Shown: positions 1 to 38,885 of the stretch, one piece after another
Position numbering within the stretch: the first letter of the stretch is position 1
Layout: each line of letters opens with the position of its first letter
Source of the DNA: a virus
IMG/VR virus record: IMGVR_UViG_3300021197_000236
Location: 1 to 38,885 of that record
Reading direction: 5' to 3' (one strand)
DNA: 38,885 nt
Position numbers and translations under genes: made by a program
The notes under the pieces: generated by a model
Database searches by the model: none
Told to the model about the DNA's origin: nothing
The model's input: only the letters and a program-made list of their open reading frames with translations

Positions 1-1316
1 GCTACGAGTGTCACCGTATGATGTGTAAGATTGCAGAGGTTGTAGTTGTAGGTGGTGTTCGTAGGTCAGCACTTATCTCTCTATCTAATCTAACTGATGA
101 GCGTATGCGTAATGCTAAGAGTGGTCAATGGTGGTCAGATACACCAGAGATGGCACTGAGTAACAACAGCGTATGCTACACAGAGAAGCCTGACATTGGT
201 ATCTTTATGAAAGAATGGACATCACTGTACGAGTCTAAGTCAGGTGAGCGTGGTATCTTTAACAGAGAAGCCGCGATTAAACAGGTAGAGTCTATAGGCA
301 GACGTGACATAGACCACGACTTTGGTTGTAATCCTTGTAGTGAAATCATTCTAAGGGACGGACAGTTCTGTAACTTGACTGAGGTTGTAATCAGAGCGGA
401 AGACACGCAGAAGGATATACTCCGTAAGGTTAGACTAGCCAGTATACTAGGTACATTCCAAGCATCACTGACTAACATCAAACGCTTACGTCCTAAGTGG
501 GTACACAATACAGAAGAGGAAGCACTACTAGGTGTATCTCTTACAGGTATTATGGACAACGCATTTATGAATGGTAGTAATGATGACAGCAGAGGTTACT
601 ATGGTAAGAAGAGCTTAGCTGATTTCTTAGTAGACCTTAAAAAAGAATCAGTTAAGACTAATGCTCACTGGTCAGAGCTACTAGGTATTCAACAAGCTAC
701 TGCTACTACTGCTATTAAACCTAGTGGTACAGTCAGTCAGCTAGTAGATAGTGCCAGTGGTATACACACTAGACATAGTGATTACTATATCCGTAGAGTT
801 AGAGCAGACGCTAAAGACCCTATCGCTCAGCTTATGGAAGACCAAGGTATACCTGCGGAAGCTGATGTTATGAAACCTAACAGTGTTAAGGTATTCTCCT
901 TCCCTATGAAAGCTCCTAAGGGTGCAGTAACTAGGAACGAGAGGAGTGCTATCGAACAGCTAGAGTTGTGGCTTACATATCAGAGGTATTACTGTGAGCA
1001 CAAGCCTAGTGTTACTGTTAGTGTGAGAGAACACGAGTGGATGGAAGTAGGTGCGTGGGTATACAAACACTTTGATGAAGTATCAGGTGTTAGTTTCCTA
1101 CCACACTCAGACCATACATATCAGCAAGCACCATACGAGGAGTGTGATAAGAAGACACACGATGCACTAGCTAAGACTATGCCCAAGCAAGTCAACTGGG
1201 ATTTGATTAGCGAGTATGAACTTACAGATTCTACAGTGGGTACTAAGACACTAGCTTGTACTGGTAGTGTATGTGAGCTTGTTGATTTAGTTGAAGAAGA
1301 GAGGGACATAGAATGA
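1..1316 (+). CDS. nrdJ: Adenosylcobalamin-dependent (class II) ribonucleotide reductase, C-terminal part
   Basis: This is the C-terminal two thirds of a class II ribonucleotide reductase, which makes deoxynucleotides from ribonucleotides using vitamin B12 coenzyme. The frame is open from the first base and joins exactly to the gene leaving the right edge: the last base there plus the first two here form a Ser codon. The joined protein is 655 residues. Numbered on it, NPCSE holds the presumed thiyl-radical Cys330 and Glu332, and FCNL holds Cys341, the presumed partner of Cys94 in the other part. The tail carries a C-x4-C pair (Cys637, Cys642) that would shuttle reducing equivalents. No N-terminal ATP-cone is seen. 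The stop overlaps the next start. The first in-window ATG, at 18, is internal and not the real start. Confidence 0.95.
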   Translation, partial: YECHRMMCKIAEVVVVGGVRRSALISLSNLTDERMRNAKSGQWWSDTPEMALSNNSVCYTEKPDIGIFMKEWTSLYESKSGERGIFNREAAIKQVESIGRRDIDHDFGCNPCSEIILRDGQFCNLTEVVIRAEDTQKDILRKVRLASILGTFQASLTNIKRLRPKWVHNTEEEALLGVSLTGIMDNAFMNGSNDDSRGYYGKKSLADFLVDLKKESVKTNAHWSELLGIQQATATTAIKPSGTVSQLVDSASGIHTRHSDYYIRRVRADAKDPIAQLMEDQGIPAEADVMKPNSVKVFSFPMKAPKGAVTRNERSAIEQLELWLTYQRYYCEHKPSVTVSVREHEWMEVGAWVYKHFDEVSGVSFLPHSDHTYQQAPYEECDKKTHDALAKTMPKQVNWDLISEYELTDSTVGTKTLACTGSVCELVDLVEEERDIE

Positions 1317-1447
1317 AGTATTTATTAATTGTTTTTATTTTAGTAACAGGATGCTCTGAGCTACAAACTAAGTTTGATATGGCAAAGGATGAACAACTAA
1401 CTTGCAGAGCAGAAGATGAATCGCTATGTGCGGGGTGGAAACTATGA
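1313..1447 (+). CDS. Small lipoprotein, possible outer-membrane spanin-like
   Basis: This 44-residue protein starts inside the stop region of the reductase gene (ATGA overlap). It has a short hydrophobic signal followed by the lipobox LVTGC, so it is predicted to be a lipoprotein anchored by Cys14. The mature part is about 30 residues and charged. Small lipoproteins next to small membrane proteins in phages are often outer-membrane spanins. That role is inferred from size, lipobox and neighbours, not from recognised homology. The next gene again overlaps by ATGA, which suggests translational coupling. Confidence 0.7.
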   Translation: MKYLLIVFILVTGCSELQTKFDMAKDEQLTCRAEDESLCAGWKL

Positions 1448-1566
1448 AAGAAAAATTAGATATGTTTCTACAGTTCGTATTTATAACAGCGACAATAATT
1501 TCTACGAGTTCTCTAGTTTATATAGCTATGTGGCTAGATGCTCTTAGAAAGGGGTGGCTTGTATAG
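1444..1566 (+). CDS. Small single-pass membrane protein
   Basis: This 40-residue protein overlaps the preceding lipoprotein gene by ATGA. One hydrophobic segment of about 20 residues (roughly 9-29, containing FVFITATIIS) is flanked by charged ends, so it is a probable inner-membrane protein. I do not recognise the family. Its position between a small lipoprotein and a two-helix membrane protein suggests a lysis or envelope role, but nothing in the sequence proves it. Confidence 0.6.
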   Translation: MKEKLDMFLQFVFITATIISTSSLVYIAMWLDALRKGWLV

Positions 1567-1596
1567 CCGATGTTTTACATTAATATAGGAGACAAT

Positions 1597-1839
1597 ATGT
1601 TAGAAAAAGTAAAGAACGGTGCTGATGGTGCGATTGACGTTGGCATTAAACTGATTAGCTTATCAATTATATTACAGATTATCTTTGGTCCAAAGGTAGC
1701 CTTCCTAACTGGAGATGTAATTGGTTCTATCTTAGGTATAGTATGGACCTTAGGCAATGGGGGATTGGCAGGTATAATCGCAGCCCTTATTATTTGGAGA
1801 CTACTCGACAAAGATATAGTCGATGAGCTTAAAGACTAA
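1597..1839 (+). CDS. Two-helix membrane protein, holin-like
   Basis: This protein is 80 residues from the ATG at 1597, chosen because a good ribosome site (AGGAGA) lies just upstream. The frame is open nine codons further, to 1570, without such a site. Two hydrophobic stretches, around residues 15-35 and 45-70, are separated by a Gly-rich turn, and the C-terminus is charged. The size and topology suit a small phage holin, which would make the inner-membrane hole at lysis. No specific family is recognised. The 3-prime end overlaps the next small gene. Confidence 0.6.
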   Translation: MLEKVKNGADGAIDVGIKLISLSIILQIIFGPKVAFLTGDVIGSILGIVWTLGNGGLAGIIAALIIWRLLDKDIVDELKD

Positions 1840-1972
1840 GGCTAACAAAACTTGGGGTCTCGTCCGTATGGATGGGACTTCCAAGCTATACTACAAATTA
1901 AAGAGTGACAAGAAATCTGTCACCGGTGACAAAGTTAATCCAAGACTTTGGCGAACTGACTGGAGGAAGTAA
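1823..1972 (+). CDS. Small basic protein of unknown function
   Basis: This 49-residue basic frame starts at an ATG overlapping the end of the membrane-protein gene, and its stop abuts the GTG of the next gene (TAAGTG). The tight overlaps make it a credible gene despite its size. It encodes motifs such as WGLVRMDG and ends RLWRTDWRK. One copy of the TGTCACCGGTGACA palindrome (1918-1931) lies in it and is read as SVTGDK. I do not recognise a family. Confidence 0.55.
   Translation: MSLKTKANKTWGLVRMDGTSKLYYKLKSDKKSVTGDKVNPRLWRTDWRK
1918..1931. repeat. TGTCACCGGTGACA palindrome, inside coding sequence
   Basis: An exact copy within the 49-residue gene at 1823, read as S-V-T-G-D-K. It is the only copy in the end of the rightward arm. 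Confidence 0.7.
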
Positions 1973-2407
1973 GTGAACGAAAATAAAGTTATTAAAGCAC
2001 TTAACAGTATGAAGTATAACTTTGAACCTATGGATGATAGGTTCTCAAGGTACGATGCTTTTGATAAAGAGCACGGGATTATGCTAGAGATTAAGTGTAG
2101 GAATAAACACTACCCCGACACATTAATCGAGAAGATGAAGTATGATTGGAACAAGAACTTTGCAGAGGAGAACAACCTAGAGTTTTGGTACGCGGTGTCA
2201 ATGCCTATCAAACCCGGCAGTCATACAATATATATCTTTGACCCTGCTAATTTAGAATCAGACGAAGATGGATATGATTTTAAGTGGCACATAAAAAAAC
2301 TCCCTGAGAACACGGAGTTCCGAGGGAGTCAATGGATAGACAAAGAAGTTGGTTATCTACATATAGATGATTGTCTAATATCTTTTGAAGAACGTACTAA
2401 TCATTAG
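1973..2407 (+). CDS. Possible PD-(D/E)XK-type nuclease, hypothetical
   Basis: This 144-residue protein starts at a GTG preceded by GGAGGAAG. Near residues 26-43 it has the pattern YDAFDKEHGIMLEIKCRNK: an acidic residue in a strand, then E-I-K, as in the PD-(D/E)XK nuclease core. The rest is acidic and aromatic and I do not recognise it. It could act on DNA in recombination or host-DNA breakdown, but only the local motif supports this. It is the last gene of the rightward arm and its end overlaps the end of the opposing gene by 11 bases. The terminator of the leftward arm lies inside it. Confidence 0.6.
   Translation: MNENKVIKALNSMKYNFEPMDDRFSRYDAFDKEHGIMLEIKCRNKHYPDTLIEKMKYDWNKNFAEENNLEFWYAVSMPIKPGSHTIYIFDPANLESDEDGYDFKWHIKKLPENTEFRGSQWIDKEVGYLHIDDCLISFEERTNH
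2292..2330 (-). terminator. Intrinsic terminator of the leftward virion operon
   Basis: Read on the minus strand, ACTCCCT and AGGGAGT form a 7-bp stem followed by seven T residues, the form of a Rho-independent terminator. It lies about 70-100 bases beyond the stop of the last leftward gene and inside the coding sequence of the convergent gene. On the plus strand the same hairpin has no T-run after it, so it should stop only leftward transcription. Confidence 0.8.
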
Positions 2408-4019
2408 AATTATTTCCTTGGTACTGAGGTACAGACATAAGACCTGCACCTACACCCGCCTGTTGCCTAGCTTTTTCATAGGCTAGGTCAGCAGATTTGG
2501 GCACAGCATACTGTAGTTCTGTAAGTTGTTCCGCCCAGTTAAACTTATCTTGGTCCTTAACTTTCCTCTTTAATGTTGTATTTGCTAGAGGAGTTAGCTT
2601 CTTAACAGGATTTCTTATGTCTCCTACAAACGGGGGAGTAACTGCTAACACTCTATTAGGCAATAGTTTTGACATACCCGGTATTTTTTCTAGGAAGTTA
2701 TGCTCATCACTAACAGACATAATAAATTTACCGTTAGGTTTAACACCTACAATTACATTAACACCACCTTCTGTTATAGAAGAACCTTTCAAACCGTAGT
2801 TAGTCCATACGTTTCCTGATTCTTTATCTATTTTAAATATAGGTTTAGAGTTACCTCTGTAATCTGCACCCTCTAAAAGTTTTTTAAGTTCTTTTAAATT
2901 CTTTGGATTAGCATCTGTAAGAGTTCTTTGCATAGCATTGAACCTAGCATCAAGACCACCAAGAACATCATCATAGTGCCTTCCACTCTTGTTCATACCC
3001 CTGCCCCTGTCTTCAAAACCACCACGTTTTATATACAGTTTAGTTCCTTTAGAATCTTTAAAAGGTATTCCTTTACCATCTTTCCATACAGAGCCTATAT
3101 GTTTCTCAATAAAACTATACTCTTGTTTAGTAGGAACTCCTCCAAGACCTGCTGTCATACCTTTTGTTAGCTTACCATACTGACCTTTTTTAAATGGCTG
3201 ATAGCCACGAACACCTAAGAATTTATTAAAGTCAGAAAGTATTTGCTTACCTCCTACTCTACCTGACTGTTCTAATATATGAGCATTTGCTAAAGCTCTG
3301 TGTACTAGCTCTATATTCTTATCGTTCTTGTGAGATAAGAAAGAACCCTCAAGTAAACCTTTGTTTATTCCTTCACTTCTATACAGAGCTCTAGAGTAAG
3401 GACTTAAAGCATTAGATAATAGATTCATACCACCATAAGCACCGGTCTTCATAAACCCAGTTAGTTTCTTACCTGCTTCGTATCTTCTTATATTAGAAGA
3501 GCTTCGTATAACATCATCAGCTTGCATTAGAACTTGCTTTTGAAAAGGAGTTGTAAACTTCATTGAATCTGTAAGCAATCCTTGCTTCATTGCTTCAACC
3601 ACATCTACAGTTCTCTGAGTTTTACCGTAGTAGCCTTGTATAAAATTAGGTATTGAGCTTGCAGTAAAGCCTTTCATAGCGTCAGGGTTTACATCTGCTC
3701 CTGCTTTAATAGCATCGTCAACACCCTTAACACCTTTGGTAAACATACCGCCACCAATTAAATTAAGAGGGTCTACCAGTAAGTTTGCAGTTCCAGTTAA
3801 TAGGTAACTAGCTTTACCTAAAGTATCTCTTTCAGAAAACTTTTGTTTAGCTAGGTCCTCAGATACTAATTGTTCAAAGTCATAGTTCTCTTCTTGATTC
3901 CAACCACGCTTAAGACCCTCAAAGCGAGTCTCGTCGTCCCTCTTAGCACCTACAAAGTATCCTTGTATTGCGTTAGCAGGTCTGTCAAGGTCCTCCATTA
4001 AGTCACTAAACCAACCCAT
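2397..4019 (-). CDS. Putative internal virion protein (540 aa)
   Basis: This is the last gene of the leftward virion arm, and its start overlaps the stop of the 976-residue gene upstream. The 540-residue protein begins MGWFSDLMEDLDRP and has a hydrophobic Gly-rich patch near residues 75-95 (PLNLIGGGMF). The body is basic and Gly/Lys-rich. I do not recognise a named domain. Its place beside two other large proteins, after the tail genes, matches the internal core or ejection proteins of short-tailed phages, which leave the capsid with the DNA. That role is inferred from order and size. The last 11 bases overlap the opposing gene. Confidence 0.65.
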   Translation of the reverse strand: MGWFSDLMEDLDRPANAIQGYFVGAKRDDETRFEGLKRGWNQEENYDFEQLVSEDLAKQKFSERDTLGKASYLLTGTANLLVDPLNLIGGGMFTKGVKGVDDAIKAGADVNPDAMKGFTASSIPNFIQGYYGKTQRTVDVVEAMKQGLLTDSMKFTTPFQKQVLMQADDVIRSSSNIRRYEAGKKLTGFMKTGAYGGMNLLSNALSPYSRALYRSEGINKGLLEGSFLSHKNDKNIELVHRALANAHILEQSGRVGGKQILSDFNKFLGVRGYQPFKKGQYGKLTKGMTAGLGGVPTKQEYSFIEKHIGSVWKDGKGIPFKDSKGTKLYIKRGGFEDRGRGMNKSGRHYDDVLGGLDARFNAMQRTLTDANPKNLKELKKLLEGADYRGNSKPIFKIDKESGNVWTNYGLKGSSITEGGVNVIVGVKPNGKFIMSVSDEHNFLEKIPGMSKLLPNRVLAVTPPFVGDIRNPVKKLTPLANTTLKRKVKDQDKFNWAEQLTELQYAVPKSADLAYEKARQQAGVGAGLMSVPQYQGNNSND

Positions 4020-6949
4020 TAGTCTGCCCTCTTAAGTGCTTGTCCTGCTTCCTTACTTATCCTCTTTAATTCTTTCTTAAGTCTAGTCATCTCTGCTTTA
4101 TACTTGTCGTTGTCTACTCTACCGCCTGCTCTATCTCTAGCCATACGGTTTATCTTTTTGTTTAGAGAGCTTATCTTATTCTGATACTTGTAGTTTACAC
4201 GCATCTTCATCTTCTGCTCGTCATAAGTTTTAACCTTAATACCGATAGCTCCGAGAAGTGCTTCGTTCAAACTCTTGTCATCTTTGGTTGGATGCCTCTT
4301 ACCATTAGCTTGATAAGCATTATATATGCTAAACCCTTGATGAAAGAAAGGTAAAAACTCTTTACCTATGATGTTAGCCCTAGCTTTTAACTCATCCTCC
4401 ATAACTCCTGAACCTACTCCCGGTTCCATCTGTTGTGTGAATGTGTCAAATCCTGTAACTGCTTTGGCTATACCACCAATAGCACCACCTGATGGCTGTA
4501 GAGGTGCGGGAAGACCCGGTACGCTAAACCCTTGTTGGCTTGTGCTGAACACATCACCCGCAGGAATCCACCTCGATACGTCTAGATACTTCTCATTAGG
4601 AAGTTTAATCATTGTATTAGCTCCAGGAATTCCTAGTACATCGAATCCCATATTTAGCTCCTCGTATCTCTTTCTCTCTGTCCTGTACTCCTCATCGTCC
4701 GCAGCTAAATCGTTAGCAGCATTTAAGATTAGACCCCATTTAGCTATCTTCCAAGGTCTCTTCATTACTGTTTCAGCTACGATAGGTGCAGCTCTATATG
4801 TATAAGAGATAAATGGCATAGCAGTCTCACGCATTAGTTCTACTGCAGGTGCATCAATCTCATAGTCAAGCATATACTTACGAGCAAAAGCTGCTGCTTC
4901 TGCGTACTGGTCATCAGTAGGTGTAATACCTTCTCTAACATTCTTAGCTAAGTGGTCCTTAAATAAAGCTAGGCGAAAGACGCCATCCTCTGCACTGTAT
5001 AATTTATCTAGTGGAGTTTTACCTGCGTGTTTCTTTGTACTCTCCCACATATTATCTAACAGCTTATCATCATTCTGAGCACCTATCTTCATATATTTCT
5101 TGTAGGTGTCCACCTCAAAGTCTGTTAATTCTCTTTTCATCATATCAGCATTAAAGACTCCTAACTTCTCAGCCATTTTAAAGTCTTCACTCTTAGTCTT
5201 GTTACCTAAAGGAGTAAACGCGTTAAAGAAATCTTTACCTGCTGAGCCTAAGTGTTTGTATTGACCGTCAACTAAATCATACAGAACTACGTTAGACATA
5301 ACATTGTTCATATGTACTACTGGGTTAAGAGATGTTTTAGTTCTCTTCCAAAACTGTAGTGATTTGTGGTGTAGCGTAGAGAATCCTCCGTACCTACCTT
5401 GTCGATACTTCTTCATTCTATTAGCCCACACTAAATCCCTATGAACTTCTGGAGATACATACCTACCTGCTAAGTTTCCAAACTCTCGAACTCTAGTTCC
5501 TTTTTTTCCTACCTTAACAAAAGTTTCAGGCATCTTTATAAAACCTTCTGTCACATTTTCTGGTGCTACATTCTTAGGTAATACAACATCGTTTCCCATT
5601 TTAGTTATATCATCATAGAATTTAAACGTAGCTACATCGTTAGTCATTAGCTTACCAGTCTTAGCCATAGCAAATGTAGAACTTATAATTTCACCCATCT
5701 TTGCTCTTTCTTCGGGAGTGTAATCTTTGTTCATAAGGACTTGACCCTTACCTTTTTTAATTACTCTGTATCCGTTAGCTTCTTCTTCTTTAATTCTAGC
5801 AGCTAATGTCTGACCTTTTCGTGGTCTAAATGTTTTATCTCTACCTCTACGAACAAACTCTGATGCAATAACTCCTACATTATTTTCATCTCTAATTATT
5901 CTTTTCTTTCTAGGGTCAGCAGTTTTTTCGTAAGAACGATATAAGTATTTTTTCTTGTTGGCTTTAAACACATCCTTATCTAACAAACCTAAGTCTACTA
6001 ATTGTTTGCCTAGACCATTAACAATATTTCTACCTTCCTTGCCTAATGCTTTAATGTCAGGAGTCAGAAGTTCCATCTCAGACTTAGCTAACTTCTCGTC
6101 AGTCATAAGTTTGTATAGTGCTCTATCTTGTTCGGGAGTTAGCTTGTTAAATTTTTCAAGAACTTCATTAAAGTCACCCGCCCATTTGTTTTCTAATATT
6201 CTTCTGTTACCTTTAGCTTTAACATAATTATCAGGAAGACCGTAGTTTTCTATAATCCAACCACCCATAGTCTTACCAAATCTAGTTTGTCCGAACCTAT
6301 CAGCAGCTTTCTTACCAGCAGAATAAGCTGGGCGTATAGGAGCAGCTATGCTTCTCTGTACTATGTTAAGGTCTTTAGCAAACTCTCCATCATCTATAGC
6401 TTTACCTATGTTAGAGTAACCACTCTTAAGAGCAGGAACCATAGTCTTATTAAACTTGTACATAGCAGGAGACAAAGCAGTACCGCCGGCAATACCTATA
6501 AGAGTATTGTTAAGCCTAGTCATACCTTCTTCTTCATCTACATATCCTAGAGGTGCAGAAAGACCTCCGGCAATAGCTCCTGCTTTTGCTGCGGATGCAA
6601 TGTTCTTTGCTTTCATTCCGGGAATAAACCAACCGATAGGGTCTCCAAACAAACCTGCAGTATAAGCAGCCATCATAGAACCACCATACTCTTCGTTTTG
6701 TAAATATGTATTTAACCTTCGTTGGTCTTCAGCCATCTGCTCTTCGTCAGTACCAAGTAATTGCTTGACTCCACGCCAAGTATCTTGCAAACCCATACGA
6801 GCAACAAAGGCTAGTTTGTCTTGATAAGTTTCTTCTTTATACTCAGGAGATATATTTCCTCTAAGACCTGCAGTAGATTTATTTATATAATTACCTGAGG
6901 ATATTGACTTACCTTCTTTCCAAGCAGCTAGTTCTTCTTCATAAGTCAT
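4019..6949 (-). CDS. Large internal virion/ejection protein (976 aa)
   Basis: At 976 residues this is the second-largest protein of the genome. It contains Ala/Gly-rich hydrophobic segments near residues 115-160 (KAGAIAGGLSAP and IGIAGGTALS) that could contact membranes. A long charged helical middle follows, and the Lys-rich C-terminus has coiled-coil character. The placement and length suit the large internal core proteins that form a DNA-translocation channel during infection, as gp15 and gp16 do in T7. I see no lysozyme or transglycosylase motif, which some such proteins carry. Start and stop are closely spaced with neighbouring genes, so it is part of the virion operon. Confidence 0.7.
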   Translation of the reverse strand: MTYEEELAAWKEGKSISSGNYINKSTAGLRGNISPEYKEETYQDKLAFVARMGLQDTWRGVKQLLGTDEEQMAEDQRRLNTYLQNEEYGGSMMAAYTAGLFGDPIGWFIPGMKAKNIASAAKAGAIAGGLSAPLGYVDEEEGMTRLNNTLIGIAGGTALSPAMYKFNKTMVPALKSGYSNIGKAIDDGEFAKDLNIVQRSIAAPIRPAYSAGKKAADRFGQTRFGKTMGGWIIENYGLPDNYVKAKGNRRILENKWAGDFNEVLEKFNKLTPEQDRALYKLMTDEKLAKSEMELLTPDIKALGKEGRNIVNGLGKQLVDLGLLDKDVFKANKKKYLYRSYEKTADPRKKRIIRDENNVGVIASEFVRRGRDKTFRPRKGQTLAARIKEEEANGYRVIKKGKGQVLMNKDYTPEERAKMGEIISSTFAMAKTGKLMTNDVATFKFYDDITKMGNDVVLPKNVAPENVTEGFIKMPETFVKVGKKGTRVREFGNLAGRYVSPEVHRDLVWANRMKKYRQGRYGGFSTLHHKSLQFWKRTKTSLNPVVHMNNVMSNVVLYDLVDGQYKHLGSAGKDFFNAFTPLGNKTKSEDFKMAEKLGVFNADMMKRELTDFEVDTYKKYMKIGAQNDDKLLDNMWESTKKHAGKTPLDKLYSAEDGVFRLALFKDHLAKNVREGITPTDDQYAEAAAFARKYMLDYEIDAPAVELMRETAMPFISYTYRAAPIVAETVMKRPWKIAKWGLILNAANDLAADDEEYRTERKRYEELNMGFDVLGIPGANTMIKLPNEKYLDVSRWIPAGDVFSTSQQGFSVPGLPAPLQPSGGAIGGIAKAVTGFDTFTQQMEPGVGSGVMEDELKARANIIGKEFLPFFHQGFSIYNAYQANGKRHPTKDDKSLNEALLGAIGIKVKTYDEQKMKMRVNYKYQNKISSLNKKINRMARDRAGGRVDNDKYKAEMTRLKKELKRISKEAGQALKRAD

Positions 6950-6958
6950 AGCTTATCC

Positions 6959-8665
6959 TTATTTATTTGTGTACCAAACACCACCCATTCTTTTAATCTC
7001 TCCTTTTGCTTCAGCTCTAGCTTGTTGTGATTGAGTCTGATATCTAGAATCACTAATTTTTATCTTGGTCCACTTAGTTTCACTAGTATCATCAATTTGT
7101 TTTTCTCTACCAGTGTTTTCTACTTTTTTAAGATTCTCTTTAAACTCTCCTGCTAGAGTAGCTGCAAATTCTTCAGCTTCTCCTGCCTTTCCTTGCCTTA
7201 ATAAAGAAGTAATAATTTGACCATTAGTTAATGAGTTTTCTTTTCCATTAAGTTTAGGAGGAATCTTATCGAATTGTTTTTTGTTTATATTATATTTGTC
7301 TTCTAAGAAGTCTTCTTCTACATTAGCAATAACAACATCTTCTCGTAGTTCTCCTGATACTTCGTCTACAGATTCTACCGTAACAGCAACAGCACTATTG
7401 TCTGGAATTCTTTCATTATTAAAGTTTTCTTCTAACTTATTATTATAAGTTTTTCTTGTACCGCCTTGACCTATCCTAATAATATCTAAACCTTCTTCAC
7501 CAGTAACATTACTTTCAGCCCAAGATAAAAATTCAGGAGTTCCTTCTTTCCAGTTACCTTCTCCCGGGAACGCTCCGGATACAAAGAACCTTTGTTTATA
7601 TTGGTCCCATATCCTATCGTATACTCTAGCTTGTGCTGCGGTTAATCCATACTCCGCAGCTTCAATTTCTTTAGGGTCAGTAATTGTATCGTATTCTCCT
7701 GTCTCTACATTGTACTTACTAATAATGTCCCTGTCTCCATCATTAGTAACTAAGAACATACCATCCGGAGGCATATCTAATCCTCTTTCTGCAAGTTTAG
7801 TAGCCATTAATTGAGCTTCGGTATCAGCTTCTATCTTAGCATTTCTGATATCATTATTGTGTGTATAGTTTTCAGTTTCAATTACAATATTATCTGTTTG
7901 TGCCAACTTAAGTTCTCTTTCTGCTTTAGAATTAAGTTCTTCTAGATTGTAAGACTGCTGCCACTGGTCTTTTTGTATGTCTACTTTCTGTTGTTCAAAC
8001 ATCTTAGTAAATTCAAACTCATTCTCAGCTAACATTTGTCTTGCTTTAGCTATATCAAGGTCTCCATTTCTAATTTCATTAAGGATTGCATCTTGTGTTT
8101 TAGCATACTCATCTTTAGCTAGTAGCCTTTCTTGTTCGCTTGAAGCTAAATTATAATCTCTATCTTGTTGATATTTAAGATTTTCAAATTTACCGAAATC
8201 TAATTCAAGACGACCTTCTTGAACATCAATGTCAGACTTAGTCTTAGATTCTTCACTAATAACTTGTCTTTCTAGTAAGTCAGTTTTTCTAGTTTCTAAA
8301 CCAAAAGTTCTATTGCTAGTCTCTATCTCTCTAGCCTTATCTAAAAACTTCTGTGCTTCTCCGGGAAGACCATTTTGTATAAACAGTTGGGCTATCTTTT
8401 TGTAACTGTTAGGGTTATTCCTATCTAAATTACCAGACTGTTTCATTATGTCTGTAATTTTCTCGGCTTTCATTTGAGCAGGAGTTTTCATACCCGCCAT
8501 TCGAGCTAAGCCTTTAGCAAACATACCGCCCGCTAGAGCGTTTGCTTGAGCTCCTACCATACCCCTGCCTGCTTGAGCAGCACGAGTTGCGTTATCTCGA
8601 ATATTTAGGTTATCTTGTGTAGCTGTATCGTATACGCTACTAAACATTAAATCATTTTCTGCCAT
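6959..8665 (-). CDS. Putative internal virion protein, coiled-coil rich (568 aa)
   Basis: This 568-residue protein has an Ala/Gly-rich N-terminus (residues 25-60), then a long Gln/Glu/Lys-rich region (about 75-270) with strong coiled-coil character. An acidic middle and a basic C-terminus follow. No catalytic motif is seen. It lies nine bases after the preceding virion gene, between it and the large ejection protein. I infer an internal-core or ejection role from position and composition. A scaffold for the other core proteins or a tail-associated helical protein would fit as well. Confidence 0.6.
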   Translation of the reverse strand: MAENDLMFSSVYDTATQDNLNIRDNATRAAQAGRGMVGAQANALAGGMFAKGLARMAGMKTPAQMKAEKITDIMKQSGNLDRNNPNSYKKIAQLFIQNGLPGEAQKFLDKAREIETSNRTFGLETRKTDLLERQVISEESKTKSDIDVQEGRLELDFGKFENLKYQQDRDYNLASSEQERLLAKDEYAKTQDAILNEIRNGDLDIAKARQMLAENEFEFTKMFEQQKVDIQKDQWQQSYNLEELNSKAERELKLAQTDNIVIETENYTHNNDIRNAKIEADTEAQLMATKLAERGLDMPPDGMFLVTNDGDRDIISKYNVETGEYDTITDPKEIEAAEYGLTAAQARVYDRIWDQYKQRFFVSGAFPGEGNWKEGTPEFLSWAESNVTGEEGLDIIRIGQGGTRKTYNNKLEENFNNERIPDNSAVAVTVESVDEVSGELREDVVIANVEEDFLEDKYNINKKQFDKIPPKLNGKENSLTNGQIITSLLRQGKAGEAEEFAATLAGEFKENLKKVENTGREKQIDDTSETKWTKIKISDSRYQTQSQQARAEAKGEIKRMGGVWYTNK

Positions 8666-8674
8666 AATTTATCC

Positions 8675-9538
8675 TTATGTAAATAATGAGAAGGGATTAA
8701 AACCTCCAAACATACCACCGCCAGAAGAAGAACCACTATTGTCACTGCCTCCATATTGTGATGCAGTTCCTAGCATACCACTATAGAATCCTGCTTTAGT
8801 ATCTGCTAATGCTAAAGAACCTAAAGCTACACCTGAGGCATTAACTCCTGTATGAGAACCTTGACCTATAGCTCTTGATAAATCTGCTTGTTGCATCAAC
8901 ATTCTTGGTGCGTCTATTCCCGCATTACCCATAGCAATCATTTCTCCAGACAACATCTGTCTTTCATTCATTGACATACCTCTAGATTGTAATGCTTCTT
9001 GTAGTCTTCGTTGATTAACTTGTTCACCTAAAGACATCTCAGCGTAAAACTGTTGTGTTCCTCCAACACCCCTAGCTTCGTTTTGTTCTGCTAATCGGTT
9101 CCTATCTTGCCTATCTCTAAACTCATTAGCTTCATCAAACATACGGATTTGGTCCATAGTCCTTGCGTCCATATCAAACTCAGCAAGTTCTTCTCCTGCT
9201 CTAGCTCCTTGACTAAGCCAAGCATCCATAATTCTTTGAACCGCAGGGTCTAATTCCATTAGCATTTCTTCTGTATCTTTATCAAAAGAAACCATACCTC
9301 CGGGTCCTGTAACTCCCTTAGGTAAAGAACGACCATATGCTTCGTCCATTATCATTTTTTGATATTCTAAATTTTCTCTATAGATACCTTCTAATTTACG
9401 TCTACTTCCTGCACCCATAAGAGAACTTAACAATCCTCCTAAGTCTAGATTGCCTTTCTTTTTAGAAGAGCTTGTACTTGTTTGTGGTACAAAAACACCT
9501 CCTCCGGGTTGTGTGTATCCTACTGGTCCATTTGCCAT
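8675..9538 (-). CDS. Putative virion protein, Gly/Met-rich (287 aa)
   Basis: This 287-residue protein has Gly/Ser/Pro-rich ends (MANGPVGYTQPGGG at the start and SGSSSGGGMFGGFNPF near the end). Between them is a Met/Arg/Gln-rich helical centre, roughly residues 50-250. The layout resembles the smaller internal core proteins of short-tailed phages, and it precedes the three larger candidates. I do not recognise a named family. The function is inferred from gene order only. Confidence 0.55.
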   Translation of the reverse strand: MANGPVGYTQPGGGVFVPQTSTSSSKKKGNLDLGGLLSSLMGAGSRRKLEGIYRENLEYQKMIMDEAYGRSLPKGVTGPGGMVSFDKDTEEMLMELDPAVQRIMDAWLSQGARAGEELAEFDMDARTMDQIRMFDEANEFRDRQDRNRLAEQNEARGVGGTQQFYAEMSLGEQVNQRRLQEALQSRGMSMNERQMLSGEMIAMGNAGIDAPRMLMQQADLSRAIGQGSHTGVNASGVALGSLALADTKAGFYSGMLGTASQYGGSDNSGSSSGGGMFGGFNPFSLFT

Positions 9539-9547
9539 TCTATTCTC

Positions 9548-10270
9548 CTATGCTGTGCGTTTCCAAAAATATACTACGATGTATGGTTGTACAGCGTTCC
9601 CTGTGTGAGTGTGTCCACCGCCTCCACCCGTGCTAGCTATTACATTTGAGTTTTGACCATTGTAATCTCCAGTACCAGTTTGTCCTGCGTGATGTCCTGT
9701 GCTACCTGTGTCAACTCCTGATGAACCCATAGCGTGATTATGTGATGGCATTTCAGCTATTGTTAATGTGTGACTTCCTGTATTTGGTGTTTTAGCACCA
9801 CCAGTTTCTTCTGCTGTATCAAAGTCTGTATCACCAGAATCCAAACCTACTAATACTCTACCTCCACCAAAGGCTACCCAAGTTGTTCCGCCTATTGCTG
9901 CAACAACTGCTGCTGAATTAGCGTAATTTACAGTTGTGGTAAATATTGCACCAACTGGATAAGCTGCTGCATTTAAAGTATTTACTGCTGTTGTAACAAA
10001 AGCTGTACTTGCTGCTTGCGTTGTATTTGTTCCTTGTGCAGCAGTAGGTATAGTTGGAACTCCAGTTACAGTTAAAGTACCTGCTACTGTTGCGTTATTT
10101 GCAGCAAAATCCTCTCCACTATCACCATTGGTATCAGCTTTAGAATTAACTGCTGTTCTTACTGTTGTAAACTCAGTATTAAAATCAGAGCCAGATATTA
10201 CTTTCGCAGCATCACTATCTGAGAGAGCATCTTTTCCTGACCAATTGACTGCTAAAGTATAATTACTCAT
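9548..10270 (-). CDS. Tail fibre/receptor-binding tip protein with collar-type C-terminus
   Basis: This 240-residue protein has an N-terminal Ala/Thr-rich beta part followed by YPVGAIFTT, the start of a phage tail-collar-like domain. The C-terminal 80 residues are rich in Gly and His (MPSHNHAM, GGGGGHTHTGNAVQPY) and end IVVYFWKRTA. This is the pattern of T4 gp12-type tips, where His residues bind metal in the trimer. It probably forms a trimeric host-recognition fibre. It overlaps the stop of the nozzle gene by four bases (ATGA-type), which couples the two. It is a second adhesion protein besides the long repeat fibre. Confidence 0.8.
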   Translation of the reverse strand: MSNYTLAVNWSGKDALSDSDAAKVISGSDFNTEFTTVRTAVNSKADTNGDSGEDFAANNATVAGTLTVTGVPTIPTAAQGTNTTQAASTAFVTTAVNTLNAAAYPVGAIFTTTVNYANSAAVVAAIGGTTWVAFGGGRVLVGLDSGDTDFDTAEETGGAKTPNTGSHTLTIAEMPSHNHAMGSSGVDTGSTGHHAGQTGTGDYNGQNSNVIASTGGGGGHTHTGNAVQPYIVVYFWKRTA

Positions 10271-12594
10271 CGTATTTTCCCTTGTAAATGTAAAATTGAT
10301 AAATCTTGTATTGACGCATTATAACCATTACTAACTATAGACATATTTAGTTTTAAAGTTTTAGCACTACCTGCTAAAGGTGTTGAATATTCCTGTAGTC
10401 CATATATAGGAGAATATTTAGCAGGCGATGATGAAGCATTAGGTGGTTGGTCTATTGCTCCTGTATTAGAAATGGTAGTCCAAGTACCTCCTGCTGCTTC
10501 ACAAGTTGCTTGTGTATTGTGTTGACCTATAGTACAGTAAGAAACACCACCATAATCATAAGTAGTGTTTGCACCATACAAAGAAGTAACTGCTCCATAT
10601 AAAGCCACTGTTCCTGTAGTAGCAGGTCTTAAAGAAATTTGAGTTGTTTCAGAAGGAGTCATACCAAAATCTTTGTACCACTTTAAACCTAAAGTAGAGC
10701 CCGAACCACCCTCCAAAACCAATATCATTCTTTTAAGTAAAGAAGATATGGCTCCTTGACTTAAAGGTATCCATATGCTAGACACATCAGCAGTAATCCC
10801 ACTATTAGATAACACAACTGAACCACTAGAGAAAGACATATCCGTATCAAAATAACCTTCATACCCTGCTATTCCCCCATCTTTTTGTCCTGTGATATAC
10901 CCATAAGTTTCTGTATAACACATACTTGCAGGCTCTCTATCGTTGTCAAAAGTCCAAGTAGTTATTCGAGGCTCGCCATTAGGAGTAAAATGTTTAAAGT
11001 CAAACACATAATTAATATTCTTGTCTGTAAACGACAATATGTATATACCTTCATTTTCTACATAAACGCTTTTAATTTTTGTTAAATCACTAATACCGAT
11101 GTTTCTTATTATTGTGTCTTTAATATTTTTACTTATGTCAGTTAAAGGTACTTTGTCTTTTTCTGATGTACGGGCTAATGACCTAAGACCTGTGTTAGAC
11201 AAAAATACTAAGTCATCACCTATAGCTTGAACGCTATCTCTAGCAACACATCCTATTCCTTTAATTACTTCATTAAGTCTAATGTTTCCAATAACGTCAG
11301 GACTTTCATATATAGCTATGTTGTTCTTACCAAATACTGCAAGCTGTCCGTAGAACGGAGCAATAGCTATAATGTCATCTTTGTCCCAAACTTTTTTTAA
11401 ATCTATAGAACCACCACCAGAATACAAAGTAAAGTCGTCACCATCTAATATAGAAGAATAATGTAAGACATCTTTTTCTTCTTCTACACCACCCGCCCAT
11501 ATACGACCATAAGCTCCTGTACCACAACTAGGTTTAAATTCTCCTTCTGTTACTGATAAAGGTGAAAAATCGTTTTTAACTACAGCATTATCTAAATGGT
11601 ATGTAGCAGTAGTATTGCTTGAACCTCTAATACAGCCAGTAAATGTAGTCGAAGTTTTTCCAGTATAAGAAATTATTTCTTCGCCAATAATAATTTTTCC
11701 AGTGCTAGGAAAATTAGTTGTATCATCTACTGTAATAGTTGTTAAAGTAGAATTAGTTTTTATTTCTACAACAGTACCCGTAGAACCTGAAATTACTTCT
11801 GCTACAAGTCCAGTACCAATTCCTAAAATATCGTTAGCAGTAAAAATTTCTCCTACTGCTGGACTAGAATCAGCACCGTTAAGATTAAAATCTGTATCTC
11901 CTAATGCAATAATTTTATAACGATTGCCTGAAACCATATTAGGTGCTGTAGCTGAAGTGCTTGTAGCTGTGCTTCCAACATCTATAGATGTAAAAATATC
12001 ACCTATTTCTGCTTCTTTGCTTGTATCTCCGCTAAGAAGAGACCAATTTGTATTTCCTAAAGCTGTTATTTTATATGTTTTATTAGCAACAACATTGGGT
12101 GCGGTTACTTCACTTCCGTTAGCTAAATTAATTGCATCGGTATGATAAGTGCTAGACCATTTTTCATTTGATGGATAAGAACCATCATACCTTTGTGGTA
12201 TAGTTTCTTTATGAAAACAATGTAATCTGCTATTAAAATTTATAAACTGCCAGTCTCCTGTTGTATTTGCTACTGTGTGTTTTACGTCTGCACCACTACT
12301 AGGAAAGGCAGCATTAGGTGTAGTAAAGTCAATAGTGTAGATGCTAGTACCGTGACTAGCAAAGATTTTATTAGTACCTTGGTCATTGTGTTCTACAATA
12401 GAGTTAATAGATGTACCAGAAGGTACAACTTTTTGTTTTAAACCTTTACGAAATGATATTCTTCCCGATTCTCTTAATACTATATTGTCTGCTAACGTAA
12501 GGTATGAAGGGTCTAGTGAGTTAGGATTGCTTTGAGTATTCAATCCATTAACACCAAAATTGGGTAAAGGTTGTGCTACTAATTGCTTTGCCAT
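10267..12594 (-). CDS. Tail nozzle (tail tubular protein B-like), 775 aa
   Basis: At 775 residues it is close to T7 gp12 (794). It follows the tail-tube adaptor gene directly, overlapping its stop by one base. The N-terminus has the features of this family: an early PNFGVNGLNTQSNP segment, then SGRISFRKGLKQ and many short beta strands. The protein should form the hexameric tail nozzle through which DNA leaves. The recognition rests on length, N-terminal pattern and order. The middle contains Thr/Ser-rich repeats of the form APN-V-KYKI (around residues 165-235) that look like a tandem duplicated beta insertion. Confidence 0.75.
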   Translation of the reverse strand: MAKQLVAQPLPNFGVNGLNTQSNPNSLDPSYLTLADNIVLRESGRISFRKGLKQKVVPSGTSINSIVEHNDQGTNKIFASHGTSIYTIDFTTPNAAFPSSGADVKHTVANTTGDWQFINFNSRLHCFHKETIPQRYDGSYPSNEKWSSTYHTDAINLANGSEVTAPNVVANKTYKITALGNTNWSLLSGDTSKEAEIGDIFTSIDVGSTATSTSATAPNMVSGNRYKIIALGDTDFNLNGADSSPAVGEIFTANDILGIGTGLVAEVISGSTGTVVEIKTNSTLTTITVDDTTNFPSTGKIIIGEEIISYTGKTSTTFTGCIRGSSNTTATYHLDNAVVKNDFSPLSVTEGEFKPSCGTGAYGRIWAGGVEEEKDVLHYSSILDGDDFTLYSGGGSIDLKKVWDKDDIIAIAPFYGQLAVFGKNNIAIYESPDVIGNIRLNEVIKGIGCVARDSVQAIGDDLVFLSNTGLRSLARTSEKDKVPLTDISKNIKDTIIRNIGISDLTKIKSVYVENEGIYILSFTDKNINYVFDFKHFTPNGEPRITTWTFDNDREPASMCYTETYGYITGQKDGGIAGYEGYFDTDMSFSSGSVVLSNSGITADVSSIWIPLSQGAISSLLKRMILVLEGGSGSTLGLKWYKDFGMTPSETTQISLRPATTGTVALYGAVTSLYGANTTYDYGGVSYCTIGQHNTQATCEAAGGTWTTISNTGAIDQPPNASSSPAKYSPIYGLQEYSTPLAGSAKTLKLNMSIVSNGYNASIQDLSILHLQGKIR

Positions 12595-13262
12595 TACTTT
12601 ATATACCAGTCTTGTTCAAATCTATTATGACCACCATCTATTATTATAGCTTGTCTTAACGACGCTGCTGCTTCTTCTGCAGCTAATGATGATTGAGTTC
12701 CGCCATCTTCTCCTCGCTCTGCTAAAGCACGAGACCAAGCTCCAAGTATTACTGGTTGAGCAGGTATCTTTAATGTAGATGCTGCTGTTGTTAAATTATC
12801 TTGATACTTAACTATATCAAAAGATATTGTTTCTGCTTTTGTAGGAACAGGTGTTAAATCTACTTTTAAATTGTTTGAAGTATCAACCCCATTAATACAA
12901 TAATGTGCAGGTTGTCCTGTAGTTTCTGTAGGATATTTAGTAGTATTCATATAATGTTTTGTCACCGGTGACAGAATATCTCCAGTGGCTTGATTAATAA
13001 CATCTAGAATTTGAAACTCTTGACCCGAACTTAAATTATAATTTTTAGTCCCATTAACTGTAGATATGTCTACTGTTTCTCTTAAGCCTGACCAATCGTG
13101 AAAAGACTCTATACTTCTTTTAGCATCATTAACTAAAGAACCAATAACTTTTTGATAAGTAGATATAGTTATGCTGTCGTTAATAGCCCCAGACCAATCA
13201 GTAGATATAGTGTCTTCTCTTAGTCTTATTAATACTTGATTTATTAGTTCTTTGTATGTCAT
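12594..13262 (-). CDS. Tail tubular protein A-like adaptor
   Basis: This protein is 222 residues from the ATG at 13262, chosen because AAGGGGAAATA precedes it and it overlaps the holin stop by one base. The longer open frame, to 13319, lies inside the holin gene. The beginning MTYKELINQVLIRLREDT is typical of phage tail tubular A / gp11-type adaptor proteins, which join portal to nozzle. A palindrome copy (12960-12973) is read as LSPVTK in the middle. Adjacent to the nozzle gene, it completes the short-tail module. Confidence 0.75.
   Translation of the reverse strand: MTYKELINQVLIRLREDTISTDWSGAINDSITISTYQKVIGSLVNDAKRSIESFHDWSGLRETVDISTVNGTKNYNLSSGQEFQILDVINQATGDILSPVTKHYMNTTKYPTETTGQPAHYCINGVDTSNNLKVDLTPVPTKAETISFDIVKYQDNLTTAASTLKIPAQPVILGAWSRALAERGEDGGTQSSLAAEEAAASLRQAIIIDGGHNRFEQDWYIK
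12960..12973. repeat. TGTCACCGGTGACA palindrome, inside the tail adaptor gene
   Basis: An exact copy, the only one in the leftward virion arm. It is translated in a different frame from most copies, as L-S-P-V-T-K, so protein conservation does not explain the repeat. Confidence 0.7.
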
Positions 13263-13699
13263 TATTTCCCCTTGGCTAATTGTGCACCAAAATAAAATTC
13301 TATAATCATTGTAGCCCAAGCAAACACTTCATCAAACTTAAGCACTGCTCCTGCCTGTACTGTAACATACTCTATTGTGTCTGGTGTAAGTTCAAAGCCA
13401 AGTAAACTTGCTCCTTCAATTACAGTAGGAATTACAGTTGGCACATTAAAAAATACAGGTGCTACCTGAGTAAATATAATTAAAGATAATATAACAAATA
13501 TGATTACTCGTCTATTAAGAGCAGCCATTGGACTTTCTTTGTCTGCAGCAGACCTAGCATCATTAATTGATTTGTCTCTGACTGCAAATTGTTGCATCAT
13601 CAACTTTTGATTTTCTTGTGCTGCTTGACTCTTTAGTGCAAACAACTTACCAACAAACCCAAGGGCTATTGGTGCTATGTTAGTTAAAAGTGCTATCAT
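13262..13699 (-). CDS. Three-helix holin-like membrane protein (GTA-holin type)
   Basis: This protein is 145 residues from the ATG at 13699, which has a GGAG upstream and overlaps the stop of the preceding gene. The frame is open to 13774 but without a better signal. There are hydrophobic segments at about residues 3-18, 65-85 and 115-140, and a charged Gln/Lys/Ala-rich helix between the first two. The N-terminus (LLTNIAPIALGFVGKLFAL) matches what I know of the three-TM holin family of gene-transfer-agent type. It would make the inner-membrane lesion for lysis. Neighbouring small membrane proteins support a lysis cassette. Confidence 0.65.
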   Translation of the reverse strand: MIALLTNIAPIALGFVGKLFALKSQAAQENQKLMMQQFAVRDKSINDARSAADKESPMAALNRRVIIFVILSLIIFTQVAPVFFNVPTVIPTVIEGASLLGFELTPDTIEYVTVQAGAVLKFDEVFAWATMIIEFYFGAQLAKGK

Positions 13700-13905
13700 A
13701 ATACTACTCCTAATGCTTCCATAAGTCCTACGTTTGCAATAACATAAAAGATAATTGCACCATAGACGCCCCATTTAATTTGTAATAGTGAGGTATTTAT
13801 CTTAGCTATACATTTGTTTGTGTCGTCAATCTTACTAAACAACTTTGCTATTTGACCTGCGTGTTTGTCTAGTTGTACTTGCATTCTTCTAAGCTCGTCT
13901 TCCAT
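13696..13905 (-). CDS. Small coiled-coil plus one-TM protein, lysis-associated candidate
   Basis: This 69-residue protein has an amphipathic helix (residues 1-42, containing LRRMQVQLDKHAGQIAKLF) followed by one membrane segment (about 47-66). This is the layout of the XhlA/hemolysin-type accessory holin family. It overlaps the holin start by four bases. I infer an accessory lysis role from topology and context. It could instead be a membrane-anchored regulator of the holin. Confidence 0.6.
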   Translation of the reverse strand: MEDELRRMQVQLDKHAGQIAKLFSKIDDTNKCIAKINTSLLQIKWGVYGAIIFYVIANVGLMEALGVVL

Positions 13906-14055
13906 TTACTTCCCCACATTTTTCATAGCTACTCTGTGTGACTCAGTAAAGCTCAAACCTTTTCTCATAAGCCTTTTCATCTCTTCCATATGTTTCTTGC
14001 TATGGTGTTTTTTATGCTTATCTAGAGTAGCTAGTTGTCTTTTAGTAAGTGCCAT
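13906..14055 (-). CDS. Small basic His/Lys/Met-rich phage protein
   Basis: This 49-residue minus-strand frame starts at the ATG at 14055, and its stop directly adjoins the next start. It reads MALTKRQLATLDKHKKHHSK and then KHMEEMKRLMRKG, strongly basic, with a C-terminal FTESHRVAMKNVGK. Very similar short basic proteins are, to my knowledge, common beside holins in marine podoviruses, with no assigned function. It might bind nucleic acid or the capsid interior. Confidence 0.65.
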   Translation of the reverse strand: MALTKRQLATLDKHKKHHSKKHMEEMKRLMRKGLSFTESHRVAMKNVGK

Positions 14056-14114
14056 TACTTTTTCTTTTTACCGTTACCTTTAGTTTTTTTATAAGGTTTG
14101 TTACCGTATCCCAT
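14055..14114 (-). CDS. 19-residue lysine-rich peptide
   Basis: A 19-codon frame (MGYGNKPYKKTKGNGKKKK) is preceded by a strong ribosome site (AAGGAGATATT). Its stop overlaps the start of the next gene by one base. The good signal and exact packing between genes argue that it is translated. Similar Gly/Lys micro-proteins are found in other phage genomes in my recollection, with unknown role. Confidence 0.55.
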   Translation of the reverse strand: MGYGNKPYKKTKGNGKKKK

Positions 14115-14123
14115 AATATCTCC

Positions 14124-14591
14124 TTAGTTTGCTAGTGGATTGTCTAATGATTCTTGTATCCGTTTGTTTATATCCTCTTTAGTTTTCTCTACTTTTATCT
14201 CAAACCTATCTAACTTTGTATCATAGTTAGTAAGTTTAGTATCTACTGATTGTAACTTAGTATCTACTTTAGATTCTAAAGACCATTGACTATTGCGTAG
14301 GTCTGTCATATCTTTCTTTAATTCTATCTTAATAGCGTTAGCGTGTTCTTCAATTCTAATTACATCACTAGATGTTTTTTTCATTTGTGACTCTATAGCT
14401 CCAAGGTCCAAATTTGCGATTCCTTCGACTTTTTGATACATAAGAAAGCCACCGTATAGAGTACCAATAATCGTTGAAATAAAAGCAAATGCTGCTACTA
14501 TACTTGTACCACTTAAACGTAGACCAAACAGCTTGAGCTTCTTATCTTTTATGCCCTCGCCTTTGCTTACTAATTCTTCTAGGTCTGCCAT
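14124..14591 (-). CDS. Membrane-anchored coiled-coil protein, possible inner-membrane spanin
   Basis: This 155-residue protein has a short cytoplasmic N-terminus, a single membrane segment (about residues 30-53, VAAFAFISTIIGTLYGGFL) and then a long heptad-rich region to the end (SVDTKLTNYDTKLDRFEIKV). This N-in, coiled-coil-out layout resembles inner-membrane spanins. It also resembles generic tethering proteins. Its start overlaps the stop of the exported-protein gene, so it is co-translated with that block. The lysis role is an inference. Confidence 0.55.
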   Translation of the reverse strand: MADLEELVSKGEGIKDKKLKLFGLRLSGTSIVAAFAFISTIIGTLYGGFLMYQKVEGIANLDLGAIESQMKKTSSDVIRIEEHANAIKIELKKDMTDLRNSQWSLESKVDTKLQSVDTKLTNYDTKLDRFEIKVEKTKEDINKRIQESLDNPLAN

Positions 14592-15013
14592 TAGTTTTCA
14601 AATCCACCGTCTTGTAATTGCCTTAAGTATTCTATTTCTTGTTTAAGTTTCTGTACCTCTAGTCTTCTACGTTGTAATTCTAGTTGGTATAAAGTATTAC
14701 AATTAATTCTTTCACTCGGTCCATCTAAAGGTATTATAATTCTAGCATACAAACCTATGTCTTTAGTCTGTGGTCTCTCTCCTTCTTTGCCTATAATCGG
14801 TGTGACTGCGTTGTTTATTATTCCAGTCATACCTAACTCAAAGTTAGTAGTACCACCTATGCTATTCTTACAATCTAAATCACCGGCTCTAATACTATCT
14901 GTACCACTATTGTATCCTGCACTAGGCAAGGAAAAGGTCATTGAGTTACTGTCTGCTATAACCTGTGTACTAAGAAAAAAGGCGTAGCAACACACATACC
15001 TTAACCACTTCAC
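14591..15013 (-). CDS. Exported protein with C-terminal coiled coil
   Basis: This 140-residue protein starts at a GTG overlapping the preceding stop (GTGA). It has a clear signal peptide (VCCYAFFLSTQVIA) cleaved near residue 21. The mature domain has two Cys (C..DLDCKNS and RINCNT), probably disulphide-bonded in the periplasm. A C-terminal coiled coil follows (LYQLELQRRRLEVQKLKQEI). The protein should be secreted and oligomeric. I have no named family. It belongs to a run of five exported proteins and follows the chaperone-like one directly. Confidence 0.65.
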   Translation of the reverse strand: MKWLRYVCCYAFFLSTQVIADSNSMTFSLPSAGYNSGTDSIRAGDLDCKNSIGGTTNFELGMTGIINNAVTPIIGKEGERPQTKDIGLYARIIIPLDGPSERINCNTLYQLELQRRRLEVQKLKQEIEYLRQLQDGGFEN

Positions 15014-15381
15014 TTAAACCTCGAACATATTCTTGATGCTATCATTGTCTTAGTTTCTTTGCTTCCTCTTAGCTTAGACAAAGAACATATATATTCTGCC
15101 CTGTCTACGTTTTTTGAACCAATATATACATCAAATTTAACGTGGCTTAAGTAATCTAACTTTAATATTTTATAATCAGTTACAAAAGGTATTGGCTTCC
15201 ACTCTTTATCAAATACGCCAATCTCATAATATTTAACATCTTCTCTCTTGTTGAACATACTCATTGTAGTTTTGTGTACTCCTTCTAACTGAGTTACAGA
15301 CCACTTTGGATATGTCGGTGTCATCTCGTGAGCTGCTACAGATGTACATAGCAGTGCCCACAGTATTACTGAGCGACACAT
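15010..15381 (-). CDS. Exported beta-sandwich protein, pilus-chaperone-like
   Basis: This 123-residue protein has a signal peptide (VILWALLCTSVAA, cleavage before HEMTP). The mature part alternates short beta strands (TMSMFNKREDVKYYEIGVF, then PIPFVTDYKILKLDYLSHV) in the order of the N-terminal immunoglobulin-like domain of periplasmic pilus chaperones. At about 100 residues it is only half a normal two-domain chaperone. It starts inside the end of the pilin-like lipoprotein gene, so the two are coupled. The similarity is judged by eye and needs a profile search. A simple secreted Ig-like protein is the alternative. Confidence 0.55.
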   Translation of the reverse strand: MCRSVILWALLCTSVAAHEMTPTYPKWSVTQLEGVHKTTMSMFNKREDVKYYEIGVFDKEWKPIPFVTDYKILKLDYLSHVKFDVYIGSKNVDRAEYICSLSKLRGSKETKTMIASRICSRFK

Positions 15382-15884
15382 TCAGCAACTACTACTGCTG
15401 TATAAGAACCGCCCGGAAATGCTTTGTTCTGTCCACCACCATAAGTAGCTTGTGACTGAACATCTATCCATAAAGTTCCTGCGTGTCCCATAGCGTATTG
15501 TCTCAAAGCACCAGTAGTTGTACTAGCTGTCTGGTATCCATCAAAGTCACTGCCAGATGATTGTGCTACTGCTACTGCACCTGTCCAAGCAACTGTGTCA
15601 CTTAGGCTAGGGCTAGAGCTAAAAGAAGTAGGATAACTAACCTGTGCAAAATAAGCATTAGCAAGCGATACGTCAAACCTTACAATAGGTTTCTGACCAC
15701 CACTAGCAGGTGTTGTTGTTAAAGTATAAGCGTTAGGGTTTCCGTAGACTCCGGGAGTATCTGTGTTTACTATACATCTAGACTCTACTGAGCCTATAAT
15801 ATCTGCGTTTGCTTCTACCTTACTAGCGAACAAAGAGCAACCAGTAAGACTAAGAACTAAAGTTGTTAATAATAATTTATTCAT
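15366..15884 (-). CDS. Lipoprotein with pilin/spore-coat-U-like beta domain
   Basis: This 172-residue protein has the lipobox LTGC (Cys16), so it should be a lipoprotein on the envelope surface or periplasmic face. The mature part is Ser/Thr/Gly-rich, with one Cys early (SRCIVN) and one near the end (AECVAQ). Its final strand pattern (FPGGSYTAVVVAECV) resembles fimbrial and spore-coat-U subunits. It is followed with overlap by a chaperone-like exported protein. Together they look like a minimal pilin-chaperone pair, but no usher is seen. The function is unknown; changing the host surface or blocking superinfection are possibilities. Confidence 0.55.
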   Translation of the reverse strand: MNKLLLTTLVLSLTGCSLFASKVEANADIIGSVESRCIVNTDTPGVYGNPNAYTLTTTPASGGQKPIVRFDVSLANAYFAQVSYPTSFSSSPSLSDTVAWTGAVAVAQSSGSDFDGYQTASTTTGALRQYAMGHAGTLWIDVQSQATYGGGQNKAFPGGSYTAVVVAECVAQ

Positions 15885-16762
15885 TTGTATTGTTCCTCTA
15901 TCATTTGATTCATTAAATTGTCTTGGGCTAAACTTTGTAGTGCTCTTCTGTTATCAACTACTTCTCCTCCGTCCAATGAAATAGATTCCCTGTATACTCC
16001 TCCGGGAACTGTCGCTGCGTAATAAGATGTTACATTAGTAGCGTTATTTATTGATTGTAGTAAAGCAGCTTGTGATACTGTGTTAGCTATCGTTAGAGCA
16101 TTTTCAGATGCAGCCAAAGCCATTTCTAGTCTGCCTTCATCTTCTTCGTCTTTCTCTCTCTCTTCCCTTTCTTCTTCTTCTTTCTCATACAAGTCACTAT
16201 CGGTTTCTTCAGTAGCATCTATAACTGCGTCATCATCAAGTGCATCGTATACTTCTATTTTAGGTATAACAGGCATTGGCTCAACATAACCCGGACAACT
16301 CTTGTCATTTTGTGGGTCAAAACATTTGTCAAACCTATACATATAAACTACTTTTGCATCTTTTAGTTCTCCTGTGCCAGTAGTTTGTATTGAACCTTCG
16401 CCAAACTGACTAACTGGTGTGTATGGTAGAGGTATAAGTTTTTGTATTTTCATACCTGTGCCATCAGTCCAGTCTTGTGTATCTTGAAAAATATAACCAC
16501 CATCTACATCTTCATTCTGCACTGTAACTATGTACTCATCTCCGGCTTCTTTTGTTACCTCATAATTATAGATAACACCACTTATGTCTAATCCGTCTTG
16601 TACATTAACTCCTAGTGTGTCTGACGTCATACTCCATATTAAACCATCTACAGCAGCATTGCCTGTATATCCAAATATATAACTAGAAGAATATGAAGGC
16701 TGCTGCAACAGTACCCATAATGCTAAGAGCCTTATCACGTTTTTCTTGTACACTGAGTTCAT
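15881..16762 (-). CDS. Exported protein with acidic linker and helical C-terminus (293 aa)
   Basis: This protein is 293 residues from the ATG at 16762, chosen for its strong upstream AGGAGAAAG. The frame is open 16 codons further, inside the previous gene. A signal peptide (LLALWVLLQQPSYSS) is followed by a beta-rich domain with two Cys (KCFDPQNDKSCPG). A very acidic run around residues 195-220 (EEEEREEREKDEEDE) comes next, then an Ala/Ser-rich helix. I do not recognise a family. The start lies 80 bases inside the preceding gene, which shows compact packing of the exported block. Confidence 0.6.
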   Translation of the reverse strand: MNSVYKKNVIRLLALWVLLQQPSYSSSYIFGYTGNAAVDGLIWSMTSDTLGVNVQDGLDISGVIYNYEVTKEAGDEYIVTVQNEDVDGGYIFQDTQDWTDGTGMKIQKLIPLPYTPVSQFGEGSIQTTGTGELKDAKVVYMYRFDKCFDPQNDKSCPGYVEPMPVIPKIEVYDALDDDAVIDATEETDSDLYEKEEEEREEREKDEEDEGRLEMALAASENALTIANTVSQAALLQSINNATNVTSYYAATVPGGVYRESISLDGGEVVDNRRALQSLAQDNLMNQMIEEQYK

Positions 16763-17252
16763 CTTTCTCCTCTGGCATTGGTATTGATTCTGTATGGACA
16801 GCCCAAGCATCTTTAGCCTGCTGTCCTATGAGCCCATCTATGGGGCAGGGGGTCCCGGCTTGCATCATCCCAGACCAAATATCTGGGTCTTGGCAGAGGA
16901 CTGAAACTGCTGCGACCTTCATACCAAAGTTATATAGTTTCTGTGCTTTTTTAAGTCTTAAGCAGTTCTCTTCTGTATACGTTGTTCCCATTGAGATACC
17001 AAGTATCTGTGTCTGTACTGAACCACTAGAACTAATTGTACATAAGTCTGAGTTACTGCCTCCGCTAATTTGTGGTGCTATTGCACTTGGCGGTGGACTT
17101 TCTACCTTAGTTGTCTGATTGCCATTTGTTGTAACTGTTGATGTAGACTCCGTAACTATAGTATCAGCAGCCATTACTGGCAATACAAACACTATCCAAA
17201 ACGCTGTAACTATTAACCCAGCTATAAGGTTGTTACGAAGTCTGTCAGACAT
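16683..17252 (-). CDS. Exported or membrane-anchored protein with Cys pairs (189 aa)
   Basis: This 189-residue protein has an N-terminal hydrophobic segment (residues 9-28, LIAGLIVTAFWIVFVLPVMA) ending at a likely signal-peptidase site. A Thr/Ser/Pro-rich linker follows, then a domain with four Cys and the segment LKKAQKLYNFGMKVAAVSVL. A second hydrophobic patch closes the protein (LSIMGTVAAAFIFF). It is the first of five exported products. Local base composition rises in GC near 16830-16865. No family is recognised. Confidence 0.6.
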   Translation of the reverse strand: MSDRLRNNLIAGLIVTAFWIVFVLPVMAADTIVTESTSTVTTNGNQTTKVESPPPSAIAPQISGGSNSDLCTISSSGSVQTQILGISMGTTYTEENCLRLKKAQKLYNFGMKVAAVSVLCQDPDIWSGMMQAGTPCPIDGLIGQQAKDAWAVHTESIPMPEEKDELSVQEKRDKALSIMGTVAAAFIFF

Positions 17253-17467
17253 TATGCTGCTACTTCTTTTAGCGATTCGTTTAGTGCGTTTAAAAAGGCT
17301 GACTTACCGAACATAAGCTGGTCGAGGTTAAACTGGCTTGTGCCAATCTTTCTATCTAAATCATTAATATGATTAATAATAGTTTTCTGCTCGTCAGTCA
17401 TATCTTCATAAACATATTCTTTATCGTTGACTGTAATCATTGTCTTTTCTTTTTGTTTTTTAGACAT
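17252..17467 (-). CDS. Small DUF6447-like protein
   Basis: This 71-residue soluble protein has a TAGGAGT ribosome site before the first ATG. The motif MITVNDKEYVYEDMTDEQKT, followed by a helical INDLDRKIG and a Gln/Leu helix, matches my memory of DUF6447 phage proteins, whose role is unknown. A second ATG at codon 10 could also be used. The stop overlaps the start of the first exported-protein gene by one base. Confidence 0.6.
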   Translation of the reverse strand: MSKKQKEKTMITVNDKEYVYEDMTDEQKTIINHINDLDRKIGTSQFNLDQLMFGKSAFLNALNESLKEVAA

Positions 17468-17482
17468 TTTTTTACTCCTAAG

Positions 17483-17716
17483 TTAAGATGCTATAGCTGC
17501 ATCAATTGCTGTAAAGCTCTCGCTTGTCCAAATAGATGTTGTGCCATCTATCTTTACTTTTGCTTTCATTAATACTAGGTGTTCTTTATTCCTAGCTACT
17601 CTTGCTGCAAATTCATCATCAGTTTCGTCAGCACCTTTACTGCTGTTGACTTCATCTACTGAATGCCCCATAGCTACATAAGCTGCTGCTACTTCGTCTG
17701 CTGTCATATCTTCCAT
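17483..17716 (-). CDS. Small acidic protein of unknown function
   Basis: This 77-residue acidic protein begins MEDMTADEVAAAYVAMGHSV and lies directly after the long tail-fibre gene with a normal ribosome site. The N-terminal half is helical and the C-terminal half beta (KAKVKIDGTTSIWT). It may be a fibre chaperone or assembly factor by position, as such genes often follow fibre genes. No sequence match is recognised. Confidence 0.5.
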   Translation of the reverse strand: MEDMTADEVAAAYVAMGHSVDEVNSSKGADETDDEFAARVARNKEHLVLMKAKVKIDGTTSIWTSESFTAIDAAIAS

Positions 17717-17730
17717 TACTTACTCCTGTG

Positions 17731-20700
17731 TTATCCTTCGAGGGCTTCAATTCTAGTCAACAAAGCCTCGTTCTTTGCTGATAGTTCTTGTACTGCTTTA
17801 ACCAATGGCATCACAAACATCTCGTATGAGATACCTTGCATATTGTCACCACCATCTTCAACTTGACTCCATCCTGCAAAGTCTGTAATATTATGTGAGT
17901 CTAAAACTGCTTTTACTTCTTGAGCAATAAACCCATACATTTTCTTATCATAACTTGGCGTACTATTATCAGCATCGTATTCACTCATAGAAGCATCTAA
18001 TTCAGAAGGAGCTTTAAACTTATAAGTTACTGTTCGCAAGTCATTAATAAAATTTAATCCACAATCAGTATTAGTTGCAATTTCTTTTTTAATTCTTTCG
18101 TCAGATGAACGAGTCCAAGAGGCATTTGAAGTAAACTGATTATAAATTCTATCTGAACCAGTACCAGAACCCATAGTAATGTGATTCTCTCCAACACTTT
18201 GCACATAGTAGCCTAAAACTATTTGATGATTACGGTCATAACGTGCGCCGTGAACAAGACTTCCAATAAAAACATTGTTATACCCAGTAGTGTTTGCATT
18301 AGCGTGTTGACCTGCATTTTTACCTATAGCTACATTACCATAACCTGTAGTGTTAGACTTTAAACAGTCTTTACCAATTGCTATGTTGTAACCAGCAGTA
18401 GTATTTGCTTTTAAAGCATCGTGACCAATACCTATATTGTCATCACCCGTTGTGTTACTTTCTACAGCACTTACACCTAAAGCTACATTACGAGTACCAG
18501 TTGTGTTTGCTGTTAATGAAAACGCACCTACTGCTGTGTTACTAGAAGCTGTGGTGTTAGCATCTAAAGCTTGTCTACCAACAGCAGTATTGTTTGTTCC
18601 TGTTGTATTAACATATAAAGCTGATGAACCTACAGCAGTATTGTCAGAAGCAGTTGTATTATTACCAAGAGCATCTGCCCCAAGTCCTGTATTGTGTGCG
18701 CCTGTTGAGTTATCTAGTAAAGATGCGTAACCAACTGCTAAATTAAAATCAGCAGTAGTGTTTTCTACTAATGTACTTCGACCTATGGCTGTATTTTTAG
18801 TACCTGAAGTATTTTTTAACAATGCGCCCCAGCCTACAGCTAAATTATTATCTGCTGTATTAGCTTCTAATGTTCTTGCTCCTAGTGATGTATTGTAAGA
18901 ACCTGATACATTTGCTTTAAGTGAATCGTGTCCAACTGCTGTGTTATGAGAGCCTGTAGTGTTAACTGATAAAGCACTTTTGCCTAATGCTAAACCACTT
19001 ACACCTGTTGTATTAGATTCAAAAGCACTTTTACCTACTGCGGTGTTTTCATTTCCTGTAGTGTTAGCTGCTAAAGCTGAGTAACCAACTGCTACATTAT
19101 TATCTGCTGTCGTGTTAGCTTTTAAAGTGTTACTACCTATAGCTACATTTTTATCACCAGTTGTATTTGCTTCCATACAGTCCATACCAACAGATACATT
19201 TTGACTACCTGTTGTATTAACTGGCATACTTCGTCTACCAACAGCTACGTTTTGTGCGCCTGTAGTATTAGCTAATAAACTCTCTGTGCCTATTGCGGTA
19301 TTATAAGAAGCTGTAGTGTTATTAGATAGAGCAGACTCTCCCAATGCTGTGTTTTGACCACCTGTAGTATTATCTAACATTGAGTTCATACCAACAGATG
19401 TGTTTTTATCTCCTGTACTGTTATTAGCTAAAGCGCTTCTACCAACAGCTGTAAGTGAAGCACCTGTAGTGTTATCATACAAAGAATTGTAACCAATAGC
19501 TGTATTGTAATGTGCTGTAGTATTAGAAAATAAAGAACCAGCACCAACTGCTAAATTTTGCTCACCTGTTGTATTGGAATACATACTAATATTACCAATA
19601 GCAGTATTGTTAGTTCCAGTTGTGTTTACTTGCATAGCATAGTTACCAAAAGCAGAGTTATTGGCTGCTGTAGTATTAGCTGTTAAAGCACTTGTACCAA
19701 CTGCTGTGTTAGCACCGCCTGTAGTGTTAGCTTTTAAAGCCGATTGTCCTAAAGCAGAGTTACCTGACCCAGTAGTATTAGCCGAAAGAGAACTGATACC
19801 TACTGTTGTATTGTAATTAGCAGTTGTGTTGTCTCTGAGAGCCTCTCTACCTATACCAGTATTTCCAGAACCAGTTGTGTTTGCTTTTAAAGAGTCTATT
19901 CCTACTGCAACATTTAAACCGCCTGTAGTGTTAGCAAGCAAAGCTGCGTAACCCATTGCTACATTCCCACTACCTGTTGTATTTGCAAGTAAACTAGCAC
20001 TACCTAATGCTGAGTTAGTAGCACCTGTAGTATTTGCAGATAAAGAATTAGCACCGATTCCTGTATTGCCATTAGCTGTCGTGTTAGCATCTAAGGCTTG
20101 AAATCCAACCGCAACATTATTACCGCCTGTAGTGTTAGCCCCTAGTGCTTTTGAACCAACACCAACATTCTCAGCACCAGTTGTATTAGCGTCTAAAGCA
20201 GTAGCACCAACTGCTGTGTTTAAAGAACCTGTAGTGTTAGATACTAAAGATTGAAAACCAACCGCAGTATTGTCACTAGCTGTAGTGCTATTTTGTAAAG
20301 CACTATTACCTACTGCAACATTTTGAGAACCAGTAGTGTTAGTATAAAGCGACCTCCAACCTACACCTATATTAGTATTACCTGTAGTGTTTGCTTTTAA
20401 AGACTCTACACCAACTGCTGTACTTTTAGTACCTGTAGTGTTAGCATATAAAGCATTATAACCAACCGATGTGTTGTAATCTGCTGTAGTGTTAGATGTT
20501 AAAGCACCGCTACCAAATGCTGAATTTGCAGTACCTGTAGTATTTTGACCTAAAGCACTTGCACCTACAGCTGTGTTATTATTAGCAGTTGTATTAGCAT
20601 CAAGAGTTAACCTTCCAATAGCAGTATTGTTTAGTCCAGTAGTGTTAGATAATAAAGAATTGTAACCTACTGCTGTATTTTGACTGCCTGTAGTATTTGC

Positions 20701-21486
20701 TCCTAAAGAATTGTTACCAAGTGCGGTGTTATAATCGCCTGATGTATTTGCTCCTAAGGAATCCATTCCAACTGCTGAATTTCTAACGCCAGTTGTATTT
20801 AACAATAAAGCATTAAAACCAACACCAACATTTCTTTCACCAGAAGTAGTAGCTGTTAAAGCATTATCACCTACGCCAACATTCCAATCTCCAGTAGTGA
20901 TTGAGTCTACTGCGTTAGCACCTAGTCCAATGTTTGAAGTAGCTGTTGTTGTAGCATCACTTAAATCTCCAAGAGAAGTAGCACCAGTTGATACTGCTGC
21001 CCAAGTTAATCCACCTGTATTACCAGACTGTGCTGATAGTACATATCCATTAGTAGGTGCGTTAGATACTTTAAGTTTAGATTCATCTACAGACTCACTA
21101 GATAAATGTGCTAAGTCAATTGAACCATCTGTGTAATGTTCTGAGTCAATTGCATCGTCTGCAATCTTAGCACCTGTAACTGCATCAGCATTCAATTTAG
21201 CTGTAGTTACTGCGTTGTCTGCAAGTTCAGCTACAGTAATAGCATTGTTAGCTATATCCTCTGCAACAATTACATCGACTCCTAGCTTGGCTGAAGTAAT
21301 AGCATTGTCCGCAATATGGGCGGTGTCAATACTTCCATCAATATAGTGTTTACTGTCTAGTGAGTCATCGTGTAGTAAATTAGCAATAGTGACTTTCTTA
21401 GAAGTGCCTCCATCATTAATTAGGACTTCTTCAGCACCATCCGTATTAGTCAATGCTGTTAGTTCTGATACCTTAATTTGTGCCAT
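17731..21486 (-). CDS. Giant repeat tail fibre with S74 self-cleaving chaperone domain
   Basis: This 1251-residue protein starts with a virion-attachment region (residues 1-90) and a run of IADNAIT / LADNAVT / IADDAID helical repeats (about 55-130). From residue 197 to about 1045 there are some 50 tandem 17-residue units of the form TTGxxNTAVGxxSLxAN, then one longer unit. These probably build a long beta-solenoid shaft like trimeric adhesin heads. The C-terminus, from about residue 1120, holds SSDERIKKEI. That is the Ser-Lys motif of intramolecular chaperone (peptidase S74) domains, which trimerise the fibre and then cut themselves off. The Thr/Asn-rich surface suits host-surface binding. 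It is the largest gene in the genome. Confidence 0.85.
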   Translation of the reverse strand: MAQIKVSELTALTNTDGAEEVLINDGGTSKKVTIANLLHDDSLDSKHYIDGSIDTAHIADNAITSAKLGVDVIVAEDIANNAITVAELADNAVTTAKLNADAVTGAKIADDAIDSEHYTDGSIDLAHLSSESVDESKLKVSNAPTNGYVLSAQSGNTGGLTWAAVSTGATSLGDLSDATTTATSNIGLGANAVDSITTGDWNVGVGDNALTATTSGERNVGVGFNALLLNTTGVRNSAVGMDSLGANTSGDYNTALGNNSLGANTTGSQNTAVGYNSLLSNTTGLNNTAIGRLTLDANTTANNNTAVGASALGQNTTGTANSAFGSGALTSNTTADYNTSVGYNALYANTTGTKSTAVGVESLKANTTGNTNIGVGWRSLYTNTTGSQNVAVGNSALQNSTTASDNTAVGFQSLVSNTTGSLNTAVGATALDANTTGAENVGVGSKALGANTTGGNNVAVGFQALDANTTANGNTGIGANSLSANTTGATNSALGSASLLANTTGSGNVAMGYAALLANTTGGLNVAVGIDSLKANTTGSGNTGIGREALRDNTTANYNTTVGISSLSANTTGSGNSALGQSALKANTTGGANTAVGTSALTANTTAANNSAFGNYAMQVNTTGTNNTAIGNISMYSNTTGEQNLAVGAGSLFSNTTAHYNTAIGYNSLYDNTTGASLTAVGRSALANNSTGDKNTSVGMNSMLDNTTGGQNTALGESALSNNTTASYNTAIGTESLLANTTGAQNVAVGRRSMPVNTTGSQNVSVGMDCMEANTTGDKNVAIGSNTLKANTTADNNVAVGYSALAANTTGNENTAVGKSAFESNTTGVSGLALGKSALSVNTTGSHNTAVGHDSLKANVSGSYNTSLGARTLEANTADNNLAVGWGALLKNTSGTKNTAIGRSTLVENTTADFNLAVGYASLLDNSTGAHNTGLGADALGNNTTASDNTAVGSSALYVNTTGTNNTAVGRQALDANTTASSNTAVGAFSLTANTTGTRNVALGVSAVESNTTGDDNIGIGHDALKANTTAGYNIAIGKDCLKSNTTGYGNVAIGKNAGQHANANTTGYNNVFIGSLVHGARYDRNHQIVLGYYVQSVGENHITMGSGTGSDRIYNQFTSNASWTRSSDERIKKEIATNTDCGLNFINDLRTVTYKFKAPSELDASMSEYDADNSTPSYDKKMYGFIAQEVKAVLDSHNITDFAGWSQVEDGGDNMQGISYEMFVMPLVKAVQELSAKNEALLTRIEALEG
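18350..20898 (-). repeat. About 50 tandem 51-bp coding repeats in the fibre shaft
   Basis: Every 51 bases encode a unit with consensus TTGxxNTAVGxxSLxAN. The Thr-Thr and Gly positions are nearly fixed and the surface positions vary. One unit (the 41st by my count) lacks a residue. Most units have Gly as third residue, but Ala replaces it in units 7, 9, 13, 17, 22, 25, 28, 32, 36, 41, 43, 45, 47 and 50. Long tandem arrays like this can expand or contract by recombination. Confidence 0.85.
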
Positions 21487-21489
21487 TGC

Positions 21490-21684
21490 TTACTCCGCTA
21501 TAATATAGTAATTTAAGGAATTATCATTTGCATCAATTAGTGCTTCTGTTGCCAAATAAATTCCATTTTCTGTCGTAATTTCTGTTGCTGATGTTTGTGT
21601 AGGGTCAAACTCTCTTTCCCATTGCCTTTTATTAAGGTACATCCCAATAGTTTTCTTTTGTTTCCAACCAAATTTTTTAGCCAT
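21490..21684 (-). CDS. Small phage protein of unknown function (64 aa)
   Basis: This 64-residue protein has a basic N-terminal third (MAKKFGWKQKKTIGMYLNKR) and a neutral C-terminus (EALIDANDNSLNYYIIAE). It lies between a structural-region gene and the long fibre, and its start overlaps the stop of the upstream gene by one base. I recognise no family. It may be a small head or tail decoration protein by position. Confidence 0.5.
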   Translation of the reverse strand: MAKKFGWKQKKTIGMYLNKRQWEREFDPTQTSATEITTENGIYLATEALIDANDNSLNYYIIAE

Positions 21685-22283
21685 TATAAACCTTCTCTAA
21701 AATGCCTTACACCTGCTGCTTGTCTTTCAGATAAACTTCTAAGCTCTACTTTAAATTGCTCTACTAAAGGAGCAAAAGCTATTTGGTGAGCAGTGGAAGT
21801 ATCTCTTTTAATACTCTTGCCGGTAGGAATCTGAGGTGCTTTAGTAGCTGTTCTCTTTCTTTCGTCTGTCTTGACACTAAACAATCCTCCCATCCTATCT
21901 TTATATTCTGTTGTCTCTACTTTAAGACCTGCTTCGTGAGACTTAGAAGAAGGTTCTGTGCCTTTGTATTCCTTAGGTTTGTTTTCCATAGATAAATCTG
22001 TAACAGGTTCTAGTACGTCTTGTTCTTCAGTCATATTATCTAACATTTCCATTAGATTATCTACTTCACTAGTTTCTTCATCAACACTATCGTCCGGAAA
22101 CTCTAGACCATTCTCTTCAACGTATGCTGCAACCTCTTCAGGACTAGCCCCAGGATTTTCTATCTTATATGTACGCTCTAGTATTTCATCGTATAACTTT
22201 TTAATTTTATTCTTAAATGCCTCTAGCTCTAGACGACTAGAAGAATCTTCAAATAAACTTAAATGTTTTCTTTTAGTAGCCAT
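21684..22283 (-). CDS. Charged helical protein of unknown function (199 aa)
   Basis: This 199-residue protein has a basic start, a helical segment (LELEAFKNKIKKLYDEIL) and a strongly acidic centre (residues 70-100). The C-terminus is basic (LRSLSERQAAGVRHFREGL). It contains no recognised domain. The place between capsid and fibre genes suggests a head-tail or assembly function. The acidic middle with a basic end resembles assembly factors, but this is only compositional. Confidence 0.5.
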   Translation of the reverse strand: MATKRKHLSLFEDSSSRLELEAFKNKIKKLYDEILERTYKIENPGASPEEVAAYVEENGLEFPDDSVDEETSEVDNLMEMLDNMTEEQDVLEPVTDLSMENKPKEYKGTEPSSKSHEAGLKVETTEYKDRMGGLFSVKTDERKRTATKAPQIPTGKSIKRDTSTAHQIAFAPLVEQFKVELRSLSERQAAGVRHFREGL

Positions 22284-22284
22284 A

Positions 22285-22536
22285 CTATCCTGTGTAAGAT
22301 TGATTATTTTGACTTTCTGTCATTGACTTTCTTTTCTGTTCTCTCATATTCCATTTATGAGTATCAGCAGCAAAAGAACTATAGTTGCTACCGTATTGAA
22401 AATTAGTACAAAAACTTAATTTATAATGAGCAGGTTCTCCACATTCTTCACAAATCTGAGTCTCTTCTCTTTTACTGTAAGATACTAACATCTCTGTAGT
22501 ATGTTTGTTCTTACATTCAAAATCATAAAAAGGCAT
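22285..22536 (-). CDS. FmdB-like zinc-ribbon protein
   Basis: This 83-residue protein begins MPFYDFECKNKHTTEML and has a second Cys pair (QICEECGEPAHYKL), together a C-x3-H / C-x2-C zinc ribbon of the FmdB regulatory type. The rest is polar. Small zinc-ribbon proteins of this type are common between capsid and tail genes of phages, with unknown function. The ribosome site TAGGAGTAAGT is strong. It follows the major capsid gene across a short hairpin-containing gap. Confidence 0.7.
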   Translation of the reverse strand: MPFYDFECKNKHTTEMLVSYSKREETQICEECGEPAHYKLSFCTNFQYGSNYSSFAADTHKWNMREQKRKSMTESQNNQSYTG

Positions 22537-22557
22537 ACTTACTCCTAATTAATTTAG

Positions 22558-22582
22558 TGTAACCCTCTCGTGAGAAAGGGCT
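22558..22582 (-). other. Hairpin after the major capsid gene
   Basis: The gap after the capsid stop contains CCCTCTC and GAGAAAGGG, a short inverted repeat with an unpaired AA and a very tight turn. No T-run follows on either strand, so it is not a normal intrinsic terminator. It could be an RNA-processing or mRNA-end stabilising hairpin that sets the capsid message apart, but the fold is weak. Confidence 0.3.
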
Positions 22583-22596
22583 ACTGCTCAATTAAC

Positions 22597-23535
22597 TTAT
22601 GAGCCCGGAACTACAAACGCAACACCTGCGTTATTCCTCATTTCTCCAACACCATAAATAGTGTCCGAAGTAAACAAGTCTCCAAGGTACTCCTGTTTAT
22701 ATTGAGTCTGTGAACGCACGCCTACCTGTTCAGCTAGAGCAATTGCATCTTTGTGTAGTAATACACCTACTCTATCAGTATCAGAGTTACCTGCTGCTGT
22801 AGGGCAGTTAGATGAAATGTACACATCTACACCGTAGATTTGTCCAATCTTACCAGTACGGATAGCATCGCCAGAACCAATGAACTGTTGCTCAGTGAAT
22901 CTGTTAATGCCTAGCAAATCATTAGCACAGATTGGTGGAATGATTAATGAACGATTGTCCATTGGTACATCCGCATCGTCAAGTTTCAGTAGCAATGCTC
23001 TGATTCCTGCATCTGTAATGTCTGCTGCGTTAGAAGAGTTACCTGTGTAGAAAGCTGCACCAGTTGAACCAATGTATGCTTTCTCCCAAGAAGCTGCTGC
23101 TGCACCGCCTACAGTACCGCCCTGTAAACCTTCAGTAAGGTTTAGTAGGTCAGTGTCCACCTGCTTAGCGAGAGCATAGCCCGCATCGTCAGTGTAGAAC
23201 TTTCTGAGAGAGCTCAATGCTTGAACTTCTGTGATATCTTCAATTAATACAGAGTATTCATAGTGTTTATCAATCGAAAGATTGGTAGTACCGTGAGTAT
23301 CTCCCTGTATTTTTACTTTTGTATTTGCTGCCTTAGAAGTCGCAGAACCACGAGTCGGCGTTGGAATGTGAATAGTATCACCTTTTTTACCTTTATGATT
23401 CAAGCGAGTAACTAGGGGAGCTACCACCAAGTTCGATTTGTACGCTGCGATAGTTTCATCTGACCAGATTTCTGGGATGAAGTTCGCACCTGTAGTAACC
23501 GTTTGATGGTTAGTGCCGATGACACCTGTAGCCAT
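22597..23535 (-). CDS. Major capsid protein
   Basis: This 312-residue protein follows the scaffold gene directly. The segment FIPEIWSDETIAAYKSNLVV, then VAPLVTRLNHKGKKGDTIHI and HYEYSVLIEDITEVQALS, is typical of the HK97-fold coat proteins found in many short-tailed marine phages. The conserved end NNAGVAFVVPGS also fits. It should assemble the icosahedral head with the scaffold and portal. The strong ribosome site (CAGGAGTAATATT) suits high expression. Recognition is by sequence pattern plus order terminase, portal, scaffold, capsid. Confidence 0.85.
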   Translation of the reverse strand: MATGVIGTNHQTVTTGANFIPEIWSDETIAAYKSNLVVAPLVTRLNHKGKKGDTIHIPTPTRGSATSKAANTKVKIQGDTHGTTNLSIDKHYEYSVLIEDITEVQALSSLRKFYTDDAGYALAKQVDTDLLNLTEGLQGGTVGGAAAASWEKAYIGSTGAAFYTGNSSNAADITDAGIRALLLKLDDADVPMDNRSLIIPPICANDLLGINRFTEQQFIGSGDAIRTGKIGQIYGVDVYISSNCPTAAGNSDTDRVGVLLHKDAIALAEQVGVRSQTQYKQEYLGDLFTSDTIYGVGEMRNNAGVAFVVPGS

Positions 23536-23566
23536 AATATTACTCCTGTGTTATAGTATAATCAAA

Positions 23567-24379
23567 TTATTTGACTCTACCTTCAGCATAGGCACTATAT
23601 ATTTCATCAGCTAAGTCTGCATATCTATTAGGGTCTGTTGCTTTAAGACGTATTAGGTCTGCCCTACGATATGTTTTCTTACCTGCTGTAGTTTCAGCAG
23701 AACTTCTAGATTCAGTCTTACTAGATTTTAGAGCTTTCTTTCTTGTAGCTTCTTGTTGTTCTTTTACTTCTGCAGTTTTATCAATTACAGAACGCTCTTT
23801 CCAGTGCGTAAGTAATTCATCTGCTGCTTCGTAATTATAACGGTCTGCTTCTTGAAACAAATCTGTTCTAAATTTACTAGCTTGTACCCAATCTTGAAAT
23901 CCTGAATCTTGTATAATGTCTACATAATCAGGATGAGTCTTTTCCAACTGTGCTTTGCTCGTGTTTTGTTGTTGTTGAGCTTGGAACTGTTGGAATTCTT
24001 GAAACTTAGGATGTTTTTCTATTAAAGAATTTACCGCTTTATTGGGGTCTTCAAAGAAATCTTCTTCTGTTTCGTTTTTTGAGTTTTGTGTCGCTTGACT
24101 TGTCTGTGGTTCGTTTCTAGATATTTCAGCTTTGAGAAAACTGTCTGATAAACTTCTTAACTCTCCAATCTCTTGACTCTTACGTCCAAGTTCTTGTTCT
24201 AAGTTTTGATAGCTCTTGACTATATCCTCTACACTTTTACCTGAGAATTTATCCGGAACTTCAAAAGCAGGTTCTTGTGTTTCTGCTTCCCCAGCCTCTA
24301 GGGTTTCTTCAGGTTCTACTGTGTTTTCTACTTCTACATCTGCTGATTCGTCAACAGGGTCTACTACTATATTGCTCAT
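23567..24379 (-). CDS. Capsid scaffold protein
   Basis: This 270-residue protein is very acidic in its first 45 residues (DPVDESADVEVENTVEPEE). The middle is Gln/Glu-rich (QEFQQFQAQQQQNTSKAQLE), and the C-terminus is basic with RRADLIRLKATDPNRYADLA. This charge layout, and the position directly before the capsid gene, identify a scaffolding protein. The basic helical end would bind the coat and the protein leaves the maturing head. No protease domain is seen. Confidence 0.8.
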   Translation of the reverse strand: MSNIVVDPVDESADVEVENTVEPEETLEAGEAETQEPAFEVPDKFSGKSVEDIVKSYQNLEQELGRKSQEIGELRSLSDSFLKAEISRNEPQTSQATQNSKNETEEDFFEDPNKAVNSLIEKHPKFQEFQQFQAQQQQNTSKAQLEKTHPDYVDIIQDSGFQDWVQASKFRTDLFQEADRYNYEAADELLTHWKERSVIDKTAEVKEQQEATRKKALKSSKTESRSSAETTAGKKTYRRADLIRLKATDPNRYADLADEIYSAYAEGRVK

Positions 24380-24427
24380 ATCATTGTTCTCCGCCCGTTA
24401 GGGTTATGAAGTTGTAAAAAGATGACG

Positions 24428-24658
24428 CTAGTTGTCTAGTTCTGTCATCGCTGCTTTTGTTGCGTCTTCTAAAACAATCATCTGTCTTAGAATTGACAAC
24501 TGACCTCTGGCGAACCATAGGTCTTTTTCGTTATCAATAGATTCTAATCGTTTAACTGATTCAGACATAACCTTTAATTCTTCTATAAGGTCTGCCCATC
24601 CTTCAGTTTCTAATAGTTCGATTCTATCTCTATAAAATTCTTCGTCTTCTTTTGCCAT
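24428..24658 (-). CDS. Small helical phage protein (76 aa)
   Basis: This 76-residue acidic helical protein (EEFYRDRIELLETEGWADLI, then LWFARGQLSILRQMIVLEDA) overlaps the DUF6321 gene by one base. Proteins of this size and pattern lie between portal and scaffold genes in many phages and have no defined role. It may take part in head assembly by position. Confidence 0.55.
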   Translation of the reverse strand: MAKEDEEFYRDRIELLETEGWADLIEELKVMSESVKRLESIDNEKDLWFARGQLSILRQMIVLEDATKAAMTELDN

Positions 24659-24948
24659 TAAGATTTTTTGTGTCTATTGCAAAAATTTCTAGCTGCTGCT
24701 TCGGAGCTAAAGCCCCATTTTTTTAATGCTAATGCTTTACGGGTAGGCTTACCTTTAGCATCTATCATAGGTCCTGCCATACCGGCAAATCTACAAGCAA
24801 AGGATACACGTCTACTATCTGTTCCGCTTCCTTGTGGTGCTTTTAGATTGCCTCCTGTTTGTGCATTATAAGAAGCTCTACCTTTAGCATTTAATCCGCC
24901 TTTAGGATTTTGACCTTCTTTACGTTGCCACGCTGCTGTCTTAGCCAT
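24658..24948 (-). CDS. DUF6321-type phage protein
   Basis: This 96-residue basic protein begins MAKTAAWQRKEGQNPKGGLN and continues with AKGRASYNAQTGGNLKAP and CARF-type SFACRFAGM. This matches the DUF6321 phage family as I know it. The end has a Cys-containing helix (RNFCNRHKKS). It lies between the portal and scaffold genes, so a virion or packaging role is likely but unproven. Confidence 0.65.
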   Translation of the reverse strand: MAKTAAWQRKEGQNPKGGLNAKGRASYNAQTGGNLKAPQGSGTDSRRVSFACRFAGMAGPMIDAKGKPTRKALALKKWGFSSEAAARNFCNRHKKS

Positions 24949-24951
24949 ATA

Positions 24952-26880
24952 CTATCCTTGTAATTTTTCTTGTGCTGTAGCTATGTTTAATAATGTTTCA
25001 GATTGTAAATGCTCTACTTCTGGTATGTTTCTCATAGTTTCGCTATTTACATTCTCTGTATCTGCTCTCATCTTGTCAATAGCAGCTAAATCTTTCTGTA
25101 GTTTAATAAACTTCTCTTGTATCTTAAGCTCATCAGGTTGTGCTGCTCCGGCTTCTGCTGCATTCTTCATAGCTTTAGTAGCTTCTTCTTGAGCTTCTGC
25201 TTGAGTTTTAGCAATATCAGCTTGCATTTGCTGTACTTGTAGAGCCATATTCATTTGTTTCATTTCTTCTTCTTGTGGGTCAGGTTGCATACCCTGAACA
25301 AGAGCTTGAACAATTTGGTCTCTGTTGTGCATACTAGAATTCTGGAATACAGATGTTAGTATAATATTAAAAGCAGGAGAATCTTTAGGTATAGCTTGCA
25401 ATAAACTAACCATTTGTTGTGCTTCTAGTTCCTTAGCCATAATACCCATAGTAGAGTATGGTACAAATTTATAATCTACAATAGGATACCTATCTACATC
25501 AAACTGTATCTTTCTCCACAAAGCCTTATTAACCATAGGAATAAGGAATGTGTTTTGGAAATTCATTAAGGTGCGTTTCTGTCTTTTAATTGCAGAAGAT
25601 TGCTGCATAGACATACCTGCAGACGTAGCACGCTCAGCACTTCCTTGTGTATCAGCACTGCCAGTACCCATCTGTATCATATTCTGTAGGCTTGCTACTT
25701 GTGTATAAGTGTTTTGGTCGGTGCTGCCTAAAGATAATGGCATTATTGCTTGCCTTGGGTCGCCATTAGTAAGTACAGTCTTACCCGGTCTGACCTCTAG
25801 TCTGACTCCACGCGGTAGTCGAGTCGCGTCGGCAGCCATCATTGGTGTAGTAGTCAGAGCTAACGAGTCAATTCGTGCTCTCATTTCTGCATCTAAAGCC
25901 TTTTGAGCGTTAAATCCTTTCTCACAAATACCCCTACCCCAGAATTTGTTTGGTACAATATCGTGTTGGTAGTATATAAAAGGTCTGTCTTCCATCATAA
26001 ATGGATTACGTTCAGCTCTTAATATGTATTCATCATTAGCCATAGTAACTACAGCTTCGACTAATTCATCATCATTATACTCAAAATCATCCATATCCTC
26101 GTCTTCGGATAGGAATCTTGCGGGTACTTTACCCCAGTATTCTGTAATTTTTATTTGGTCAGAAGCGTCTGCTCTAGACATTTCAGGGTCAAACCCATCA
26201 AATCTTTCTTGATTGTAGCTACCTTCTATAGGTATATCACGATAAGTACCATTATCTATGCCTTCTATAATGCTGTGTCTAGGCTTTACTACTTCGTGTG
26301 CGACACCTAATGCTTCATCTATATTAACAGCGGAAGGGTCTATAAGAAATTCTTTAGGACTAATTGCTTCTACCTTAACATCTATTACATTATCTTCTTG
26401 CAATATTCTTTCACTAACCATAGTTCCTTCGATAGGAACTTCGACAGGATATCTCCAAGTGCTTTCTGCTACAGATACTTTGCCAATACCTGTTCCGTAT
26501 ATAGCACCGTTAAGAAACACTTCACACAGTGCGTCTTTACAACCTGTAGATTCTAAGTCTTCTTGAAGTAAGTTTCTAACATACTCAGCATCTCTAGGGT
26601 CTTGGTCTAACATATCATCTTTGATATCAAACCATTTCCCTCTGCCAAATGTAGCCTCTTCGATTTCAGCAACAGATGATTCTACTGCTTGTTGTAGTGC
26701 GGGCGAGATTAGTTGCGACTTTTCAGACGTTCTAGTTCTGTCTGATGCTTGCCATATGCCACGCCATAGACGATAATATTCATCCCATTTAGATTGATAG
26801 TTGGAATCCCTATGGTCTCTCCACTCATCTAATCGAGTGTGCAACCAACCTGCTAAACCTTGATATTTATTTTCTTCCAT
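24952..26880 (-). CDS. Portal protein
   Basis: This 642-residue protein follows terL with a one-base overlap. The N-terminal WDEYYRLWRGIWQASDRTRT and a long central alpha/beta region match portal proteins of podovirus type. A long Gln/Ala/Glu-rich helix (residues 540-640, MALQVQQMQADIAKTQAEAQ) would form the barrel end inside the head. The portal ring is the gate for DNA packaging and holds the tail adaptor. Its length is somewhat above T7 gp8 (536). Confidence 0.85.
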   Translation of the reverse strand: MEENKYQGLAGWLHTRLDEWRDHRDSNYQSKWDEYYRLWRGIWQASDRTRTSEKSQLISPALQQAVESSVAEIEEATFGRGKWFDIKDDMLDQDPRDAEYVRNLLQEDLESTGCKDALCEVFLNGAIYGTGIGKVSVAESTWRYPVEVPIEGTMVSERILQEDNVIDVKVEAISPKEFLIDPSAVNIDEALGVAHEVVKPRHSIIEGIDNGTYRDIPIEGSYNQERFDGFDPEMSRADASDQIKITEYWGKVPARFLSEDEDMDDFEYNDDELVEAVVTMANDEYILRAERNPFMMEDRPFIYYQHDIVPNKFWGRGICEKGFNAQKALDAEMRARIDSLALTTTPMMAADATRLPRGVRLEVRPGKTVLTNGDPRQAIMPLSLGSTDQNTYTQVASLQNMIQMGTGSADTQGSAERATSAGMSMQQSSAIKRQKRTLMNFQNTFLIPMVNKALWRKIQFDVDRYPIVDYKFVPYSTMGIMAKELEAQQMVSLLQAIPKDSPAFNIILTSVFQNSSMHNRDQIVQALVQGMQPDPQEEEMKQMNMALQVQQMQADIAKTQAEAQEEATKAMKNAAEAGAAQPDELKIQEKFIKLQKDLAAIDKMRADTENVNSETMRNIPEVEHLQSETLLNIATAQEKLQG

Positions 26881-28145
26881 TAGTATCCTGCAACTTCATC
26901 ATATGGTTCCCACTCCTCTTCTAATTCTATTGTGTGCATAAAGTCTGCTACACTAACTTGGTCTATGTATGCGAGAGAGTCAATAATGTCGTCGTGTGTT
27001 CCCTTACTAGGAAACTCTATTAACTGTGTCTCTAACTCGCTATTCCAATCAGAATTACGATTAAATGTAATTTTACCGTGCTCCATTCTACCTTGCAAAG
27101 CCCAAGTAATTCTATCTGCTTTCTTTTTGCCACCGTGAGTTACGTCTGTTATGACTACCCATCTACCTTGTGTTCTCATCTCGTCTTGCAGATAAGGAAG
27201 TATGGCGTTCTTTAAAGCTCCGGATTCTATTCCGACAGTAGTTGCCTGATTCTCAATTGCAGCCTGTAGTATTTTAGAAGCAGTTTCTTTGATATTCCAA
27301 CGCCCGTGTAGTATATCTTTAACCCACCACTTATCACCGTGGATTTTAACGATTGATATAGCTGTTTCATCTAACTTACTCCCTTTAAGACCACGTTCCT
27401 TTTCCACCGCTTCAAAGCCCGCAGGGTCAACCGCAATAACGTAATTGCCTTCCTCCGGTTCATTCTCATCGTACTTAATCCATTCATTTTTAAATATACC
27501 ACCAGTAAAACTTACAAAGGATGCTTCAAATTCTTGTCTGAACGCTTGCGTCGACATTGTTCTTCTAGCAACTTCTACCTCTTTAGGGTCTATTAGAGGG
27601 TTGTCTGTAGACGTATATTGGAATGCTTCCCAGTCCTCGTCTTTTTCTGCCTCTAAAAACAAATCATAGAAGTGATTCTTTCCGGCAGGAGTCCCAATAA
27701 AGAGTGCACCACCTTTTACATCTGAAAGTGTCGGTCTTATAATCTGCTCCCAGACTTCTACCTTCATAGAAGCATATTCATCAAGCACGACATAAGCAAG
27801 CCCCACGCCCCTTAGAGTATCTGGTCGGTCACTTCCCTTTAAGCTAATTCTTCTACCATTAACTAACTTCATAGTAGCTGTATTCTCGTGGGTAGTCTCT
27901 ATAAGGTCTGTCCCGTGAAGAAGTTCCTTGAGCATATTCCACATAATATCTTTAGCTTGTTGGAATGTAGGACCTATATAAAAGACATCCTTACTTTCTG
28001 ACTGTAGAGCCTTGATGATTAGTATCCACGCTGCTAGTCTGGACTTTCCAAATCGCCTACCCGCACTTACTACTTTAAATCGGGCAGTGCTATTGAAGAT
28101 TTCTAGCTGTGCAGGATGTAGTTGTACATCTAACTCTTTAGCCAT
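26880..28145 (-). CDS. terL: Terminase large subunit
   Basis: This 421-residue packaging motor has a Walker A-type motif GRRFGKSR (Lys34) and a Walker B-like VVLDEYA (Asp122, Glu123). The C-terminal RNase H-like nuclease part has IAVDPAGF (Asp240) and a later acidic THDDIIDSLAYID (about 390-402). It packs DNA into the prohead and cuts the concatemer. It overlaps the terminase small-subunit gene by eight bases and the portal by one. At 421 residues it is shorter than T7 gp19 (586), so the type of ends cannot be read from length alone. Confidence 0.92.
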   Translation of the reverse strand: MAKELDVQLHPAQLEIFNSTARFKVVSAGRRFGKSRLAAWILIIKALQSESKDVFYIGPTFQQAKDIMWNMLKELLHGTDLIETTHENTATMKLVNGRRISLKGSDRPDTLRGVGLAYVVLDEYASMKVEVWEQIIRPTLSDVKGGALFIGTPAGKNHFYDLFLEAEKDEDWEAFQYTSTDNPLIDPKEVEVARRTMSTQAFRQEFEASFVSFTGGIFKNEWIKYDENEPEEGNYVIAVDPAGFEAVEKERGLKGSKLDETAISIVKIHGDKWWVKDILHGRWNIKETASKILQAAIENQATTVGIESGALKNAILPYLQDEMRTQGRWVVITDVTHGGKKKADRITWALQGRMEHGKITFNRNSDWNSELETQLIEFPSKGTHDDIIDSLAYIDQVSVADFMHTIELEEEWEPYDEVAGY

Positions 28146-28536
28146 TACCGATACTCACAATTGTTTTGTCAATATCAGCTTCTTCTATTATTACACCGTC
28201 TTCATATGTTAGTTCTTTCTGGTCTTTTTCTTCTATTTCTACTTTCTTAGCCTCAAGACCACCAACATTAATAATTACGTTACCTTTATCTTCTCCGGAC
28301 CTAAACTCTACTGACTTAGTTGTAGGTATAATTCTATCCATACACATCTTAAGACAGGTCCTATCACCTTCGAGTGCTAAGTCTATGACCTTTTGTACAA
28401 TCTCTGGTCCTCTATTAGACATCAACTCTCTACTCAGGGCTGTATACTTGTTGACACTGCCCTTAGGTCTCCCGTTAGGGTTTAAACTCTTCATACCCTT
28501 GTATAAGTTGGGCGAACCTTTATTTTTTTTAGACAT
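28138..28536 (-). CDS. Terminase small subunit, DUF5681 type
   Basis: This 132-residue protein has the segment GMKSLNPNGRPKGSVNKYTA, the DUF5681 signature of phage proteins beside terL, then a helical region and an acidic C-terminus. In this position it should be the DNA-recognition small terminase subunit. The start has an AAGGAGTTAGG ribosome site. It is the first gene of the leftward arm and is driven by the promoter about 120 bases upstream. Confidence 0.75.
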   Translation of the reverse strand: MSKKNKGSPNLYKGMKSLNPNGRPKGSVNKYTALSRELMSNRGPEIVQKVIDLALEGDRTCLKMCMDRIIPTTKSVEFRSGEDKGNVIINVGGLEAKKVEIEEKDQKELTYEDGVIIEEADIDKTIVSIGNG

Positions 28537-28591
28537 CCTAACTCCTTAGTGTACTACAGTTTCAACTAAAATGGTAAATTAGAATGATAAT

Positions 28592-28620
28592 AAAAGGTTG
28601 TTTCTAAAAGAAGCCTTTTT
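28592..28620 (-). other. Hairpin in the untranslated leader of the virion operon
   Basis: AAAAGG and CCTTTT, each flanked by further partly pairing bases, form an inverted repeat within the leader of the leftward transcript. It would be transcribed soon after the promoter and lies before the terminase gene. It may stabilise the message or act in transcript processing. The stem is AT-rich and weak. Confidence 0.35.
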
Positions 28621-28650
28621 AGGTGAATCTTTTTTTTAATCTATAGTAAT

Positions 28651-28679
28651 AGTATAGCATACTTTTCAATGGAAGTCAA
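28651..28679 (-). promoter_or_regulatory. Sigma-70 promoter for the leftward virion arm
   Basis: On the minus strand TTGACT (28679-28674) and TATACT (28656-28651) are separated by exactly 17 bases, each one base away from the sigma-70 consensus. It faces the terminase gene and no other promoter-like element of this quality is seen upstream of it. It would let host RNA polymerase transcribe the virion operon. Confidence 0.75.
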
Positions 28680-28885
28680 GGTTCTGTAGTAAATAAAGTC
28701 ACTTAAGTCCCTCCCCGCACAAGTCATCTGTAGAAATTCTCTAGTAAACAACAGATTTTACTCGAATCCTCTCCAATCTGCGAGTGAGCCTATATATAAT
28801 ACACGCACGGTCCTATTGGGTCCCCGGGGTGGCACTTTGGAGCACGTGTGGAGCTGTCCGATTGTGCACAAATGTGAGATAAAAG

Positions 28886-28919
28886 AGAGCTCGAGTGTGA
28901 ATCTTTAGAGCTCCAGTGT
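28886..28919 (+). repeat. Direct repeats AGAGCTCSAGTGT, two copies
   Basis: AGAGCTCGAGTGT (28886-28898) and AGAGCTCCAGTGT (28907-28919) differ by one base and start 21 bases apart, two helical turns. The second copy is followed at once by the 28921 palindrome. A more distant form (GAGCACGTGT, 28840) precedes them. They look like binding sites for one protein on the same face of the DNA. Confidence 0.5.
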
Positions 28920-28920
28920 T

Positions 28921-28934
28921 TGTCACCGGTGACA
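28921..28934. promoter_or_regulatory. Palindromic operator-like site
   Basis: A perfect copy of TGTCACCGGTGACA, 30 bases upstream of the rightward promoter in the divergent control region. Eight copies of this 14-mer or a one-base variant occur in the window (see 29693, 30428, 1918, 12960, 32074, 33222, 35137). Confidence 0.65.
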
Positions 28935-28964
28935 GAGTCTAGAAATTATTTTTGTACGATTCTG

Positions 28965-28991
28965 TTTACAAGGCGTGCACTTATGTATAAT
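28965..28991 (+). promoter_or_regulatory. Sigma-70-like promoter for the rightward early arm
   Basis: TTTACA (28965-28970) and TATAAT (28986-28991) face right with a slightly short spacer of 15 bases. The -10 box is a perfect consensus. It precedes the first rightward gene by about 80 bases. The 28921 palindrome lies just upstream, where an activator or repressor could act. Confidence 0.6.
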
Positions 28992-29070
28992 GAACTCATC
29001 TTAAGCGGGATTGCTTAGGAGCCTAGATAGACAAAATATCTAGGAATTACAATAACTTATAGGAAATATT

Positions 29071-29637
29071 ATGAAAAATAAAATGACAGACCAACAACAA
29101 ATAGCGAGCTTTATTGATACTTTAGGTAACATCCGCAAGGCAGAAGGACAAGTCACTGAGACCCTGAAAGCTGTAGCAACTAACACTAAGTTTAAGGGTG
29201 TGTTTCTTAAGGAAATGAATAAGCAACTCACTACACTAGAGAACGAAGAACTCAAGGAGTTTAAAGGACGTGTACACAAAATGCAGAAGCTCATCGCTAA
29301 GAAGAAGACTCAAGAATCTATCTTGACTGCTAGAGATAATGCGGAGCCTGATACTCATCACTACACTATACGCCTAGTCAATGACAAGGACATCACCGAA
29401 AGGGGTACTCACAAGGAAGCAGACAGGGGTAAATTGAGAGAATTCTGCTTAGTCAAGCCGGAGCCTGAGTCTAAGAGAGAAAAGACAATCAGTGAGATTG
29501 TAGGAGACTGGCAAGAAAAGGTATTGGGTGAGAATTCCGATATGTCAACAGAGGAATACGAGAGACAAATGCTAGACTTGAAAGCACAGATACTTATAGA
29601 GACTGTCAATATGAAGCCTAAGAAGAAAGCCGCTTAA
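29071..29637 (+). CDS. First rightward gene, unknown helical protein (188 aa)
   Basis: This 188-residue protein is highly charged and mostly helical. An N-terminal segment (TDQQQIASFIDTLGNIRKAE) is followed by a Lys-rich middle and a basic end (MKPKKKAA). It has no catalytic motif I know. It is a monocistronic unit: promoter and palindrome upstream, intrinsic terminator downstream. First position and a private terminator suggest an early, strongly made protein, perhaps a DNA-binding or host-takeover protein. It is also a candidate for the protein that binds the palindromes, though I see no helix-turn-helix signature. Confidence 0.6.
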   Translation: MKNKMTDQQQIASFIDTLGNIRKAEGQVTETLKAVATNTKFKGVFLKEMNKQLTTLENEELKEFKGRVHKMQKLIAKKKTQESILTARDNAEPDTHHYTIRLVNDKDITERGTHKEADRGKLREFCLVKPEPESKREKTISEIVGDWQEKVLGENSDMSTEEYERQMLDLKAQILIETVNMKPKKKAA

Positions 29638-29654
29638 GACTAAGCAACCTAAAG

Positions 29655-29681
29655 AGCCCGGGTTAATCCCGGGTTTTTTTT
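29655..29681 (+). terminator. Intrinsic terminator after the first rightward gene
   Basis: The stem CCCGGG-TTAAT-CCCGGG, extendable by one wobble and one A-T pair, is followed by eight T residues. This is a textbook Rho-independent terminator. It closes the single-gene unit upstream, after which a new promoter restarts transcription. Confidence 0.9.
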
Positions 29682-29692
29682 GGTCCAGAGTT

Positions 29693-29706
29693 TGTCACCA
29701 GTGACA
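29693..29706. promoter_or_regulatory. Palindromic operator-like site, one-base variant
   Basis: TGTCACCAGTGACA lies between the terminator of the preceding gene and the -35 box of the next promoter, ending 16 bases before it. Placed at a promoter, it is a likely protein-binding control site for the second early unit. Confidence 0.65.
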
Positions 29707-29722
29707 GATTATTGGTTAGCTG

Positions 29723-29751
29723 TTGACAATACCAAATCAATAAATTATTAT
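29723..29751 (+). promoter_or_regulatory. Strong sigma-70 promoter for the second early unit
   Basis: TTGACA (29723-29728), a 17-base spacer and TATTAT (29746-29751) form a near-consensus host promoter. It follows the 29655 terminator and drives the glycosylase-like gene and probably the small genes after it. The palindrome at 29693 sits directly upstream. Confidence 0.85.
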
Positions 29752-29768
29752 TGGCACAAATCAACAAC

Positions 29769-29782
29769 AGACCCGGAGGTCT
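29769..29782 (+). promoter_or_regulatory. Ribosome site inside AGAC/GTCT arms
   Basis: AGAC-CCGGAG-GTCT places the Shine-Dalgarno GGAG in the loop of a four-base inverted repeat, one base before the ATG at 29784. The same arms surround the ribosome sites at 30456 and 31072. This decides the start of the following gene against the longer open frame from 29751, which would begin inside the promoter. Confidence 0.55.
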
Positions 29783-29783
29783 T

Positions 29784-30425
29784 ATGAAAAAAGTAAGAGT
29801 AGGAGAAAAGGAATATTCTAGGACAGTGATAAAGAATAATATTCTTAAGGTGTACAAAGTATCTGCAGATTATGAGCGGAACGACTGGTACAGAGAAGCC
29901 CATAATTTTGGCGTTGAGGTCTCAACCTTCCTTAAGGCATTCCGCAATTATAATATCAGCGTAAATCAAGTTCTAGGGATTGTGAGTGCCTTGTCTCCGC
30001 TTAAAGAGTGGGAGAAAAACAAGGAGATTGCAGTTGACTTTATCTTAACTGGTGACTGCGGACATATGGGAGCCAACAAGCGTAAAGCTAGACAGATTTT
30101 AGATATAGATATAGATGTATGTGAATGCGAAGGACATCACCTAGATTTATCATATGTCGATGACAAAATACTGGAGATTCTAAGCGGTCCGAAGACATCA
30201 AGATTTTATATGAATATGATGTATCCGGATGGAACCGGGGTTACAGTCGATAGACACGCTATTGCGATTGCTATCGGTCGGACCGCAACAGATAAAGAGC
30301 AGTCTTTAACACCTAAAGCCTATGAATTCATAGAAAAGTGTTATATAATGACTGCTGAAACATTAGGACTGGACCCGTTGCACCTCCAGTCTATAACGTG
30401 GCAGACTTGGAAGCGTATAAAATAG
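29784..30425 (+). CDS. HhH-GPD-like phage protein, possible DNA glycosylase fold
   Basis: This 213-residue protein starts at the ATG at 29784. The pattern GIVSALSPLKEWEKNKEIAV, then GANKRKARQIL, a hairpin-like ILSGPKTSRFYMNM and finally GVTVDRHAIAIA follows the order of helix-hairpin-helix DNA glycosylases. There, a Lys or Asp after the HhH motif is catalytic; here VTVD would supply the Asp. Proteins of this kind occur in phages without a proven substrate. It could remove or recognise modified bases. The fold call is by eye; a conserved phage protein with no enzymatic role is the alternative. Confidence 0.5.
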   Translation: MKKVRVGEKEYSRTVIKNNILKVYKVSADYERNDWYREAHNFGVEVSTFLKAFRNYNISVNQVLGIVSALSPLKEWEKNKEIAVDFILTGDCGHMGANKRKARQILDIDIDVCECEGHHLDLSYVDDKILEILSGPKTSRFYMNMMYPDGTGVTVDRHAIAIAIGRTATDKEQSLTPKAYEFIEKCYIMTAETLGLDPLHLQSITWQTWKRIK

Positions 30426-30427
30426 TT

Positions 30428-30441
30428 TGTCACCGGTGACA
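30428..30441. promoter_or_regulatory. Palindromic operator-like site
   Basis: A perfect TGTCACCGGTGACA occupies the 45-base gap between the glycosylase-like gene and the next small gene. I see no good promoter attached to it, so it may act on a weak one or on read-through transcription. Confidence 0.6.
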
Positions 30442-30455
30442 TAATTTTAATCAAA

Positions 30456-30469
30456 AGACTAGGAGGTCT
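30456..30469 (+). promoter_or_regulatory. Ribosome site inside AGAC/GTCT arms
   Basis: AGAC-TAGGAG-GTCT ends one base before the ATG at 30471. Together with upstream bases it is an 18-base exact match to the site before the gene at 31087. Confidence 0.55.
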
Positions 30470-30470
30470 A

Positions 30471-30653
30471 ATGAGTATGGGAATGCACGTTGCATATGAT
30501 ATACCAGTGAGAAAATGGGTATATCTTGAGGGAGTCGATTCACAGGAAGTAGCTAAAAGACTACTCCTTGAAAAGATAGAGAAAGATGATGACATCTTAG
30601 ATACACATAAAGAAGATGTTAAAATTAAAATGTATTATTATGGAGAAGATTGA
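30471..30653 (+). CDS. Small early protein (60 aa)
   Basis: This 60-residue protein has the core HVAYDIPVRKWVYLEGVDSQ, then a helix and a C-terminal strand (VKIKMYYYGED). It could be a compact alpha/beta domain. It starts at a strong ribosome site and its stop adjoins the next start. The function is unknown; small early proteins of this kind often bind host enzymes. Confidence 0.6.
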   Translation: MSMGMHVAYDIPVRKWVYLEGVDSQEVAKRLLLEKIEKDDDILDTHKEDVKIKMYYYGED

Positions 30654-30848
30654 ATGAAAGTATTTGAAGTAACACTAGACGTATACAATACGTTACATAC
30701 AGAGGTTGAAGCTGAAACCGAAGAAGAAGCTATCAAAATTGCAGAGCGTATAGCCTATGAGGATACTTGGGGAGGTACTGCAATTTTTTCACATACAAAG
30801 TTAGTTGATACTACCTATATTGGTGACGTTGTAGGAGGTTCAGACTAA
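30654..30848 (+). CDS. DpnD/PcfM-like small protein (64 aa)
   Basis: This 64-residue protein has a strand (FEVTLDVYNTLHTEVEAE) followed by TEEEAIKIAERIAYEDT. That resembles the DpnD/PcfM family of short plasmid and phage proteins of unknown role. It follows the previous gene with no gap and overlaps the next by one base, so it belongs to one early operon. Confidence 0.5.
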   Translation: MKVFEVTLDVYNTLHTEVEAETEEEAIKIAERIAYEDTWGGTAIFSHTKLVDTTYIGDVVGGSD

Positions 30849-31078
30849 TGACAAAAACAGTATCAGTACAAAAATCTTGGGGTGACGGTGAAATAGACGT
30901 CACTCTCGAGGAATTTCAGAAGAAATTTCAGGACCATCACCAACTATATCTATTAGTTGACTATGAAGAACTAGATTCTATGACGAAATACCTTGACAGA
31001 ATCAAGAAAATGATAGATAATCTAGCTACTCGGAAGTTTGATATACTTTACGAGAGACAAAATAAACCAAAAGACTAG
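30848..31078 (+). CDS. Small acidic early protein (76 aa)
   Basis: This 76-residue acidic protein has a start overlapping the previous stop by one base. It has a strand-rich first half (KTVSVQKSWGDGEIDVTLEE) and a helical end (SMTKYLDRIKKMIDNLA). No family is recognised. It belongs to the early operon. Confidence 0.55.
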   Translation: MTKTVSVQKSWGDGEIDVTLEEFQKKFQDHHQLYLLVDYEELDSMTKYLDRIKKMIDNLATRKFDILYERQNKPKD

Positions 31079-31085
31079 GAGGTCT
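31072..31085 (+). promoter_or_regulatory. Ribosome site inside AGAC/GTCT arms
   Basis: AGAC-TAGGAG-GTCT ends one base before the ATG at 31087 and overlaps the end of the previous gene. The 18 bases CAAAAGACTAGGAGGTCT are identical to those before the gene at 30471. Confidence 0.55.
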
Positions 31086-31086
31086 T

Positions 31087-31410
31087 ATGACACAGGAAGA
31101 ATTAACTGTAAAACGTGAGGATTTGTATAAATCCTGGGGATATGACATAGATAAGCTACCATTCGGAGCCCATATGTGGCTTGAACCGGAGAAAAACACA
31201 AGGCAGAACCCATATTCTGGGGTCATTGTCGAAATGAATCCGGTAGAACTGGCTATTTATGACCACACAATGGCGTCTTATCACGACCATATAGAGCTTG
31301 GTACGATGGGAGACTTAGTAGAAGCTAGGAAATTGTATAAAGACTTCAACAAGGGCAAGAATTGGTTCATTGAGAACAATATCGAAGCCTATATGGACTT
31401 AATTGATTAG
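31087..31410 (+). CDS. Early protein of unknown function (107 aa)
   Basis: This 107-residue protein has a helical start (TQEELTVKREDLYKSWGYDI), a central GAHMWLEPEKNTRQNP and a helical C-terminus. No known domain is seen. It has its own strong ribosome site with the AGAC/GTCT arms, which suggests a separately adjusted translation rate. Confidence 0.55.
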   Translation: MTQEELTVKREDLYKSWGYDIDKLPFGAHMWLEPEKNTRQNPYSGVIVEMNPVELAIYDHTMASYHDHIELGTMGDLVEARKLYKDFNKGKNWFIENNIEAYMDLID

Positions 31411-31418
31411 GAGATATT

Positions 31419-31709
31419 ATGGAAATAAGCGTATATTCAAGCGACGTTAGGGACTTTGACGAGCAAGTAGAGTCATTTTTTGACATCAGACACCAGTTTA
31501 GTGCCAATATTTTTGATGATAGAGGTAAAGTTAGCCTAGAAAATTATGAGTATTGTGTTGAACCTGAGACATATATGGCTGTACTGATTGACCAACAACA
31601 ACAAATTGATGAGCTCAGGCAGATTGTCGAGCAACTCAAGAAAAAATCTGGTTGGTCCTCTGGTTATGATGACCACGGGTGGGATGTTCCAGACAGGGGG
31701 TTAAATTAA
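31419..31709 (+). CDS. Early protein with C-terminal coiled coil (96 aa)
   Basis: This 96-residue acidic protein has a coiled-coil helix near residues 50-70 (DQQQQIDELRQIVEQLKKKS) and a Gly/Asp-rich tail. It follows a TAGGAGATATT ribosome site, and its stop overlaps the next start by one base. The function is unknown. Confidence 0.55.
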   Translation: MEISVYSSDVRDFDEQVESFFDIRHQFSANIFDDRGKVSLENYEYCVEPETYMAVLIDQQQQIDELRQIVEQLKKKSGWSSGYDDHGWDVPDRGLN

Positions 31710-31933
31710 TGAATCCTAACTATAATATGAATGTCTACAAACGGGCATTAGAAATCAACAGAGAACTCAAACGTGAGAACGATGCTCTAAGTCAGATTGT
31801 GGATGAGTTAGATGACTTCCTATCAAACTATTTTAACGTCTTAAATGATGAAGACGATAGAGTTGTTGGAAGACTACAAGATATGATAAATAATATAAGG
31901 AGTAAGAATGCACAAAAAACCACTGATGAGTAG
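31709..31933 (+). CDS. Small coiled-coil early protein (74 aa)
   Basis: This 74-residue helical protein starts at the ATG at 31709, which overlaps the preceding stop by one base. The frame is open to 31679 but the coupled start is the natural choice. The helix YKRALEINRELKRENDALSQ predicts dimerisation. The function is unknown. Confidence 0.55.
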   Translation: MNPNYNMNVYKRALEINRELKRENDALSQIVDELDDFLSNYFNVLNDEDDRVVGRLQDMINNIRSKNAQKTTDE

Positions 31934-32201
31934 ATTAGCACAAGCATATGAAGACAGTAAATTATTGTACTTTGTGACTGATGGCGAAGGTAACTGTATG
32001 TTAGACAGAGTGACACAAGTAGACGCACAGATATATGCTATGAAGAATGGCTGGTCTATCGGTAGACACGATGTGTCACCGGTGACAAACTATCAGCCCA
32101 ACGAGGACTTACCTTTTTATAATGACGATGGCACTGCTATCACTTATGAGAACAAGGATGAGCTCAGTGAAGATGACTTCTCCACATACGGAGGTATGTA
32201 A
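31908..32201 (+). CDS. Early protein of unknown function (97 aa)
   Basis: This 97-residue protein overlaps the previous gene by 26 bases and has a TAAGGAGTAAGA ribosome site. The core SKLLYFVTDGEGNCMLDRVT and DAQIYAMKNGWSIGRHD looks like a small alpha/beta domain, with an acidic tail. A palindrome copy (32074-32087) is translated as VSPVTN in a loop-like stretch. No family is recognised. Confidence 0.55.
   Translation: MHKKPLMSRLAQAYEDSKLLYFVTDGEGNCMLDRVTQVDAQIYAMKNGWSIGRHDVSPVTNYQPNEDLPFYNDDGTAITYENKDELSEDDFSTYGGM
32074..32087. repeat. TGTCACCGGTGACA palindrome, inside coding sequence
   Basis: An exact copy within the 97-residue early gene, read as V-S-P-V-T-N. It lies about 290 bases before the structured RNA promoter. 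Confidence 0.7.
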
Positions 32202-32380
32202 TGAGATGTAAATGTTGTGATGCCTTGCTCAATGAGTGGGAATCTAAGGCAAAGGACCCTGCAGAAAGAACAAAATATTTAGACTTGTGCTCTGTCTGTA
32301 GATACCATTCCAATCCTTATTCTTTCTTAGACGATGACGAGGTGATAAAAAAAGAAGATATTAATGTTGACATCGGTTGA
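32201..32380 (+). CDS. Small zinc-finger-like protein (59 aa)
   Basis: This 59-residue protein starts at an ATG overlapping the previous stop by one base. Cys residues at MRCKCC (3, 5, 6) and LCSVC (30, 33) could bind one zinc ion, as in short phage proteins with two CxxC knuckles. The C-terminus is acidic. The last codons contain the -35 boxes of the RNA promoter. Confidence 0.6.
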   Translation: MRCKCCDALLNEWESKAKDPAERTKYLDLCSVCRYHSNPYSFLDDDEVIKKEDINVDIG

Positions 32381-32395
32381 CAAATAGATTAAAAT
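32367..32395 (+). promoter_or_regulatory. Sigma-70 promoter of the structured RNA locus
   Basis: TTGACA (32367-32372), 17 bases and TAAAAT (32390-32395) give a near-consensus promoter inside the end of the zinc-finger gene. A second TTGACA follows at 32377 with a weaker -10 downstream. Transcription should begin near 32402, at the start of the non-coding segment. Confidence 0.75.
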
Positions 32396-32401
32396 ATTAC
32401 T

Positions 32402-32656
32402 ATAGATTCAATTAAAGAGATAACCATAATGATTATCACTTTGGTTGAGTCTTAAGTAAGAGTGATTAGAGATACAGTAGCTCAGATAGTGGGGAAGGCG
32501 TAATTAACCAACCTGTTACTATATAAGGAGCGGTCATTAAGTCTGTTCTAGACAAATTCTTAATGGCGTCGTCGTGGGTTCAAGTCCTTCCTGTATCATC
32601 TAATCACTTTTATATGGCTGTTGTGATTTCGAGTCCGTCACAGCAGTCTTTTTTTT
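32402..32656 (+). ncRNA. Structured tRNA-like RNA
   Basis: No gene is visible here, but a promoter stands before it and a terminator closes it, giving a transcript of about 255 bases. The core (32471-32597) follows a tRNA cloverleaf. It has a 7-bp acceptor-like stem GATACAG/CTGTATC, TA at positions 8-9, and a D-like stem GCTC/GAGC with a loop of 44 bases instead of about 8. An anticodon-arm equivalent GTCATTAAG/CTTAATGGC (9 pairs, one wobble) has a 17-base loop. A 6-base variable loop and a T-arm GTGGG-TTCAAGT-CCTTC (one mismatch) complete it. Discriminator A follows and CCA is not encoded. The acceptor stem is extended by AGTGATTAGA/TCTAATCACT with one bulge, 17 pairs in all. No normal anticodon loop is seen, so it is not an ordinary tRNA. 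Confidence 0.6.
32618..32656 (+). terminator. Intrinsic terminator of the structured RNA
   Basis: CTGTTGTGA and TCACAGCAG pair over nine positions (one wobble), extendable by two more pairs, with an 11-base loop, and a run of eight T residues follows. It lies between the tRNA-like RNA and the ssDNA-binding gene. Early read-through into replication genes would need anti-termination, incomplete termination or a separate promoter. Confidence 0.8.
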
Positions 32657-32678
32657 CAGGGCTCCGAGGAAACAAACT

Positions 32679-33089
32679 ATGATAACTAAAGGTATAGCAA
32701 AGTATGTCTATCTAGACAGTACAGAGAAATTTAATGGTGAGGATACCGGTAAGTACACACTTACTGTCGCTGTTAATGACAAAGAAGCCAAAGCACTAGA
32801 GTCAGCAGGTGTTAAGGTCCGCACTATTCAGACAGAGGACGGAGGGTCTTACAAGGCACGCAAGTTCTCCACTAAGTATCCATTGTCTTTTGATATGGTG
32901 AAGATGGCTGAGGATGGCGAATCAATCGGACACGATTTTGGAGCTGAATCAGAAGTACAGGTACTTTGGAAAGCAGGAAACGAACACCCTCAACACGGGG
33001 TCGCAACCTACCTCACTGCAGTTAAAGTATTGAAGCGTACCGAAGGGTACAAATCACAGGATGCTGAGACTAGTGAGTTCTTCGCATAA
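32679..33089 (+). CDS. Single-stranded DNA-binding protein (T7 gp2.5-like)
   Basis: This 136-residue protein has an OB-fold-like strand pattern (GIAKYVYLDSTEKFNGEDTG, KYTLTVAVND, then VRTIQTED). Its acidic tail ends in ETSEFFA; an acidic end with terminal aromatic residues recruits polymerase and helicase in T7 gp2.5. It is shorter than gp2.5 (232). It starts after a GAGGA ribosome site directly downstream of the RNA terminator and overlaps the primase gene by 29 bases. Confidence 0.75.
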   Translation: MITKGIAKYVYLDSTEKFNGEDTGKYTLTVAVNDKEAKALESAGVKVRTIQTEDGGSYKARKFSTKYPLSFDMVKMAEDGESIGHDFGAESEVQVLWKAGNEHPQHGVATYLTAVKVLKRTEGYKSQDAETSEFFA

Positions 33090-34725
33090 CTCCTCTACGT
33101 TTGTAGAACACAAGCCCTGCCCTGCCTGTAGAGATACAGGTGGGGACAGAGCAGGTGATAACCTAGCTATCTATTCTGATGGTCACGGTTATTGTAATGC
33201 CTGTGGTCACTATCAAAAAAGTGTCACCGGTGACAAACATTATGAGGAGGAAACATTTATGCAAACAATAACACCGAGAGGTGTGGCTAATGCGTCAATT
33301 AAGGACAGACGCATATCATCTAACATAACATCTAAGTTTGGTGTCACTGTTAGTTACGACAAGACCGGTCAGATAGAGAAACATTACTATCCATACTACG
33401 ACTCTAACGAGAGCAATAGGCTCCTCGGATATAAAGAGAGAACTGTCGCAACTAAAGAGTTTCAGATTATTGGAACGAACAAAGGCTCAGGACTATTCGG
33501 ACAGAATGCTAACCGCTCCGGTGGTAAGTATCTGACTATCTGTGAAGGCGAAATTGACGCCCTCTCGATTTCAGAAATGTTCGATGGGAAGTGGCAGGTG
33601 GTCTCCCTCAAGAATGGGGCGTCTTCTGCGTCACGAGATATCAAAGACAATCTAGAATACATAGAGTCTTTCGATAATGTAGTGCTTTGTTTCGACCAAG
33701 ACCAAGCCGGGTTCGATGCGGTCAAAGCCTGTCAAGATATTATATCTGTCGGCAAGCTCAAGGTTTGTAAGCTACCTATGAAGGACGCTAGTGATATGCT
33801 AGTGAACGGAAAGGTCAAGGAGTTTACCAATGCTTGGTGGTCTGCTGAGTCTTATACTCCTGCAGGTATCATCAGAGGTAAGGATACTTGGGAACATCTG
33901 CTTAAGGATGAGAACTTACTTACTGTTGACTATCCGTGGCAAGGTCTTAACACTTTGACTTATGGATTCAGAGCGAAAGAGTTAGTAACTATCACCAGTG
34001 GCTCAGGTATGGGCAAGACCAGTGTCGTTAAGGAACTGGAGTCTTACATACTGAACAACACTGAGGACAACCTAGCTATCATTCACTTGGAAGAATCTAT
34101 CGAGCGTACTGTTAAGGGTCTGATGTCTATCGAAGCCAATGCTCCTATCCACATACCTCAGTACGAAAGAGAGCTGAGTGATACGGACAAGAAAGCACTG
34201 TGGCAGAAGTCAGTAGGTGACAAGAACGTATTCTTCTATGACCACTTCGGTAGTATGTCTGAGGACTCACTACTTAATGTGATTAGAACGTATGCTAAAT
34301 CCTATGATTGTCAGTGGATTGTACTGGACCACTTGTCTATCGTAGTCAGTGACCAAGACGGTATAGCTGACGAGCGTAAGGCGATTGATGCCATTATGAC
34401 TAAGCTCCGCAAGATAGTACAGGAGACTGGCGTAGGCTTATTCCTTATATCTCATCTTAGGAGACCTCAAGGCAGGGCTCACGAAGAAGGTGGACAGGTG
34501 AGCTTATCAGAGCTTAGAGGTTCCGCAGCAATTGCTCAGTTGTCTGACATTGTAATAGGCTTAGAGCGTAATCAACAGGACGATGACCCTATCATTCGTA
34601 ACCAAACAACACTACGGGTTATAAAGAATAGGTTCTCAGGTCTGACTGGTCCCGCTTGTAAGCTACAGTATGATAGTGACACCGGAAGATTGACGGAGGT
34701 AGATGATGAACACAGCTTTTTTTGA
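33061..34725 (+). CDS. Primase-helicase (T7 gp4-like)
   Basis: This 554-residue replication protein has an N-terminal zinc finger for primase (Cys20, Cys23, Cys45, Cys48). The TOPRIM motifs are EGEID (Glu162, Glu164) and FDQDQ (Asp212, Asp214). A DnaB-type helicase has GSGMGKTS (Lys319) and a later SELRGSAAIAQLSD. It unwinds DNA and makes primers at the fork with the polymerase and SSB. A GTG at 33073 would start the protein like T7 gp4 (SSSHNSS), so the true start may be there. A strong internal start at 33259 is listed separately. The end overlaps the polymerase gene. Confidence 0.93.
   Translation: MLRLVSSSHNSSTFVEHKPCPACRDTGGDRAGDNLAIYSDGHGYCNACGHYQKSVTGDKHYEEETFMQTITPRGVANASIKDRRISSNITSKFGVTVSYDKTGQIEKHYYPYYDSNESNRLLGYKERTVATKEFQIIGTNKGSGLFGQNANRSGGKYLTICEGEIDALSISEMFDGKWQVVSLKNGASSASRDIKDNLEYIESFDNVVLCFDQDQAGFDAVKACQDIISVGKLKVCKLPMKDASDMLVNGKVKEFTNAWWSAESYTPAGIIRGKDTWEHLLKDENLLTVDYPWQGLNTLTYGFRAKELVTITSGSGMGKTSVVKELESYILNNTEDNLAIIHLEESIERTVKGLMSIEANAPIHIPQYERELSDTDKKALWQKSVGDKNVFFYDHFGSMSEDSLLNVIRTYAKSYDCQWIVLDHLSIVVSDQDGIADERKAIDAIMTKLRKIVQETGVGLFLISHLRRPQGRAHEEGGQVSLSELRGSAAIAQLSDIVIGLERNQQDDDPIIRNQTTLRVIKNRFSGLTGPACKLQYDSDTGRLTEVDDEHSFF
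33222..33235. repeat. TGTCACCGGTGACA palindrome, inside primase-helicase
   Basis: An exact copy at the junction of zinc finger and TOPRIM part, read as K-S-V-T-G-D-K. It ends nine bases before the internal ribosome site. Confidence 0.7.
33244..33261 (+). promoter_or_regulatory. Internal ribosome site and start for a helicase-only form
   Basis: GAGGAGG (33244-33250), eight bases and ATG (33259-33261) form the best ribosome site of the gene, in frame at codon 67, just after the zinc finger. T7 gp4 makes its short 4B helicase from such an internal start (codon 64). The palindrome at 33222-33235 lies nine bases before it. Confidence 0.7.
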
Positions 34726-36481
34726 CATAGAAACTGACGGACTCAACGCTACCAAAGTACATTGCATTTGTGCGATGCTTGATGATGGTGAGTCTACTGT
34801 TTACAATTTTATAGGAGGAGAAGCCAATGGACTTTTTCGAAAATGGTTGGCATCAGAGAATGTCGACACTCTTGTGGGACACAACATTATTAACTTTGAT
34901 GTTCCTGTTCTGCGTAGGATTACTGGGATGGATTGGTCTTTTAATTTACGGGACACTCTCGTACTTTCTAGACTACATAACCCTAGCCTTGATGGTGGGC
35001 ACAGCCTGAGGTCTTGGGGTGAGAGGTTAGGTAACTACAAGGATGACTATCAAGGTGGTTGGGAAGAGTATAGCCACGAGATGTTACAGTATTGTCAGCA
35101 AGATGTACGAGTAACTAGAGCCTTGTATCACCATCTTGTCACCAGTGACAAAGATTCTCCCGCAGTAGAAATAGAACATAAGACTGCTGACATCATAAGA
35201 GAGCAGACCGACAACGGTATGATACTCAATGAGGAGCGTGCTTATGAACTGCTCGCTGAGATGAAGGAGAAGGTACTAGACATAGAGGACGAGGTGCACG
35301 AGAGATTTAAACCTCTGCCTGTGTGGGTAGACTTGCCACATCCCGGTGATAAGACTCACAACAAGGATGGGAGTATATCTAAAAGGTATCAAGCTCAGCT
35401 AGACAAAGGTGCTCACTATGAAGATGATAAGTGGGGATACTATGAGTACCCAGAGTTCAATCTTGGGTCTCGACAACAGATAGCTAAGTATCTACAGCAC
35501 TTCGGTTGGAAGCCTAAATCATTTACTGAGAAGGGCAACCCTATTGTAGATGAGAAGGTACTTAAGACTGTTAAGATACCCGAAGCTCAGTTGATTGTAG
35601 ATTACCTCACTCTGACCAAGCGTATAGCTATGGTAAAGAGTTGGGTAGAAGCTATCAATGAGCATACTGGTCGAGTACACGGTAGGGTAAACCCTTGCGG
35701 TGCTGTGACTGGTAGGATGACACACTCTAAACCTAATTGTGCTCAAGTCCCTGCGACTAAGCACGGTAAAGATGGTAAAATACTATGGGGTTTTGAGGGT
35801 GGCTATGGAGCTGACTGTCGTAATCTATGGACTGTACCTAAAGGGTACAAGTTAGTAGGTTGTGATGCTAGTGGTCTAGAACTTAGAATGTTAGCACACT
35901 ATATGAATGATGATAAGTACACCAATGAGATACTCAACGGTGATATACACAGTGCTAATCAGAAGTCAGCAGGACTACAGACTAGAGACCAAGCCAAGAC
36001 TTTTATCTATGCGTTCCTATACGGAGCAGGAGATGGTAAGATTGGTGAGGTAGCAGGAGGTGGTCCGAAGCGTGGTCGTATACTTAAGAAGAACTTTCTT
36101 GATAATACTCCCGCATTAAAACACTTGCGTAGTAAGGTTGCAGACTCCAGTAAGAAGGGGTGGGTGACAGGACTAGATGGTAGAAAGCTACACATACGCT
36201 CAGAACATTCAGCACTTAATACTCTATTGCAGAGTGCAGGTGCAGTTGTTATGAAGAAAGCGTTGGTGCTACTAGACGAATATGCAAAGCAGTACAAGAT
36301 AGATTATAAGTTTGTACTCAATGTGCACGATGAGTTTCAGTGTGAGGTCAGAGATGACCAAGCTGATTTCTTCGGTGGTCTAGCGGTAGGAGCTATCATC
36401 AAAGCAGGTAAATCTTTTAACTTAAACTGTCCATTGGACGGTGAATATAAGGTAGGTAGAACGTGGCAACAGACACACTAG
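34703..36481 (+). CDS. DNA polymerase, family A (T7 type)
   Basis: This 592-residue polymerase has an N-terminal 3-5-prime exonuclease with FFDIETDGL (Asp8, Glu10), HNIINFDVPVL (Asp66) and YCQQD (Tyr130, Asp134). Polymerase motif A is CDASGLELR (Asp388), motif B is KTFIYAFLYGAG (Tyr436 at the position of T7 Tyr526 and E. coli Phe762) and motif C is NVHDEF (Asp543). All catalytic residues are present. It is shorter than T7 gp5 (704) and replicates the genome with the primase-helicase. It overlaps both neighbours. Confidence 0.95.
   Translation: MMNTAFFDIETDGLNATKVHCICAMLDDGESTVYNFIGGEANGLFRKWLASENVDTLVGHNIINFDVPVLRRITGMDWSFNLRDTLVLSRLHNPSLDGGHSLRSWGERLGNYKDDYQGGWEEYSHEMLQYCQQDVRVTRALYHHLVTSDKDSPAVEIEHKTADIIREQTDNGMILNEERAYELLAEMKEKVLDIEDEVHERFKPLPVWVDLPHPGDKTHNKDGSISKRYQAQLDKGAHYEDDKWGYYEYPEFNLGSRQQIAKYLQHFGWKPKSFTEKGNPIVDEKVLKTVKIPEAQLIVDYLTLTKRIAMVKSWVEAINEHTGRVHGRVNPCGAVTGRMTHSKPNCAQVPATKHGKDGKILWGFEGGYGADCRNLWTVPKGYKLVGCDASGLELRMLAHYMNDDKYTNEILNGDIHSANQKSAGLQTRDQAKTFIYAFLYGAGDGKIGEVAGGGPKRGRILKKNFLDNTPALKHLRSKVADSSKKGWVTGLDGRKLHIRSEHSALNTLLQSAGAVVMKKALVLLDEYAKQYKIDYKFVLNVHDEFQCEVRDDQADFFGGLAVGAIIKAGKSFNLNCPLDGEYKVGRTWQQTH
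35137..35150. repeat. TGTCACCAGTGACA palindrome variant, inside DNA polymerase
   Basis: A one-base variant, identical to the one at 29693, read as L-V-T-S-D-K just after exonuclease motif III of the polymerase, at a domain junction. Confidence 0.65.
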
Positions 36482-37344
36482 TAGACGATATATATCGTAT
36501 GATAGACACCAAAGAAATTCCTGATGGTGTACCTATAGAACAAGTAATCAATGACTTCGGTGAGAATGTCAAACAGATACTTAGAAACAATATCACAGAG
36601 AGCAAGTTCGATAAACGCAAGCTCCGTATGTCTAACATAGGCAAGAAAGATAGACAGTTGTGGTATTCTTACAACGGATACAAGGGTGAGGAGCTTATGC
36701 CACACACTAGAATCAAGTTTCTTTATGGTCATTTAATTGAAGAGATGGTACTAGCACTTACTAAACTTGCCGGTCACGATGTAACACACGAACAGAAGCA
36801 AGTTTCAGTAGAGGGTATCAAAGGTTCTATGGACTGTAAGATTGATGGTGTATTGACTGATGTTAAGTCATCATCACCATATGGTTTCAAGAAATTCAAG
36901 GATGGTTCTCTAATTAATGATGACCCCTTTGGATATGTAGACCAAATCAAAGGCTATGCTCACGCTGAGGGCACAACAGATGTAGGTTGGTTAGTTATGG
37001 ACAAGACCAACGGACACCTAACGTATCTTAAGTATGATATGGCTGATGAATCTCAATGGTACTGGACTAAGTTAAACTTCTTCTCGATAGTAGATAGAAT
37101 CAAAGCTATTAAGAATATAGTTAAGCTAAGCAAACCACCCAAGAGATGCTACGAACCTATCCCGGACGGTAAGTCAGGTAATATGAAGTTACCTGTAGGC
37201 TGTAGTTATTGTGCTTACAAGTATGATTGTTGGGATGGACTCAGGACATTTGTATATGCTAATGGACCGAGGTACTTAGTTGAAGTTGAGAACTTACCTA
37301 ATGTAATAGAGGTAGATAAAGATGGCAACAAAGTTTCGCAGTAA
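36463..37344 (+). CDS. PD-(D/E)XK exonuclease with Cas4-like Cys cluster
   Basis: This 293-residue protein starts at a GTG overlapping the polymerase stop by 19 bases; an ATG at 36499 is the alternative. The nuclease core has LYGHLIEEM (Glu93 or Glu94), GSMDCKIDGV (Asp124, Asp128) and TDVKSSS (Asp133, Lys135). Four Cys near the end (229, 247, 250, 256; CSYCAYKYDC) have the spacing expected for a Cas4/AddB-type iron-sulphur cluster. In this position it serves as the phage exonuclease for host-DNA degradation and recombination. Confidence 0.8.
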   Translation: MATDTLVDDIYRMIDTKEIPDGVPIEQVINDFGENVKQILRNNITESKFDKRKLRMSNIGKKDRQLWYSYNGYKGEELMPHTRIKFLYGHLIEEMVLALTKLAGHDVTHEQKQVSVEGIKGSMDCKIDGVLTDVKSSSPYGFKKFKDGSLINDDPFGYVDQIKGYAHAEGTTDVGWLVMDKTNGHLTYLKYDMADESQWYWTKLNFFSIVDRIKAIKNIVKLSKPPKRCYEPIPDGKSGNMKLPVGCSYCAYKYDCWDGLRTFVYANGPRYLVEVENLPNVIEVDKDGNKVSQ

Positions 37345-37687
37345 GCTAGAGAAAGAATGTGCGGAAGCACTGGGCAGAGAGTGGAAGTATGAGCCTTGTA
37401 GGATTGCCTATACGATACGAAAGAACTACACCCCTGACTTTGTTAAGGGTAAGTATCATATAGAAGTCAAAGGGTTCTTTAGGAGTGGTGACAGACAGAA
37501 GTATAAATCAATTGCTGAGCAGTTAAGTTTTGAAGGTAAAGATTTAATCTTCTTGATGCCACGACCCGATTCCAAAGTAGCCAAGGGTAATAAGATTACT
37601 TATCGACAGTGGTGTGATAAGTATAATATTAAAATATTTTCAACTAAAGAAATTAAGGAGCTTAAGAAGTGGACGAAGATAAAATAA
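37322..37687 (+). CDS. Endonuclease I (Holliday junction resolvase, T7 gp3-like)
   Basis: This 121-residue protein begins in the last 23 bases of the exonuclease gene. The motif WKYEPCRIAYTIRKNYTPDF, then HIEVKGFFRSGDRQKY, matches T7 endonuclease I, with metal ligands Asp39, Glu48 and Lys50 and a likely Glu10. T7 gp3 is 149 residues. It resolves branched replication and recombination intermediates before packaging. Confidence 0.88.
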   Translation: MATKFRSKLEKECAEALGREWKYEPCRIAYTIRKNYTPDFVKGKYHIEVKGFFRSGDRQKYKSIAEQLSFEGKDLIFLMPRPDSKVAKGNKITYRQWCDKYNIKIFSTKEIKELKKWTKIK

Positions 37688-37890
37688 ATCCTAACCATTA
37701 TAAGCAGGGTAATATTGAGGTCATAGACTTTATCTTAGACCAAGATATGGATTACCTAACCGCCTCTATAACTAAATATATCTGCCGATGGCGATTCAAG
37801 AATGGCATAGAGGACTTAAAGAAAGCTCGATGGTTCTTAGATAAACTTATAGAACACGAGGGAGGACAGTATGGCTCTAACTTTAAATGA
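37669..37890 (+). CDS. DUF3310 protein
   Basis: This 73-residue protein starts at a GTG after AAGGAG, inside the end of the endonuclease gene. It has the DUF3310 pattern NPNHYKQGNIEVIDFI, then YLTASITKYICRWRFKNG and EDLKKARWFLDKLI. The family is frequent in phages and is called nucleotide-kinase-like, but its function is not established. Confidence 0.85.
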   Translation: MDEDKINPNHYKQGNIEVIDFILDQDMDYLTASITKYICRWRFKNGIEDLKKARWFLDKLIEHEGGQYGSNFK

Positions 37891-38038
37891 ATTAAAAGAG
37901 CGTATTGTTAATGTAGGACTAGACCCTTGTACTCTGTGTGAGGTATTGGATATAACAACAGAAGATATCTTACACGAGTTCGAGGATAAATTAATGGACA
38001 AGAGAAAGGAGTTTGAAGATGTTGATGATAACGACTGA
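37871..38038 (+). CDS. Small acidic protein (55 aa)
   Basis: This 55-residue frame starts at an ATG after GGAGGACAGT and overlaps the DUF3310 stop by 20 bases. It is acidic and helical (LNELKERIVNVGLDPCTLCE). Its size, ribosome site and overlaps support expression. The function is unknown. Confidence 0.6.
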   Translation: MALTLNELKERIVNVGLDPCTLCEVLDITTEDILHEFEDKLMDKRKEFEDVDDND

Positions 38039-38237
38039 GAACTTTATCCTAATGATGGTAGCAATCTTAGCACTGGGGTCAGTAATGATATGGAGACACG
38101 GAGCTAGATGTTATGACAGAGGGATAACTGATGCGATACTTATGCACAGGAACGGAAGACTTAAATATAACACTTACTTAGATGACGATGGAAAGAAAAT
38201 GGTAAACATCGAAATCGACCCACTGGAGGATGAATGA
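38019..38237 (+). CDS. Small membrane protein (72 aa)
   Basis: This protein is 72 residues from the ATG at 38019, which has AAAGGAG upstream; the open frame begins two codons earlier with a TTG. An N-terminal membrane segment (NFILMMVAILALGSVMIW) is followed by a soluble acidic tail of 45 residues. The stop overlaps the nrdJ start (ATGA). The function is unknown. Confidence 0.6.
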   Translation: MLMITTENFILMMVAILALGSVMIWRHGARCYDRGITDAILMHRNGRLKYNTYLDDDGKKMVNIEIDPLEDE

Positions 38238-38885
38238 ATCAATTACCAAACGATTACCAAAACTTCATTGCACTTAGCAGGTACGCACGATGGCTACCTG
38301 AGAAGAAACGCAGAGAGACTTGGAAAGAAACTGTAGCTAGATACTTTGACTTTATGGAGGAGCATCTAAAAGAAAATACAAACCAAGAGTTAGTACCTAA
38401 GACTAGGAAAATACTTGAGGAAGCAGTATGTAACTTAGAAGTTATGCCTAGTATGAGAGCATTGATGACCGCAGGTCCGGCTCTTGCTAAGAATAATATA
38501 GCAGGGTACAACTGTGCCTACCTTAGTGTAGACCATCCTAAAGCATTTGATGAGTGTCTATTTATATTGATGCACGGTACTGGTGTAGGGTTTAGTGTTG
38601 AGAGACAACACATAAGCAAGCTACCTGATGTACCTGAAACTATGGTAGATGTAGAGGATGTGATTGTCGTACAAGATAGTAAAGAGGGATGGCAGTCTGC
38701 GTTCCGTAAACTTATCACTTACTTGTATGATGGTGAGATGCCTAAGTGGGACTTCTCTAAGGTTAGACCTAAGGGTGCTAGGCTTGCTACCTTTGGTGGT
38801 AGAGCCAGTGGTCCTGAGCCTCTACTTGATTTGTTTAACTTCTCTACTAACATATTTAAAGAAGCAGGTGGGCGTAAGCTGACTA
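38234..38885 (+). CDS. nrdJ: Class II ribonucleotide reductase, N-terminal part
   Basis: The first 217 codons of the reductase start at an ATG overlapping the preceding stop. The segment MPSMRALMTAGPAL and then GYNCAYLSVD (Cys94, the first active-site Cys) is typical of class II enzymes, as is HGTGVGFSVERQ. It runs to the window edge without a stop and continues in frame at base 1. The final GRKLT and the first residues of the other part (SYECHRMMCK) join as expected for the family. The enzyme supplies deoxynucleotides for the replication genes just upstream. Confidence 0.93.
   Translation, partial: MNQLPNDYQNFIALSRYARWLPEKKRRETWKETVARYFDFMEEHLKENTNQELVPKTRKILEEAVCNLEVMPSMRALMTAGPALAKNNIAGYNCAYLSVDHPKAFDECLFILMHGTGVGFSVERQHISKLPDVPETMVDVEDVIVVQDSKEGWQSAFRKLITYLYDGEMPKWDFSKVRPKGARLATFGGRASGPEPLLDLFNFSTNIFKEAGGRKLT

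Follow-up and report, generated by a model that had tools for sequence, protein, structure and literature searches.

Introduction

Most known cases of tRNA mimicry by viruses concern the 3' ends of RNA virus genomes, and the tRNA-like structures found there in plant RNA viruses usually carry CCA. A tRNA-like fold can also be part of the 5' untranslated region of an mRNA, as in the thrS operator of E. coli, which regulates a tRNA synthetase (threonyl-tRNA synthetase), and in other tRNA-like mRNA leaders. The gene 32 leaders of phages T4 and RB69 belong to SSB mRNAs and fold into a pseudoknot ahead of the ribosome site, and in T4 gp32 nucleates on this pseudoknot and thereby represses translation (PMC535899). 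Other structured RNAs of phages and bacteria, namely OLE, ROOL, and GOLLD, display symmetric palindromic kissing loops backed by covariation, which for OLE and GOLLD have been deduced from palindromes that covary, and tRNA genes are often found close to GOLLD and ROOL (PMC12286853). Finally, the Racr RNA anti-CRISPRs are small phage RNAs that mimic a host RNA, in their case CRISPR repeats, and provide a precedent for RNA decoys (PMC10651486).

Here we analyze a 38,885-nt stretch of viral DNA, the IMG/VR record IMGVR_UViG_3300021197_000236 (hereafter called the window), together with relatives from IMG/VR that are named L001 etc. The window encodes a tRNA-like RNA that shares with the plant virus structures the viral copying of tRNA shape but lies in a 5' leader and has blocked ends; its 38.9-kb record belongs to a phage, with genes for terminase, portal, and head protein. 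Like the thrS operator, this fold is found in a 5' untranslated region, but it precedes SSB or ERF-type annealing genes and is both optional and swappable. The T4 pseudoknot has its counterpart in the conserved part of the leader, whereas an insert of tRNA-like shape is not described for T4. OLE, ROOL, and GOLLD are much larger and lack tRNA topology, while the phage leader RNA is a candidate for dimerization; and where the Racr RNAs mimic CRISPR repeats, this RNA mimics tRNA. No description of such a leader RNA was found in the open-access literature that we searched and, to our knowledge, a covarying tRNA-shaped RNA that resides in mRNA leaders of dsDNA phages and that near-identical phages gain, lose, and swap has not been described before. 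It points to an undescribed use of tRNA mimicry by phages and is a directly testable candidate for RNA-based counter-defense or for RNA control of phage recombination proteins.

The leader of a replication operon

The initial annotation of the window proposed a stand-alone RNA locus with its own near-consensus promoter and its own terminator. The promoter is there, as a sigma70-type element (TTGACA-N17-TAAAAT; 11 of 12 consensus matches) at positions 32367–32395 on the plus strand, like the leader elements and the SSB gene described below. Just after it follows the conserved sequence TATTACTATAG (32395–32405), and transcription probably starts near position 32402. The predicted order of elements continues with the 5'-terminal hairpin 1 of the leader (32404–32452), the tRNA-like domain (32461–32608), a hairpin with a U tract (32616–32648), and an open reading frame at 32679. 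Comparison with empty sites in L002, L010, L011, and L012 gives the optional tRNA-like insert approximate limits of 32459–32614. The first gene past the leader (32679–33089; 136 aa) appears to encode a gp2.5-like ssDNA-binding/annealing protein (SSB), an assignment based partly on synteny with the L142 homolog, a weak PHROG match, and a weak BLASTP match. Folding of the interval 32402–32660 is more stable than expected (z = -7.3), and the same is true of its tRNA-like part (32455–32610; z = -3.9), with 0 of 200 shuffles equally stable in either case.

The promoter and TATTACTATAG are kept in relatives with and without the tRNA-like insert, and SSB-gene leaders are structured in all relatives. 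The promoter and both hairpins are shared with relatives that lack the tRNA-like part, so that a stand-alone RNA locus is not supported, and the interval is the leader of the SSB gene, i.e., the 5' leader of a replication-operon mRNA that starts with the ssDNA-binding/annealing gene. The supposed terminator shares this fate in part: The last hairpin and its U tract exist in the window, but the hairpin belongs to the conserved leader, and the U tract is missing in a second group of SSB phages, so that this element seems to be more than a terminator. Its loop GAGTCC (32631–32636) pairs with GGGCTC (32659–32664), directly downstream of which lies the ribosome site GAGG (32666–32669). This pseudoknot between the last-hairpin loop and the flank of the ribosome site is found in the window (32616–32669) as well as in the leaders of L002–L078 and L399–L441, and the pairing of the loop (near -50) with a segment at about -20 covaries across many relatives in at least 8 sequence versions. 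Leaders of the T4 gene 32 type are marked by a pseudoknot that immediately precedes the ribosome site of the SSB gene; here it belongs to the leader and not to the insert, and by analogy we regard it as a candidate for autoregulation like that of T4 gene 32.

Directly upstream of the leader, a zinc-finger-like small protein (phrog_10364) is encoded at 32201–32380, as is also the case in the L142 group. A second exact copy of TATTACTATAG lies on the minus strand at 28641–28651 together with a TATACT -10-like box and heads a leftward operon whose first gene precedes terminase. These two are the only exact copies in the window, each heading one of two divergent operons.

Homologs and covariation of the tRNA-like domain

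A search baited with the downstream gene retrieved 77 IMG/VR loci. In most of them, the promoter, hairpin 1, and the last hairpin recur without the tRNA-like domain, which is present in L003, L006, L008, L009, L013, and L020. Position-unbiased pattern scans of all viral contigs added L142/L145, L155, L159, and L171/L177, while L327 and the divergent L425 were found with a covariance model (R1). Since L001 is the window itself and the element of L009 is that of L008, this makes 12 distinct members including the window, all of which feature the 17-bp closing stem, the acceptor, D, and T stems of a tRNA, a D arm larger than usual, and a modified anticodon arm.

Conservation of the stems among relatives, on which the initial annotation had staked its proposal, was examined in covariation tests spanning 10–12 homologs: The stems are conserved and show compensatory changes. 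Across the core helices, 98.6% of alignment cells are paired, and compensated (double-sided) changes occur at 14 of 31 pairs, compared to 1–3 compensated pairs in slid controls; the covariation score of the core was reached by none of 500 shuffles. The closing stem is 99.5% paired over the family (10 of 17 pairs compensated), and the type B anticodon arm has 97.4% of its cells paired, with compensation at 4 of 8 pairs. By this comparative evidence, the tRNA-like structure is real.

The RNA is built as a four-way junction of tRNA topology with a 17-bp stalk, a structured expansion of the D arm, and a variable equivalent of the anticodon arm. In the window, the 5' strand of the stalk (P1; 32461–32477) comprises an outer, site-specific 10 nt, AGTGATTAGA, and the 7-nt acceptor-like GATACAG (32471–32477); the 3' strand (32591–32608) consists of CTGTATC (32591–32597), which completes the 7-bp acceptor-like stem, a bulged A32598, and TCTAATCACT. 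A TA linker (32478–32479) leads into the enlarged D arm (32480–32531), whose D stem GCTC/GAGC (32480–32483 with 32528–32531) encloses 44 nt. This D loop had been described as giant, and its size stands, but it is a structured arm rather than an open loop: An inner helix ATAGT/ACTAT (32486–32490/32517–32521) and a distal helix GGAAGG/CCAACC (32493–32498/32507–32512) both covary, and in half of the members of our first alignment, the tip of the arm bears an extra hairpin capped by GAUA. The anticodon-arm equivalent of the window, type A, occupies 32533–32567 with a 9-bp stem (32533–32541 with 32559–32567) and a 17-nt loop that contains the palindrome TCTAGA (32547–32552). After a variable loop of 6 nt, the T arm (32574–32590) displays the T loop TTCAAGT (32579–32585); its T-stem pair T32575/T32589 is a mismatch in the window and paired in most relatives. 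The tRNA hallmarks that had been read from the window, with their order and spacing, the dimensions of the anticodon arm, and the prolongation of the acceptor stem to 17 bp were thus all recovered.

Each record has one copy of the RNA, always just upstream of an annealing-protein gene, and no second copy was seen across 49 phage records. This gene is the gp2.5-like ssDNA-binding/annealing gene in the window, L142, and L425 and an ERF-type annealing gene in L155, L159, L171, and L327; the two are non-homologous, though both have an ssDNA-annealing function. In the ERF phages, the stalk starts a few bases past a TATAAT box. Terminase, portal, and head genes are common to the ERF phages and the window phage, while the replication modules of the two differ, and the carriers as a whole are a group of marine phages. 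For instance, the head and terminase genes at window positions 22597–28145 are homologous to those of L171 and L319 at 66–77% identity, and the non-homologous replication modules are composed of SSB, primase-helicase, and PolA in the window and of ERF and DnaB in L171 and L319.

The pattern scan of bacterial genome contigs gave no true member among the matches listed, and searching 289 genomes of one class with R1 matched only 2 genuine tRNAs. Weak R1 matches in L055 and L469 (about 20 bits), where ARAGORN called no tRNA, were dismissed as chance. Neither megablast of the region nor tblastn of the SSB protein matched annotated phages, and blastn of a family member against phages matched only T-arm pieces of tRNA genes.

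Relationship to tRNA

Covariance model R1 aligned end to end with genuine tRNA-Met (43 bits) and tRNA-Lys (41 bits) genes and with phage tRNA-Phe genes, and these alignments span the first to the last tRNA position while skipping only the expansions. The family is therefore tRNA-like by measurement and, judged by this similarity, probably derived from tRNA. It has in common with canonical tRNA (RF00005) the acceptor, D, and T stems in standard length and order, i.e., a 7-bp acceptor stem, a UA linker, a 4-bp D stem, 1 nt ahead of the anticodon stem, a 5-bp anticodon stem (in type B members), a variable loop of 4–6 nt, and a 5-bp T stem with a UUCAARU loop. Unlike canonical tRNA, it has a 10-bp extension of the acceptor stem and a structured D-arm expansion (44 nt in the window, where a D loop of roughly 7–12 nt would be expected). 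It also lacks a 7-nt anticodon loop with a conserved anticodon, having instead loops of 17, 8, 7, and 10 nt with unrelated palindromes, and it lacks a free 3' end with discriminator and CCA, as the 3' end runs on into P1. A discriminator A had been noted in the window and does exist as A32598, but it is not a family feature: The unpaired position is absent in L006, L142, L155, L159, L171, L327, and L425, which is about half of the members. In Rfam 15, the locus matched no family at the gathering threshold, and only clear chance matches appeared at E values up to 10. Since defining features of either class were tested and found lacking, this RNA belongs neither to the tRNAs nor to the tRNA-like structures at viral 3' ends, and its features indicate an RNA that derives from tRNA or mimics it without being able to work as one. 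Of the three readings offered by the initial annotation, a tRNA with inserted segments thus holds only in an evolutionary sense, since the inserts are conserved structures in their own right.

ARAGORN called a tRNA-Pyl (CTA) at 32514–32600, which would agree with a true, processed and charged tRNA with oversized arms such as an amber suppressor. However, no tRNA was called in 11 other members, the CTA sits in a palindrome that elsewhere reads GUAUAC, GUCGAC, ACUAGU, or UUGCAA, and the RNA's ends are locked in the 17-bp stem with the discriminator base absent in half of the members, so that a charged tRNA is very improbable. Phages often carry 3' halves of tRNAs, and the T-arm sequence of the family matches host tRNAs, as it would if the element were attP-like or a decayed tRNA fragment left by integration. 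Such a fragment would not be expected to present a complete tRNA topology with compensated expansions of the D and anticodon arms, and no integrase was detected among 20 window proteins scanned; we disfavor this origin because both arms covary and consider it the least probable of all explanations discussed here.

An exchangeable cassette

The insert is absent from phages that are otherwise nearly identical to its carriers. The flanks of the window and L003 (filled) are about 98% identical to those of L002 (empty), a figure that for the window covers the SSB gene plus 1.5 kb beyond it, and L319 (filled) matches L320 (empty) at 98.6% identity in the ERF gene. Filled and empty leaders have the same flanking cis elements, and no alternative pairing of the core with the ribosome site was seen by eye. 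The cores diverge more than their flanks within a group and less across groups: Those of the window and L006 are 76% identical between flanks of 90–94% identity, whereas the cores of L006 (an SSB phage) and L159 (an ERF phage) are 91% identical, and L013 and L020 combine 97% identity of the core with 83% identity of the downstream DNA. In contrast, the outer 10 bp of the stalk track the site and not the core. Furthermore, the same slot holds other RNAs in L322/L323 and L402/L404 as well as an element common to L053/L054 and L327. Filled and empty sites, swapped cores, a site-bound stalk base, and other RNAs in the slot together form the pattern of an exchangeable cassette, and with cores exchanged on a stalk that stays fixed, nature has in effect built a tRNA-scaffold cassette.

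A selfish RNA passenger that is spread among leaders by recombination and merely tolerated would also account for the patchy distribution, the clean empty sites, and the long inverted ends. Yet no mobility gene adjoins the insert, its structure is strongly conserved with compensated changes, and the site-specific stalk base makes the spread resemble allele exchange rather than insertion at new sites, all of which leaves a selfish passenger a quite unlikely explanation.

Palindromic loops

The loop of the anticodon arm always includes a 6-nt palindrome, for which we found 5 versions: UCUAGA (type A), GUAUAC (type B), GUCGAC (L327), ACUAGU (L142), and UUGCAA (L425). From type B to L327, the central AU becomes CG with the palindrome kept and the arms otherwise matching, and such a palindromic change would be a sign of intermolecular pairing because adjacent bases cannot pair within one chain. 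A loop palindrome that varies yet stays palindromic is also what characterizes RNAs of the OLE/GOLLD type. In a test chosen post hoc, the chance of these palindromes was about 1.6e-4 (product over 4 sequence-unrelated loops, shuffling each loop's own letters). We hypothesize that the palindromic loops may form kissing dimers and go no further than that, given the post hoc choice of the test and an AT-rich palindrome that is also present at the D-arm tip in some members.

Possible functions of the cassette

Two other readings of the initial annotation, a tRNA mimic and a regulatory leader, are both alive. With a rough probability of 0.42, we favor an exchangeable RNA cassette that would be transcribed from the leader promoter, fold as a tRNA mimic, probably dimerize via its palindromic loop, and exert its effect chiefly in trans. 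It would do so by binding a host factor whose usual ligand is tRNA, with a tRNA-targeting defense nuclease or a tRNA-processing or -binding protein as candidate targets. SSB translation would be under separate control by the leader pseudoknot, much as in T4 gene 32.

The location of all members upstream of ssDNA-annealing genes, with one copy per record, fits a role in cis equally well. As a domain of the 5' untranslated region, the stalked fold at or near the transcript start might shield the SSB or ERF mRNA from 5'-end-dependent decay, or a host tRNA-binding protein might bind the fold and tune translation of the annealing protein in a way similar to the thrS operator. The strongest point for such a domain is that it occurs exclusively right before annealing genes, of two kinds that share a function but not homology, and the short distance between TATAAT box and stalk in the ERF phages as well as the structured SSB leaders of all relatives go in the same direction. 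Against it stand the near-identical phages without the insert, its insertion between intact cis elements that it leaves unchanged, the unrelated RNAs that can replace it, and the conservation of the T loop, D-arm helices, and loop sequences beyond what mere stability would need. Taken together, the two forms of a cis-acting domain are possible without being probable, and we prefer a cassette acting in trans because near-identical phages lack the insert, the flanking cis elements are unaltered, and unrelated RNAs substitute for it. Going beyond this trans-acting cassette, one may speculate that these phages keep an RNA slot in the leader of the annealing operon and pass structured RNAs in and out of it, and that its commonest occupant is a dimerizing tRNA mimic, serving as bait or inhibitor of host tRNA-directed machinery and notably of tRNA-cleaving defenses, though this wider proposal is rather unlikely.

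Other RNAs in the leader slot and in a related contig

The RNA of L322 (about 3138–3340) and L323 is a different four-way-junction RNA in the slot of an ERF leader. It has a T-arm-like hairpin, GGTGG TTGGAGT CCACC, is weakly similar to tRNA genes by BLAST, and is possibly a second tRNA-like family. A third RNA, in the SSB leader slot of L402 (about 2550–2690) and L404, has a closing stem of about 24 bp and no tRNA features. The shared element GTAGTTTGTTTAGA..GGCTCTTGGTTC..GGTAGTTTTAAACTC is common to the SSB leader of L053 (about 4808–4940) and the ERF leader of L327 (about 3448–3580). At 425–488 of the related phage contig L053, the type II hammerhead ribozyme model of Rfam scores 39.9 bits, above its gathering score of 37.
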